From: Candidatus Stercoripulliclostridium merdipullorum
Lineage (GTDB): Bacteria > Bacillota > Clostridia > Christensenellales > DTU072
Length of the DNA: 64,000 nucleotides
Direction: 5' to 3'
NCBI GenBank assembly: GCA_018713745.1
Contig: DVOH01000024.1
Span: forward strand, 1 to 64,000
The position numbers and the translations under genes are program-made. Position 1 is the stretch's first letter. Each line of letters starts with the position of its first letter. Positions 1 through 64,000 of this stretch are shown here, in pieces. Under the pieces are notes generated by a model. That model worked only from the letters and a program-made list of their open reading frames with translations, did no database searches and was not told where the DNA came from.

Positions 1-23
1 AGAGGAAGATTACTGATTCCGAC

Positions 24-49
24 GCCGCCGAAAGGCGGCTTTGTCTTAT
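24..49 (+). terminator. Possible intrinsic terminator of an upstream gene
   Basis: GCCGCC-GAAA-GGCGGC hairpin followed by TTTGTCTT; weak T tract. Confidence 0.45.
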
Positions 50-206
50 CGTTTTTTGAGTGGGAATCGGGCGCCGTGGCGGCGGTTTTAACGTCGAAAT
101 CCCACCCTTAAAAGAAATAAATCGTAAATCAGCCCCGAAGTTCTTGCTATATATTATTTATATATGCTATTATAATTTCGCATAACTAAGTTAGCGAGGA
201 CTTTTT

Positions 207-3200
207 ATGATGAAAACCTTTAGACTTGCCGGCAAACGTTGGTTTGTTGCGACGGTATTATTGCTGTCGGCGTTGGTCCTTTGTATGGTTTTGGTTTCGT
301 CGGGCGCGCCCGTAGCGGCGGCACAGGACGAAATTCCCGTGCGTCAGGACGAAGAAGGGCTGTTGGCGTTTTCGGTCGATACCGGCAGTTATGTATCGGG
401 CGTGGCTTACGTCGGCGCTTCGTCGGCGGATATGCCTGCGTTTCAGTTGATTCCGGGTGCGATGTCGGGCGATATCGCCGTCAATGCGGTCGAATATTTT
501 TACCGTTGGCAAAACGGCGTCGAGTATGACGAAAACGACGGAGATTGGACTTCCCTCGGCAACGTCAACCCCGAAACCAACGCCTGCGAATTCATCCCCG
601 AAAGTCTGATCGGCGTCAATACATATTACAACAAATATGTCTTTTTCAAGGCGCGCTATCTTGTCACCGAAGAGGACGGTCAGCAATATTATCTCGAATA
701 TCAAAATCCCGTTTTTGTCGATCTGATCTATCTCAAATCGACCGGGACCGACGATTTTTCAATCAAAGACATCACTTCCACCTATAAAGTCGGCAGTGCG
801 GACGTTACGTACGACTCCCAGTATTCCTCGCCCTGGGTTTCGACGTCGATTACTTTCCGCGTCACCCTTGCCGACGAATCGCTTTCTGCCGCCAATGTTT
901 GGTATGAGCTCGGCGATCAGCCCGCGCGTCAGGCTTCTTTGGTTGACGACGGCGACGGAACGTACTCCTTTGTCGCAACCGTAGCCGAAAGTTATCGCGG
1001 TGAAGTGTATTTCTATGGCGGCAGTCCCGACGGGACACAGTCCTCTGCCTATTCGGGACGCAGAGCCATCCAGCTCGACGTAGCCACCCCTCAAATGGCG
1101 ATTTCGGCATTGTCCAACGGGCAAGAATATCATCCCGGCACCTGGGCAAGCAACAACGTCGTTTATTCCGTCAGACCCGATCCCGACAGCACGCCCAACA
1201 TTTCCGGCGCACTGTTCTATTTCAAAACACAGGACATGGACGAATGGCAGGAAATGTCCTCCCAAGCAGACGGCAGCTATGCGTATACGTTCGCCGAGAC
1301 CACGCTCGGCGTGCAGTTCAAAGCGGTCAGCCTTGCCGGCAAAGAAAGTGAGGCAACCGACCCCCGCGACGTCCTGATCGATCCCGTTACCCCCGATCTT
1401 CAGTTGTCGGCGACCGACGGCGACGGCATGAAGATTCTGTCGATGGGCTCCGAAAGCGCAAGCGGCTTCCGCGTCGGCTATGCCACGGACAGCATCCGGT
1501 TCGTTTTGTATAACGGAGCCGCCGATCAGCAATCCCGTATCACCTATCAATACAAACTTCAAGGGCAGGGCGACGACGCTTATGTCGATATCAACGAAAC
1601 CAACGGCGCGTTTGTACTCAGCCACTCCCACAGCGCGACGGCACCCATCGTCGACCGTACTTACGTTTTCCGCGCGGTATCCCAGGCGGGGTTGACCGAC
1701 GGCGCCGAATTTACCGTTACGGTTGTGCCCAAAACGTTTGAATTTTCGATGGAAGACGTCGATCTGACCCCCAACGATCAGGGCTGGCTGAAAGACGATA
1801 TCGAACTGATTTTCCGCGTACCCAACTTCTTCCCCGCAAACCGCGCTTCCGAGTACGACTTCTATTCGCAGCTCGGCGAAGACAATACCTCCTTGACCCG
1901 CGTCGAAGCCGTCTTTGTCGATACGGCAGACGGCTACAGCCGTTTCCGCGTCGTCGTCGACACGCTGCTCGACGGGACCAAACCCCTCCGCTTCTATGCC
2001 ATCAACAAAGCGGGCAACAAGTCGGAATGGCTTTCCCTTCTTTATGAAGGCAACCCCGTTCGCCTCGATAACCGCGATCCCGTTGCCGAAGTCGTGCGTC
2101 AACTCGATCCCGACGGTCATATTCTTGCCGAAGGCGATTGGGCAAACGGCGCGATTAAAGTTACGCTCAAACCCCGCGCCGAAGGCTCCTCCGCAGACAG
2201 CCCCGAAGCCAATATTTCGGGCGTCCGTTGCTTTACGCGCATTAACGGATTCAATACCGACGAAATCGTCATGCAGGACGGCGTCTTTGTCAAAACTTTT
2301 GACACCTCGGGCGTTTATCGGTTTGTGCTGATCAGCGGAGCGGGACGCGAAACCGTTATTTCCGTTTCGATCGACATCGAAACCAAAACTTCCATCGAAG
2401 TCATGCCCGGCGGAATCGTCGCCACCACTTCGCTCGGGACCGAAATTCCGTACGACGGATCGGTGACCATCGCGCAGGACGTTACCGTTACCTTCGATAC
2501 CAACCAGAACGGACACTTCCTCGTGTATTTCCGCGACGTCACCAACGTTTCCGACATCAGCGTCGACCTTTCGGACTATACGATGAGCGGGGACGAAACC
2601 TTGTTTGTCGCCGCACCCTCGGACGGCGCAACGACAAGGGTATTTGACGTCATCCTCGTATCCAAGGCTTATACCTACGACGGTCAGCGCGCAATGACCG
2701 AGCGGCATCGTTTGACGTTCCGCTACGACGTCGTCGACTTTGTCTTAACCGTCGATTATACCGCAACGTCCGACTGGGTCTCTTCGATCGACTTTGCGTT
2801 TTCTATCTCCGATCCCTCGGTGACCGTCACCAAATATCAGATGCGCCTGATGGACTATCAGGAAGGCGTCTGGGGCGAGTGGATCGATCTCAACGAAGTC
2901 GACCTTTACAATCCTTCCTATACCTTCCAGGGCGTCATGCAGTCCTATCGCGGGATCGAAGCGGGACGTTCCTTCCGCGGCAAAATCGAGTTCCGCGCCC
3001 TCAACAAGGCGGGATATCCCTCCAACGAAGTCGGACCCGAAACCGTCATTATGGTCGACAGTTCGATTCCCGATCCGTTCTATGCCGTCGCACAGACGAT
3101 CGGTGACTTCGATATCGGGGCAAATTCCCTCACCGTATACAGCAAAGAGGACATTTTCCTGCGCTCTTCCGCCAAGTCGGGAGATCCGCTCTTCGATCGT

Positions 3201-5921
3201 AAATCTCCTATAACCTATTACTATAAAGTGCTCGAATCGGCAGACGCCGTCTTGCCCGCATTCGATATCAATACCTTTACCGCTTTGTCCGAGGACGCTT
3301 CGATCAACCTCGCCAACGGCTCGGTGTACGCGATTTACGCCGTCAACGGATTGTCCGCCAATTCCATCCGCAAGTTTATCTTCGTCAAACAGGTCGAAAC
3401 CACTTCGGGGTATATTCAAGGCGGGATCCTCGGGCCTACCGGCAACCTCGAATTCAACTGGTCCGACCGCGCCGAAGTCAAAATTACCGCCCATTCCGAC
3501 ACCGCCATTTCCATCTGGTACCAGATCGGCGACGGAACCTGGGAGCGCTACGAAGAAAACGGCAATCCTTATTTTGCCGTCAACGACAGTTATAATGTTA
3601 CAAAGAGTATCTGGTTCCTCGGAGAAGCCGACGGAACGCGGCCTACCGCCATTGTCGGCAATCTGAACGATACCGTCCGCTTCCGCATCACCAACCGTGC
3701 AGGTGACGTCTATGACGATCTCCCGCGCGTTCGGATTCAGATCGACGTCGACAGCCCCGACTTTACCATCGACGCGATGATCGGCGATCAGATTCTGACC
3801 GATTTCGATCGCTGGTACAATCAGGCGATTCAGCTCCGCATTACGCCCGACAGCCCCGATCAGAATCCCGGCGGCGTCAAGTACAGCTACTGCCTAAACA
3901 ACGAAAACGGACAGTATATTCCCCTCAACGTCGGAGCGACGTTTATCTCCACCGACTATCTGACGGGCGAAGGCTATGACGGCAACGGCGAATTTACCGT
4001 ATATATCAAAGCCGTTCCCAATGCCAATACGACCAAAGTCGTCATCCGTTCGATTACCTTGCGGATCGACAAAGTCGTCCCCGACTTTAATCTGAAAGGT
4101 ACGGTAACGATGGCAGGGGGCAGCACCAAAACGCTTGCTTCGGGCGAATGGACCAATGCCGACGAAGTCCGCATCAGTCTCGAAATCCTTGCCGAAGGCG
4201 CTTCGCAGATCCGATATTTCTATCATTTCGGCGATATCAACAACGTGACCGAGTGGCCGGCGGGCGGATATGTTTCGCAACGGATCGAAACGGTTTATGT
4301 CTATGCCGAAAACGAGGCGGGCGTTCGCGTGGAACGTGAGTTCAGCGTTAAGATCGACAAGATTCCGCCCAAGATCAACTCGGGCAGCATCAAAAACAAC
4401 GAGAACGACCCCGACAATCCTTATCGTTATTATATTGATCAGGTGATCACGTTCGAGGAAGAAAACCTCAAAGAAGCCCGTTATAACAATTTCCCGCTGA
4501 CCAACGGCGCGGTGATCGCCACCAACACCGTCGATAACAGCAACGGCGGGTATGTGCATATCGTGGTAGAGGATCTTGCCGGCAACAAAACAGAACTCAA
4601 ATTCTATATGACGGTGTTCGATCTCAACGTCAACACGATTACGTTGAGCGACGCCGACATCGCGTTGCTCGAACGCTTCCAAAGCGATTTCAACAACGCG
4701 GCGTCGACGCTTACGGCATCGCGCAGAGAATACTTCGATACCTATATCGGCCGTCTGTGGGATCGCGTCGCCACCCTGCAGAAAGAAATCGACGAGTATC
4801 GTCAGTTCCTCGAACAGGTTAACATCCGCGTCAGCTTCGAACTGAAGTCCGACTTTGCGGATATGGAAAAATATTATAACTATTTCAACACCGACGACGT
4901 CACCGTTCGTTATCCCGAATGGCAACAGAAAAAGATTCTGGAAGGCGTGTACGCCGGCTATTACAGCAAGCTGGATTCCGAATACAAAAAGCTGCTTGCG
5001 CAGATGGAAACCATCCGTACCATCGAAAAACAAGCGACCGCACTGCCTGCCATCAACGTGGTGGAAACATCCGATTATCAGGAGATTCTCCGCGTTTACA
5101 ACGCCTATGACAGCCTGACCAACGATCAGAAGAGTGTGTTCCAAGCAACGCTGTATACCAAACTGACCGAAATCAAGCGGCGTTGCGAAGTGTTGCTGCT
5201 ACAGGATTCCTCGACCGGTATCTCGATCAACGGCGACGATCTTGCCGCAGGCGCGACGATCGAAGTCGTTTCGTATGACAAGAAGTCCGAACTCTTCAAC
5301 AACGCACAGCTTGCCATCCTCGAAACCGTCAGCGAAAACGATCCGCGCGCCATCGTCAGCATCAGCAAAGTCGGACTGACCGGATACGGCTCGCAGTTCG
5401 ATACCGGTACGATTACGGTGTCGCTCCCCATCCCCGACGACTTCCTCAATTATATTTACTTCGACGTCTATAAACTCGGCGCCGACGGAACGATCACACC
5501 CATTGCCGACACGACGATTGCCGGAGACGGAAAGAGCATCTCCTTTGAGACCAATCAGCTCGATACTTACATCCTGGTCACCAAAGCCAATCTGACCGTC
5601 CGCGAAAAATCCAAAGAGATCTACGGGACGTTTGCCGGGATCGAAATCGACGCGACGCTGTTGACCTACATTACTTATGCCGCATGCGGAATGTTCGGAC
5701 TTTTGGTTCTTATTATGATCATTATGGGAATCCGGAAGGGACAATTCCTGCGCCGCTACAACAAGAGCTACAAATACGGTCTTGCCAAACGCGGGATTGA
5801 CAACATTCCCAAAGGCAACCCCGCGCCTTACGCCAACCCCGTACATGAGAGCGAACGGATGAACTTTGAGCAACGCGTTTACGAAAAGAAGCGTCGCGCC
5901 AAAAAAAACAGAATCAAATAA
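207..5921 (+). CDS. Giant exported repetitive (Ig-like/beta-sandwich) surface protein with C-terminal TM anchor and basic tail
   Basis: 1904 aa; N-terminal hydrophobic signal segment (WFVATVLLLSALVLCMVLVSSGAPVAAA); repeated aromatic-rich modules; FIVAR-like 'AYDSLTNDQKSVF'; C-terminal TM 'LLVLIMIIMGI' followed by a Lys/Arg-rich tail; no LPXTG seen. Confidence 0.75.
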   Translation: MMKTFRLAGKRWFVATVLLLSALVLCMVLVSSGAPVAAAQDEIPVRQDEEGLLAFSVDTGSYVSGVAYVGASSADMPAFQLIPGAMSGDIAVNAVEYFYRWQNGVEYDENDGDWTSLGNVNPETNACEFIPESLIGVNTYYNKYVFFKARYLVTEEDGQQYYLEYQNPVFVDLIYLKSTGTDDFSIKDITSTYKVGSADVTYDSQYSSPWVSTSITFRVTLADESLSAANVWYELGDQPARQASLVDDGDGTYSFVATVAESYRGEVYFYGGSPDGTQSSAYSGRRAIQLDVATPQMAISALSNGQEYHPGTWASNNVVYSVRPDPDSTPNISGALFYFKTQDMDEWQEMSSQADGSYAYTFAETTLGVQFKAVSLAGKESEATDPRDVLIDPVTPDLQLSATDGDGMKILSMGSESASGFRVGYATDSIRFVLYNGAADQQSRITYQYKLQGQGDDAYVDINETNGAFVLSHSHSATAPIVDRTYVFRAVSQAGLTDGAEFTVTVVPKTFEFSMEDVDLTPNDQGWLKDDIELIFRVPNFFPANRASEYDFYSQLGEDNTSLTRVEAVFVDTADGYSRFRVVVDTLLDGTKPLRFYAINKAGNKSEWLSLLYEGNPVRLDNRDPVAEVVRQLDPDGHILAEGDWANGAIKVTLKPRAEGSSADSPEANISGVRCFTRINGFNTDEIVMQDGVFVKTFDTSGVYRFVLISGAGRETVISVSIDIETKTSIEVMPGGIVATTSLGTEIPYDGSVTIAQDVTVTFDTNQNGHFLVYFRDVTNVSDISVDLSDYTMSGDETLFVAAPSDGATTRVFDVILVSKAYTYDGQRAMTERHRLTFRYDVVDFVLTVDYTATSDWVSSIDFAFSISDPSVTVTKYQMRLMDYQEGVWGEWIDLNEVDLYNPSYTFQGVMQSYRGIEAGRSFRGKIEFRALNKAGYPSNEVGPETVIMVDSSIPDPFYAVAQTIGDFDIGANSLTVYSKEDIFLRSSAKSGDPLFDRKSPITYYYKVLESADAVLPAFDINTFTALSEDASINLANGSVYAIYAVNGLSANSIRKFIFVKQVETTSGYIQGGILGPTGNLEFNWSDRAEVKITAHSDTAISIWYQIGDGTWERYEENGNPYFAVNDSYNVTKSIWFLGEADGTRPTAIVGNLNDTVRFRITNRAGDVYDDLPRVRIQIDVDSPDFTIDAMIGDQILTDFDRWYNQAIQLRITPDSPDQNPGGVKYSYCLNNENGQYIPLNVGATFISTDYLTGEGYDGNGEFTVYIKAVPNANTTKVVIRSITLRIDKVVPDFNLKGTVTMAGGSTKTLASGEWTNADEVRISLEILAEGASQIRYFYHFGDINNVTEWPAGGYVSQRIETVYVYAENEAGVRVEREFSVKIDKIPPKINSGSIKNNENDPDNPYRYYIDQVITFEEENLKEARYNNFPLTNGAVIATNTVDNSNGGYVHIVVEDLAGNKTELKFYMTVFDLNVNTITLSDADIALLERFQSDFNNAASTLTASRREYFDTYIGRLWDRVATLQKEIDEYRQFLEQVNIRVSFELKSDFADMEKYYNYFNTDDVTVRYPEWQQKKILEGVYAGYYSKLDSEYKKLLAQMETIRTIEKQATALPAINVVETSDYQEILRVYNAYDSLTNDQKSVFQATLYTKLTEIKRRCEVLLLQDSSTGISINGDDLAAGATIEVVSYDKKSELFNNAQLAILETVSENDPRAIVSISKVGLTGYGSQFDTGTITVSLPIPDDFLNYIYFDVYKLGADGTITPIADTTIAGDGKSISFETNQLDTYILVTKANLTVREKSKEIYGTFAGIEIDATLLTYITYAACGMFGLLVLIMIIMGIRKGQFLRRYNKSYKYGLAKRGIDNIPKGNPAPYANPVHESERMNFEQRVYEKKRRAKKNRIK

Positions 5922-5942
5922 CCTGAACAAGGAGGAGACGAT

Positions 5943-6704
5943 ATGTCAGCAAAAGCGCAAGCGTTTGTCAATTTCTACGCCGCGATCGGAACACTCGAAA
6001 AATTTGTCGAGCTCGACCCGCAGGCGAAAGAAATTGCAAAATCCTACAACCTCACCATTCGGTTTGACGTCGGCGGAGGCCCCGACGGACTGCTGATTTT
6101 CAAAGACGGCACCGTACAGGCGATCCCTTATGACGGCAGAAGAGTCGACATTCATCTCATTTGCCCGACGCCCGAAAAATTCAACGACGTCGTTGACGGC
6201 AAAGCCATGCCGCTTCCCGTAAAAGGGCTGTTCAAAACCCTTAAGTTTATGGGCAGCAAAACCGCTCCCTTTAGCGTTCTGACCGACCGGATGGGTGCGC
6301 TGATGCGCCAGAAAGAATTCAAGGATCAAGCCGAAAAAGATCTCAGCACCAAGCTGAAATTCTATGCGATGGTGGCAGGGCTTGCTCAGGTTGCCAATCA
6401 CGATCCCATCGCGCAATATGCGATGAAACGCATTGTCGACGGCGAAATCAGTATCGAAATCCTCGGCGAGTGCGCCGCAACGCTGATCAAAAAGGACGGT
6501 CAGCTGACTTGCGTACGTCAACCTTCGCAAAAAGGCAGAGCGTTTATGCAATTTACCACGCTCGAAATCGCTGCCGGCGTAATCGACGGCAAACTCGACG
6601 CAATGAGCTGTATCAGCGACGGGTCGCTGATCACCAAAGGGCACATGCTGATGCTGGATAACGTCAACAAAATCCTCAACATTCTGCCCAAATACCTTTC
6701 GTAA
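5943..6704 (+). CDS. SCP2-like sterol/lipid-binding domain protein
   Basis: 253 aa; GPDGLLIFKDGTVQ / GKAMPLPVKGLFKTLKF pattern resembling the SCP2 fold; GGAGG SD upstream of ATG. Confidence 0.45.
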   Translation: MSAKAQAFVNFYAAIGTLEKFVELDPQAKEIAKSYNLTIRFDVGGGPDGLLIFKDGTVQAIPYDGRRVDIHLICPTPEKFNDVVDGKAMPLPVKGLFKTLKFMGSKTAPFSVLTDRMGALMRQKEFKDQAEKDLSTKLKFYAMVAGLAQVANHDPIAQYAMKRIVDGEISIEILGECAATLIKKDGQLTCVRQPSQKGRAFMQFTTLEIAAGVIDGKLDAMSCISDGSLITKGHMLMLDNVNKILNILPKYLS

Positions 6705-6723
6705 GAGTCAAGGAGTTACCGCT

Positions 6724-7980
6724 ATGACGTATGTTTATCCCAAAAATGTAGAAACCATGAAACGTGCCGCCAAAGTGATTCCGTGCGGCGTTTACGGGCA
6801 TCTCGGTCCCGGCGAAGGATGTATGATTCCCAGCTCGGCATATCCGTTTTTCGTATCCCGCGCCAAGGGCAGCGAAATGTGGGACGTGGACGGCAATCAT
6901 TTTATCGACTATATGTGCGGTTACGGCCCCAATGTTACGGGTTATTGCGACGAAGACGTCGACCGTGCCGCTCTGGAACAGATCAAGCTCGGCAACTGCA
7001 CGACGCTGCCTTCCCATATCATGGTCGACTTTGCCGAATTGCTGACCTCGACCGTTCATAAGGATTGGGCGTTCTTTGCCAAAAACGGCGGCGACGTTAC
7101 GTCGTTTGCCGTCATGGTTTCGCGCTACTATACCGGCAAAAAGAAGATTATTTTTGTCAACAATTACTATCACGGCGTTGCACCCTGGACGCAGAAGCCC
7201 GACACCCCCGGGACGTTGATTGACGATTGTAAGCACGCCTTATATGTCGATTTCAACGATGTCGAAGGGCTTAAGAAAGTTATTGCCGAAAACAAGGACG
7301 ATATCGCCTGCTTTATTTCCACTCCTTATATGCACGGCAACTTTATCGACAACGTTTTGCCCGCGGAAGGATACTGGCAGGCGGTGCGTAAACTTTGTAC
7401 CGAAAACAATATCGTCCTGATCGTTGACGATATTCGCACAGGCTTCCGCTTGAGCCTCGAGGGGTCGGATACTTATTTCGGATTTGAGGCAGACCTTATC
7501 TGCTTCTGTAAAGCCCTTGCCAACGGTTATAACGTGTCTGCGCTTTGCGGCAAAGAATTTTTGCGCGGCGCCGTCAGTGCCATCCCGTACACCGGCAGCT
7601 ATTGGATGAGTGCGGTGCCGTTTGCCGCGGGGATTGCCAATATCAACAAACTCAAAGCCAACAACGCCTGCGAACACTTTGAAAAAATGGGGACGCGCCT
7701 CAACAACGGCGTTATGAAAACGGCAAAGGAACTGGGCGTCGACCTGCGGATCTCGGGCGCACCGGCATTGTTCTACTGGCGCATCAATGACGAACTCGGC
7801 AACTTCCTCCTGCATCAGGAGTGGATCGCGGAGTGCGTCAAGCGCGGCGTATTCCTGACCAATCACCACAATCACTTCATCAATCTTTCTCTGACGCCGG
7901 CTTTGGTCGACAAGACGATCGAGATTTGCTCCGAAGCGATGCAGGTTATGGTCAACAATCACCCCGAACTGTACAAATAA
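6724..7980 (+). CDS. Class III PLP-dependent aminotransferase (glutamate-1-semialdehyde aminomutase-like)
   Basis: G-x-G near N-terminus, 'IVDDIRTGFR', 'CKALANGY' PLP-Lys motif; AAGGAG SD. Confidence 0.8.
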   Translation: MTYVYPKNVETMKRAAKVIPCGVYGHLGPGEGCMIPSSAYPFFVSRAKGSEMWDVDGNHFIDYMCGYGPNVTGYCDEDVDRAALEQIKLGNCTTLPSHIMVDFAELLTSTVHKDWAFFAKNGGDVTSFAVMVSRYYTGKKKIIFVNNYYHGVAPWTQKPDTPGTLIDDCKHALYVDFNDVEGLKKVIAENKDDIACFISTPYMHGNFIDNVLPAEGYWQAVRKLCTENNIVLIVDDIRTGFRLSLEGSDTYFGFEADLICFCKALANGYNVSALCGKEFLRGAVSAIPYTGSYWMSAVPFAAGIANINKLKANNACEHFEKMGTRLNNGVMKTAKELGVDLRISGAPALFYWRINDELGNFLLHQEWIAECVKRGVFLTNHHNHFINLSLTPALVDKTIEICSEAMQVMVNNHPELYK

Positions 7981-7991
7981 GCATATCGGAC

Positions 7992-8023
7992 AAAAAAGGG
8001 GACCGCGCGCGGTCCCCTTTTTT
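7992..8023. terminator. Bidirectional intrinsic terminator
   Basis: Perfect AAAAAAGGGGACCGCG / CGCGGTCCCCTTTTTT dyad. Confidence 0.9.
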
Positions 8024-8041
8024 GACGGAAGAGGAGTAGTT

Positions 8042-9298
8042 ATGGAAGTCATCACAGTCGTTGCCGCCGTGATCGCGGCGATTGCCGCCGTTGCGGCATT
8101 GATCGTCGCGCTGAAAAAGCAAAAAGCAACGGGACAAAACACCGATCTCGATCCCGTCCTGCGGGAAATCGGGGCAGAAGGCGCGCGGGTGCGCAGCCAT
8201 GCCGAGACTGTCAACAAAATTACGACGGAAACCTTGTATGCCGGCGTTCGGGAAACCAATCAACAGGTATTGGGTACGGTCAAAGCTATGAGCGAGCACA
8301 GCGCGGGGCGGATTGCCGAAATGAAGGACGAACTTTCGAAGTCCCTTGCCGAAATGCGGGTCAACATCAAAGGATCGCTGGACGAGGTGCGCGCCGACAA
8401 TGCAAAGCAACTGGACGAGATGCGCAAGGTCGTCGACGAAAAGCTGTCCGCAACGCTCAGCGAGCGACTCAATCAGTCTTTCGGCGTGATTTCGGAGCGG
8501 CTTGAGGCGGTTGCCAAAAACCTCGGTGAAATCAAGAGCCTTGACAACGGGATCAACGATCTGAAGCGTGTCCTGACCAATGTCAAAACGCGGGGAACGT
8601 GGGGAGAAGTTTCGCTCGAAGCATTATTGTCGGAGTTGCTGACGCCCGATCAGTATGCAAGAAGCGTGTGCGTCAAAAAGGGATCGGCAGAGCGTGTTGA
8701 CTTTGCGGTGCTGCTTCCCGAAGACGTATGCCTTCCGATCGACGTCAAATTTCCGGCGGAAGACTATTTAAGACTTTCGGAAGCGTTGGAGCATGCCGAC
8801 CGTACGGGCTACGACGAGGCGCGTAAAGCCCTTGCCGCCCGGATTCGGCAGGAAGCGCGCAGTATTTCGTCCAAATACGTCAATCCGCCCCGTACCACCG
8901 ATTTTGCCGTTATGTATCTGCCGGTCGAAGGGCTGTATGCCGAAGTGCTTCGGATGGACGGACTGATGGAAACGCTTCAGAAAGAGTACAAAGTGATTCC
9001 GGCAGGCCCCACCAATTTTGCCGCCCTTCTCAACAGCTTGCGGATGGGGTTCCGCACGCTGACCATTCAGAAATACAGTCGGGAAGTCTTTGACCTCTTC
9101 CAAAAATTCGCCAAAGACTTTGACACCTTCAGCGATCTGATCGTCAAAGCGCAGTCACAGGTCGAGTCGGTCAACAAGACCCTGGAATCGGCAGGGCACC
9201 GCACCCGTCAGATCCGCAAAAAGCTCGATCGCGTCGGCAACATCGCGCTGCCCGAAGAGGAAGAGACGCCGGGCTTGCCCGTCGGATCGGAGGACTGA
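8042..9298 (+). CDS. rmuC: DNA recombination protein RmuC
   Basis: N-terminal TM, coiled coil, 'TRGTWGEVSLEALL', 'LPIDVKFPAEDY', 'AVMYLPVEGLYAEVL' conserved RmuC core. Confidence 0.9.
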   Translation: MEVITVVAAVIAAIAAVAALIVALKKQKATGQNTDLDPVLREIGAEGARVRSHAETVNKITTETLYAGVRETNQQVLGTVKAMSEHSAGRIAEMKDELSKSLAEMRVNIKGSLDEVRADNAKQLDEMRKVVDEKLSATLSERLNQSFGVISERLEAVAKNLGEIKSLDNGINDLKRVLTNVKTRGTWGEVSLEALLSELLTPDQYARSVCVKKGSAERVDFAVLLPEDVCLPIDVKFPAEDYLRLSEALEHADRTGYDEARKALAARIRQEARSISSKYVNPPRTTDFAVMYLPVEGLYAEVLRMDGLMETLQKEYKVIPAGPTNFAALLNSLRMGFRTLTIQKYSREVFDLFQKFAKDFDTFSDLIVKAQSQVESVNKTLESAGHRTRQIRKKLDRVGNIALPEEEETPGLPVGSED

Positions 9299-9335
9299 GC
9301 ATACAAAATCGCGGGGAGAAACCGCGGTCAAACAG

Positions 9336-9364
9336 TTTACAAATCAGTCAAAATGCGCTATCAT
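9336..9364 (+). promoter_or_regulatory. Putative promoter of pyr operon
   Basis: TTTACA-17 nt-TATCAT; predicted 5' UTR only about 26 nt. Confidence 0.6.
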
Positions 9365-9396
9365 ATTTAGGATAAAGTAAAGGCACCGGAGAGACC

Positions 9397-9924
9397 ATGG
9401 GCAAAACCGTTCTGACCGAAAAAGAAATCGCGCTTGCCGTCAATCGCATCGCTTACGAAGTCGTCGAGTCCCTCGGCGATCGTGACGATCTTTGCGTGGT
9501 CGGGATCCGCTCGCGCGGTGTGCCCCTTGCTTTCCGCCTTGCTCAAGCGATTGCGACGGTTACGGGCGGGCAAGTTCCTGTCGGAATTTTGGACATTACC
9601 GTATTCCGTGACGATCTGATTACGGCATCCACCATTCCCGAAGCGCGTTCGACCGAGATCGACTTCGACGTCAACGGCAAACGGATTGTATTGGTCGACG
9701 ACGTACTGTTCACGGGCAGAACGATTCATGCAGCGATCGCCGCGCTGATGCAACTGGGGCGTCCCGCTTTGATCCGCACCGCGGTACTGATCGACCGCGG
9801 TCATCGCGAACTTCCCATTCACGCCGATTTCGTCGGAAAATCGATCGATACCCTTTACGGAGAGAGTGTTGACGTTTTCCTTTCGGAAACGGACGGACAA
9901 GACATTGTCAAATTAAAAGGCTAA
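9397..9924 (+). CDS. pyrR: Bifunctional pyr operon regulator / uracil phosphoribosyltransferase
   Basis: 'VLVDDVLFTGRTIHAA' PRPP motif; first gene of a pyr operon. Confidence 0.95.
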   Translation: MGKTVLTEKEIALAVNRIAYEVVESLGDRDDLCVVGIRSRGVPLAFRLAQAIATVTGGQVPVGILDITVFRDDLITASTIPEARSTEIDFDVNGKRIVLVDDVLFTGRTIHAAIAALMQLGRPALIRTAVLIDRGHRELPIHADFVGKSIDTLYGESVDVFLSETDGQDIVKLKG

Positions 9925-9949
9925 GTGTTTTGGCACTTAGCTTTTTTTT
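9920..9949 (+). terminator. Intrinsic terminator between pyrR and pyrB (candidate attenuator)
   Basis: GCTAAGTG-TTTTGG-CACTTAGC-TTTTTTTT overlapping pyrR stop. Confidence 0.85.
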
Positions 9950-9968
9950 CATACTTGAGAGGTAACCT

Positions 9969-10874
9969 ATGAAGCATCTTTTGGGACTCAAAGACGTCGA
10001 AGCGGCAGAGATTCGCGAAATTCTCGACACTGCCGTCAGCATGAAAAAACTTCTGCGGCAAAACGTCAAAAAACTCCCCCAGCTGCAAAGCAAAAGCGTC
10101 ATCACGCTGTTTTACGAGAATTCCACCCGAACGCGGGTATCCTTCGAGCTTGCGGCAAAGTATATGTCTGCCGCGACCGTCAACGTGTCGGCATCGACCA
10201 GTTCGGTGCAGAAGGGCGAAACGCTGATCGATACGGGCAGAACCCTTGACGCCATGAAGACGGACGTCGTCATTATGCGGCATCCGATGGCGGGCGCGCC
10301 CAAGCTCTTGTCCGAGAACGTTCGCGCTTCGGTCATCAATGCCGGGGACGGGATGAACGAGCATCCCACTCAGGCACTGCTCGATATGTTTACGCTGTAC
10401 GAAAAATTCGGCACGCTCAAAGGTCTGACCGTTGCCATCGTCGGCGACGTCATGCACTCCCGTGTCGCAAAAAGCAATGTGTTCGGGCTGACCAAAATGG
10501 GGAGCGAAGTGCGATTGTTTTCACCCTCGACGCTTGCATTGCCCGAGATCGGGCGGCTCGGCGCCAAAGTGATGAACAGCCGTGCCGACGCCATCCGCGA
10601 TGCCGATGCGGTCATGGGACTTCGCATTCAGCTGGAGCGACAGAAGGGAGGGCTGTTTCCCAGCCTGTCCGAATACAATCGCTTTTTCGGCGTCAACGAA
10701 GAAGATCTCAAGGGGGCAAAGCCCGGCGCGTTGGTTATGCACCCGGGTCCCGTCAACCGCGGCGTCGAAATGTCGGGCGCGGTGATCGATTCGGCACAGA
10801 GCGTCATCAACGAACAGGTGCTCAACGGCGTGGCGGTCAGGATGGCGATTCTGTTTCTGCTGACGCGCAACTAA
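9969..10874 (+). CDS. pyrB: Aspartate carbamoyltransferase catalytic subunit
   Basis: 'FYENSTRTRVSFELAAKY', 'HPTQALLDMFT'. Confidence 0.95.
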   Translation: MKHLLGLKDVEAAEIREILDTAVSMKKLLRQNVKKLPQLQSKSVITLFYENSTRTRVSFELAAKYMSAATVNVSASTSSVQKGETLIDTGRTLDAMKTDVVIMRHPMAGAPKLLSENVRASVINAGDGMNEHPTQALLDMFTLYEKFGTLKGLTVAIVGDVMHSRVAKSNVFGLTKMGSEVRLFSPSTLALPEIGRLGAKVMNSRADAIRDADAVMGLRIQLERQKGGLFPSLSEYNRFFGVNEEDLKGAKPGALVMHPGPVNRGVEMSGAVIDSAQSVINEQVLNGVAVRMAILFLLTRN

Positions 10875-10886
10875 AAGGAGGAAGCT

Positions 10887-12143
10887 ATGCTGTTACTCAA
10901 AAACTGTATGGTAAAAGACGAAATCGTCGACGTCGGAATCGACGGCAAAACAATCGTCGCAATCGGAAAGGGGCTGGAGGCAGAAGGCGCCGCGGTCGTC
11001 GAAGTCGGCGGCAAAACGTTGCTTCCTGCGTTTGTCGATATGCACACGCACCTGCGCGAACCGGGTTACGAATACAAAGAGGATATTGCCTCGGGCGCGG
11101 CGGCGGCGGTCAAGGGCGGTTTTTCGGCGATTGCCTGCATGCCCAACACCCTGCCGATTTGTGACAATGCCGCAGTGGTCGGATATATCCGGCAAAGAGC
11201 AAAAGAAGTAGACCTCTGCAAAGTGTATCCCGTCGGTGCGATCACCAAAGGGGAGCAGGGGGAAGAACTTGCCGAGATGGGCAAGATGAAAGAGGCGGGT
11301 GCCGTTGCCGTCAGCGATGACGGTCGTCCCGTCGAGCGCGCGGTGATGATGCGCCACGCCATCGAATACGCTTCGGACTTCGGACTGCCGGTTCTGTCGC
11401 ACTGCGAGGACAAGAGCCTTGCCGAAGGCGGTTCGGTCAACGAAGGGTATTACAGTATGTTGACGGGACTCAAAGGAATTTCGGCTGCGAGCGAAGAGAT
11501 TATGGCAAGCCGCGAAATTCTGCTGGCGGAAGCGCTCAACCGTCCCGTACATCTTTGCCATATTTCGACCAAAGGAACGGTCAGAATGGTGCGGGAAGCC
11601 AAGGCGCGCGGCGTGCGCGTCACGGCGGAAACCTGTCCCCATTATTTTGCCGCGGACGACTCGATGGTAGCGACCTTCGATGCCCGTACCAAAGTCAATC
11701 CGCCCCTCCGGGGTCTTGAAGACGTAGCCGCAATCAAGGCGGGGCTACAGGACGGGACGATCGACGCCATCGTGACCGATCACGCCCCGCACGCCTTCGA
11801 CGAGAAAAACGTCGAGTATCAGCTGGCAGCGTTCGGGATCAGCGGGATCGAAACGTCTTTTGCGCTTTCATATACCAATCTGGTCGAAACGGGACTCCTT
11901 TCACTCGAAAAACTGAGCGAACTGATGACGACCAACCCTGCAAAGATCCTCGGGATTCCGTATGGCGAAATCAAAGAAGGGGGGCTGGCGGATCTTGTTG
12001 TCGTCGATCTCGGCGCCGAGTGGATCATCGATCCCGCCGACTTCCGCTCCAAAGGAAAAAACACGCCGTTTGCCGGACGCCGCGTGCACGGAAAAGTGCT
12101 GATGACGCTCGTCGAAGGGCAGATCAAATATAAGGAGGCATAG
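10887..12143 (+). CDS. pyrC: Dihydroorotase
   Basis: 'DMHTHLREPGYEYKEDI', 'ATDHAPH'-type 'VTDHAPHAFDEK'. Confidence 0.95.
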   Translation: MLLLKNCMVKDEIVDVGIDGKTIVAIGKGLEAEGAAVVEVGGKTLLPAFVDMHTHLREPGYEYKEDIASGAAAAVKGGFSAIACMPNTLPICDNAAVVGYIRQRAKEVDLCKVYPVGAITKGEQGEELAEMGKMKEAGAVAVSDDGRPVERAVMMRHAIEYASDFGLPVLSHCEDKSLAEGGSVNEGYYSMLTGLKGISAASEEIMASREILLAEALNRPVHLCHISTKGTVRMVREAKARGVRVTAETCPHYFAADDSMVATFDARTKVNPPLRGLEDVAAIKAGLQDGTIDAIVTDHAPHAFDEKNVEYQLAAFGISGIETSFALSYTNLVETGLLSLEKLSELMTTNPAKILGIPYGEIKEGGLADLVVVDLGAEWIIDPADFRSKGKNTPFAGRRVHGKVLMTLVEGQIKYKEA

Positions 12144-12147
12144 AAGA

Positions 12148-13074
12148 TTGGATCAACTGATCAAAGCGATTATCGACAAACAAAGCGTTGCCGTCGTCGG
12201 TCTGGACACGGCGTTCGACTATCTCCCCGAAGGGATGCGCCAAAACGTGACGCGTGCGTCCGAAGCGGCAGAAAGCATTTTGGAATTCAATCTTAACGTC
12301 ATCAACGCCGTCAAGGATCTTGCTCCCGCGGTGAAGGTGCAGATTGCCTATTACGAAATGTACGGGGTCGAGGGACTGATGGCGTTCCGTGAAACCGTCC
12401 GTTACGCCCGCAAGGCTGGGCTCGTCGTGATGGCGGACGCCAAACGCAACGATATCGGTTCGACGGCGGAGTGCTATGCCAAGGCATTCCTCGGCAAAAG
12501 CAAAATCAACGATCTGACCTTCGAGCCGTTCGGCGCGGATATTCTTACCGTCAACGGCTACCTCGGCGTAGACGGCATCAAACCGTTTCTGGACGTGATG
12601 CGCGATCGGGACAAAGGGATTTTCGTACTGGTCAAAACCTCCAATCCGTCGAGCGGGCAACTTCAGAACCTCGTTTTGCAAGACGGCAGAACGGTATTCG
12701 AGTGCATGGGCGATCTCGTCGAAGAGTGGGGCAGCGACAATATCGGCGCTTACGGCTACAGCAAAGTCGGTGCCGTCGTCGGCGCAACTCATCCCGTCGA
12801 AGCGGCAACGCTGCGCAAACGTCTGCCGCATACTTTCTTCCTGATCCCGGGTTACGGCGCGCAGGGCGGCACGGCGGATGATCTTGCGGTTTCGTTTGAC
12901 GAGCGCGGCCTCGGCGGCGCGGTCAACAATTCGCGCGGGATTCTGCTTGCTTACCGCAAGGAGCGTTATCAAGGACAAAAGTATTACGAAGCGGCTCGCA
13001 ATGCGCTGACCGATATGCAGCAAGATATTGCGCGTGCGTTACGCAACAAAGGAATCAATCGTATAGGAGAATAA
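12148..13074 (+). CDS. pyrF: Orotidine-5'-phosphate decarboxylase (long form)
   Basis: 'VMADAKRNDIGSTAECYA'; TTG start preceded by AAGGAGG. Confidence 0.95.
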   Translation: MDQLIKAIIDKQSVAVVGLDTAFDYLPEGMRQNVTRASEAAESILEFNLNVINAVKDLAPAVKVQIAYYEMYGVEGLMAFRETVRYARKAGLVVMADAKRNDIGSTAECYAKAFLGKSKINDLTFEPFGADILTVNGYLGVDGIKPFLDVMRDRDKGIFVLVKTSNPSSGQLQNLVLQDGRTVFECMGDLVEEWGSDNIGAYGYSKVGAVVGATHPVEAATLRKRLPHTFFLIPGYGAQGGTADDLAVSFDERGLGGAVNNSRGILLAYRKERYQGQKYYEAARNALTDMQQDIARALRNKGINRIGE

Positions 13075-13075
13075 T

Positions 13076-14161
13076 ATGGCTTATCTTACTTTGAGTGACG
13101 GAACCATTTACGAAGGCAGGGGCTTCGGCTACAAAGGCGATGTGATCGGCGAAGTCGTATTTAATACCGGGATGTCGGGTTATCAAGAACTTCTGACCGA
13201 CCCGTCCTATGTCGGACAGATTGTCAATATGACCTATCCGCTGATCGGCAATTACGGCGTCAACCGTGACGACGTCGAGTCCGACACGCCGCACGTCAAA
13301 GGCTTTGTCGTGCGCGACTATTGCGAAGTACCCAGCAACTGGCAGTGTACCGATACGCTGGACAGCTATCTGAAAGAAAACAAGGTCGTAGCCTTGCAAG
13401 GCATCGACACCCGCGCCTTGACGCGTAAACTGCGTGACAAAGGGACGATGGTCGGCATTATTTCGCAGGAAATGCCGACGGCGGAGCAGATGCTTGCGGT
13501 GCGTTCCTTCCGGATTGTCGACTCGGTACGACAGGTGACGACGCGGGAAGCGTACGAGCAAAAATCCGATCATTCCTGCGGACTGAAGGTTGCGGTGCTG
13601 GACTACGGTCTGAAGCGGAATATTCTGGCAAGTCTGAAGCATATCGGATTGGATCTCAAAGTGTTCCCGAGCAATGCGTCTTATGAAGAAATCATGACAT
13701 ACGATCCCGACGGTATTATGTTGACCAACGGACCGGGGGATCCCAAGGACAACCCCGAAGCAATCGAAACCATCCGCAAGCTGATCGGAAAAAAACCGAT
13801 TTTCGGCATTTGCCTCGGGCATCAGCTTCTCGCCCTTGCGATGGGCGCTGATACCGTCAAACTCAAATACGGACATCGCGGCTCCAACCATCCCGTCAAG
13901 GATATCGAGTCGGGCAGGGTGTACATTACCAGTCAGAATCACGGGTATGCCGTGGACGAAGGAAGCATCGCGCAAGGAACGGTTACGCATGTCAACTGGA
14001 ACGACAAAACAGTCGAAGGGATCGAGTATCCCGATCAAAAGGCGTTTTCGGTGCAGTTCCACCCCGAAGCGCGCCCCGGTCCCAACGACACCACGCATCT
14101 GTTTGTCAAGTTCAAAGAAATGATGATCGCCACAAAGGAGAACGAAAATGCCGAGAGATAA
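13076..14161 (+). CDS. carA: Carbamoyl-phosphate synthase small subunit
   Basis: 'GICLGHQLLALAMGADTVKLKYGHRGSNHPV' glutaminase motif. Confidence 0.97.
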   Translation: MAYLTLSDGTIYEGRGFGYKGDVIGEVVFNTGMSGYQELLTDPSYVGQIVNMTYPLIGNYGVNRDDVESDTPHVKGFVVRDYCEVPSNWQCTDTLDSYLKENKVVALQGIDTRALTRKLRDKGTMVGIISQEMPTAEQMLAVRSFRIVDSVRQVTTREAYEQKSDHSCGLKVAVLDYGLKRNILASLKHIGLDLKVFPSNASYEEIMTYDPDGIMLTNGPGDPKDNPEAIETIRKLIGKKPIFGICLGHQLLALAMGADTVKLKYGHRGSNHPVKDIESGRVYITSQNHGYAVDEGSIAQGTVTHVNWNDKTVEGIEYPDQKAFSVQFHPEARPGPNDTTHLFVKFKEMMIATKENENAER

Positions 14162-17100
14162 AAGTATCAAAAAAGTTCTGATTATCGGAAGCGGTCCGAT
14201 TGCGATCGGACAGGCGGCGGAGTTTGACTATGCCGGAACGCAGGCGTGCCGCGCGTTGCGCGCCGAAGGAATCGAAACGGTACTGGTCAACAGCAATCCC
14301 GCTACGATCATGACCGACAAAAACATGGCGGATCAGGTTTACCTCGAACCGCTGACGGCGGAAGTGCTGAAAAACATCATTCGCCGTGAGCGCCCCGACA
14401 GTCTGTTGCCGACGTTAGGCGGGCAGATCGGACTGAACCTGGCGTGCGAACTCAGCGAATCGGGATTTCTTGCCGAGTATAACGTACGGCTTTTGGGGAC
14501 GACGGTGGAGTCGATTGCGAAATCGGAAGACCGCAAATTGTTCAAAGAAACGATGGAGTCGATCGGCGAACCCTGCATTGACAGCGCGATCGTATACAGT
14601 GTGGAGGAAGCGTTGCAATTTGCCGACGAAGTGGGATATCCCATTATTGTCCGTCCCGCGTACACGTTGGGCGGAACGGGCGGCGGCATGGCGGAAAACG
14701 CCAAAGAACTTGCCGAAGTCTGCAAAGCGGGACTCAAAGCGAGCCGCGTGCACCAGTGTCTGATCGAAAAATCGGTTGCGGGCTGGAAAGAAATCGAGTA
14801 CGAAATGATGCGCGACAGCGCCGGCAACATCATTACCGTCTGCAACATGGAAAACTTCGACCCCGTCGGAATTCATACCGGCGACAGCATCGTCGTCGCG
14901 CCGACGCAGACGCTGCGCGAAAAGGAAGTTCAGATGCTCCGTACCGCGAGCATCAACATCATTTCGGCGCTCGGGATCTGCGGGGGCTGTAACGTTCAGT
15001 TTGCCCTCGATACCGAGAGCATGAAGTATGCCGTTATCGAAGTCAATCCGCGTGTTTCGCGTTCGTCGGCGCTTGCGTCCAAGGCGACGGGCTACCCCAT
15101 CGCCAAAGTGGCGTCCCTCGTTGCCATCGGCTATCATCTCGACGAAATTCTCAACGGCGTGACCGGCAAGACATACGCCTGCTTCGAACCGACGATCGAC
15201 TATGTCGTCTGCAAATTCCCGCGGTGGCCGTTCGACAAATTTACGGCGGCAAACAAGAGCCTCGGCACGCGGATGAAGGCGACGGGCGAAGTCATGGCGA
15301 TCGGTGCCAACTTCGAAGAATCCTTGCTGAAAGCTCTGCGTTCGCTCGAACTCCGTTATGACAGCACCGAACATTTCAAATACGACAACAAGACCAAGGA
15401 CGAACTTTATGTCGAACTGGTCAAAAAGAGCGACGAACGGCTGTTTGTCGTGGCGGCGGCAATGCGCAAAGGGATCAGCATCAATCTGATCAACGAGATC
15501 ACCAAGATCGACAAGTGGTTCCTGACCAAAATTCAAAAGATCGTCGAGCTGGAAGAGAAGATCAAACGCGAAAAAGAAGGGATGCTCGAGCTTAAGACCC
15601 TGCGTCGCTTGAAGCAACTCGGATTTTCGGATACCGCGCTGGCGCGCTGGACGGGAAAAACCGAGGACGAAATCCGTTCTTTGCGCAAGATTTACGGGAT
15701 TCTGCCCGTATACAAAATGGTCGACACCTGCGGAGCGGAATTCGAAGCGGTCAGCCCGTATTTCTATTCGACCTACGATCAGGAGAACGAATCCCGCCGC
15801 AATCCCGAGGACAAGACCATCGTTGTCCTGGGCAGCGGACCCATCCGCATCGGACAGGGCGTCGAATTCGACTACTGCTCGGTGCATTGCATCTGGGCGC
15901 TGAAGCAGGAAGGCTACAAAGCGGTCATCATCAACAACAACCCCGAAACGGTGTCGACCGACTTCGATATTTCGGATAAGCTGTACTTCGAGCCGCTGAC
16001 GCGCGAAGAAGTCTGGAACGTGCTGGAACTCGAACAGCCCGAAGGCGTGATCGTACAGTTCGGCGGACAGACGGCGATCAAACTTGCCGCCGCGGTGGAA
16101 GAGAAAGGATTTAAGATTCTCGGCACGACCGTCGAGTCGATCAACGACGCCGAGGATCGCGAAAAGTTTGACGAGCTTCTCGAAAAACTGGGGCTTGCAC
16201 GACCGAAGGGAACGACGGTATTCAACAAGGAAGAAGCGGTCGAAGCCGCCAACCGTTTGGGATATCCCGTGCTGGTCAGACCTTCTTACGTCTTGGGCGG
16301 GCAGGGGATGGAAATCGCTTATACCGACCGTGATATCGAAGAATATATGGATATCATCTGCGTCAACAAACAGGAGCATCCCGTTCTGGTCGACAAATAC
16401 ATCAGCGGCAAAGAGCTCGAAGTCGACGCCATCTGCGACGGCGAAGATTTTCTGATCCCGGGCATTATGGAACACATCGAACGCACCGGCGTTCACAGCG
16501 GCGACAGCATCAGCGTCTATCCGCCCGTTTCGTTCTCGCCCGAAATCATCGAAAAGATTGTCGAGGCGTCCAGAGTGCTTGCTTTGGGAACCAAAACAAT
16601 CGGTTTGATCAATATTCAGTTTATTCTCAAAGACAACTCCCTGTATGTCATCGAAGTCAATCCTCGCTCTTCGCGTACGGTACCGTTTATCAGCAAGGTG
16701 ACGGGCATCCCGATGATCGCACTTGCCACCAAGTGCTGCCTCGGCGAAAAACTCAAAGATATGGGGTACGGCACCGGGCTTTACAAAGAGAGCAAAGTTT
16801 ATGCCGTCAAAGTGCCGGTGTTCAGCAACGACAAGATTCCCGATCTCGAGATCAGCTTAAGCCCCGAGATGAAGTCGACGGGCGAAGTTCTCGGCTTGTC
16901 GCCCGTGTTTGACGAAGCGCTGCTCAAAGGACTGTACGCCAGCGGCGTCCGCAATTTCAAAAATGCCGGAGTGTTCATTTCGGTCTCCAATAAGTGCAAG
17001 GAAGACGTCGTGCCGCTTGCGCGCAAGCTTGCCGATCACGGCATGAAACTTTATGCAACCGCGGGGACGGCAGCTTATCTTGCCGATCACGGCATCGACG

Positions 17101-17375
17101 CCGAAGTCGTCGGGAAAATGCGCAATTCGGACGATATCGAGCAGCTGATCAAAACCGGAAAAGCCAAAATCATCATCAATACCCCGACCAAAGGGCGCAA
17201 TTCGCACAGCGACGGATTCAAGATGCGCCGTCTTGCCGTCGAGCAGGGTGCCAACTGCTTCACCTCGCTCGATACCGTCGACGCATTCGTGCGCGGACTG
17301 ATGCTCAGCAAAGAAGACAAGGATCTCGGACTTTGCCCCTTGTCCGATTTGGAGAAAATCAATGCGGGAAACTGA
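14148..17375 (+). CDS. carB: Carbamoyl-phosphate synthase large subunit
   Basis: 1075 aa; duplicated ATP-grasp halves ('IIVRPAYTLGGTGGG', 'VLVRPSYVLGGQGMEI'); C-terminal MGS-like domain. Confidence 0.98.
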   Translation: MPRDKSIKKVLIIGSGPIAIGQAAEFDYAGTQACRALRAEGIETVLVNSNPATIMTDKNMADQVYLEPLTAEVLKNIIRRERPDSLLPTLGGQIGLNLACELSESGFLAEYNVRLLGTTVESIAKSEDRKLFKETMESIGEPCIDSAIVYSVEEALQFADEVGYPIIVRPAYTLGGTGGGMAENAKELAEVCKAGLKASRVHQCLIEKSVAGWKEIEYEMMRDSAGNIITVCNMENFDPVGIHTGDSIVVAPTQTLREKEVQMLRTASINIISALGICGGCNVQFALDTESMKYAVIEVNPRVSRSSALASKATGYPIAKVASLVAIGYHLDEILNGVTGKTYACFEPTIDYVVCKFPRWPFDKFTAANKSLGTRMKATGEVMAIGANFEESLLKALRSLELRYDSTEHFKYDNKTKDELYVELVKKSDERLFVVAAAMRKGISINLINEITKIDKWFLTKIQKIVELEEKIKREKEGMLELKTLRRLKQLGFSDTALARWTGKTEDEIRSLRKIYGILPVYKMVDTCGAEFEAVSPYFYSTYDQENESRRNPEDKTIVVLGSGPIRIGQGVEFDYCSVHCIWALKQEGYKAVIINNNPETVSTDFDISDKLYFEPLTREEVWNVLELEQPEGVIVQFGGQTAIKLAAAVEEKGFKILGTTVESINDAEDREKFDELLEKLGLARPKGTTVFNKEEAVEAANRLGYPVLVRPSYVLGGQGMEIAYTDRDIEEYMDIICVNKQEHPVLVDKYISGKELEVDAICDGEDFLIPGIMEHIERTGVHSGDSISVYPPVSFSPEIIEKIVEASRVLALGTKTIGLINIQFILKDNSLYVIEVNPRSSRTVPFISKVTGIPMIALATKCCLGEKLKDMGYGTGLYKESKVYAVKVPVFSNDKIPDLEISLSPEMKSTGEVLGLSPVFDEALLKGLYASGVRNFKNAGVFISVSNKCKEDVVPLARKLADHGMKLYATAGTAAYLADHGIDAEVVGKMRNSDDIEQLIKTGKAKIIINTPTKGRNSHSDGFKMRRLAVEQGANCFTSLDTVDAFVRGLMLSKEDKDLGLCPLSDLEKINAGN

Positions 17376-18123
17376 ACTCGTCATCCGCGCGAACGACAGG
17401 ATCGCGGACGGAATTTATCGCTTGGAACTCGGCGGTGACGTCGGACCGATCGGGGCAGGGCAGTTTCTGAACCTTTCCCTCGGTCGTGCGGACATGCCCC
17501 TCCGTCGTCCCTTCGGGATCGCACGGCATACCGCGGACAGCGTTACGGTATGTTATCAGGTTGTCGGCAAAGGGACGGAGTATCTTGCAACGCTGTCGGC
17601 GGGAGAAAAGCTCCGTGCCGTACTGCCCCTCGGCAACGGCTTCGACGTCGGGGAGGCTCAATCGATTGCGCTGGTCGGAGGAGGCGTCGGAATTTTCCCC
17701 TTGCTCAGCGTGGCGGAAGGATATGACAGAGAATTTCGGTCGTACCTCGGCTATCGGAATGCCGACAAGGTATGTCTGACCGAAGATTTTAAGCGCAGAG
17801 GCGCGGTAAGAATTGCCACCGACGACGGCAGTTACGGCGAGCAGGGGAGCGTGCTTACGATGCTGAAGGAAGATCTTGCCGCAGGGGTGCGGTATGACCT
17901 TGTCCTTGCCTGCGGACCGACTGCGATGCTCAAGGCGATGCAGAAGATGTGGGAAGAACTGCCCGATGCGCCCAAATGCTATATCAGCACCGAAGAACGG
18001 ATGGGTTGCGGCATCGGGGCGTGTCTGGTGTGTACCTGCAAGGTGACGCGCAAAGGGACGACCGAACGCTTGCGTGCCTGCAAAGACGGACCCGTATTCG
18101 AGATCGGGGAGGTGGAGCTGTGA
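17362..18123 (+). CDS. pyrK: Dihydroorotate dehydrogenase electron transfer subunit
   Basis: FAD-binding 'RRPFGIA' and C-terminal 2Fe-2S 'ERMGCGIGACLVCTC'. Confidence 0.95.
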   Translation: MRETELVIRANDRIADGIYRLELGGDVGPIGAGQFLNLSLGRADMPLRRPFGIARHTADSVTVCYQVVGKGTEYLATLSAGEKLRAVLPLGNGFDVGEAQSIALVGGGVGIFPLLSVAEGYDREFRSYLGYRNADKVCLTEDFKRRGAVRIATDDGSYGEQGSVLTMLKEDLAAGVRYDLVLACGPTAMLKAMQKMWEELPDAPKCYISTEERMGCGIGACLVCTCKVTRKGTTERLRACKDGPVFEIGEVEL

Positions 18124-19028
18124 ATACCCAAGTCGAAATCTGCGGCGTAACGTTTCAAAATCCTTTGATTGCCGCTTCGGGAACGTTCGGATTCGGGAGA
18201 GAATATGCCGAACTGTATCCTCTTAGCGAAATCGGCGGAATCAGCACCAAAGGCTTGACGCGCGAGAAGCGGGACGGCAACCCTACGCCGCGCATCGCCG
18301 AGTGTACGGCGGGGATGCTGAATGCCGTGGGACTGCAAAACCCCGGCGTCGAACGGTTTTTGGCAGAAGATCTTGCGTGGCTTAAAGCCCAGGGAACGGT
18401 CGTCATCGCCAACATCGCGGGAAGCGTGGAAGAGGACTATGTCGCCATGGCAAAGCGTCTGGACGGCAAGGTCGATATGCTGGAACTCAATATTTCCTGC
18501 CCCAACGTCAAGTGCGGCGGGATTGCCTTCGGGATTTATCCCGAGTCGATCGAAGCGATTACGCGGGCGGTCAAACAAGAATGCAAAAAAACGCCGCTGA
18601 TCGTCAAACTTTCCCCGAACGTTGCGTCGATTCCGCTCAATGCCAAGGCGGCGGAGCGCGGGGGCGCCGATGCGATTTCGCTGGTCAACACGTTTACGGG
18701 GCTTGCCATCGATCTGAAGCGCCGTCGTCCGATCATCGCCAACGTAACGGGCGGCGTCTCGGGCAGGGCGATCAAACCCATTGCGTTGCGGATGGTATGG
18801 GAAGCGGCAAACGCCGTAACGATTCCCGTCATCGGCATGGGCGGGATTGCGACGGGCGAAGACGTACTCGAATTTATGACGGTGGGCGCCCGCGCCGTGC
18901 AAATCGGTTCGGAAAACATTTTCGATCCCATGGCAATGCCGCGGATCAAGCGTGAAATGATCGCGGCGATGCAACGCCTCGGCATCGAGGACGTCAACGA
19001 TATCGTCAGTACTTTGCAATTATATTAG
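18120..19028 (+). CDS. pyrD: Dihydroorotate dehydrogenase B catalytic subunit
   Basis: 'FGFGREYAELYPLSEIGGISTKGLT', 'LELNISCPNVKCGG'; GTG start overlapping pyrK TGA. Confidence 0.95.
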   Translation: MNTQVEICGVTFQNPLIAASGTFGFGREYAELYPLSEIGGISTKGLTREKRDGNPTPRIAECTAGMLNAVGLQNPGVERFLAEDLAWLKAQGTVVIANIAGSVEEDYVAMAKRLDGKVDMLELNISCPNVKCGGIAFGIYPESIEAITRAVKQECKKTPLIVKLSPNVASIPLNAKAAERGGADAISLVNTFTGLAIDLKRRRPIIANVTGGVSGRAIKPIALRMVWEAANAVTIPVIGMGGIATGEDVLEFMTVGARAVQIGSENIFDPMAMPRIKREMIAAMQRLGIEDVNDIVSTLQLY

Positions 19029-19047
19029 ATCAAACGGAGGAATCACA

Positions 19048-19626
19048 ATGAACAAAGAAGAAATGTTAGCGATTTTCCGCGAAACGGACGGGATCCTCAA
19101 AGGGCACTTTCAACTGGCTTCGGGTCGCCACTCTGATACTTACATGCAATGCGCCAAATTGTTTATGTATCCCAAAAAATCGGCGATGCTTTGCGCCGAA
19201 CTCGCCAAACTGCTGAACGGCGTGGCGATTGACGTGGTTGCATCTCCCGCGGTCGGCGGTGTGATTATGGGATATCAGATGGCGGCGGAACTCGACGTCC
19301 CCAATATCTTTTTTGAGCGGGTCAACGGCGAAATGACGTTGCGTCGCGGATTTACGGTGGAAGCCGGCAAGCGCTATCTCGTGGTCGAAGACGTCGTAAC
19401 GACGGGCGGCAGCGTGCGCGAAGTCGTATCGCTGATCGAATCGATGGGCGGCGAAGTGGCGGCGGTTGCGTCGATCGTCGATCGCAGCAACGGCAAAGTT
19501 GACTTCGGCAAGCCTTATTATGCCTTGCTTCAGATGGAAGTCATCAGCTACGAACCCGACGAATGTCCCCTCTGCAAGCAGGGGATCCCCGTGACGAAGC
19601 CGGGGACGAAAGCCTTGACAAAATAA
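19048..19626 (+). CDS. pyrE: Orotate phosphoribosyltransferase
   Basis: 'YLVVEDVVTTGGSVREV' PRPP motif. Confidence 0.95.
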   Translation: MNKEEMLAIFRETDGILKGHFQLASGRHSDTYMQCAKLFMYPKKSAMLCAELAKLLNGVAIDVVASPAVGGVIMGYQMAAELDVPNIFFERVNGEMTLRRGFTVEAGKRYLVVEDVVTTGGSVREVVSLIESMGGEVAAVASIVDRSNGKVDFGKPYYALLQMEVISYEPDECPLCKQGIPVTKPGTKALTK

Positions 19627-19646
19627 AAATCGGTTCGGATTGACAC

Positions 19647-19674
19647 AAAACAGCCCGTCAGGGCTGTTTTTTTT
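19647..19674. terminator. Intrinsic terminator at end of pyr operon
   Basis: AAAACAGCCC-GTCA-GGGCTGTTTTTTTT. Confidence 0.85.
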
Positions 19675-19897
19675 CGGGCAGAGGGAAGCAGAGAATCTCG
19701 TCGGGCGTGACGTCGACGGCGCGGCAAAGCAGGACGAAGGTATCGAGCTTCGGGAGTTTGTCCGTCGTGCAGTATTGCGTGATCATTTCGGGCGAAACTC
19801 CCGTTTTGCGGGCAATCTCACGCGTGGTCATTCCGCTGGTGCGGATTGCCTGCGACAAACGCTTTTTGATTTCGGCATTGATATAAGGAAGATCCAT
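19658..19897 (-). CDS. XRE-family HTH transcriptional regulator (79 aa)
   Basis: 'GMTTREIARKTGVSPEMITQYCTTDKLPKLDTFVLLCRAVDVTPDEIL'. Confidence 0.85.
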   Translation of the reverse strand: MDLPYINAEIKKRLSQAIRTSGMTTREIARKTGVSPEMITQYCTTDKLPKLDTFVLLCRAVDVTPDEILCFPLPEKKQP

Positions 19898-19909
19898 ATA
19901 TTCAGTTTA

Positions 19910-19923
19910 TAACCAACAGTTAG
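19910..19923. promoter_or_regulatory. Operator-like repeat 1
   Basis: TAACCAACAGTTAG; repeated as TAACCAACGGTTAG at 19939. Confidence 0.6.
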
Positions 19924-19930
19924 AAAATTA

Positions 19931-19959
19931 TTGACAAATAACCAACGGTTAGCTATAAT
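19931..19959 (+). promoter_or_regulatory. Perfect-consensus promoter with embedded operator (19939-19952)
   Basis: TTGACA-17 nt-TATAAT; spacer contains TAACC-AAC-GGTTA dyad. Confidence 0.75.
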
Positions 19960-19965
19960 CGAATT

Positions 19966-20047
19966 ATCACAACCGATCGGCGCTTGCCGAAAGAGGAGTG
20001 CAAAGGGGGAAACAAAAAAGGAGCAATCGCAAGATTGCTCCTTTTTT
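19966..20047 (+). ncRNA. Candidate small RNA (about 80 nt)
   Basis: Predicted start just downstream of the perfect promoter and end at a strong terminator; no convincing small ORF with SD. Confidence 0.35.
20014..20047. terminator. Bidirectional intrinsic terminator
   Basis: AAAAAAGGAGCAATC-GCAA-GATTGCTCCTTTTTT. Confidence 0.9.
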
Positions 20048-20062
20048 GAGTCCAAATATCGG

Positions 20063-21163
20063 TTATGCGTTGGATTTGATCAGATAATCGTAGATAAATC
20101 CTTCGAGATCGCCGTCCATGACGGCGGATACGTTGGTGTTTTCGTAGCCCGTGCGGTGATCTTTGACCAGCGTGTAGGGGCAGAAGACGTAGGAGCGGAT
20201 CTGCGAGCCCCATTCGATCTTTTTGATTTCGCCTTTGATCGACTGCGCCATTTCCTGCTGTTCGCGCTCGCGTTTTTCGGTCAGTTTGCTGATCAGCATC
20301 CGCATGGCGGTTTCGCGGTTCTGAATCTGGCTGCGCTCGTTCTGGCACTGTACGACGATGCCCGTCGGCAGGTGCGTGATGCGGATGGCGCTTTCGGTCT
20401 TGTTGACGTGCTGTCCGCCCGCGCCGCTGCTGCGGCAGGTGTCGATCCTGAGTTCTTCGGGGTTGATTTTGATTTCGCCTTCGTCGACGATTTCGGGCAT
20501 GACTTCGAGGGAAGCAAAACTCGTGTGCCGCCGCTTGTTGGCGTCGAAAGGGCTGATACGGATCAGGCGGTGGACACCTTTTTCGGCTTTCAGGAAGCCG
20601 TAGGCGTTGTCGCCGTTGAGCTGAAAGGTTACGCTTTTGATCCCCGCTTCGTCCCCTTGCTGATAGTCGAGGACGACCTGCTCGTATCCCGCGCGCTCGG
20701 CATAGCGGGTGTACATGCGGTACAGCATATCCGCCCAGTCTTGCGCCTCGGTGCCGCCCGCGCCCGCGTGGATGGTCAGGATGGCGTTGTTGGAATCGTA
20801 TTTTCCGGTCATCAGGGTTTCCAAAAACAGTTCTTCGGTTTCCTTTTCCAGCCGTTTTAGGATGGATCGGATTTCTTCCGCTTCGCTTTCGTCACCCATC
20901 TCTTCAGTCAGATCCATCAGTTCGGCGACGTCGTCGATCTCTTTTTCGAGGGCGGTGACGATGCCGAGTTTCTTTTCGATCTGCGCAATGCGTCGATTGA
21001 CGTGCTTTGCGCCTTCCATGTCCGACCAGAAGTTTTCGGCATTCTGTTTTTCGCGCAGTTCAGTGAGTTCGGCGTTCAGCTTTTCGGGATCGACCGCTTC
21101 GGCAGACGTCTTGACAGAGGCGCGCAGTTCGTTGAGTTTTTGACGTTCGTTATAAAAATCCAT
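20063..21163 (-). CDS. prfB: Peptide chain release factor 2
   Basis: 'GAGGTEAQDWADML', 'CRSSGAGGQHVNKTESAIRI' GGQ motif; true start taken as MDFYNERQ; single frame. Confidence 0.92.
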   Translation of the reverse strand: MDFYNERQKLNELRASVKTSAEAVDPEKLNAELTELREKQNAENFWSDMEGAKHVNRRIAQIEKKLGIVTALEKEIDDVAELMDLTEEMGDESEAEEIRSILKRLEKETEELFLETLMTGKYDSNNAILTIHAGAGGTEAQDWADMLYRMYTRYAERAGYEQVVLDYQQGDEAGIKSVTFQLNGDNAYGFLKAEKGVHRLIRISPFDANKRRHTSFASLEVMPEIVDEGEIKINPEELRIDTCRSSGAGGQHVNKTESAIRITHLPTGIVVQCQNERSQIQNRETAMRMLISKLTEKREREQQEMAQSIKGEIKKIEWGSQIRSYVFCPYTLVKDHRTGYENTNVSAVMDGDLEGFIYDYLIKSNA

Positions 21164-21174
21164 AATATCTTCCG

Positions 21175-21852
21175 CTATTTGTTTTGGTTGTTTTGGGAGG
21201 AGCTGTCGTCGTCTGCGGTATAGCGGGTACGGAATCCGCTGTTGGTAGCAGGGCGCAGATCGTTGGGGAAGGCGGCGTCCATTTTGAGGTCGACGACGAT
21301 CTTTTGCAGTTTTTGGGTAATGAAGTAGCAGTTTTCGATGTCGTACAGGACGGTTGCGCCTTCGCGGCTTTTGATGTAAATGTCGCCGACCTTGCAAAGG
21401 CGGTCGATCAATCCCACTTTAAGGTTGACGGCGGCGATGTCGGCGTAGTATACGTTTTTGAAGTCGATCCCCACGATGCCCGATTTGACGATGATCCGTC
21501 GGTCGGTGAAAGCGTATGCCAGGTTGCGATGTTGACGGTTTGCCGTGACGATGTGCGAAATCCAGATCCATACCGGCATCAGGTGAATGACGAAAAACAC
21601 GCCGATTCCGATCAGAAAGGGCGTCGGAATCTGTGCGCCGAAGCGGCTCAGCATGGCAATGAACGCTCCGTCAAACGCAAGCCAGATCAGCGCGAACGGC
21701 ATCATTTTCAGGATACGGTTGAGGATAAACGCCGACTTTTTCGGCGCGCCTTCCCAAAGAATTTGTTCGCCTTCGCTCAGCACGGCTCCGATCGTGCGCG
21801 GAGCGTCTTCGCTCAGCCCCGGCTTAAAATAGTTTTCGTTGAGTTTTGACAT
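21175..21852 (-). CDS. Bacterial PH-domain membrane protein
   Basis: Two TM segments followed by 'YAFTDRRIIVKSGIVGIDFKNVYYADIAAV'; start chosen at MSKLNEN after GGGAG. Confidence 0.7.
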   Translation of the reverse strand: MSKLNENYFKPGLSEDAPRTIGAVLSEGEQILWEGAPKKSAFILNRILKMMPFALIWLAFDGAFIAMLSRFGAQIPTPFLIGIGVFFVIHLMPVWIWISHIVTANRQHRNLAYAFTDRRIIVKSGIVGIDFKNVYYADIAAVNLKVGLIDRLCKVGDIYIKSREGATVLYDIENCYFITQKLQKIVVDLKMDAAFPNDLRPATNSGFRTRYTADDDSSSQNNQNK

Positions 21853-21865
21853 AGGATTCTCCCGT

Positions 21866-24544
<2,679 letters not shown>

Positions 24545-24652
24545 AAACTACCTCATGATAAATAGTTGACCCTATTATAGCACAAGGAACGGCGTTTGTA
24601 TACGGATTGACAATATTCGCCCGAAAATAAAATCTTGCGCGCGCGGAAAAGA

Positions 24653-24681
24653 TTGCTTCGCGCGTGTTTCTGTGGTACAAT
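24653..24681 (+). promoter_or_regulatory. Putative mfd promoter
   Basis: TTGCTT-17 nt-TACAAT ending 8 nt before mfd ATG. Confidence 0.5.
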
Positions 24682-24689
24682 GACAGCAG

Positions 24690-27600
24690 ATGTTACCCCG
24701 TTGTTTCGGCGCGGATGCGCTGGGCGGCGACGTCGCCGCACTGAAATCCACCCTGTCCGTACAAAAAAGTGCGGCTGTTTTTGCTGCCACGCAGAATGCG
24801 CGTTATCACCTGACCGCAGTTACGGGACGGCGGTTTTTGTATGTCGTAGCCGATCGGACGGCGGTTGCGGGGGCGGCGGAATTGCTCGGGGAATATACGG
24901 GTGAACCGGTGGTCGCGTTGCCGCCCGTCGACGAAACGCTGATCAATCAGCAAGGCGTGCCGGCAAGCGTACAAGGGCGGATTGCCGCGCTTGCGGCGTT
25001 GAGGACGGGGAAAGCGCGCGGCGCGGTGATCGCGGCGGAAGGACTGACGCAGTACTTCCCTAAGCCCGAAGCGTTTTCGGGGGGCTTGGTGCGGGCGTCT
25101 GTCGGCATCGAACTGGAGCCTGCCGATCTCGACGCGGCATTGACGGCAGGGGGATATCGCAGGGAAGAAGTGGTCGAGAGCCCCGGCGAATTTGCGCGGC
25201 GCGGCGATATCGCAGACGTTTGGTGTATGGGCGAAGAGCTGCCGTACCGCATCGAATGGTTTGGCGATACGATTGAGAGTATCCGCGTGTTTGCGCCCGA
25301 CTCGATGGTGTCGCTCCGCAGCGTTGCCGAAATCTTAATCACGCCGAAGACGGATACTTTCGTATCTCAAACAACGGCAGACAGTGCCCTGAAACGGCTG
25401 AATGCTATCCGACGCGGAGCAAAACAACGCCTGACGGAAATTCTGGACGAAACCATCGGTCGCCTGAGTGCCAACCCGTCGGACGGGGGGCTTCGGTGGC
25501 TGACGCCGTTTGTTACGGACGATCTTTGTCCCATCACGGCATACTTCGGCGCGGATGATCTGATCGTATTGGACGAGCCGCGCGCCATAGACGAAAAACT
25601 TCGTCTGCACGTCAACGCGCACCGCATGCGCGTCAAACATTTTATCGAAGCGGGAGAGGCAACCGAAGCGCATTTCAAAAGTATTTTGGACAGGGACGAG
25701 GTTGCCGCTGATTTGCGGAATTGCCGATTGCTGGGATTTCAGCAGATGACTTCGTCCAACCCGCTGTTTGAACCGCAGGCATTGTTTCAGATCAAAGGAC
25801 TTGCCTTACCCAAGTACAGTTTGCGGCAGGAGGCGCTGATCGAGGATCTCAAAGGCTTCCGCTTAAATCGCGCCAAAGTGTACATCTATGCGGGCAGCGA
25901 GCGTGCGGCAAAAGGAATCGAAGCGTTTTTGTTGGAGCATGACATCGCCCCGCGTCTGACCGACGACCCTGACGCGGACGGCGATATTCTGGTTTTGCCG
26001 CAACGGATTTCCCGCGGATTCAATTATCCGTTTGCCCGCTTGGTGCTGATCGGGACCGACGACGTCGTCCGCAAAGGAGAAACTCCCGTCAAAAGCGAGC
26101 GGCGCAAGCGCCAGGCTTTCGTCATGCCCGAAAAGGGCGATTACGTCGTGCATGAAACGCACGGAATCGGTTTGTACGAAGGGGTGGAAACCGTCGAAAC
26201 ACGGAGCGGAAAAAAAGACTTTTGCGTTGTTTTGTACAAAGACGGAGACAAGTTGTATCTTCCTGTCGACAAGATGGACCGCCTCGAAAAGTATACGGGC
26301 GGCGGTACGCCGCCGTTGTATCGCCTGGGGGGCAAGCAGTTCGAGCGGGTCAAGGAGCGGGTCAAGCAGTCGATCAAAGGGATGGCGTTTGATCTTTTGT
26401 CCTTGTATGATAAACGATTGCATGCCAAAGGGCATCGCTACCAACCCGATACGCAATGGCAAAAAGAGATGGAAGAGGCGTTTCCGTATCGTGAGACCGA
26501 CGACCAGCTGATCGCCGTACACGAGATCAAAAAGGATATGGAAAGCGGCAAAGTGATGGATCGCGTACTGTGCGGCGACGTCGGCTTCGGCAAAACGGAA
26601 GTGGCAATCCGCGCGATGTTCAAAACCGTAATGGACGGCAAGCAAGCGGCTTTTTTATCGCCGACCACCATTCTCAGCGAGCAGCATTACAATACCGTCC
26701 GAACCCGCCTTGCGGAGTTCGGCGTGACCATCGACGTTCTCAATCGTTTTGCCGATCCCAAAAAGATTCGCGAAGCACTCGAAAGGATCCGCACGGGAAA
26801 GACCGATATCGTCATCGGGACGCATCGCGTATTAAGTTCGGATGTCGTGTTTCACGATCTCGGGCTGCTGGTTCTGGACGAAGAACAGCGCTTCGGTGTC
26901 GAACACAAAGAAAAGATCAAGACGATCAAAAACAACGTCAACGTGCTCAGTCTTTCGGCGACCCCCATACCGCGCACGTTGCACATGGCAATGACGGGGA
27001 TTCGGGATATTTCGACCCTCGAAACCCCGCCGCAAAACCGTCTGCCCGTCGAAACTTATGTGCTGGAATATTCTGACGCCTTGCTGAAGGATGCGGTGTC
27101 GCGCGAGGTCGCAAGGGGAGGGCAAGTGTTCATTCTGTACAATCGTGTGCAGGGGATCGAAGGATTTTACCGCCGCGTGACCGAGTTGCTTGGGGACGGT
27201 GTCAAGGTTGTCTATGCGCACGGGCAGATGAAACCCGAAGAGCTTGAGGATCGCATCCGGATGTTTTACGACAAGCAAGCCGACGTTCTGATTGCGACGA
27301 CGATCATCGAAAACGGCATCGATATCCCCGACGCCAATACGTTGTTTGTCGTCGATGCCGACCGTCTGGGTCTGTCCGAACTCTACCAGCTCAGGGGACG
27401 GGTGGGCAGAAGCTATCAGTTGGCGTATGCGTATTTTACGGTACGGGAAGGGAAGGTTCTGACCGAAAACGCGACCAAGCGTCTGACCGCCCTGCAGTCC
27501 AATACCGAACTGGGTAGCGGTTTCAAAATCGCGATGCAGGATCTCGAAATCCGCGGTGCGGGTAACGTATTGGGCAGAGAGCAGCACGGCAATATGGAAA

Positions 27601-28124
27601 AAGTCGGATACGAACTGTACTGCAGATTACTCAACGAATGCGTCGGGGAGTTGCGCGGCGTCACGCCCGAGATCAAACGCGACGTCGAAATCGTTGCCGA
27701 CGGCGATATGAGTGTCCCCGACACCTATATCGCCGATCAGTCGATGCGCGTTCGGTTTTATAAACAGGCGGCGATTCTTGCCGATCGCGGCGAGGTCAGA
27801 CGCCTGATCGAAGAGCTGAAAGACGCCTTCGGCAAACCGCCGATGGCGGTTCTGCGCTTGATTACCGTTGCGTATCTCAAAAATCTTGCCGCAACCCTCG
27901 ACGTCAAAAAAGTCATGGCAACGCAAGAGGGGTTGGGATTGCAATTTTATGACAACAAGCTCTTTCGTAACGAAAAGGTCTTTGCCGCCCTGGACCGCTT
28001 CCGCACGACGGCGGTACTCAGTCCCGGCGATCCGCCGATGATCATTTTCCGCAACAAGGGACTGACCGCCGACGAACGACTGAAGACGCTGCGCGAATTT
28101 TTGGAAGCTGCGGTATTCGGTTAA
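24690..28124 (+). CDS. mfd: Transcription-repair coupling factor Mfd
   Basis: 'GDYVVHETHGIGLYEG', 'CGDVGFGKTEVAIRA', 'LDEEQRFGVEHKEKIK', 'RGRVGRSYQLAYAY'. Confidence 0.97.
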   Translation: MLPRCFGADALGGDVAALKSTLSVQKSAAVFAATQNARYHLTAVTGRRFLYVVADRTAVAGAAELLGEYTGEPVVALPPVDETLINQQGVPASVQGRIAALAALRTGKARGAVIAAEGLTQYFPKPEAFSGGLVRASVGIELEPADLDAALTAGGYRREEVVESPGEFARRGDIADVWCMGEELPYRIEWFGDTIESIRVFAPDSMVSLRSVAEILITPKTDTFVSQTTADSALKRLNAIRRGAKQRLTEILDETIGRLSANPSDGGLRWLTPFVTDDLCPITAYFGADDLIVLDEPRAIDEKLRLHVNAHRMRVKHFIEAGEATEAHFKSILDRDEVAADLRNCRLLGFQQMTSSNPLFEPQALFQIKGLALPKYSLRQEALIEDLKGFRLNRAKVYIYAGSERAAKGIEAFLLEHDIAPRLTDDPDADGDILVLPQRISRGFNYPFARLVLIGTDDVVRKGETPVKSERRKRQAFVMPEKGDYVVHETHGIGLYEGVETVETRSGKKDFCVVLYKDGDKLYLPVDKMDRLEKYTGGGTPPLYRLGGKQFERVKERVKQSIKGMAFDLLSLYDKRLHAKGHRYQPDTQWQKEMEEAFPYRETDDQLIAVHEIKKDMESGKVMDRVLCGDVGFGKTEVAIRAMFKTVMDGKQAAFLSPTTILSEQHYNTVRTRLAEFGVTIDVLNRFADPKKIREALERIRTGKTDIVIGTHRVLSSDVVFHDLGLLVLDEEQRFGVEHKEKIKTIKNNVNVLSLSATPIPRTLHMAMTGIRDISTLETPPQNRLPVETYVLEYSDALLKDAVSREVARGGQVFILYNRVQGIEGFYRRVTELLGDGVKVVYAHGQMKPEELEDRIRMFYDKQADVLIATTIIENGIDIPDANTLFVVDADRLGLSELYQLRGRVGRSYQLAYAYFTVREGKVLTENATKRLTALQSNTELGSGFKIAMQDLEIRGAGNVLGREQHGNMEKVGYELYCRLLNECVGELRGVTPEIKRDVEIVADGDMSVPDTYIADQSMRVRFYKQAAILADRGEVRRLIEELKDAFGKPPMAVLRLITVAYLKNLAATLDVKKVMATQEGLGLQFYDNKLFRNEKVFAALDRFRTTAVLSPGDPPMIIFRNKGLTADERLKTLREFLEAAVFG

Positions 28125-28146
28125 GCCGCGGCACTCTCCCAAACTC

Positions 28147-28175
28147 TTGACAATTCGCCAGGGAGCATCTATGAT
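28147..28175 (+). promoter_or_regulatory. Putative tRNA-Arg promoter
   Basis: TTGACA-17 nt-TATGAT. Confidence 0.6.
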
Positions 28176-28289
28176 AAATACGGTGTCGCGTCGGCATTCC
28201 GGTTGACGGTTGCGCCCGAAACGCAGGGCGAAAGGGGAGGATTTTCAAGCCTTCCGCACAAATCACCGCCCCAAAACGACGTTGAATAT

Positions 28290-28366
28290 GTTTCCGTAGC
28301 TCAGTAGGATAGAGCGTTCGCCTCCTAAGCGAAAGGCCGTGGGTTCGATTCCCGCCGGGAACGCCA
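28290..28366 (+). tRNA. tRNA-Arg (anticodon CCT), CCA encoded
   Basis: Acceptor GTTTCCG/CGGGAAC, anticodon stem-loop TTCGC-CTCCTAA-GCGAA, T-loop GGTTCGATTCC, 3' GCCA. Confidence 0.93.
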
Positions 28367-28373
28367 AACAAAC

Positions 28374-28417
28374 GAATCCGAGTTCTGAAGCGATTGCCTT
28401 CGGGATTCGGATTTTTT
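28374..28417 (+). terminator. Intrinsic terminator after tRNA-Arg
   Basis: AATCCGA ... TCGGATTTTTT dyad. Confidence 0.65.
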
Positions 28418-28589
28418 ATGCCGTCGAACTGTAGAAAAAAAGTTGTTCGACGGGTAGATTGTTGCGGATAGCGCTTAGATCTTTGTCGTATCACGCTGAA
28501 ACATCTCGGTATTGACGGGATCGGATATGATTGATACAATATAGTCAAGCCGTCAAGGGCAAAGTTTGACTGCATAGAGAGGGGGAAAG

Positions 28590-29135
28590 ATGGAGCGTTT
28601 TTCGTACCAAGGAGAAGTTTTTTATATCAGCGGAACGATGATTGCGGATGCATCGTTTTTGATGCCGCCCGAGTCTTTGCGTGCCGAAATTGCCAAGGCG
28701 TATTGTGACGGAAAGGATTTGTCCGCTTTGTCGGAATCCGAATTGCTCAATGTGTTTCGGCTTTGTAAAGAAAACGGAGCGCTCCGTACTTGTATCGATG
28801 CGGGGCAAGCCTATCTCAATCGGGTGGAAGGTTTTCCGATCGAGGTCCGGCGGATTTTACCGATCATGACCGCCGCGTACCGACAACTCAACGAACCGAA
28901 CATGGCGATCGCACTCAATCGCGAAATGCACGGGAAGTACGGCAGAGATGTTTTTTCGGTTCCGCTGTACACTTCGGTTGCGGCGGCGTACTGCGACGTC
29001 GGAGATTTTGAAACCGCCAAAAAAGTCTGCGACTACGCGTACTTTCGTCAGGGCGGCGGAACGGGCGAAAAAAACGAGCTGTCCTTGGTGTATCGAAGGA
29101 TCTTGAAACAAACGACGGGGAGCGGGAGCTTTTAG
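28590..29135 (+). CDS. Hypothetical helical (TPR-like) protein
   Basis: 181 aa; upstream TTGACG-17-TACAAT and SD AGGGGG; helical repeat character only. Confidence 0.55.
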   Translation: MERFSYQGEVFYISGTMIADASFLMPPESLRAEIAKAYCDGKDLSALSESELLNVFRLCKENGALRTCIDAGQAYLNRVEGFPIEVRRILPIMTAAYRQLNEPNMAIALNREMHGKYGRDVFSVPLYTSVAAAYCDVGDFETAKKVCDYAYFRQGGGTGEKNELSLVYRRILKQTTGSGSF

Positions 29136-29189
29136 GATAAATCGCCTGAGACATATTTTGTACTACATCGATCAACGTTTGTACAAAAC

Positions 29190-29218
29190 TTGTGATTCGG
29201 ATTTTTGGGTATTACAAT
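29190..29218 (+). promoter_or_regulatory. Putative promoter of GDPD gene
   Basis: TTGTGA-17 nt-TACAAT. Confidence 0.5.
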
Positions 29219-29254
29219 AAAGATATCGATCGGAAAAAGGATGAATGAAGATTT

Positions 29255-30091
29255 ATGAAATTCGATTTGAGAGAATCTGCAAAAGATCATGTGCTGATTG
29301 TTGCCCATCGCGGGGTTTCGGGCGGCAATATTCCGTGCAATACGATGGCGGCGTACGAAATCGCCCTGAAACAGGGCGCGGATATGTTGGAGGTCGATGT
29401 CAGTTGCAGCCTGGACGGCAAGCTGTTTTTGTTTCATCCCCTGATGGAGCATGCCCACCTCAACAAGCCCGTTCTGCTCGGGCTGATGCCGTATGCCTGG
29501 GTTAAGCGTATGCATTATGTCAATCAGGATAATTGCCGTACGCCGTACGCGATCTGCGATTTCGACGCCTTTCTTGAGACGTTCAAAGACAGGTGCTATA
29601 TCAATATTGACAAGTTCTGGTCCAATCCCCAAAAAATTTACGACGCCGTCGTGCGCCACGGAATGATCGATCAGATTCTGGTTAAAAGCAAACCTTCGCT
29701 GAAAGTTTACCGCTGGTTGGAAGAAGTTGCCCCCGAGCTTGCCTATATGCCGATGGTGCGGGAGCGGCATGAGGGGCACGCATCGCTGCTGAAGCGCAAC
29801 ATCAATTATGTCGGCGTCGAAGCGTTGTTTTCCCGCGAGGACGCGGAAGTCGCCGATCCGACCTGGATTGAAGCCGTCCGCAAAGACAATATTTTGCTTT
29901 GGGGCAATACCATCGTATACAATATGCGGGACTGTATTTCGGCAGGGCACAACGACGATATCGCGTTGACCCGGTCGGAAGACGCGGGATGGGGTTGGAT
30001 GGCGGATCGCGGATTCGATCTGATTCAGACCGATTGGCCGATGATGCTGATCGATTATCTCAAGCGAACCGGCCGATACGCTAAGCGTTAA
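29255..30091 (+). CDS. Glycerophosphodiester phosphodiesterase family protein
   Basis: 'VAHRGVSGGNIPCNTMAAYEIALKQGADMLEVDVSCSLDGKLFLFH' GDPD motif. Confidence 0.85.
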   Translation: MKFDLRESAKDHVLIVAHRGVSGGNIPCNTMAAYEIALKQGADMLEVDVSCSLDGKLFLFHPLMEHAHLNKPVLLGLMPYAWVKRMHYVNQDNCRTPYAICDFDAFLETFKDRCYINIDKFWSNPQKIYDAVVRHGMIDQILVKSKPSLKVYRWLEEVAPELAYMPMVRERHEGHASLLKRNINYVGVEALFSREDAEVADPTWIEAVRKDNILLWGNTIVYNMRDCISAGHNDDIALTRSEDAGWGWMADRGFDLIQTDWPMMLIDYLKRTGRYAKR

Positions 30092-30184
30092 AAATAAGTA
30101 TGAAATTAAAAAATTTTTCGATAACCTGCAAGCGCGGGCGATTTTTGGTACAACGCGGATGCTATAATAGAATCGGAGGTATGT

Positions 30185-30523
30185 ATGAATGCGAAAAAGC
30201 CGTTGATTGTGTATGTACTGAAAGTTCTTGAAAGCAATACCGATCGCGATCATCCCATGACGCAGGTCAAGATTGCCGAGTGGATCGACCCCGTTTTGCC
30301 GTGTGATCGAAAAACGGTAGGGCGAAACATCAAAACATTGCAAGCCATGGGGTATCCCATCGTCAAAACGTCCAAAGGATTTTATATGGATCGGAGGCAA
30401 TTCAATGCCGAGGAAATCCGTTTTGTCCTGCGAGCCGTAATGTTTGCGGAAGGGAAAGACGAGGAAGAAAAGGTGGAATTATACAAAAAATTGCATCGCG
30501 CATTTCAGGTTCGGTGGTGGTAA
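30185..30523 (+). CDS. Short HTH protein resembling the N-terminal part of WYL-domain regulators
   Basis: 'CDRKTVGRNIKTLQAMGYPIVKTSKGFYMDRRQFNAEEIRFVLRAV'; no WYL core present. Confidence 0.6.
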   Translation: MNAKKPLIVYVLKVLESNTDRDHPMTQVKIAEWIDPVLPCDRKTVGRNIKTLQAMGYPIVKTSKGFYMDRRQFNAEEIRFVLRAVMFAEGKDEEEKVELYKKLHRAFQVRWW

Positions 30524-30583
30524 GATCATCGGTTGAGTGTAATTCATACGACGCAATACGAAACAAACGATAAGAGGTGTAAA

Positions 30584-31291
30584 ATGAACGATCTTGCAGA
30601 CCGCAAAAGAGACATAAAAATATATCCTTTCCGCTATCCGGCAGAGAGCATTCAGGATTATGTGAAGCGCCTGCTGACCAGGATGTACGAACACGGAGAC
30701 TTGCCGAAGGAAGAAATCGAACGATTGCAAAATCTTGATTACAGCAAGATCATGTTTGGGATCAATTATCCCCTTCTTATTACCGATTATAATGACATTT
30801 TCGATTTGTGCGGGCATGCGCGATATTGGATCAATTTTAAGCTTGCGGAAAAATATTATGTGTGCAGTCAATGGTGGAAAGATCACGAACGTCAATATAA
30901 CTATAATATCGACCAATGGGTAGCGCGCATTTTAGACAGAGAGACGCGTACTCCGGTAATGCCAAAGACCCCGTCTTTGGAGGTCGGGAGCTGGGTCAAG
31001 CATCAGCAATATGGGGTAGGAAGAGTGACCGTAATCCGGGAGCGTTGGTTTGAGATTAGATTTCAACAGGAAGAAGCGATTAAACGATTTATATATCCCG
31101 ATTCGATCACTTCGGGTGCTGTTTCGATCATAAAAGAAGCGCAGACGAAAACATGCAATATTTATTGTCCTGCTTGCGGCGGGTATCTCGGCGCAATCAC
31201 CGCAGAAGGGAAAGCGGCGCTGCGCTGCAGCTGCGGGAAAGAACTTTTTATCAAAGTCGAAACCGATCGCCTCGGCATTACCGTTCGATAG
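30584..31291 (+). CDS. Hypothetical protein with SH3/Tudor-like segment and C-terminal zinc ribbon
   Basis: 'GSWVKHQQYGVGRVTVIRERWFEIRF' and 'CPACGGYL...LRCSCGKEL'; start at ATG 30584 after AAGAGG. Confidence 0.6.
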   Translation: MNDLADRKRDIKIYPFRYPAESIQDYVKRLLTRMYEHGDLPKEEIERLQNLDYSKIMFGINYPLLITDYNDIFDLCGHARYWINFKLAEKYYVCSQWWKDHERQYNYNIDQWVARILDRETRTPVMPKTPSLEVGSWVKHQQYGVGRVTVIRERWFEIRFQQEEAIKRFIYPDSITSGAVSIIKEAQTKTCNIYCPACGGYLGAITAEGKAALRCSCGKELFIKVETDRLGITVR

Positions 31292-31307
31292 GCGTACGGT
31301 GTAATCA

Positions 31308-31335
31308 AAAAAGCGACGCCGATGCGTCGCTTTTT
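31308..31335. terminator. Bidirectional intrinsic terminator
   Basis: AAAAAGCGACGC-CGAT-GCGTCGCTTTTT. Confidence 0.85.
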
Positions 31336-31355
31336 CCGTTCAACGGGGGGGGGAT

Positions 31356-31769
31356 TTATTTTTTGTCGAATTCCTGCTCCGACATCAAGTCGGCGGTTGG
31401 TGCCCATTTTGCCACGCTTGCAATCCCCGCTTTGCAGGACGCTTTGGTCGCGTAGCCTTCTTCGGCAATGCACAGAAGATTGCCGTTGTTGGCGCGCAGA
31501 CGATAACGGAATTTGCCTTGTTTGTCGACATAAATTTCAAATTTCGGGTTGCTCAGCGTTTCATGGCCTTTTTGCAGGGTCTGATCTTCGATTTTGTCGA
31601 TCGTGCAGAATTTGCGGACCGATTCGATGCCGCTCTTGCAGCTTTTCAGGTCGGTATATGCGCCTTCGCAGACGGCGATGGTCTCGTTGTTGGGTGCTTT
31701 CAGGCGGAAATTGAAGTTGCCTTTCGGGGTCTTGTAATAAATGAATTTCCCTTTGAGCTCGTTTGCCAT
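31356..31769 (-). CDS. Tandem DUF1508 (YegP-like) protein
   Basis: Two copies of the F-Y-x-K-G-x-F-x-F-R-L-x-A-x-N pattern; AAGGAGG SD before ATG at 31769. Confidence 0.85.
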   Translation of the reverse strand: MANELKGKFIYYKTPKGNFNFRLKAPNNETIAVCEGAYTDLKSCKSGIESVRKFCTIDKIEDQTLQKGHETLSNPKFEIYVDKQGKFRYRLRANNGNLLCIAEEGYATKASCKAGIASVAKWAPTADLMSEQEFDKK

Positions 31770-31965
31770 GGTTGCCTCCTTCGCTTTGGTAGGATATTTT
31801 TCATTATACCGCGCTTTTCCGCCCCCGTCAACCTCGGATTTCGGCGCGTCGATGCAATCTGCGGCCATTCGTTTGACGGGCTTCTTTGAATTATTTATAA
31901 TGTTGATATATAATTATATATAATTCTGCTCGGCGGAAACACAATGTTTCCGTGAGGAGGTTGCA

Positions 31966-32799
31966 ATGACCAGAATTTTGACCGTTCAGGATATTTCCTG
32001 CGTCGGACAGTGTTCGCTGACCGTCGCTTTGCCCATCGTGTCGGCTTGCGGTATCGAAACCGCCGTGCTGCCGACGGCGGTTTTATCCACGCATACCGCG
32101 TTTCGCCCCGGCTATACCTTCCGCGATCTTACCGACGATATCTTGCCGATTTCCGATCATTGGCGCAAGGAAGAGATTTACTTCGACGCCGTTTATACCG
32201 GCTATCTCGGCAGCAAACGGCAGGTCGATCTCATTTTGACCTTGGTCGATCGTCATCTCGCGCCCGGCGGAAAACTGATCGTCGATCCCGCAATGGCGGA
32301 CGGCGGAAAACTGTATGCGGGCTTCCCCGAAGATTTCCCCCGGGATATGGCGCGCCTTGTCGCCGCCGCGGATATTATTCTTCCCAATATTACCGAAGCG
32401 GCGCTTATGACGGGACTACCTTTCCGCACCGAATACGACGAGGGGTACATTCTCGAACTCTTGCGCCGTCTGAACGCGATCGGCGCCAAAACCGTCGTGC
32501 TGACCGGAGTCTCCTTTTCGCCCGACAAGCTCGGCGTCGCCGTTTATGACGGGGAAGCGGACGCCGTACGCTACTATTTTACCGACAAAGAACCGCGCAT
32601 GTCGCACGGCACGGGCGATGTTTACGCTTCGGCGTTTACCGGCGCGTTTATGAACGGTTTCGACGTTTACGAAAGCGCGGCAATCGCGGCGGACTATACC
32701 GTCCGCACCATTCGCGCAACGATCGGCGACGACGCGCATTGGTACGGCGTCAATTTCGAAAAGGAGCTGCGATACCTTGTCGAGCGGATCGGAAAGTAA
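31966..32799 (+). CDS. pdxY: Pyridoxal/pyridoxamine kinase family protein
   Basis: 'VQDISCVGQCSLTVALPIVSACGIETAVLPTAVLSTHT', 'HGTGDVYASAFTGA'. Confidence 0.8.
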   Translation: MTRILTVQDISCVGQCSLTVALPIVSACGIETAVLPTAVLSTHTAFRPGYTFRDLTDDILPISDHWRKEEIYFDAVYTGYLGSKRQVDLILTLVDRHLAPGGKLIVDPAMADGGKLYAGFPEDFPRDMARLVAAADIILPNITEAALMTGLPFRTEYDEGYILELLRRLNAIGAKTVVLTGVSFSPDKLGVAVYDGEADAVRYYFTDKEPRMSHGTGDVYASAFTGAFMNGFDVYESAAIAADYTVRTIRATIGDDAHWYGVNFEKELRYLVERIGK

Positions 32800-33943
32800 T
32801 CGAAAGGGCGTTCGGGACGCCCTTTTTCAAACAGAAAACAAAAGGGGACAAGAAGTTGCTTCCGAGCATCTTCGCGCCCTCGTGTCCCTTCTGCTTCCGT
32901 GGTTTGACCGACACAAAAGAGATTTGCCGTGGCGTCGGGACAAGACGCCCTATACCACCTGGATCTCGGAAATCATGTTGCAGCAGACGCGCGTCGAAGC
33001 CGTCAAGGGATATTATCTGAGGTTTGTGCGCGCTTTGCCGACGGCAGCCGATCTTGCCGCCTGTCCCGAAGACCGTCTGATGAAACTATGGGAAGGACTG
33101 GGATATTACAGCCGCGTCCGCAATCTCCAAAAAGCCGCCCGTATCGTCGTTGAGCGTTACGGCGGGCAGTTGCCTGCCGATTACGCGGCGTTACGCGCGT
33201 TGCCCGGGATCGGCGACTACACCGCGGGGGCAATCGCGTCGATTGCCTTCGGGCTTCCCGTTCCCGCCGTTGACGGCAATGTGTTGCGCGTCATTGCCCG
33301 CTATGCCGACGATGACGGCAACATTGACGATCCCGCCGTCCGCAAACGCGTTGCGGCGTCGCTTCGGGCGGTTTATCCCGCCGAGCGGTGCGGCGATCTG
33401 ACCGAGTCGCTGATGGAGCTCGGCGCGACGGTATGCCTCCCCAACGGTGCGCCGCTTTGCGCCGATTGTCCCTTGCGGTCGCGTTGCCTTGCTTTCCGAA
33501 ACGGTACGGTCTCCGATCTGCCCGTACGCAAAGAGAAGCCTCCCCGTCGGATCGAGCGTCATACCGTACTATGGATTACGGACGGGCAGGGGGTCGCTTT
33601 GATTCGCCGTGCCGCACGCGGTGTGCTGGGCGGGCAGTGGGCACCGCCGACGACGGAAGGCGCTTTGTCCGAAGCGGAAGTGCGCAAGCTGCTGTGCGAA
33701 GCGGATTGCCGAATTCTTACGCTGACGCCGCAACCGAACTATATCCACGTTTTTACGCACATCGAGTGGCACAATACCGTTTATCTTGCCGTCGTACAAG
33801 CAATTCCGTCGCAATGGCGCCGTGTGACAGCCGATGAATTGCAACGGGAAGTCGCTTTGCCGGCGGCGTTTCCGATGCCGCATGCGCTCAAAAACGGAGC
33901 ATCGGGCGCCTTAGACGCTCTTCCGAAATCTAAAAATGTATAA
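32777..33943 (+). CDS. mutY: A/G-specific adenine glycosylase MutY (start uncertain; core from about 32882)
   Basis: 'LPWRRDKTPYTTWISEIMLQQTRVEAVKGYY', HhH 'LPGIGDYTAGAIASIAF', Fe-S cysteines 'CLPNGAPLCADCPLRSRC', C-terminal NUDIX-like domain. Confidence 0.92.
   Translation: MSSGSESNRKGVRDALFQTENKRGQEVASEHLRALVSLLLPWFDRHKRDLPWRRDKTPYTTWISEIMLQQTRVEAVKGYYLRFVRALPTAADLAACPEDRLMKLWEGLGYYSRVRNLQKAARIVVERYGGQLPADYAALRALPGIGDYTAGAIASIAFGLPVPAVDGNVLRVIARYADDDGNIDDPAVRKRVAASLRAVYPAERCGDLTESLMELGATVCLPNGAPLCADCPLRSRCLAFRNGTVSDLPVRKEKPPRRIERHTVLWITDGQGVALIRRAARGVLGGQWAPPTTEGALSEAEVRKLLCEADCRILTLTPQPNYIHVFTHIEWHNTVYLAVVQAIPSQWRRVTADELQREVALPAAFPMPHALKNGASGALDALPKSKNV
32803..32827 (+). terminator. Intrinsic terminator after pyridoxal kinase gene
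   Basis: AAAGGGCGT-TCGGG-ACGCCCTTTTT. Confidence 0.75.
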
Positions 33944-33986
33944 TTATGCATAATATGTGCAAAATTATGAATAAAATTATAAAATA
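33943..33986. promoter_or_regulatory. AT-rich ArgR/ARG-box-like region upstream of argG
   Basis: Palindrome ATTATGCATAAT (33943-33954) and nearby TTATGAATAAAATTATAA. Confidence 0.4.
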
Positions 33987-34010
33987 ATCCAAAAATAACG
34001 TATTAAATGC

Positions 34011-34039
34011 TTGACTTAATTTTTTGTGAGTGCTAAGAT
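34011..34039 (+). promoter_or_regulatory. Putative argG promoter
   Basis: TTGACT-17 nt-TAAGAT. Confidence 0.6.
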
Positions 34040-34071
34040 AGACGTATTCTCAACGGAGGCGACTCATTGTT

Positions 34072-35307
34072 ATGAAAGATAAAAAGATCAAAAAAATCGT
34101 ATTGGCATATTCGGGCGGGCTGGACACTTCGATTATTATCCCCTGGCTGAAGGAGAACTACGATAACCCCGAGATCATTGCCGTTTCGGGCGACGTCGGA
34201 CAAGGGACGGAGCTGGACGGACTCGAGGAAAAAGCGATCAAGACGGGTGCGAGCAAACTTTATGTTCTCGACCTCAAAGAAGCGTTTATCCAAGACTATG
34301 TATATCCGACCTTGCAGGCGGGTGCCAAATACGAAGGCGAATATCTGCTCGGCACGGCGTTTGCGCGTCCGATCATTGCCAAAGGCATTGTCGACATTGC
34401 CAAAAAAGAAGGCGCCGACGCCATCTGCCACGGCTGCACGGGGAAAGGCAACGATCAGGTTCGGTTTGAACTGACGATCAAGGCATTTGCCCCCGAAATG
34501 AAAATCATTGCGCCTTGGCGGGAATGGAGCATCAAGTCGCGCGACGAAGAAATCGACTATGCCGAAGCGCACAACGTGCCGCTCAAAATCAATCGCGAGA
34601 CCAGCTACAGCAAGGACAAGAACCTGTGGCACCTCTCGCACGAAGGGCTGGATCTCGAAGATCCCGCCAACGAACCGCAGTATGACAAAGAGGGATTTTT
34701 GGAGATGGGCGTCAGCCCCATGCAGGCACCCGACAAGGCGACGTATATCACGATTTCGTTTGAGAAGGGTGTGCCCGTCAAGCTGAACGGCGAAACCTTA
34801 AACGGCGTGGATATGGTCACCAAACTTAACAAATTGGGTGGCGAAAACGGCATCGGTCTTGCCGATATTATCGAGAATCGTCTGGTCGGCATGAAGTCGC
34901 GCGGCGTGTACGAAACGCCGGGCGGAGCCATTCTTTACAAGGCGCACGACATCCTCGAGAGTCTGACGCTCGACCGCGACACGATGCACTACAAAAAGCT
35001 GGTTGCCGAGCAGTTTGCCGAGCTTGTTTATTTCGGAAAGTGGTTTACGCCCCTTCGCGAAAGTCTTTCGGCTTTTGTCACCAAGACGCAGGAGTACGTT
35101 ACGGGGGACGTCAAACTCAAACTGTACAAAGGCAACATCATTCCCGCGGGAGTCACCTCTCCGTACTCGCTCTATGACGAAGAGATTGCGACGTTTGCCG
35201 CCGACGAAGTTTATGATCAAAAAGATTCGGCAGGATTCATCAACCTGTTCGGTCTGTCGCTGAAAGTCGGCGCGCACATGAAAAAGAAAAACGGTATCAC
35301 AGACTGA
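34072..35307 (+). CDS. argG: Argininosuccinate synthase
   Basis: '[20 protein letters not shown]', '[13 protein letters not shown]'. Confidence 0.98.
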
Positions 35308-35343
35308 TCGGACGGGGACGGCGATGCCGTCCCCGCATTCTCT

Positions 35344-36270
35344 ATGGCAATGAAAAAGATTTTTATCGACGGAAAAGAAGGTACGACCGGGCTTGAGATC
35401 TTTCATCGGCTTCAGGGCAGGGCGGGGATCGAGATTGTCACGCTCCCCGAACATTTGCGCAAAGATCCCGACGCGCGGAGAGAGGCGTCTCTTGCAAGCG
35501 ATCTGACGGTTTTGTGTTTGCCCGACCGTGCCGCCGCCGAGGCGGTCAAGGCGCTGGAAGGCAGTTCGGCGCGCATCATCGACGCGTCGACGGCACACCG
35601 TACCGCGCCCGGTTGGGTTTACGGCTTTGCCGAGCTTAACAAGAGACAAGCTGAGGCAATCGCCGCGGCACAACGGGTTGCCAATCCCGGATGTCACGCG
35701 ACGGGACTGATTGCCGCCCTCGCGCCTTTGGTTGACAAGGGCGAGGTCGATCCTTCCGAGTCGATCTCCTGCTTCTCGCTGACGGGTTACAGCGGCGGGG
35801 GCAAAAAGATGATCGCGGAGTACGAAAGCGAGGGGCGCGACGTTGCATTGCAGTCCCCGCGGATTTACGCCTTGGGACAAACACATAAGCACTTGCCCGA
35901 GATGACGCATTACTGCCGCTTGACTTCGGCTCCCGTATTTTCGCCCGTCGTTGCCGACTTTTACCGCGGAATGGCGGTTACGGTATTTTTGCCGGGGAAA
36001 GCGGGGCGCACGCCCGATGCGATTGCGGATTGCCTTTTCAAGCATTACGCGGCGTATCCCAATATTAAGGTTTCGATGCAGGACGGCGCAATGCTTGCCG
36101 CAAACCGCTATGCAGGGAAGGACGGCTTGGAACTGGTGATCGGCGGCACCGAAGGAAGAGTGACGGTTACGGCGCTGTTTGACAATCTCGGCAAAGGGGC
36201 GTCGGGTGCCGCGGTACAAAATATCAATCTGATGCTCGGATTCGGGCAGTACGAAGGACTTGTGTTATGA
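35344..36270 (+). CDS. argC: N-acetyl-gamma-glutamyl-phosphate reductase, short (uncommon) form
   Basis: 'FIDGKEGTTGLEIFHRL', 'NPGCHATGLIAAL', 'HKHLPEM'; 308 aa. Confidence 0.92.
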   Translation: MAMKKIFIDGKEGTTGLEIFHRLQGRAGIEIVTLPEHLRKDPDARREASLASDLTVLCLPDRAAAEAVKALEGSSARIIDASTAHRTAPGWVYGFAELNKRQAEAIAAAQRVANPGCHATGLIAALAPLVDKGEVDPSESISCFSLTGYSGGGKKMIAEYESEGRDVALQSPRIYALGQTHKHLPEMTHYCRLTSAPVFSPVVADFYRGMAVTVFLPGKAGRTPDAIADCLFKHYAAYPNIKVSMQDGAMLAANRYAGKDGLELVIGGTEGRVTVTALFDNLGKGASGAAVQNINLMLGFGQYEGLVL

Positions 36271-37490
36271 CGGAGTTTCAATGGATTTCGGGCGGGATCA
36301 CCGCGCCCAAAGGATTTTGCGCCGCAGGCGTGCATGCGGGGATCCGCAGGAACAGAACCAAAAAAGACCTTGCGCTGATTGTATCGGACGTTCGCTGCGC
36401 GGCGGCTGCGGTTTATACACAGAACAAAGTCAAAGGCGCGCCGATCGGCGTGACGCGGGAGCATCTTGCGGACGGATATGCCCAAGCCGTCATCGTCAAC
36501 AGCGGCAACGCCAATACCTGCAACGCCAACGGCGTCGAAATTGCCGAAGGGATGTGTCGCTTGGTCGAAACCCATACGGGAATTGCCGCAAACGACGTTA
36601 TCGTCGCTTCGACGGGCGTGATCGGGCAGGAAATGACGCTCGATCCCATCGCCGCGGCAATGGAGGGATTGACGGCTTCGCTTGCCAAAAACGGGTCGCT
36701 TGCGGCGGCGGAAGCGATTATGACGACCGACACCGTCGTCAAAGAAAAAACACTGAGATTTATGTTGGACGGCAAGCCCTGCACGATCGGGTGTATTGCC
36801 AAAGGCTCGGGGATGATTCATCCCAATATGGCGACGATGCTGGTATTTGTCACCACCGACGTCGCAATCGAATCGGAGCTTCTGAAAGAAGCAGTCTCCG
36901 CCGACGTCAAAAAATCGTTTAATATGATCAGCGTCGACGGGGATACTTCGACCAACGATATGTTGTGCGTCATGGCTTCGGGTCTTGCCGGCAATCGCAC
37001 GATTGCCGAAAAGGACGCCGATTACGACACCTTCTGTCAGGCACTTCGTCTTGTCACCGTAGCGGTCAGCAAAATGATCGCCAAGGACGGCGAGGGGGCA
37101 ACCAAACTGCTCGAGTGCCGGGTCACGGGGGCGTCGGACGAAGTTAGCGCCGTCGTCATTGCCAAAAGCGTTATTACAAGCAGCTTGTTTAAGGCGGCGA
37201 TGTTCGGCGCGGACGCCAACTGGGGCAGGGTGCTTTGCGCGATCGGATACAGCGGCGCCGACGTCGACGTCGACCGTATCGATATTTCGTTTGCCTCGGC
37301 AGAGGGCGAAATCGTCGTTTGCCGGCAGGGTTCGGGCGTTCCGTTCGACGAAGAGGCCGCCAAGCGGATTCTGTTGAAAGACGAAATCGTCATCCGGATT
37401 GCATGCAACGACGGCAACGGAGAGGCGACGGCATGGGGCTGCGATCTGACATACGATTATGTCAGGATCAACGGCGATTATCGGACCTGA
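36267..37490 (+). CDS. argJ: Glutamate N-acetyltransferase / amino-acid N-acetyltransferase
   Basis: 'GMIHPNMATMLVFVTTDVAI' autocleavage motif; ATGA overlap with argC. Confidence 0.96.
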   Translation: MTEFQWISGGITAPKGFCAAGVHAGIRRNRTKKDLALIVSDVRCAAAAVYTQNKVKGAPIGVTREHLADGYAQAVIVNSGNANTCNANGVEIAEGMCRLVETHTGIAANDVIVASTGVIGQEMTLDPIAAAMEGLTASLAKNGSLAAAEAIMTTDTVVKEKTLRFMLDGKPCTIGCIAKGSGMIHPNMATMLVFVTTDVAIESELLKEAVSADVKKSFNMISVDGDTSTNDMLCVMASGLAGNRTIAEKDADYDTFCQALRLVTVAVSKMIAKDGEGATKLLECRVTGASDEVSAVVIAKSVITSSLFKAAMFGADANWGRVLCAIGYSGADVDVDRIDISFASAEGEIVVCRQGSGVPFDEEAAKRILLKDEIVIRIACNDGNGEATAWGCDLTYDYVRINGDYRT

Positions 37491-37500
37491 AGGAGGGGAT

Positions 37501-38352
37501 ATGGAAGCGGACGTCAAACAAAAAGCGGAAATTCTGGTACAGGCATTGCCGTATATTCATCAGTATAACGGCAAGATTCTCGTCATCAAATACGGCGGCA
37601 ACGCGATGATCAACGAAACGCTGAAAAAAGCCGTCATGAGCGACCTGGTGTTGCTTTACAAAACGGGCGTCAAGATCGTGTTGGTGCACGGCGGCGGACC
37701 CGAAATCAACGAAGCCCTCAAAAAAATGGGGATCGAAACAAAGTTTGTCGGCGGACTCCGTCAGACCGACCGCGCGACGGTCGAAGTGGTGCAGATGGTG
37801 CTTGCGGGCAAGGTCAACAAAGATCTGGTCAATCTGATCGAAAACGAAGGCGGCAAGGCGATGGGGTTGTCGGGGATAGACGGGCATATGCTGGAGTGCA
37901 GACCCGTTTCGGCAGAACTCGGTTATGTCGGCGCGATCGAAAGGGTTGACGTCGAACCCGTCCTCAGCGTTTTGGAAGCGGGATATATCCCCGTCATCAG
38001 CACGGTGGGCTGTGATAAAGAGGGGAACGTGTACAATATTAACGCCGATACGGTTGCGGCGGCGATTGCGGGGAGTCTGAAAGCCGAAGCGCTGATCTCG
38101 ATGACGGATATCCGCGGGATTTTACGCGACAAAAACGACGAGAATTCTCTGATTCCCGTCGTGCAGGTCAGCGAAGCGCCGCAACTGATCCGAGAGGGAA
38201 TTATCTCGGGCGGAATGATTCCGAAGATCGAGTGTTCGGTCGAAGCCATCCGTCGCGGCGTCAGCAAAGTTTTTATCATCGACGGCAGGATGCCGCACGC
38301 GATTCTGATCGAAATTCTGTCCGATCAAGGGATCGGAACCATGTTTTGTTAG
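37501..38352 (+). CDS. argB: Acetylglutamate kinase
   Basis: 'KYGGNAM', 'VLVHGGGPEINEALKKMGIETKFVGGLRQTD'. Confidence 0.97.
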   Translation: MEADVKQKAEILVQALPYIHQYNGKILVIKYGGNAMINETLKKAVMSDLVLLYKTGVKIVLVHGGGPEINEALKKMGIETKFVGGLRQTDRATVEVVQMVLAGKVNKDLVNLIENEGGKAMGLSGIDGHMLECRPVSAELGYVGAIERVDVEPVLSVLEAGYIPVISTVGCDKEGNVYNINADTVAAAIAGSLKAEALISMTDIRGILRDKNDENSLIPVVQVSEAPQLIREGIISGGMIPKIECSVEAIRRGVSKVFIIDGRMPHAILIEILSDQGIGTMFC

Positions 38353-38360
38353 GAGGCGAT

Positions 38361-39515
38361 ATGAATACGATTGAAACCGACCGGCAATACGTCGCCCCGA
38401 CTTATCGGCGAGAAAGCGTCGTCTTTGTCAAAGGGAAAGGCAGTCTGTTGTTTGACGAAACAGGCAAGGAGTATATTGATTTCGGCAGCGGAATCGGAGT
38501 CAATGCTTTGGGAGTAGGGGATCCCGAATGGACGGATGCGGTTACCCGTCAGATCGAAAAGCTACCGCATATCAGCAATCTTTATCATACCGCTCCGTGT
38601 GCCGAGCTTGCTGCCGAACTGGTCGGACGGACGGGGATGGCAAAGGTGTTTTTCTGCAATTCCGGCACGGAAGCCAACGAGGCGGCGATCAAAGCTTGTC
38701 GCAAATATTCCTTTGACCGTTACGGTCGGGAGCGTTATAAGATCGTGACGTTGGAGCGATCCTTCCACGGCAGAACGCTTGCCGCGCTTTCGGCAACGGG
38801 GCAGCCCGATCTGCAGACGCCCTTTGTGCCAGTTGTCGAAGGGTTCCGATATGTCAAGGCCGGGGATCTTGCCGCGATGCGGGAAGCGATCGGTGACGAT
38901 ACCGCCGCGGTGATGATCGAGATGATCCAGGGAGAAGGCGGCGTCAACGTCCTCGATGCCGAATATGTTGCGGCGGTTGCCGCGATGTGTAAAGAAAAAG
39001 ACGTTTTGCTGGTCGTCGACGAAGTGCAGACCGGCAACGGCAGAACGGGGACGTTGTACGCCTATCAAGGATACGGGATAGAGCCCGATCTCGTGACGAC
39101 GGCAAAAGGACTGGGCAACGGCTTGCCGATCGGAGCGGTGCTGTTTAACCAAAAGACCGCTTGCGTTTTGTCGGCGGGTTCGCACGGCTCGACGTTCGGC
39201 GGCAATCCCGTGGCGACGGCGGGGGCATTGGCGGTGCTGAAGAAGCTGACGCCCGATTTTCTTGCCGAAGTCGAACGGAAAGGGGCGTATATGCGTATGC
39301 GGCTTGCGGCGATGAAAGGCGTCAAGGGCGTAACGGGCAAAGGTCTGATGATCGGCGTCGCCGTAGAAGATGCCGCCAAAGTCAAAAGCGCGTGTCTGAC
39401 AAAAGGACTTGTCGTACTGACGGCAAAAGACAAAGTGCGGCTGTTGCCCGCGCTCAATATTCCCGACGAGCTGATCGATCGGGGGCTGAATATTATGGAG
39501 GAAGCGTTGCAATGA
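38361..39515 (+). CDS. argD: Acetylornithine aminotransferase
   Basis: 'FFCNSGTEANEAAIKACRKY', 'LLVVDEVQTGNGRTG', 'TTAKGLGNGLPIGA'. Confidence 0.95.
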   Translation: MNTIETDRQYVAPTYRRESVVFVKGKGSLLFDETGKEYIDFGSGIGVNALGVGDPEWTDAVTRQIEKLPHISNLYHTAPCAELAAELVGRTGMAKVFFCNSGTEANEAAIKACRKYSFDRYGRERYKIVTLERSFHGRTLAALSATGQPDLQTPFVPVVEGFRYVKAGDLAAMREAIGDDTAAVMIEMIQGEGGVNVLDAEYVAAVAAMCKEKDVLLVVDEVQTGNGRTGTLYAYQGYGIEPDLVTTAKGLGNGLPIGAVLFNQKTACVLSAGSHGSTFGGNPVATAGALAVLKKLTPDFLAEVERKGAYMRMRLAAMKGVKGVTGKGLMIGVAVEDAAKVKSACLTKGLVVLTAKDKVRLLPALNIPDELIDRGLNIMEEALQ

Positions 39516-40414
39516 AACATCTGTTGAAGCTACAGGATCTGTCCGAGCAGGAAATTTATCAAATTCTCAATACCGCCGATCAGTTGAAGTATGAGCTGAA
39601 GCACGGGATCGCCCATCCCAAGTTGAAAGGGAAAACGCTTGCGATGATTTTCAGCAAGTCCTCGACGCGAACGCGCGTTTCGTTTGAAACGGGAATGTTT
39701 CAGTTGGGCGGACAGGCGTTGTTTTTGAGTTCGCGCGATATTCAGCTCGGGCGCGGAGAGCCGATCGAAGATACCGCACGGGTTCTGTCGCGCTATGTCG
39801 ACGGCATTATGATCCGCACCTTCCGTCAGTCCGACGTCGAAGATCTTGCCCGTTACGGCACGATCCCGGTGATCAACGGACTGACCGACTATTGCCATCC
39901 CTGCCAGGTGCTTGCCGACCTGATGACGATCCGCGAGCATAAGGGAAGCCTCAAAAATCTTAAGATGACCTTTGTCGGCGACGGCAACAATATGGCAAAC
40001 AGTCTGATCGTCGGAGCCGTCAAAGTCGGCATGAAAATCACGGTTTGTTGTCCCGAAGGATATTATCCGGATGCTCAAATTGTCGAATACGGAAAACAAA
40101 GCGGATTGCTGGAGATAACGTCCGATCCCGTTTCGGGGGCAAAAGACGCCGACGTTGTTTATACCGACGTATGGGCAAGCATGGGGCAGGAGGAAGAAGC
40201 GGAAATCCGTAAGCAGGCATTTAAGGGGTTCTGTGTCGACGACGCCGTGATGCAGGCGGCAAAAAAGGATGCCATGGTTTTGCACTGTCTGCCCGCTCAT
40301 CGCGGCGAAGAAATCACGGCAGACGTGCTCGAAGCGCACGCACAGGAAATTTTTGACCAGGCGGAAAACCGCTTGCATGCCCAAAAAGCCGTTATGGTGC
40401 TGACGATGGCTTAA
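39512..40414 (+). CDS. argF: Ornithine carbamoyltransferase
   Basis: 'FSKSSTRTRVSFETGMFQLGG', 'HCLPAHRGEEIT'. Confidence 0.96.
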   Translation: MKHLLKLQDLSEQEIYQILNTADQLKYELKHGIAHPKLKGKTLAMIFSKSSTRTRVSFETGMFQLGGQALFLSSRDIQLGRGEPIEDTARVLSRYVDGIMIRTFRQSDVEDLARYGTIPVINGLTDYCHPCQVLADLMTIREHKGSLKNLKMTFVGDGNNMANSLIVGAVKVGMKITVCCPEGYYPDAQIVEYGKQSGLLEITSDPVSGAKDADVVYTDVWASMGQEEEAEIRKQAFKGFCVDDAVMQAAKKDAMVLHCLPAHRGEEITADVLEAHAQEIFDQAENRLHAQKAVMVLTMA

Positions 40415-40432
40415 GGCAAAAACCCGATCGAC

Positions 40433-40458
40433 AAAAGGGCGTCGCGGCGCCCTTTTTT
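40433..40458 (+). terminator. Intrinsic terminator after argF
   Basis: AAAAGGGCG-TCGCGG-CGCCCTTTTTT. Confidence 0.8.
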
Positions 40459-40589
40459 CATACGGAATTTGCTCCGATTTCCCTATTTACAAACCTATCC
40501 CCTTCCTATATAATATTTATATTATCTTTTATCTTTCCGTTGTCGGAAAGGTCGGTGCGTTTTACGCATCTGATTGCAGGGAGGTATTT

Positions 40590-42053
40590 ATGGAGCACAC
40601 CGATCGCAACTATATCGGGAAAAAAGAGTTCTGGACGTTTGCCGCCGCGGCAGGCGGACAGGGGATGATTTACGCGATTATGTCGTCGTATATCTCCGAC
40701 TTTTACCTCAACGTCATGGGACTTTCGCCGCTGTTTGTGTTGTTGCTGATGTTGCTTGCCCGCATCTGGGACGCCGTCAACGACCCGATGATGGGCGCGC
40801 TTGCCGATCATACGCAGACCAAGTGGGGGAAATTCAAGCCCTATATCATCGTGACCCCCATCCCCGTTGCGGTGCTGACCGTTCTGTTGTTTTACGCTCC
40901 CGATATTTCCCCGACCATGAAGATGGTGTATGCCGGCATCACCTATGTGCTGTGGGGGATGATTTATACGATGAGCGACGTGCCGTTCTGGGCGTTGCCC
41001 AACGCCATGACCCCCAACCCGAAAGAGCGTGCAAGACTGATTTCGATCGGTCGTACCGTCAACGGCGTCGGCTCCGCCGTTCCGATGGTGATCGTCATGG
41101 GGCTCGGGTGGATTCTGCCTCTGTTTAACCTCAGCGGCAATCAGCTCGAACAGACGCGCTATCTGACCGCCGCCCTGGTCGCGGCAGTCGTCGGCAATCT
41201 GATTTTCATTACGGTGTTCTTCACCGCAAAAGAGCGCGTCAATATTCCCAAACCCGTCAAACATCCCGACAACCCCGGCGTGCTGAAAGCAATGTTCCGA
41301 TGCCGTCCGCTGATGATCGTCGTCATTATGGGGATTCTTTCTTCCACCCGCTATCTTATGCAGGCAGGGGCCATTCACGTCGCCCGCTATGCCTTTTATA
41401 TCGGGCCCGAAACCGTTACCGAAGCTGCGTTGCAGTCCAATATTTCCACCGTCAGCCTGGTGTTTTCGATCGCGACCGCCGTCGGTATGTTCGGTTCGAT
41501 GGTCTTTTTGCCCAAACTCTACAAAAAATTTAACTACAAACAGATTATCATCGGCAGCAATCTCATCGGGATGGTGTCTTGCCTGATCATCTATTTCATC
41601 GGCTATCGCAATTTCTGGTGGTGCGTACCCTTCCTCGTCATTTCCAGCATCCCGCTCGGGACGATGAACGTCACCTCTTACGCCATGATCGGTGACGCCC
41701 TCGATTATATGGAATTGAAGACGGGGCTTCGCTCCAACGGTCTCGGCAATGCCTGCCAGTCCTTTGTCAACAAACTCGGCAACGCGCTTGCCACGACGTT
41801 TGTCGTACTGATGTATATTATCGTCAATCTCGACATCAACAAGATCGGGACCGACTATACCGTCGACCCCAATACCCTCGATCACGGGGTTCGCAACGGA
41901 ATGTTCCTGCTCGTTTCGCTGTTGCCGGCGGCGGGAATGTTGCTCAGCTCGATCCCCGTATTCTTTTACGATCTTGTCGGTGCCAAAAAAGATAAAATTA
42001 CCGCAGAATTGCACAAAATGCGCGCCGAAAAAGGAATTGTCATCGAAGAATAA
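40590..42053 (+). CDS. GPH-family (glycoside-pentoside-hexuronide) MFS transporter
   Basis: 12-TM hydrophobicity; 'ARIWDAVNDPMMGALADHTQTKWGKFKPYI', 'IYTMSDVPFWALPNAMTPNPKERARL'. Confidence 0.9.
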   Translation: MEHTDRNYIGKKEFWTFAAAAGGQGMIYAIMSSYISDFYLNVMGLSPLFVLLLMLLARIWDAVNDPMMGALADHTQTKWGKFKPYIIVTPIPVAVLTVLLFYAPDISPTMKMVYAGITYVLWGMIYTMSDVPFWALPNAMTPNPKERARLISIGRTVNGVGSAVPMVIVMGLGWILPLFNLSGNQLEQTRYLTAALVAAVVGNLIFITVFFTAKERVNIPKPVKHPDNPGVLKAMFRCRPLMIVVIMGILSSTRYLMQAGAIHVARYAFYIGPETVTEAALQSNISTVSLVFSIATAVGMFGSMVFLPKLYKKFNYKQIIIGSNLIGMVSCLIIYFIGYRNFWWCVPFLVISSIPLGTMNVTSYAMIGDALDYMELKTGLRSNGLGNACQSFVNKLGNALATTFVVLMYIIVNLDINKIGTDYTVDPNTLDHGVRNGMFLLVSLLPAAGMLLSSIPVFFYDLVGAKKDKITAELHKMRAEKGIVIEE

Positions 42054-42067
42054 TCGCAGGAGGCATT

Positions 42068-42850
42068 ATGTTTATTTATCCCAAATTTGACCGAAGCGGC
42101 AAAAAGGTTGTAACGCGTACTTACGGCAAGACGGCGTCGATGCTGCAAAATATTACCGTTTACAAAATGAAGCCGGGCGATCGTCTCGAACTGACCGAAC
42201 CCGGAATGGAAAGCGCCTATCTCCTGATGGAAGGCGAGATAACCTTTTATTGGGACGACCGCTCGTTCCGTGCCGCCCGTACGGGCGTCTTTGACGATCT
42301 GCCCGTCTGTCTGCACACGCCGCAGGGCGTTGTCGTCGCAATCGAAGCACACGCGCTGACCGAACTGCTTGTCCAGTCCACGCCCAACGAGCGGGATTTT
42401 GCCTGTCGTCTGTTTGACAAGACCGACGTGACCAAGTTTGTCAGCTGCGAAGGCCGCTGGGAAAATACAGCCGTCCGTGACGTCGTAGACATTATCAACA
42501 TCAAAAATTCGCCGTATTCCAATATGGTACTCGGCGAAGTTTACGCCCGTCAGGGCAGGTGGTGGAGTTATATTCCGCACAATCATCCCCAACCCGAAGT
42601 GTATTACTACAAAATGCACCGCCCCGAAGGCTTCGGCGCCTGCTTCATCGGGGACAAGGCGTATACCGTCAAGGACGGTTCGGCGGGGCTGTTTGACGGA
42701 GGCTATACGCACGTTCAGGTCACGGCTCCGGGATATCCGATGTACTGCGCCTGGATGATCCGTCACCTGGACGGCGATCCTTGGGACAATACCAGAACGG
42801 ACGATCCGGCGTTTATATGGCTACTGGATCTTCCCGTCGAAACCAAATAA
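42068..42850 (+). CDS. iolB: 5-deoxy-glucuronate isomerase
   Basis: 'WWSYIPHNHPQPEVYYYKMHRPEGFGACFI'; adjacent to iolD/iolE/iolG. Confidence 0.9.
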   Translation: MFIYPKFDRSGKKVVTRTYGKTASMLQNITVYKMKPGDRLELTEPGMESAYLLMEGEITFYWDDRSFRAARTGVFDDLPVCLHTPQGVVVAIEAHALTELLVQSTPNERDFACRLFDKTDVTKFVSCEGRWENTAVRDVVDIINIKNSPYSNMVLGEVYARQGRWWSYIPHNHPQPEVYYYKMHRPEGFGACFIGDKAYTVKDGSAGLFDGGYTHVQVTAPGYPMYCAWMIRHLDGDPWDNTRTDDPAFIWLLDLPVETK

Positions 42851-42861
42851 CAGGAGGCAAT

Positions 42862-44757
42862 ATGAAGCGCATCAAAATGACGGTCGGGGAAGCGGTCGTA
42901 AAATTTCTCGATCGGCAATACGTCCGTTTAGACGGAAGAGAAGAAAAGTTTGTCGAAGGCGTTTTTACGGTGTTCGGGCACGGATGCGTGCTGGGCATGG
43001 GAGAAGCGCTTGCCATGACGAGCCACGGGCTGAAAGTTTATCAGGGCAAAAACGAGCAGGGGATGGCGCACGCCGCCATTGCCTATGCCAAACAGAACAA
43101 TCGCCGAAAAATCATGCCGTGTATCTCGAGCATCGGTCCGGGTGCCGCCAATATGATTACGGCGGCGGCTACGGCAACGGTCAACAACATCCCGCTCCTG
43201 CTTCTGCCGGGGGATACGTTTGCCACCAGAAGGCCCGATCCCGTCTTGCAACAGCTTGAGCAACCCCACGATCTGACGATATCGACCAATGACGCATACA
43301 AAGCGGTGACGCGGTATTTCGATCGCGTCAGTCGCCCCGAAATGTTGGAAAGCGCGTTGCTCAACGCCATGCGCGTCCTGACCGATCCCGCGATGACGGG
43401 CGCGGTCTGTATTGCAATGCCGCAGGACGTGCAGGGCGAAGCCTATGCCTTCCCCGCGTCGTTGTTTGAAAAGCGCGTGCATACGATTTCGCGTCCCTGT
43501 GCGGGGATCGAAGAGATGATCGAAGTTGCCAACGCCGTCCGTACCGCCAAGAAGCCCGTTTTCATTGTCGGGGGCGGCGCGCGCTACAGCGAGGCGGGCG
43601 AAGTGATCGAGCGCATTGCCGAAACGGCGGGGATCGCGATTGTCGAAACGCAAGCGGGCAAAAGTACCGTCAGAGGGTCGCATCCTTATAATCTCGGCGG
43701 ATTGGGCGTGACGGGGAACGCGGCGGCAAACGCCATCCTCAAAAAAGCCGATCTCGTCCTTGCACTCGGGACGCGCTTTAGCGACTTTACGACGGCGTCC
43801 AAGACCTTGTATGCCGACAAGCCCGTTGTGACGATCAACGCTTCCCGCTTCCATGCCGAAAAACTTTCGGCAACGGCGGTTGTCGGCGACGTCAAGGCTT
43901 GTCTTGAGTTGCTGGAGTCGATGCTGGTCGGATACAAGAGCCGCTTTGTCAAGGAAATCCGCGCGGCAAAAGAAGCGTGGGACAAAGAAATGCAACGCTT
44001 GACCTCGATCGAATACACCGAAGACCTGGTTCCCGAAGTCAAGAATATGGTTGCCACAACGCTCAAAGACTTCAATCGCGCCACAGGCGCCGCCTTGTGT
44101 CAGACGACGGCAATCGGGATTGTCCGAGAAGAGATTGCTAAGGACGCGATCGTCGTTGCCGCGTCGGGGAGTCTGCCGGGATGCATGCAACGGATGTGGA
44201 CGACGGACGCCCTTTATTCGTACAATATGGAATACGGCTACTCCTGCATGGGGTACGAAATCGCGGGAGCCTTCGGCTCCAAACTCGCATCGCCCGCGCA
44301 AGAAGTTTATGCGATGGTCGGGGACGGCAGCTTCCTGATGCTGCACAGCGAAATGGTCACCGCCCGACAAGAAGGCAAGAAGATCGTCGTATTGTTGTTT
44401 GACAACGGCGGATTCGGATGCATCAACAATCTGCAGATGGGCAAAGGAATCGACAGTCTTGCGACCGAACTCCGTTACGGCGCCGAAGCGGGGACGGACT
44501 TTGTCGCAATCGACTACGCCAAAGTCGCCGAGGGATACGGCTACAGAGGGCTTACCGCCCGTACGCCCGAAGAACTGCGTGCCGCGCTGAAAGAAGCGCG
44601 TGCGGCGGAAGGCGGTGTTTTGATCGACATCAAAGTTCTGCCCAAGACGATGACGGACGGATACGAAGGGGGATTCTGGCAGGTCGGGATCAACCGCATG
44701 CCCCGCAATGCAAAGCAACAGTCCGCTCTTGACGAGCAGATCAGATATACCAAATAA
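42862..44757 (+). CDS. iolD: 3D-(3,5/4)-trihydroxycyclohexane-1,2-dione hydrolase (ThDP-dependent)
   Basis: 'GHGCVLGMGEAL', ThDP motif 'VGDGSFLMLHSEMVTARQEGKKIVVLLFDN'; start at ATG 42862. Confidence 0.94.
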   Translation: MKRIKMTVGEAVVKFLDRQYVRLDGREEKFVEGVFTVFGHGCVLGMGEALAMTSHGLKVYQGKNEQGMAHAAIAYAKQNNRRKIMPCISSIGPGAANMITAAATATVNNIPLLLLPGDTFATRRPDPVLQQLEQPHDLTISTNDAYKAVTRYFDRVSRPEMLESALLNAMRVLTDPAMTGAVCIAMPQDVQGEAYAFPASLFEKRVHTISRPCAGIEEMIEVANAVRTAKKPVFIVGGGARYSEAGEVIERIAETAGIAIVETQAGKSTVRGSHPYNLGGLGVTGNAAANAILKKADLVLALGTRFSDFTTASKTLYADKPVVTINASRFHAEKLSATAVVGDVKACLELLESMLVGYKSRFVKEIRAAKEAWDKEMQRLTSIEYTEDLVPEVKNMVATTLKDFNRATGAALCQTTAIGIVREEIAKDAIVVAASGSLPGCMQRMWTTDALYSYNMEYGYSCMGYEIAGAFGSKLASPAQEVYAMVGDGSFLMLHSEMVTARQEGKKIVVLLFDNGGFGCINNLQMGKGIDSLATELRYGAEAGTDFVAIDYAKVAEGYGYRGLTARTPEELRAALKEARAAEGGVLIDIKVLPKTMTDGYEGGFWQVGINRMPRNAKQQSALDEQIRYTK

Positions 44758-44771
44758 AGGAGAAAACGCAA

Positions 44772-45668
44772 GTGGACAAAAAGAAAGTCAAACTGGGCAT
44801 CGCGCCGATCGCTTGGACCAACGACGATATGCCCGATCTCGGCGCCGAAAACACGTTTGAGCAATGCGTCAGCGAAATGGCGCTTGCAGGCTACAAAGGA
44901 TCGGAAATCGGCAATAAGTACCCGACCAAAATCAACACGTTGCGGCGCGCACTCAATCTCAGGAAGCTGCGCATCGCAAACGCATGGTTTTCGACCTATC
45001 TTCTGACCAAGCCCTTTTATGAAGTAGAGACCGAAATTCACAAAAAACTGAAGTTTCTCAAAGCGATGGGGGCAAAGGTAATCGGAGTCAGCGAGCAAAG
45101 CTACAGCATTCAGGGGCAACCCGAAACGGCGGTGTTCGACAACAAGTACGTCATGAACGATGAAGAATGGGCGTTGTTTGCCGACGGGCTGAACCGCCTC
45201 GGCGAAATCGCTCTGGAGCGCTACGGCATTACGCTTACTTATCATCATCATATGGGTACGGTGGTGCAGACCGAAGCCGAGATCGGCAAGATGATGGAGA
45301 TGACCGATCCCCGATTTGTATCGCTGTTGTTTGACAGCGGGCATCTTGCCTATTGCGGGGAGGACTATATGCGGGTCCTGCGCAAATACGTCGGTCGCAT
45401 CCGCCACGTTCATCTGAAGGACATCCGACCCGAAGTCGTGCAGAAGGTCAAGGCGGAAGGGCTGAGCTTTTTGCAGGGCGTCCGTCTCGGAACGTTTACG
45501 GTCCCCGGGGACGGCGCGATCGACTTTCAGCCCATTATCGACGTTCTGGATCAAGCCGGCTACGAAGGCTGGATGATCGTAGAAGCGGAGCAGGATCCCG
45601 CGCTTGCCAATCCCTTGGAATACGCGATCAAAGCGCGCAAATACATCAAAAGCATTGCAAAAATCTAA
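44772..45668 (+). CDS. iolE: Inosose dehydratase
   Basis: 'KLGIAPIAWTNDDMPDLGAENTFEQCVSEMALAGYKGSEIGNKYP'; GTG start after AAGGAG. Confidence 0.94.
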   Translation: MDKKKVKLGIAPIAWTNDDMPDLGAENTFEQCVSEMALAGYKGSEIGNKYPTKINTLRRALNLRKLRIANAWFSTYLLTKPFYEVETEIHKKLKFLKAMGAKVIGVSEQSYSIQGQPETAVFDNKYVMNDEEWALFADGLNRLGEIALERYGITLTYHHHMGTVVQTEAEIGKMMEMTDPRFVSLLFDSGHLAYCGEDYMRVLRKYVGRIRHVHLKDIRPEVVQKVKAEGLSFLQGVRLGTFTVPGDGAIDFQPIIDVLDQAGYEGWMIVEAEQDPALANPLEYAIKARKYIKSIAKI

Positions 45669-45687
45669 TATCGGAAGGTAAACAATT

Positions 45688-46698
45688 ATGATTCAGATCG
45701 GAATTATCGGAGCAGGTCGGATCGGCAAAGTGCATGCCGAGTCGATCACGCGGTTTGTCAAAGGGGCGGAAGTCAAAGCGATCGCCGACCCCTATCTCAC
45801 CGAAGAAACCAAAGCATGGGCAAACGCGATGGGCATTGCCGAGGCGTACGGCGACTACCACAAAATTCTTGCCGATCCCGCCATCGACATCGTGTTGATT
45901 TGTTCGTCAACCGATACGCACTCGCAGATTTCGCTCGAAGCGATTGCCGCCGGCAAACACGTTTTCTGCGAAAAGCCCATCGACCACGACGTCGAAAAAA
46001 TCAAAGCGGTCATTGCCGCGCTCAAGGACTCCAAAGTCAAGTATCAGGTCGGGTTTAACCGCCGCTTCGACCATAACTTTATGGCGGCGCGCGAAGCCGT
46101 CAAAAGCGGTAAAATCGGCGACCTGAATATCCTGAAAATCACGTCGCGCGATCCCGGTGCGCCGCCCGTATCGTACATCAAAGTGTCGGGCGGGATTTTC
46201 CTCGATATGACCATCCACGACTTCGATATGGTGCGGTTTATGTCGGGGGCGGAAGTCGAAGAAGTCTACGCGATCGGCGGCGTTCTGGTCGATCCCGCAA
46301 TCGGAGAAGCGGGTGATATCGACACCGCGATCATCACGATGAAGCTGTCCAACGGCGCGCTTGCCGTCATTGACAACTGCCGCCGCGCCACCTACGGTTA
46401 CGACCAGCGCGTCGAAGCGTTCGGAAGCCTCGGACAGGTCGCCATCGGCAACGATACCGATTCGACCGCCGTGATCAGCAACGGAGAGGGCGTGACCGCC
46501 GAAAAGCCCAAGCTGTTCTTCCTCGAGCGCTATATGCAGGCATATGTTGCCGAAGTCAGCGCGTTCATTGACGCCGTCGTCAACGACAAGGAGGTCGCCG
46601 TAAGCGCCGAGGACGGTCTGAAACCCGTGTTGATCGGGCTTGCCGCCAAGAAGTCGCTTGCCGAAAACCGTCCCGTCAAAATCAGCGAAATCGGCTGA
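45688..46698 (+). CDS. iolG: Inositol 2-dehydrogenase
   Basis: 'IGAGRIGKVHAESI', 'FCEKPIDHDVEKI', 'FNRRFDHNF', 'DMTIHDFDMVRFM'. Confidence 0.93.
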   Translation: MIQIGIIGAGRIGKVHAESITRFVKGAEVKAIADPYLTEETKAWANAMGIAEAYGDYHKILADPAIDIVLICSSTDTHSQISLEAIAAGKHVFCEKPIDHDVEKIKAVIAALKDSKVKYQVGFNRRFDHNFMAAREAVKSGKIGDLNILKITSRDPGAPPVSYIKVSGGIFLDMTIHDFDMVRFMSGAEVEEVYAIGGVLVDPAIGEAGDIDTAIITMKLSNGALAVIDNCRRATYGYDQRVEAFGSLGQVAIGNDTDSTAVISNGEGVTAEKPKLFFLERYMQAYVAEVSAFIDAVVNDKEVAVSAEDGLKPVLIGLAAKKSLAENRPVKISEIG

Positions 46699-46736
46699 GC
46701 TCCGATCGAACGGGAGTAAAGATATCCGATTGCAAC

Positions 46737-46766
46737 AAAAACCGATCCTTTGCGGGATCGGTTTTT
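46737..46766. terminator. Intrinsic terminator after iolG
   Basis: AAAAACCGATCC-TTTGCG-GGATCGGTTTTT. Confidence 0.85.
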
Positions 46767-46782
46767 GTGTGGTTCCGAAATG

Positions 46783-47157
46783 TTATTGTTGGAAGGGGAG
46801 TGCGTCGAGAAGGGGTTGCAGCAACGCCTGAAAATCGACATGGAAGACGAAAATCGCGAGGGCGACGCCGGCTGCCGCCAGGATCAGTTCGATCAGAATC
46901 AAAATCAGCAGGGCGCGGGCATACGACTTTTTGGAGGGGTTGGTCTTTCCGGAAAATGCCCAGACAAACAGGCAGATCAGATTGACCAGCGGGATGATCA
47001 GTAATATAAACGTACCGATCCATGCCCCCGTTTTCATGGGAGGCTGTGCGGATTCTGACGCGCGATAGGGGGCGCCGGATTGAGGCATCGGACGGGGACG
47101 CCCGGGCGCGGGGCCGTATTGAGTGGGATAATAAGGGTCACGGTAATACGGTTGCAT
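46783..47157 (-). CDS. Small two-TM protein with Pro/Tyr-rich N-terminus
   Basis: 124 aa; 'YYRDPYYPTQYGPAPGRPRP' followed by two hydrophobic helices. Confidence 0.6.
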   Translation of the reverse strand: MQPYYRDPYYPTQYGPAPGRPRPMPQSGAPYRASESAQPPMKTGAWIGTFILLIIPLVNLICLFVWAFSGKTNPSKKSYARALLILILIELILAAAGVALAIFVFHVDFQALLQPLLDALPFQQ

Positions 47158-47371
47158 AGCTTCTTCTCCTTGGACGGGCGGCGGATTTTGCCGCAATGAT
47201 ACCGATATTATAGCACAAAGCCGCAAGGATTTCAAGGGGAAAAACCGAAATTGTCTTTCCTCCGAAGCCGAGCGGAGGCGATTCCGAGATCGATTAAATG
47301 GGATTCCGAAAATCGAGAAACAGCACCCTAAACTTATATATTTGCGATTTATGCCTGTCGTTTCGGCGCAC

Positions 47372-47404
47372 AAAAAAACCACGCCTTCGGAGCGTGGTTT
47401 TTTT
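47372..47404. terminator. Intrinsic terminator
   Basis: AAAAAACCACGC-CTTCGGA-GCGTGGTTTTTTT. Confidence 0.85.
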
Positions 47405-47417
47405 GAGTTTGACGTTG

Positions 47418-47639
47418 TTACAGCTCGATGGAGTTGAGCAGTTCTTTCAGCTTGACGGCTTCCTCTTTGCTGAGGGTGACGCCTTTGCCCATGCGGTCGT
47501 GGTTGGGCGACCATTCGCGCAGGTCGAGACGAGCTTCTCTTTCGTTCCAGCTGACATAATTGAGTTCTTTGGTCCAGCCTCTGTTGGACTCGCTCAGGAC
47601 ACCGACTTTTTGGGTGATTTCGTATTTCAGTTCGGGCAT
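47418..47639 (-). CDS. YdbC-like PC4-family ssDNA-binding protein
   Basis: 73 aa; 'GWTKELNYVSWNEREARLDLREWSPNHDRMGKGVTLSKEEAVKLKELL'. Confidence 0.8.
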   Translation of the reverse strand: MPELKYEITQKVGVLSESNRGWTKELNYVSWNEREARLDLREWSPNHDRMGKGVTLSKEEAVKLKELLNSIEL

Positions 47640-47816
47640 TTTCTCCTCCTGTCGGTTTTCCGGTGGGAAAACCCTAAATATATATTTATCTATAATATAA
47701 TATATAAAAAATTATATTTCAAGTAAAATATACTATATTTACTATAATTTTATTATGTGGGCGCGCAAGCGCATTTTTACGAAAGTTTAATTCTCACTTC
47801 GGCGATAAAACGCGCA

Positions 47817-48758
47817 TTATTGTCGGGGTTTGTCGCGGAGACGGAGATCGGGTCCGTTCAACGCAATCCATTTTGCGGCGGCGCGGTCGAATAAACGCGA
47901 AAAAATACGGTCGCCGTACCGGCTCAATACGCCCGATTCGTCAAGATTGGTCGTGATCATCGTCAGTTTTCCCGCACGGACGGCGATCAGTTCGTATAAA
48001 TAGGGAAGGCTCACGTTGTTGTATTCCGTTTCGGTGCCGAGATCGTCGATTACAAGCAGGTCGCACTCTTCCAAAGGCATCAGAATCTCACGTTTCCGTT
48101 CGATCGGCGCAAGATGACTGCTTAAAAACAGGCGATTCATCATCGAGGCGGGATAAATCAGCGCGGTATGTCCTTTGTCCATCACCATGTTGGCAAATAC
48201 CGTCGCGGCATAGCTTTTCCCCGATCCGACGGGACCGCTGATGCCGAAAATCGACGTTTTTTGGGCGGGAAATTTGCTCGCAAGCGCCTTGAGGAGATTG
48301 TATGCGTTGCGGTATGCGTCGCGATCGCCTTCGGGCAATGCGTCGAGATCGCCTTTCGTAAACGTTTTTTTGTCCGTTACGCGGTCGGGACAGTCTTCCG
48401 AGAGCAACTCGAACATCTTGCGGCGGATACACTCGCACAATGTGCCGTCTTTCATGCCGCGATCGCCGCATACGGGGCAGTCGGGGCGGTAAAGAAGGTC
48501 CGCTTCGGTCTTTCCGTGCGCGGCAAGCGCAAGGCGAAAATCCACAATGGCCTTGTCGATTTCATCTTGAAGTTGCCCGATCGGCTTGTTTTGGGATCTC
48601 AAACGTGCCGCTTGAAAAGTAAGCTGCAATTTTTTGCCTTCTGCCGCCGCAAATGCGGGGTCTTTGCGGAGATCGGCAAGCAGCGTTTCGATTTCCAGTT
48701 CTTTGCGGCGTTTTTCGGCTTGCAAAAGGGCAAATGCCGTTTGTTCGACGTTTTTCAT
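47817..48758 (-). CDS. DnaC/DnaI-like helicase-loader ATPase
   Basis: Zn motif 'CPVCGDRG..LCEC', Walker A 'GPVGSGKSY', Walker B 'LLVIDDLGTE'. Confidence 0.9.
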   Translation of the reverse strand: MKNVEQTAFALLQAEKRRKELEIETLLADLRKDPAFAAAEGKKLQLTFQAARLRSQNKPIGQLQDEIDKAIVDFRLALAAHGKTEADLLYRPDCPVCGDRGMKDGTLCECIRRKMFELLSEDCPDRVTDKKTFTKGDLDALPEGDRDAYRNAYNLLKALASKFPAQKTSIFGISGPVGSGKSYAATVFANMVMDKGHTALIYPASMMNRLFLSSHLAPIERKREILMPLEECDLLVIDDLGTETEYNNVSLPYLYELIAVRAGKLTMITTNLDESGVLSRYGDRIFSRLFDRAAAKWIALNGPDLRLRDKPRQ

Positions 48759-50230
48759 TACAGATCCTCCGTATCGATCGTTGCGCTGATGTCGGTGAAG
48801 ACCGATCCCAATTCTTCCTTGCTGTAAGTGCGTTGCGGATAGGGCGTTTCTTTGGGTTTTTTGGCGCGACGATCGGGGATAAGCGATTCTTCGCTTTCAT
48901 TCAGGCGTTTTGCAATGGCTTCGGCGTCCAAAACACCTTCCGCTTTCATTCGGGATAAAACGCGGTTGATGTTTGCCATCGGGAAGGGCTTGCCGGCACA
49001 ATATTTTGCCGCGGCACCGATCGCTTCGTCGTCAAAACCCCATTCCTCGACAAACGTGCGGTAGTACTCCCGGTCGGCGCGTCCGACAACGGGCAAGCCG
49101 CCCGCAAGTTCGAGGATGGCGCGGATGCTGTCGTCCGTCCGTACCGAAGCCGCAACATAGTCCCTGACGCTTGCCGCGGTCAGATAACCGAGTTTGTAAA
49201 ATTTGCCGACCAAAGCGTCCATTGCTTCGAGGGTGCGGAGATTGCGGACAAAGCAGAATTCGGCAAGGGCGCGCAAGGCGTCCTCTTCAAATCCCTTGCC
49301 CAGCCATGGATTGAGGTATACCTCGATCACCGCGTCGAGATCGGCATAGTAGGCTCCGATCTTTTTGACCAGCTCGGATGCCAGTTTTTTCAGCGATTCG
49401 CGTTGCTTCAGATAGGCATCCACTTCGGTCGCGCTGTGGGCGCCGGCATTGTGCAACTCTTCGATCAGAGCGGTCAGCCGGGTCATGCCGCCTTTCCGCT
49501 TGCAGGCGCGCGCCGCCACCAGCAAGGCGTCGAGGTCGTAGCGGTACTCCTTGCTCCACTTGAGGTATGCCTGGCGGTCTTCGAGTCCCGCTTCGGATTT
49601 CAGCCCCAATGCCGCAAATATTTGGCGGATGTCGGCGCCGTTGTTTTCGATTTCGGCGATTCGCTGCAGGACGTCGGGCTCCTTGGTCAGACCTTCTTTT
49701 GCCCAACGTTCGGCAACCGCCAAAATGTAGGGCGTCGAAGCGACCGCCTTCATGTCGATGCAATATTTGGCGATCAGGAGCATGGCGTTGATGTCGATTT
49801 TGTAGCGCTCCAGCATTTCGCAGTAACTCAGCAATTCGTTTTCGGACAGTACCCGTTCGGGGAACAGTCGCACCAGATCTTCGGTAAAGTCGGCATATTT
49901 CGACGCGTTCAGGCGGATCACCTTGGTCGCGGGGGCTTTGGGCGAGCGGTATACGACTTCGACCGGGTTGGTTTTGGTGATCGTCACCAGCCCTTCCTCG
50001 TGCCAGTATCGGAATGCCGTCATGACGCGTTCTTCACTCAGTTTCAGCGCCATCGCGATCGCTTCGATTCCGTTGCGTTCTTCGTCACCCGCCGTCGCAT
50101 AATACAGTCCGTACAGATATACCTTGACGTCCGTTCCGTCCGCCGCAGGCAGATAGTTTTTGAGAAAAACGTTGTCCACCGACAAAAATCCGTCCTTCAG
50201 GTACTCTTTCCCCAGTCTGCACAAACCCAT
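48758..50230 (-). CDS. DnaD-domain primosomal protein
   Basis: 490 aa; N-terminal winged-helix region plus repeated 'Y..W...Y..D..ALLVAA' DnaB_2-like segments; TAATG overlap with helicase loader. Confidence 0.75.
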   Translation of the reverse strand: MGLCRLGKEYLKDGFLSVDNVFLKNYLPAADGTDVKVYLYGLYYATAGDEERNGIEAIAMALKLSEERVMTAFRYWHEEGLVTITKTNPVEVVYRSPKAPATKVIRLNASKYADFTEDLVRLFPERVLSENELLSYCEMLERYKIDINAMLLIAKYCIDMKAVASTPYILAVAERWAKEGLTKEPDVLQRIAEIENNGADIRQIFAALGLKSEAGLEDRQAYLKWSKEYRYDLDALLVAARACKRKGGMTRLTALIEELHNAGAHSATEVDAYLKQRESLKKLASELVKKIGAYYADLDAVIEVYLNPWLGKGFEEDALRALAEFCFVRNLRTLEAMDALVGKFYKLGYLTAASVRDYVAASVRTDDSIRAILELAGGLPVVGRADREYYRTFVEEWGFDDEAIGAAAKYCAGKPFPMANINRVLSRMKAEGVLDAEAIAKRLNESEESLIPDRRAKKPKETPYPQRTYSKEELGSVFTDISATIDTEDL

Positions 50231-50276
50231 TTCCGTTCCTCGCTTCTGTTATTTATATATTTTTGCGTTTGACCTA

Positions 50277-50305
50277 TTGCAAATTAAAGTGTTCGGTTGT
50301 ATAAT
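50277..50305 (+). promoter_or_regulatory. Putative promoter for SbcC-like gene
   Basis: TTGCAA-17 nt-TATAAT; about 145-nt 5' UTR follows. Confidence 0.6.
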
Positions 50306-50456
50306 AGTTAAAACATTGTTCGCTTTGGGATTGACCGCTCATATACTATAGCACAATCTGCGGCGCTATGCTACTGAATTTGCCGTTTTTTTGCGGCATA
50401 CTACATATAGCGGCGCCGTTCGGCACGGCACACAATTTACTTCACGGAGGAGATCT

Positions 50457-53400
50457 ATGAAACCTATCAACCTTGTTTTCCAAGGCATCGCCAATCGCAG
50501 CGAAACGTACGATTTCGGCAATCGCGCCGGCGGTTGTATCGTTTTGCCCGACGCCGATTTGCCGTTGGTTCGTCAGGCAGTCGTTCTTGCGTTGTTCGGT
50601 GCGGGCAACGATTCGGTAGACCTGACGCTTCCCGTGCAGATCGAATTCAAGTTTGCGCTCGGCGAAGAGGAATACACGTTGATTCGCCGTTTCGACGCCG
50701 ACGAAGGCGGCCACGTTGCCGAAACCGCGATTATTACCGACCTTGCCGAACAAGTCGTTTATGCCGAAGGAAAAGCCGAAGTCGACGCATATGTTGCCGA
50801 CCGTTTGGGGCTGAAAGTCAATGCCTTCGAGCGGTTGTTTGCCATCGATCTTGCCGACGCCGACGCCATCAATGCCGATGCGACGGTGCGTGAAAGTTTT
50901 ATTGCCGAGCATCTCAGCGGGATCGCGACGCCCGACGAAGTGATCACCAACTTTGCCGATCTCAGCGAGAAGGAAGCGGGTCTGATGGCGAAGATCGAAG
51001 GGATCGATCCGGTGACGCGCGATCAGATTCAGGAACACAAATTGGTCGTGGACAGCGACACCATCCGCCTGAACGAAATCCGCAAGGAGATGGACGAAGT
51101 ACAGACCGACATCAAATATGCCGCGGAGTATCAGCAGAACCTCGACAACTACTATCAATCCACTGCAAATCTCGAAAAGCTTCGCGAGCGCGAGCCCGAG
51201 ATCGAAGGGATCAAGGAGCGCGAAAAACGCGGCAGACTGGCGCGTTCGATCGAAGGGGTGGTGACGCGATACGACAGCGTGAAAGCGGAAGCGCAGGCGC
51301 TGAGAGCGTCGCTTGCCGATCAAGAAGCCAAAATCGAAGGGCTTCAGAAAAAGCTGACCGAAGGCAAAGCCGCCCAAAAGAGCCTGGAAGAAAAGTTTGT
51401 ATATCACAACGCACGGGTCGAAGAGTATCGCAACGCGCTCAATCGCATCATTGCGGACGGAGCCGCCGATCCGACGACACTTAAGATCAACAACGAAGTG
51501 CAAAGTTATTATGCCGACGCCGACCGTCAAATTGCCGAATTAACCGAACGCAAGGACGCGGTCGATGCCGAAGTCGAAGCCCTGCAACGCGAAGTTGCGG
51601 CTTTGCGTGCCAAAGAGCAGGATATCCGCAATGCGGCGGCATATAAGAGCGCGGTTTACAGAGGCGCCGCCCTCGAAGGATTGCGCAGCAGAATCGCATC
51701 CGAGATCGAAGGGGGCGAAAAAGCGATTGCCGATCTCGAAAAGCGTCTGGTCGAACTGTACGAAAACGGGGAAGGCGTTGACAAGAAGGTGCGCGAACTC
51801 CGCGCGACGACAGACTCGCTGCTTGCCAAAATCAAAGGACGTCACAACACGGTACACGAAGCGATCGACGCCGACGCGTTGCAAAAGATCACGCTGTATC
51901 TCAATCATATTATGGCGAGCAACTATTCGATCGAACTGGACGCCGTCCTCAAAAAGATCGAAGACGTCGAACGCGCCAACGCAACATACGTTGCCCGTAC
52001 CGAAGAAAAACGTGCGGCGATTGCCGAAGTCAAGGCGCATCTCGCGCGGCTAGAAGAGCGGTACCGTCTTCTCAACGAGAAGCTGACCGAATATTTGAGT
52101 TACAATCGGTTGCGGGATATTTCGGACGACATCGAGTACGGCAGTCACTGTCCGGTGTGCGACGGATTTGTCGCGTACAAAAAGAAACTTCCGCTCCGCG
52201 ATACCAAGGCGATCGAGTCGCAGATGGATGCCGTCAAAGCGGAAATCGAAAAGGATCGCGCGTTATTGGTTTCGGCGACCCATGACGTGGGACAACTGGA
52301 GTCGGCGGTTACGGTCAGCGAGCAATACCGCAACGCTTTGATCGAAACGCGGGACGCCCGCAAAGCGGTGCTGGACGATATTCTCAAAAAATTCGGATGT
52401 GCCGACACTGCCGAACTGCGGCAGAAATCGGAGCAGGCGGCGGCGCGCAGCAACACATTGACGCGAGTTCTCGAGCGGTATTATCAGACCGAAGCCGAAC
52501 TGCGGCAAAACACCGAAGCGCTGACGAAGATCAAGGACGAAATCTCGTATATCGAGTCGTCGACCCTGCCTGCCGAGCGCGACAGACTGGATGCAAACAA
52601 GGCGGCGCTTGCCGAAGCCGATGCGGCGTACGCCGAATTGGAAGGCTATTTCAACGGCGAAAGCGCGACGAGCCTTGCCGAAAAACTCGAGGTGGTCGAA
52701 CGCGAAACGGAGACGACGATTGCCGAACGCGAAACCAAAGAAGAACGCCTGCGGGAACTGTCGGATCAGCAGGAAGAATACTTCCGTACGTTGATGCTGT
52801 TGTCCACGCGGTCGGTCAAGGTGGAAGCCGACGGCGTCGAAATGGAATATTCGGACGTGGTCGCCAAGGTAATTATGCGCCTGATGCACGGGATCACGGC
52901 GGAAATCGAAAAGAACGAAGCCGAAAAAGACGTTGCCAAAGTCCGTCTTGCCGCGGTTCGCAAAGTCAATGCAGAAACCGAAGATGCGATTGCGGCGCAG
53001 AAAGAGCAGACCATTGCTTCGCGCGCGGCGATCGAGGCAAGCGAGAAGGTCGCCGAAGAAATTTTCAACGAGTACAAAGAGTCGTTCGATTTGCTGAAAG
53101 TCCGCTCTCATGCCGACCTCGAGCAGTATCTCGAATCGGAAGAAACGTTGGACGGCTACCGCGATCAGACCAATCAATATGCCGACGAAGTGGTTGCCAT
53201 CCGTGAGCAACTCAACATTTACGCCGACCGCGTCAATGCTTTGGGCGATTATTTCGACGCGGTGGAAGACAACAAATTCAAACTGGAAAAACTGCGTGCG
53301 GAAGAGCAGGTCGCCATTTCCGCCCTCAACGAAAGCCGCGTCGAGCAAGGCTCGATGGAACACCGTTATAAAGAACTGGTCGAATCCAATCAGCATCTTG

Positions 53401-53846
53401 CCCATCTCCAGTCCCGTCTGAAGAAGATCGAAGATCTTGCGCCCGCAATCAGCGAGGGAGCGATCATCGCCAAAGACCTTGCCGCGTTGATTGCCGAACG
53501 CCAGGAAGGCATCGTCAAAACGGTTTCGGCAGACCGATACGGCATCCGTATGGAAGAAGACGGTCATATCGCGCTGATTAACAATCGCCGTAACGGCAAA
53601 GAAGTATTGCCCGAAAAATACACCAAAGAAGAGCGGATGCTGATCCGGTTCTCGGCGGCGGCGGCATACAACCGTATCGTGACCGAATTGCTGGGAGGCG
53701 AAACCACGCCGATCATGGTGCTGGAAGAGGATGCCTGCGACAAAGCGCAGATCGGCGTGCTTGCAGAATATGCCCGCAACAACGATCTGATCGTTATGCC
53801 CCGCAACGAAAACGCGTTTTTCAAAGCGGCAAGCAAACTTTCTTGA
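50457..53846 (+). CDS. SbcC/Rad50-like coiled-coil protein with zinc hook but degenerate ATPase motifs
   Basis: 1129 aa; N-terminus MKPINLVFQGIANRSETYDFGNRAGG..QAVVLALFG aligns by eye to SbcC; long coiled coils; 'HCPVCDGF' hook at residue ~565; no Walker A; GGAGGAG SD before ATG 50457. Confidence 0.75.
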   Translation: MKPINLVFQGIANRSETYDFGNRAGGCIVLPDADLPLVRQAVVLALFGAGNDSVDLTLPVQIEFKFALGEEEYTLIRRFDADEGGHVAETAIITDLAEQVVYAEGKAEVDAYVADRLGLKVNAFERLFAIDLADADAINADATVRESFIAEHLSGIATPDEVITNFADLSEKEAGLMAKIEGIDPVTRDQIQEHKLVVDSDTIRLNEIRKEMDEVQTDIKYAAEYQQNLDNYYQSTANLEKLREREPEIEGIKEREKRGRLARSIEGVVTRYDSVKAEAQALRASLADQEAKIEGLQKKLTEGKAAQKSLEEKFVYHNARVEEYRNALNRIIADGAADPTTLKINNEVQSYYADADRQIAELTERKDAVDAEVEALQREVAALRAKEQDIRNAAAYKSAVYRGAALEGLRSRIASEIEGGEKAIADLEKRLVELYENGEGVDKKVRELRATTDSLLAKIKGRHNTVHEAIDADALQKITLYLNHIMASNYSIELDAVLKKIEDVERANATYVARTEEKRAAIAEVKAHLARLEERYRLLNEKLTEYLSYNRLRDISDDIEYGSHCPVCDGFVAYKKKLPLRDTKAIESQMDAVKAEIEKDRALLVSATHDVGQLESAVTVSEQYRNALIETRDARKAVLDDILKKFGCADTAELRQKSEQAAARSNTLTRVLERYYQTEAELRQNTEALTKIKDEISYIESSTLPAERDRLDANKAALAEADAAYAELEGYFNGESATSLAEKLEVVERETETTIAERETKEERLRELSDQQEEYFRTLMLLSTRSVKVEADGVEMEYSDVVAKVIMRLMHGITAEIEKNEAEKDVAKVRLAAVRKVNAETEDAIAAQKEQTIASRAAIEASEKVAEEIFNEYKESFDLLKVRSHADLEQYLESEETLDGYRDQTNQYADEVVAIREQLNIYADRVNALGDYFDAVEDNKFKLEKLRAEEQVAISALNESRVEQGSMEHRYKELVESNQHLAHLQSRLKKIEDLAPAISEGAIIAKDLAALIAERQEGIVKTVSADRYGIRMEEDGHIALINNRRNGKEVLPEKYTKEERMLIRFSAAAAYNRIVTELLGGETTPIMVLEEDACDKAQIGVLAEYARNNDLIVMPRNENAFFKAASKLS

Positions 53847-53869
53847 TTGATTCATAACTATATAGGCGG

Positions 53870-53902
53870 CAATTCCGCTCCCGTAAGGGGCGGAATTGTT
53901 TT
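53870..53902 (+). terminator. Intrinsic terminator after SbcC-like gene
   Basis: CAATTCCG-CTCCC-GTAA-GGGG-CGGAATTGTTTT. Confidence 0.75.
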
Positions 53903-53920
53903 AGCCGAGGGGTAAAACCG

Positions 53921-54919
53921 ATGACGGTAATTCTCGAAGTAAAAGGGGTATCCAAAACCTATAAGCTCAAGCGCGGTCGCGGCATTTTGAAAGCGGTGGA
54001 CAACGTTTCGTTCGGCGTTGCGTCGGGCGAAATCGTCGGCTTGCTGGGACCCAACGGCGCGGGCAAAACGACTCTGATCAAAATCATTGCGGGACTTGCT
54101 TCTCCCGATGCGGGCGTCGTGACGATCGAAGGGTATCGCACCGACCGCGAACGCGAAAAAGCAATGCGTCATGTCGGCGGTGTGATCGAGACGCCCGACC
54201 TTTACCCCGATTGGAGCGGCAGGCGCAATCTCGAATATTTTGCTTCCGTACAGCCCCCCGAAACGGTTGCCGGCGAAGGGAGCGCGGCGCTTTCTCCAAA
54301 ACTTCGGATCAAAGCAAGGATCGACGAGGTTCTTTCGATCGTCGGCTTGTCGGCGCGCCAACAGGACGCCGTCAAAAAATATTCACTCGGAATGAAGCAG
54401 CGTTTGGGCATTGCGCAGGCATTGCTCGGCAATCCGCGTATGCTGATTCTGGACGAACCCGCCAACGGTTTGGATCCGGAGGGGATCCGCGAAGTCAGGC
54501 TGTTGCTGCATAAACTTGCGTCCGAAGGGATGGCAATCCTCGTATCCAGTCATCAGCTTGCCGAAATGCAACAAATGTGCGACCGGGTGCTGATCATGTC
54601 GGAGGGCGTTTTGACGCGCGAAGTGGGCATCAAAGAATTGGAGCAAGGGGAATCCCGCTCGCACGAAATCGTCATCGGGACCGACGACGTCGATCGATGC
54701 CGCGCCATTCTGACCGAAAAATTCAACGCCGCGGTCCGTGAGGGGGAGGGCGGTGAGATCATAGCCGTTTGCGGTGCTCCGATTGCCGAGATCAGCAAAG
54801 AACTTGTTTTGGGCGGGGTCAGTCTCCGCTCGATCGGCGAGCGCCGGCGGAACCTGGAGGACGTTTTCCTTGACGCAACCAGTCGCCGCGTATCGGAGGA
54901 GGACATCGGCAGTGTTTAA
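53921..54919 (+). CDS. ABC transporter ATP-binding protein
   Basis: 'LGPNGAGKTTLIKIIAGL', 'YSLGMKQRLGIAQALLGNPRMLILDEPANGLDP'. Confidence 0.95.
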   Translation: MTVILEVKGVSKTYKLKRGRGILKAVDNVSFGVASGEIVGLLGPNGAGKTTLIKIIAGLASPDAGVVTIEGYRTDREREKAMRHVGGVIETPDLYPDWSGRRNLEYFASVQPPETVAGEGSAALSPKLRIKARIDEVLSIVGLSARQQDAVKKYSLGMKQRLGIAQALLGNPRMLILDEPANGLDPEGIREVRLLLHKLASEGMAILVSSHQLAEMQQMCDRVLIMSEGVLTREVGIKELEQGESRSHEIVIGTDDVDRCRAILTEKFNAAVREGEGGEIIAVCGAPIAEISKELVLGGVSLRSIGERRRNLEDVFLDATSRRVSEEDIGSV

Positions 54920-55967
54920 GCAATTCTATTGTGCCGAATGCAAAAAGGCGACGCGTCTGAAAGCCATTGTCGGATTGCTTGTCGCGGCGGTTTTGCTGTG
55001 CGTCGTGTATCTTGCCGTGGTCGGCGTGGTGCGCAGCGTCGCTTCGGACGAAATCGAAGGACAGCTCCCCGCCGATTTTGCCGTCGTTCGTTTTTCGCCC
55101 GAGACCAATCGCATCGGGTTGGAGAACGCGCGCGAAATGCTGGAAGAAGCATTGCGGCAGAAAGAAGAGCAGGGATATTCGTATTATATCGGGACCAACG
55201 ATCCCGTCTATGCGGCAAAATCGATGGTTGCGCTTTATGAGTATGCCGTCGAACACGATCTTTCGGGTTCCTATACCGTATATATGGGCAATGAAACATT
55301 GCTGATGATGATTGCGCCGCTGTCTTATCCCGCTACGGTGGCGGGGCTTTTGTCGGTGCTGATGCTGTTCCCGATGATCTACGCCGTCATTGTAGGGGTG
55401 CGTTCGTTCGCGTCCGAATTCCGCGATCGCACGATCAAACTCGTACTGCTTCGTCCCGTCCGCAGAGAAACTTTGGCGCTGACCAAACTCCTTGCCGTAT
55501 TAACGCACGCCGCCGCGGCGTTTGCGGCGACCCTCCTGCTTGCGCTGATCGCGGGGGCGATTCCAGCAACGACAACGTCGGTTGCCGATACGATTTATGT
55601 ATTCAACGCCTCCGACGCGTTTGTCGCTTCCGACGCCTTTGTTCTCTGTCCGGCAATTTTGTTCGGCTTGTTGTCGGTGCTTGTTGTGGCGGCGGTGTCG
55701 TATGCCTTCGGCTTGCTGTTGCGCAAAGTTTCGAGCGCCATGCTTCTTTCGCTGTTGCTGGTGTTTGACGTCACGGGAATCGTACTGCAACTGACGGGGC
55801 TGTCGCGGTTTTCGTTTGGGACGGCGTTGTCGCTGTCGTATTTCTTCGGCGCGGGCATTACCGTTCCGCAGGCAAACTTCTTCCTGTCGGCGGCAATCCT
55901 GATTTTGTGGGGCGTCGGGCTGCCGCTTGCGGCAATCCTTCTTTTCCGCAAACGGGACGTTGCTTAG
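54912..55967 (+). CDS. ABC-2-type transporter permease
   Basis: Multi-TM; 'FASEFRDRTIKLVLLRPVRRETLALTKLLAVL'; GTG start overlapping the ATPase gene. Confidence 0.85.
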   Translation: MFKQFYCAECKKATRLKAIVGLLVAAVLLCVVYLAVVGVVRSVASDEIEGQLPADFAVVRFSPETNRIGLENAREMLEEALRQKEEQGYSYYIGTNDPVYAAKSMVALYEYAVEHDLSGSYTVYMGNETLLMMIAPLSYPATVAGLLSVLMLFPMIYAVIVGVRSFASEFRDRTIKLVLLRPVRRETLALTKLLAVLTHAAAAFAATLLLALIAGAIPATTTSVADTIYVFNASDAFVASDAFVLCPAILFGLLSVLVVAAVSYAFGLLLRKVSSAMLLSLLLVFDVTGIVLQLTGLSRFSFGTALSLSYFFGAGITVPQANFFLSAAILILWGVGLPLAAILLFRKRDVA

Positions 55968-56017
55968 CGGTTCGGTCGCAGCGAAAAGCCGTTTTGCCCG
56001 ATTTGCGCCGAAAAGTA

Positions 56018-56046
56018 TTGACAACAGGGCATTATTAGGATATAAT
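56018..56046 (+). promoter_or_regulatory. Perfect-consensus promoter for greA-lysS
   Basis: TTGACA-17 nt-TATAAT. Confidence 0.75.
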
Positions 56047-56112
56047 CCATTAGATTAAAGGTTGACATCTTTGGGTTCGGCTTGCATTACATCACGTTAA
56101 ATTGGAGGAACT

Positions 56113-56586
56113 ATGGAAAAAACCATACCCCTGACCCAAGCGTTCTTCGACGAGAACGCGGCACGCCTCAAGCATCTCGAAACCACGGGACGTACCGAGG
56201 TTTCCAACGCGATCAAAACGGCGAAAGAGTTCGGCGATCTCAGCGAGAATGCCGAGTATACCGCCGCCAAGAACGCGCAGGAACGCCTTGAAATCGAAAT
56301 CGCACAGCTTTCCGAAATGCTGTCCAAAGCCTATCCGATCGACCTCAGCCTGCTCGGAACCAAATCCGTTGCGGTGGGCAATAAGGTCAAGATCTACGAT
56401 TGTGAATTTGACGAAGAAATCGAGTATCAGATCGTCAGCAGCGTCGAGGCAAACAGCGAGAAGTGCAAAATCAGCGACGTCAGTCCTTTGGGCAAAGCGT
56501 TGATGGGGCATAAGGCGGGAGAAACCGTCGTCGCCAAGACCCCGGGCGGAGAAATCGAACTGAAAATCCTTAATATTTCCAAATAA
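56113..56586 (+). CDS. greA: Transcription elongation factor GreA
   Basis: 'ARLKHLETTGRTEVSNAIKTAKEFGDLSENAEYTAAKNAQ', 'SPLGKALMGHKAGETVVAKTPGGEIELKIL'. Confidence 0.93.
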   Translation: MEKTIPLTQAFFDENAARLKHLETTGRTEVSNAIKTAKEFGDLSENAEYTAAKNAQERLEIEIAQLSEMLSKAYPIDLSLLGTKSVAVGNKVKIYDCEFDEEIEYQIVSSVEANSEKCKISDVSPLGKALMGHKAGETVVAKTPGGEIELKILNISK

Positions 56587-56598
56587 AGGCAGGCAACT

Positions 56599-58092
56599 AT
56601 GGATGACCGGAATATGATGCCCGAAACGGCGGCGGAAGACATAAACGAGCTGATCGCCGTCCGCAGAGAAAAACTTGCCGCACTGCGTGCGGAGGGCAAA
56701 GATCCTTATCAGGAAGTGCGTTTTGACGTTACGGCGCACGCGAAAGACATTTTTGACGATTACGCGGCGTACGAAGGCAAAACCGTCCGCATGGCGGGGC
56801 GTATTATGTCCCGTCGAATCATGGGCAAGGCAAGTTTTGCCCATATTCAGGACGGAACGGCGGAAATTCAGATGTATTTCCGCATTGACGGCGTAGGCCC
56901 CGAGCAGTATGACGCGTTCAAAAAGACCGACATCGGCGACATCATCGGCGTCGAAGGCGAAGTCTTTACGACGCACAAAGGCGAAATCAGCCTGAAAGTG
57001 ACGTCTTTCCTGTTGCTCAGCAAATCGTTGCTGCCCCTTCCCGAAAAGTTTCACGGACTGCGTGACACCGATCTTCGTTACCGTCAGCGTTACGTCGATC
57101 TGATCATGAATCCCGAAGTCAAAGAGACGTTTGTCAAACGGAGCAAAATCGTTTCGGCAATCCGCGCGTTTCTGGACGGCAAGGGCTTTCTCGAAGTCGA
57201 AACGCCCATTCTCAACACGATTATGGGCGGGGCAAACGCCAGACCGTTTGTCACCCATCACAACACTCTCGACCTCGACATGTATCTCCGCATCGCGCCC
57301 GAACTGTATCTCAAACGTTTGATCGTCGGCGGATTCTTGAAGGTTTACGAGATGGGACGCCTGTTCCGCAACGAAGGGATGAGCATCAAGCACAATCCCG
57401 AATTCACGACGATGGAACTTTATCAGGCGTATACCGATTACAACGGGATGATGGACATCGTCGAAGAACTTTATCAGTATTGTGCCGAAACCGTACTCGG
57501 GACGACCGAAATCACTTATCAGGGTACGCCGATTCATCTCGGCGGAAAGTGGCGCCGCGTGACGATGGCGGATCTTGTCAAAGAACACACGGGGATCGAC
57601 TTTTATGCCGACGATATGCCGACCGTGATTCGGAAGGCGGAGTCGGTCGGCGTTTATCTCGACAAAGACGTCAGCTGGGGCAACGCAATGTACAAAATCT
57701 TCGATCAGCTGATCGAAGAGAAATTGGTACAACCCACTTTCGTCATCGACTATCCCGTCGAGGTCAGCCCCCTTGCCAAACGCAAGAAGGACGACCCGCG
57801 TCTGACCGAACGGTTTGAGTTCTTTATCTATGCGCGCGAAATGGGCAACGCGTTCAGCGAGCTCAACGACCCCATCGATCAGAGAGGGCGGTTTGAAGAT
57901 CAGGTCAAAGCCCGTGCCGCAGGCGACGACGAAGCCCAGATGATGGACGAGGACTTTGTCACCGCGCTCGAATACGGCATGCCGCCCACGGGCGGACTGG
58001 GCATCGGGATCGATCGGATGATTATGCTGTTTACCGATCAGGCGTCGATCCGTGACGTATTGCTGTTCCCGACCATGAAACCTCGCGCATAA
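56599..58092 (+). CDS. lysS: Lysyl-tRNA synthetase, class II
   Basis: '[10 protein letters not shown]', 'FLEVETPIL', '[29 protein letters not shown]', '[21 protein letters not shown]'. Confidence 0.97.
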
Positions 58093-59339
58093 TGCGTACG
58101 CCTCTTCGCGATGCGCTGCAGGCGCATCTGGATCATCTTTCGTTTCACACCCCCGCCCACAGCGGGGTTTGTGTTTTTTCGGACGATCCGCGCTTTGACG
58201 TCACCGAGCTCGATTTCAGCGACAATCTCCACGCGCCGACAGGCGTGCTTGCCGAAAGCATGGCGGAAACGGCAGCCGCTTTCGGCGTCGACTTTGTCCG
58301 CTATGTTACGGCGGGCGCGACGGCGGCGATTCATACGGCGATTCTTGCGGCCGACGGACCTTATCTCGTATTCGGCAGCGCGCATAAATCGGTATTCAAC
58401 GGACTGCGACTCAAAGGCGCGGAAAGTTATGTATACACCGCCCGCGATCTTCCTGCCGCCCTCGAAAAAACACGGGCAAAAACGTTGATCGTCACTTCTC
58501 CCGACTATTACGGCAACTGTCTTCCTCTGAAAAATATCGCAAGGACCGCGCATGCTTTCGGTTGCACCGTGATCGTCGACGCGTCGCACGGCTCGCATTT
58601 TGCGTTTTCTCAAAAACTACCGGTTTCGGCATCCGAATACGGAGATATCGTTATCTATTCTTTGCACAAAACAATGCCCGTCCCGACGGGCGGCGCGCTG
58701 ATCGCGTGCAGGGCGGCGTATGCCGAGACAGTATCGGCGGCATTTGAGATCTGCCATACGACCTCTCCCTCTTACCCGATCATGACGGCGATCGAGGGGG
58801 CGGTCGATCTCTTCCGCAGGGAGGGGGAAGCGCTTTACGAACGGGTGTTTGACGCATTGGATGGGTTCGAGCGGGATTTGCCGAAGCCCTTTTCGATCGT
58901 GCGGGCAGAGGACCGTACCCGTTTGGTGTTGACTTCGCCGTATCTCGGGACAGCCGTCGCCGACGCCCTGCAACGGCATGAGATTTATCCCGAGTGCGCG
59001 GACGGCTCCCGCGTTACGCTGATCGTTACGCCGTTCAATGCCCGTCATCTCGGTCGGGTAACCGAAGTGCTGCGGCAACAAAGGGCGTATCCCCCCGCAG
59101 AGCCCGAGCCGCATTTTTCCCGCGGGATGGTGCAGCTGTCGTTCGGCAGGGAGTTCGAAGCGGTGCCGCTTTCGGACGCAATCGGTCGAATTGCTTATCG
59201 GGAAGCGGGGCTGTATCCTCCGGGGACGCCGGTCGTTTATTCGGGCGAGGTGCTGAGCGAAGAGAAGGCCGAGCTTCTGAAAAAGTGGGGCAACCGAACG
59301 TTCGGACTTGATTGCGGACGGATACTTGTGGTAAAATAA
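58092..59339 (+). CDS. Orn/Lys/Arg decarboxylase-family aminotransferase-fold protein (YaaO-like)
   Basis: 'LHAPTGVLAESMAETAAAFGVDFVRYVTAGATAAIHTAIL', 'VDASHGSHFAF', 'YSLHKTMPVPTGGALI'; upstream of tmk as in B. subtilis. Confidence 0.85.
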   Translation: MRTPLRDALQAHLDHLSFHTPAHSGVCVFSDDPRFDVTELDFSDNLHAPTGVLAESMAETAAAFGVDFVRYVTAGATAAIHTAILAADGPYLVFGSAHKSVFNGLRLKGAESYVYTARDLPAALEKTRAKTLIVTSPDYYGNCLPLKNIARTAHAFGCTVIVDASHGSHFAFSQKLPVSASEYGDIVIYSLHKTMPVPTGGALIACRAAYAETVSAAFEICHTTSPSYPIMTAIEGAVDLFRREGEALYERVFDALDGFERDLPKPFSIVRAEDRTRLVLTSPYLGTAVADALQRHEIYPECADGSRVTLIVTPFNARHLGRVTEVLRQQRAYPPAEPEPHFSRGMVQLSFGREFEAVPLSDAIGRIAYREAGLYPPGTPVVYSGEVLSEEKAELLKKWGNRTFGLDCGRILVVK

Positions 59340-59357
59340 AACGGTGAGGATCTATCG

Positions 59358-59984
59358 TTGAACGGGAAGCTGATTACGTTTGAAGGATGCGAAGGCGTCG
59401 GCAAGTCGACGCAGCTGCGTTTGCTGAAGGAGTACCTTGAGCGTACGGGTCAGTCTGCCGTTTTTACAAGGGAGCCGGGCGGGACTCCGATCGCGGAGGA
59501 AATCCGCTCCATGCTCCTTTACAAAAACTTTGAGATTTCGCCCGTTGTCGAAGCCTATTTGTTTGCAACGGCGCGTGCCGATCACGTCAACCGCGTCATT
59601 CTGCCCGCATTGGAGCAGGGCAAGCTGGTCGTGTGCGACCGCTATCTCGACAGCTCGCTTGCCTACCAAGGCGTCGCGCGCGGATTGGGCATCGATACCG
59701 TACTGGCATACAATCGCTATGCCGTCCAAACCTGTATGCCCGATTATACCGTTTTTTTGAAGATGGATCCTTTGCATTCCTGGCGCAAGCAAAAAGGCAA
59801 GACCGTCGAAGGCGATCGGATGGAGCAGGAAGACGCGGCGTTTCATTCGGCGGTGTATCGCGGCTTTTTGGAACTCGAACAACGTTATCCCGAGCGCTAT
59901 CTGACCATTGTGCCGCAAGAGGACAAACTGGCGACGCATGCCGCCATTGTCGGCGCGTTGGTCGCCAAACGGGTGATCGGATGA
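59358..59984 (+). CDS. tmk: Thymidylate kinase
   Basis: 'TFEGCEGVGKSTQLRLLKEYL', 'TREPGGTPIAEEIR', 'DRYLDSSLAYQG'; TTG start. Confidence 0.95.
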   Translation: MNGKLITFEGCEGVGKSTQLRLLKEYLERTGQSAVFTREPGGTPIAEEIRSMLLYKNFEISPVVEAYLFATARADHVNRVILPALEQGKLVVCDRYLDSSLAYQGVARGLGIDTVLAYNRYAVQTCMPDYTVFLKMDPLHSWRKQKGKTVEGDRMEQEDAAFHSAVYRGFLELEQRYPERYLTIVPQEDKLATHAAIVGALVAKRVIG

Positions 59985-60943
59985 TCGATCGTCGCGTTCT
60001 GGCAAGTGAAGCGTTTGCGACATGGCTCAGGACGGTGCGTTCGGGCAGCGTGTCGCATGCCTATTTGTTGCTGGGTGCCGATACCGCGGTGCGCGGATTG
60101 TTTGCCGATCGGATGGCGGCGGCGGTGCTGTGTCCCGATTACGGATGCGGTGTTTGCGCAAGTTGCCGCGCGATCACGGGGCACTGTTATCCCGACGTCA
60201 AATATTACAATTCCGACGGCAAAATGAAGGTGGAAGACGCCGAAAAGCTGATCGAAGATACTTACGTCAAAGGGATGAACGGTCACAAATTTTATTTTGT
60301 CGACCGTGCCGAAAGCCTTTCGCCCGCGGTGCAGAACAAATTGCTCAAGGTTTTTGAAGATCCTTCTCCCAACGTTACGATCGTATTGGAAGCGACGGGA
60401 GAAAGCGGAATCCTTCCGACGGTACTCTCCCGCGCCAAGCGACTGTATCTGCCTCGGTTTTCGGTAGAGGAGATCAAAGCGGAACTGATCGAAGAGGGGC
60501 ATCCCGACGGCAAAGCCGAAATCGCGGCAATTCTCTCGGACGGACGGTTTGACCGTGCGTTCCGCTATCTCGAGGACGAGCGGTACGAAGCATTGTATCG
60601 GGAGGCGTTTGAAGTTTTGACCAACTGCAAAAAATCCTCCGACATTGCCGCATTTCTCGACAGTCCGCTGTTTGCCAAAGATCAGCTGCCGACGGCGCTC
60701 GAACTGTTTGAAATCATTTTGCGCGATTGTCTTGCGTATCTGTCGGGGGATCCCCGGTTTACGACGGTCAACCGCGATTATTATATTCGTCAGATTGCGG
60801 CGGGCTTCAGCCCGGGCGGCGCGGCAATGGCAATTCTGGCGCTTGCCAAAGCCCGCAAAATGCTGACGTTCAACGTAGGCGCGGTCACCGTTGCCGAAAC
60901 CGTTTTGTTTGATATTCTGGAGGCTAAATACAAATGGCGATAG
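59981..60943 (+). CDS. holB: DNA polymerase III delta' subunit (HolB-type)
   Basis: 'SHAYLLLGADT', Zn-binding 'CPDYGCGVCASCRAI', 'AVQNKLLKVFEDPSPNVTIVL'; ATGA overlap with tmk. Confidence 0.88.
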   Translation: MIDRRVLASEAFATWLRTVRSGSVSHAYLLLGADTAVRGLFADRMAAAVLCPDYGCGVCASCRAITGHCYPDVKYYNSDGKMKVEDAEKLIEDTYVKGMNGHKFYFVDRAESLSPAVQNKLLKVFEDPSPNVTIVLEATGESGILPTVLSRAKRLYLPRFSVEEIKAELIEEGHPDGKAEIAAILSDGRFDRAFRYLEDERYEALYREAFEVLTNCKKSSDIAAFLDSPLFAKDQLPTALELFEIILRDCLAYLSGDPRFTTVNRDYYIRQIAAGFSPGGAAMAILALAKARKMLTFNVGAVTVAETVLFDILEAKYKWR

Positions 60944-61788
60944 TGGTAGGCATCAAGTTCCGTACGGGACAAAAAGTATACTATTTCGACCCTGCGGGAG
61001 AAGAGTTCAAAGAGGGCGACAGCGCGATTCTGGAGACGGCGCGCGGCATCGAATACGGCAAAGTTGCTTTCGGCAACCGCGAGGTCGACGACAAAGAGGT
61101 TGTACCGCCCTTAAAACCCGTGATCCGCAAGGCGACGCCGAAGGACGACGAACAGCATCGGCGCAATATCGCCGATCGCGAGAGACTGATGGACGGTGCA
61201 ATCAAGCGCGTTGCCGCGCACGAACTGCCGATGAAGATCGTCGACGCCGAATACACCTTCGACCGTTCCAAAGTGATCATTTATTTCACGGCGGAAAACC
61301 GTATCGACTTCCGCGAACTGGTCAAAGATCTTGCCGCGCTGTTTCGGGTACGGATCGAGCTCAGGCAGATTTACGAGCGGGACGATATCAAGCTGCGCGG
61401 TGCGTTGGCTTCGTGCGGCAGACCGTGCTGTTGCATCACGCATCTCCAGAATTACGACAAAGTCAGCATCAAAATGGCAAAGGTGCAGGGCTTGAGCCTC
61501 AACCCCGGCAAAATCAGCGGATGTTGCGGCAAGCTGATGTGCTGTCTGCGTTACGAAAACGACTATTACCAAGAAACGTTCAAAAAAATGCCCAAGATCA
61601 ACTCGACCGTCACGACGCCCGAGGGAGAGGGGACGGCGACGGCGCACAATATGCTGAAGCAAACGGTCCGAGTCCGTCTGAACAAAGGGGACGGCAGTAC
61701 GGAGATCAAAGATTTCCCGCTGGAAGAACTGCGGTTCCGCAAAGCGCAGCAAGGGGGCGGCAAGAAAGAGGAAGAAGCCGAAGAATAA
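60934..61788 (+). CDS. ricT: PSP1-domain protein RicT (YaaT)
   Basis: 'VGIKFRTGQKVYYFDP', 'YERDDIKLRGALASCGRPCCC', 'GLSLNPGKISGCCGKLMCCLRYE'. Confidence 0.94.
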   Translation: MAIVVGIKFRTGQKVYYFDPAGEEFKEGDSAILETARGIEYGKVAFGNREVDDKEVVPPLKPVIRKATPKDDEQHRRNIADRERLMDGAIKRVAAHELPMKIVDAEYTFDRSKVIIYFTAENRIDFRELVKDLAALFRVRIELRQIYERDDIKLRGALASCGRPCCCITHLQNYDKVSIKMAKVQGLSLNPGKISGCCGKLMCCLRYENDYYQETFKKMPKINSTVTTPEGEGTATAHNMLKQTVRVRLNKGDGSTEIKDFPLEELRFRKAQQGGGKKEEEAEE

Positions 61789-61860
61789 TCAAAGTCTTGA
61801 CAAATCCCGGGGGCAATGCTAATATAATGATAACACCACTCAATTAAAAGGAGAACAACT

Positions 61861-62034
61861 ATGGCTTATGTAATCAATCAGGACACCTGTGTCGGTTGCG
61901 GCACTTGTGAAGGCGAATGCCCCGTATCGGCGATTTCCGCGAACGGCGATAAATATGCAATCGACGCAAGCGCTTGCATCGACTGCGGTTCGTGTGCCGG
62001 CGTCTGCCCCACCGAAGCGATCAGCGCCGAATAA
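61861..62034 (+). CDS. 2[4Fe-4S] ferredoxin (57 aa; below ORF-track cutoff)
   Basis: Translated directly: MAYVINQDTCVGCGTCEGECPVSAISANGDKYAIDASACIDCGSCAGVCPTEAISAE; two CxxCxxCxxxCP clusters; AAGGAG SD. Confidence 0.95.
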   Translation: MAYVINQDTCVGCGTCEGECPVSAISANGDKYAIDASACIDCGSCAGVCPTEAISAE

Positions 62035-62054
62035 TCGGTTTTGTTCGATCCGAC

Positions 62055-62084
62055 AAAAATGCGCCCCGACGGGTCGCATTTTTT
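62055..62084 (+). terminator. Intrinsic terminator after ferredoxin
   Basis: AAAAATGCG-C-CCC-GAC-GGG-T-CGCATTTTTT. Confidence 0.85.
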
Positions 62085-64000
62085 AGTTTTAGGAGAAAGC
62101 GGGGATCCCGTTGCCTTTCCCGTGACGGAAGAGCGGTTTTCCGCGGCGCTGCAAAGCGGTGATCTCGACGGCATTTGTCGCGCCTACGAAAAAGGTTGCG
62201 AGGCGCGTCGTCGCGCGTACAATACGGACAAGTGGCGGCATCGCAAAATTCCGCCCGAAGCCGTCGCAACCGTGACCCAGCTGTTCACTCCCGAAAGTCT
62301 TGCCGATTATATTGCGGCAAATGCCTGTCGCACGCAGACAAATATTGCCGATTCGCCGTTTGTCGATTGCGGGAGCAACGGTTCGACTTGCGGCAAAGGG
62401 GCGGTATCGCTGCTCGATCCCGCCGTCGGGTGCGGGATGCTGATGCACGCCGCGGCAAAGGCGTTGTTCGGGACGCCTTCTTGCATCACGGACGAAATCC
62501 GCCGTTGGGTCGGCGCGCATTGGGTGGGTTTCGACATCGACCCGGGCGCGGCATCCGTCGCCATGCGGTGGATGAAGGAGTACTGGGGACTTTGCCCCCG
62601 CTTTTATGTACTTTGCAAACCGACGGAAGAGTATCTCGAAGCGTTACGAGTTGCCGCACCGACACTGGCGGAACCCCTGCAGAGCGTAGGAATTGCGGGT
62701 GCGCTGAGTCGCTTGTCACTCGGGGACTTCGACGGGGTCGAAGTGGGGGAGAACGTTCGGGCGGAGCATTATGCCTTTTCGGAAGCCGCGCGCGCTTTGT
62801 CTTGCCGCTATGACGTCGTGCTGGTCAATCCGCCGTATCTTTCTTCTTCCGATTATCCCGATGCCCTCCGCGCTTTTTTGCAAAAGGAATATCCCGATTT
62901 CCGACGCGATCTTGCGGGTGCGTTTCTTGCCCGCGCCGTCGATTGGCTTTGTGCCGACGGCGCCCTCGGCGTCGTCTGTCCCTACGGAATCCTGACGATC
63001 AAGCAGTTTGCGCCGGTCAGAAAACTTCTTTTGCGTGAGACGACGTTTGTCACGCTGACGCAGTTGCAGGTGACGAGCTATCGGCGCGCCGTCGTAGGGC
63101 TTGCCGCTTTTGTCGTCCTGAACGGGCGGAATCGGAGTTCCAAAGGAAGTTTTTTACTGATTCCCGATCGCCGCGGTATCTCGGAGCGCCTCCGATCGAT
63201 TTGCCGATCGCCCGACAGTCCTTATCGGTTTTCGGTCGGGCAGGAGCGATTTGAGGCGACGCCCAATCAGGCGATGCTGTTTTCGCTTTCGCCCGCAGCA
63301 TTCGACTGCTATCGGGGCGCGCGTCTCTCCGACGTCATGGAGATTCGGCAGGGGCTTGCGACCGGCAACAACGCCGCATTTCTCCGTCCGGCGTCCGAGG
63401 TTCCCGCCGACCGGATTGCCGATGCCGTCAGCATCGAGGACTTCGATCGGCAGGGGTTGCCGTACGCACGCTATCTCAAAGGGGGTAGGTTTCGCAAGTG
63501 GTACGGCAATTTCGATTACGTCATCCGATTTGACCCGGAAGCGCGCGCACGCCTTGCCGAGAGCGGCAACCGTATGCCGTCGCGGCAATATTATTTCAAA
63601 CCCTGCATTACCTGGACGCTGGTTTCGTCCAAAGGCGTTTTCGGCGCGCGTCTTGCCGAAGGCTGTGTGTTCGACGTCGGCGGTTCGTGCGGATTCGTCA
63701 AAGACGGGCATGATCGTCTGGTCGTACTCGCTTATCTTTGCAGCAAGGTGGCAACCTATTTTCTCAATGCCCAAAATCCCACCGCAAACGTACAGGTCGG
63801 CGATCTTAAGGCGCTTCCGTACCTTCCCCCCGATCCCGCCCTGGCGGCAAAACTTCACGATCTTGCCGCCCGTTGCGTTGCGGTCGCCCGCGACGATTGG
63901 CAGGATTATGCCGCCAACGTTTCGGTGCCGCCCGAAGTCCATCGGGCACGATTTTCGGCACTGAAAGAAGCCGAAACCGAGATCAACCGCTTATTGATTG
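62059..64000 (+). CDS. PglX/Eco57I-like adenine-specific DNA methyltransferase, truncated by window end (start uncertain: ATG 62059 or GTG 62122)
   Basis: Frame translated by hand, open to 64000: 'ATVTQLFTPESLADYIAANAC', motif I 'LLDPAVGCGMLMHAAA', 'WVGFDIDP', motif IV 'VVLVNPPYLSS', 'GGRFRKWYGNFDYVIRF', 'YYFKPCITWTLVSS', 'NPTANVQVGDLKALPYLPP'. Not in ORF track because no stop occurs inside the window. Confidence 0.88.
   Translation, partial: MRPDGSHFLVLGESGDPVAFPVTEERFSAALQSGDLDGICRAYEKGCEARRRAYNTDKWRHRKIPPEAVATVTQLFTPESLADYIAANACRTQTNIADSPFVDCGSNGSTCGKGAVSLLDPAVGCGMLMHAAAKALFGTPSCITDEIRRWVGAHWVGFDIDPGAASVAMRWMKEYWGLCPRFYVLCKPTEEYLEALRVAAPTLAEPLQSVGIAGALSRLSLGDFDGVEVGENVRAEHYAFSEAARALSCRYDVVLVNPPYLSSSDYPDALRAFLQKEYPDFRRDLAGAFLARAVDWLCADGALGVVCPYGILTIKQFAPVRKLLLRETTFVTLTQLQVTSYRRAVVGLAAFVVLNGRNRSSKGSFLLIPDRRGISERLRSICRSPDSPYRFSVGQERFEATPNQAMLFSLSPAAFDCYRGARLSDVMEIRQGLATGNNAAFLRPASEVPADRIADAVSIEDFDRQGLPYARYLKGGRFRKWYGNFDYVIRFDPEARARLAESGNRMPSRQYYFKPCITWTLVSSKGVFGARLAEGCVFDVGGSCGFVKDGHDRLVVLAYLCSKVATYFLNAQNPTANVQVGDLKALPYLPPDPALAAKLHDLAARCVAVARDDWQDYAANVSVPPEVHRARFSALKEAETEINRLLI

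Follow-up and report, generated by a model that had tools for sequence, protein, structure and literature searches.

SbcC/Rad50 of the SbcCD (Mre11-Rad50) complex, with its two-lobed head fold, antiparallel coiled-coil arms and central CPxC zinc hook, is the closest described system to the gene analysed here. This gene lies in the window, the whole 64,000-nucleotide stretch of DNA under study, and encodes a protein with the same architecture from the genomic spot that active sbcDC occupies in sister families. Unlike SbcC/Rad50, the window protein lacks the Walker A, Q-loop, signature, Walker B and H-loop motifs and has no SbcD; its arms are about 100 residues longer, and its hook, rather than its head, is the best-conserved part. 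RloC, a zinc-hook ABC ATPase tRNase, likewise has an ABC head interrupted by a coiled coil with a zinc hook, and has it outside a Rad50 complex (PMC2610378), but keeps its ATPase motifs and an anticodon-nuclease domain, neither of which is found in the window protein. SMC/condensin-type proteins resemble it in their long arms, apical dimerisation and split head, and were drawn into its Foldseek list by those long arms, whereas the window protein has a CPxC hook in place of their hinge domain, a dead head, and its best head matches by sequence in Rad50. No paper describing Rad50 or SMC ATPases that are dead or degenerate was found in the open-access literature searched, which agrees, within that limit, with the original prediction that no described family matches this protein.

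The gene is one intact open reading frame of 1129 amino acids with an ATG start, preceded by the ribosome site GGAGGAG, which is conserved in relatives. The AlphaFold model, built from 22 sequences with a mean pLDDT of 81.9 (mostly 85-95 in the head blocks), forms a two-lobed head from both ends of the chain and two helical arms with the hook at their tip, and its pTM of 0.42 is as expected for a long rod. The C-terminal lobe follows the strand and helix order of an ABC lobe. The CPVC hook falls at residue 565 of 1129, the exact midpoint; the predicted layout of two long arms around a central CPVC is thus borne out by both reading frame and model. The features of the locus are as follows.

50457..53846, + strand: ATPase-dead SbcC/Rad50 orthologue, 1129 aa (ORF, profiles, AlphaFold, Foldseek, motif census)
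50457..50936, + strand: residues 1-160, N-terminal lobe of the head, with other residues at P-loop and Q-loop (hhalign match to the N-head of active SbcC)
50538..50582, + strand: former Walker A position, residues ~28-42 (profile alignment; family conservation 0.51 versus 0.86 in active SbcC)
51018..52130, + strand: residues 188-558, first coiled-coil arm, length ~55 nm if each residue adds 0.1485 nm (AlphaFold/DSSP)
52149..52160, + strand: zinc hook CPVC, residues 565-568 (CPxC in 31/31 homologues; C565, P566 and C568 invariant)
52077..52331, + strand: hook region, residues 541-625, best-conserved part of the protein (conservation 0.72, core 0.79; heads 0.56-0.59)
52206..53432, + strand: second coiled-coil arm, residues 584-992 (AlphaFold/DSSP)
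53454..53843, + strand: residues 1000-1129, C-terminal lobe of the head, with other residues at signature, Walker B and H-loop (hhalign; model)
50277..50305, + strand: sigma-70-like promoter TTGCAA-17-TATAAT (consensus only; 0.7 expected by chance)
53865..53906, + strand: strong hairpin 3′ of the gene, perhaps a terminator (z -3.8; no call in the terminator scan)
48758..50230, - strand: DnaB/DnaD-like replication initiation protein, divergent conserved neighbour (Pfam DnaB_2 1.3e-16; 20/20 loci)
47817..48758, - strand: DnaI-like helicase loader, in an operon with the DnaB/DnaD-like gene (IstB/DnaI-type AAA 4.8e-6; 20/20 loci)

The original prediction also assigned the gene its own promoter, a long structured leader and a terminator, each of which held only in part. 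The promoter-like site scores 10/12 but is little more than chance would supply, the leader shows no more than mild structure (z -2.05), and the hairpin, although stable (-26.7 kcal/mol), has a short T-run.

Homology of the heads to Rad50 emerges only from profiles. Pfam gave no relevant match for the window protein or for any of the 26 relatives in the alignment, and a single-sequence phmmer search of the window protein against PDB and Pfam returned nothing. The family profile (hmmsearch, PDB), by comparison, matches archaeal Rad50 3aux (E 1.5e-8) in an alignment that runs from residue 1 across the P-loop, and the Rad50 C-terminal lobe 3qkr_B (E 1e-3) across LSGGE. When hhalign is restricted to the heads, so that the coiled coil cannot create the match, the N-lobe aligns to the N-head of active SbcCs from the same order with prob 99.3 (E 1.9e-20; column-reversed decoy prob 0.2) and the C-lobe to their C-head with prob 94.2 (E 1.2e-7; decoy prob 1.0). 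Foldseek places the modelled heads on Rad50 (3auy, 3qf7) and E. coli SbcC (6s85, 7yzp) with probability 1.0. Profiles and fold comparison together show a split ABC-type head homologous to Rad50, and the window gene is an SbcC/Rad50 homologue.

These heads have lost every motif needed for ATP binding and hydrolysis, a statement that rests on motif loss without biochemistry. In the profile alignment, 'GCIVLPDADLPLVRQAVVLALFG' of the window protein lies over 'GVFGICGNSGSGKSAIIDSIIIALYG' of active SbcC, and 'YTKEERMLIRFSAAAAYN' lies over the signature block. The P-loop of active SbcC (GxTGSGKT) aligns to VLPDADL, the Q-loop (VQGE) to IDLA and the LSGGE signature to TKEER; other residues likewise stand at Walker B and at the H-loop, whose His is absent on inspection of the alignment. 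Among 31 near-full-length relatives from the same bacterial family, a motif census finds Walker A, SGG[EQ] and Walker B DE in 0/31 each, while all 31 retain CPxC; in the control census, 31/31 active SbcCs of the same order carry Walker A, signature and Walker B. The loss in the window protein is therefore not a matter of chance. The original reading of a zinc-hook, SbcC/Rad50-shaped pseudo-ATPase with altered P-loop, Q-loop, signature and Walker B accordingly held, now with profile homology, fold match, family-wide loss and shared synteny behind it, and with the H-loop added to the list of replaced motifs.

The full-length dead protein is maintained by purifying selection. A window-type gene is found by sequence in 28 of the 34 genomes of this family of uncultured gut and digester bacteria, and by position in five more (33/34); the sole genome without one also lacks a dnaD match. 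All complete copies in the family are full-length and open, and pairwise dN/dS is 0.03-0.19, ratios that are approximate because pairwise dS is near saturation. Together with presence in 33/34 genomes, these values indicate that the gene is not decaying. The maximum of conservation has shifted from the heads in active SbcC (heads 0.59-0.67, hook core 0.47) to the hook in the dead family, where dN is lowest at the hook in nearly all pairs and conservation extends well beyond CPxC. Conservation of the former P-loop segment does not exceed that of the arms (0.51 versus 0.52), as against 0.86 for the P-loop and 0.97 for the signature in active relatives. The dead heads nonetheless remain under purifying selection, with G48, F66, Y73 and R77 invariant and E1058/E1059, at the signature position, nearly so.

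The neighbourhood ties the window gene to active sbcC. In 20/20 loci that reach far enough, the dnaD/dnaB-like and dnaI-like operon is divergent from the window-type gene, and at the same dnaD spot f32, f19, two f15 genomes and one f29 genome carry sbcD-sbcC with all catalytic motifs. Because active sbcD-sbcC occupies this spot in sister families, the window gene represents SbcC at an ancestral sbcDC-dnaD-dnaI locus; it is orthologous to active sbcC by position, and slightly closer in sequence to the dnaD-linked SbcC type (E 1.9e-20) than to the unlinked type (8.6e-17). Homology, motif loss, synteny and selection together show an SbcC orthologue that lost its ATPase and SbcD and was then kept, which goes beyond the original prediction in placing the gene at this ancestral locus, in the death and loss of its SbcD and in the hook being its best-conserved part. 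A search of 291 genomes of the class returned weak partial matches only, and no such gene showed up at the dnaD spot in the sampled loci of f3, f6, f8, f10, f17, f28 and f30.

Two further families carry dead copies. Three f14 genomes hold an sbcD-sbcC operon in which both subunits are dead; the SbcC has no ATPase motifs, one copy retaining a vestigial P-loop, GESDSGKE, versus GxTGSGKT in active copies, and in the SbcD of 3/3 genomes DWH has become DWN, GD has become GN, and GNHD, GHxH and the catalytic SH are missing. These loci (L142, L144, L171) combine an ATPase-dead SbcC with an SbcD whose five metallophosphoesterase motifs are all destroyed, which makes the Mre11-Rad50 pair doubly dead. 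One of the three genomes has this operon at a distance from dnaD, and in two further f14 genomes the dnaD spot is taken up by something else. In f20, 18/18 sampled loci (L134, L174-L189, L229) encode a 1050-1250-aa dead SbcC-like protein divergent from dnaD, without a hook and without sbcD. Its N-lobe matches active SbcC more weakly (prob 71.8; C-lobe 95.4) and the window gene's family with prob 96.9. In some f20 copies (L175:501-4241, L181:691-4284, L184:673-4242) the head is followed by a long C-terminal tail, acidic and rich in Ser/Pro/Glu, that other f20 copies lack.

At least two separate erosions of the ATPase are likely, although this is not proven. The first DnaD tree was disturbed by long rows of f1, the window gene's family, and a second was built without them. 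In the DnaD tree, f1 and f14 fall in one clade (support 98/95), the rest of which consists of families lacking such SbcC or SbcD genes at the dnaD spot, and f20 falls with active f15/f29 (support 96/94). Forcing f1, f14 and f20 into one clade costs 6.8 log units (AU p 0.075), and a single clade is not firmly rejected. The hook state agrees with this grouping: the hook is missing from f20 and from the active f15 and f29 copies, and present in f1, f14, f32 and f19. Active SbcCs of f15, f28 and f29 (L147, L151, L152, L213) lack CPxC while keeping all ATPase motifs.

The absence of an sbcD neighbour, noted in the original prediction, extends to the genome; the SbcD family model finds no SbcD beside the window gene or elsewhere in its genome, and the SbcC and SbcD family models find no canonical pair there. 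A clear SbcD is present in only 4/34 family genomes, where it is part of a separate canonical sbcDC. In these genomes (G002, G010, G017, G033; L162-L165) the canonical sbcDC is a second, unlinked copy besides the dead one, and the dead protein is therefore no simple stand-in for missing SbcCD. The window genome, from an uncultured clostridial bacterium whose nearest relatives with names are MAGs such as Candidatus Stercoripulliclostridium and Christensenellaceae bacteria, also encodes RecN, a 1253-aa protein of SMC size and an AddA homologue that scores below the curated cut-off.

We lean, by a modest margin and without biochemistry, towards the dead rod being an ATP-independent tether or scaffold dimerised through its zinc hook. 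The hook of Rad50 dimerises constitutively (PMC6969161), and two protomers would join via one zinc ion held by two CPxC hooks, a dimer inferred from CPxC conservation only. Each ~55-nm arm would carry a frozen, non-cycling head, and DNA or a partner protein would dock on these passive heads. B. subtilis SbcC reaches active forks through the SSB C-terminal tail (PMC3000357), and by analogy the rod may be sited at the replication fork. The structural tether of the original prediction thus remains an inference, and its envelope tether is without support. Against the tether stand the hookless f20 copies, which show that a dead SbcC can persist without a hook. Against plain dimerisation, the hook is less conserved in active hooked SbcCs, and its strong constraint in the dead family may reflect a new partner. 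Since the dnaD linkage predates the loss of activity, it alone is no proof of a replication role.

Among the alternatives, a standard active SbcC with hidden or misaligned motifs would explain the SbcC-type head fold and hook, but can be all but dismissed; the P-loop, Q-loop and signature positions lie over non-matching residues in the profile alignment, none of the 31 relatives carries a scored ATPase motif although P-loop and signature are strongly conserved in active relatives, and SbcD is absent from the window genome. Loss of catalysis and of SbcD would also suit a decaying remnant, whether a pseudogene or a slowly dying functionless gene. We consider this highly improbable given open, full-length copies throughout the family, the low dN/dS, the conserved ribosome site and the hyperconserved hook.

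The heads might still bind a ligand, either nucleotide in a non-canonical manner or DNA ends, and act as a conformational switch as in pseudokinases. Their invariant residues, the nearly invariant glutamates and purifying selection speak for such a role, but the former P-loop segment behaves like the arms and no replacement motif stands out, making this unlikely. A stronger contender, though one we hold to be clearly less likely than not, is a regulatory subunit of a machine encoded elsewhere (SMC, RecN, AddAB or the neighbouring DnaD-DnaI helicase loader) rather than a self-sufficient tether. The conserved divergent pairing with dnaD-dnaI, the RecN, AddA-like and SMC-size proteins of the window genome and the conserved surround of the hook are in its favour; against it, the dnaD linkage is ancestral, as active sbcDC shares it, and no direct evidence for a partner exists.

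Returning to the tether reading, a bolder version holds that the Mre11-Rad50 locus beside dnaD-dnaI has been repeatedly stripped of both activities in Clostridia while the full-length rod was kept, a proposal that could as easily prove wrong as right. If true, Rad50 has a conserved ATP- and nuclease-independent function, as a tether or scaffold probably tied to replication, that is able to stand alone. Motif loss, without biochemistry, indicates that SbcC-like genes can encode proteins devoid of catalytic activity. In the active complex, any useful work of the zinc hook and coiled coil that needs neither nuclease nor ATP cycling is hard to tease apart; one locus here presents an active complex, a doubly dead complex and a hooked dead rod alone, and evolution has apparently made the separation. 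These families offer natural test cases for the role of the Rad50 rod, and suggest that rod and hook alone may do a job worth preserving.
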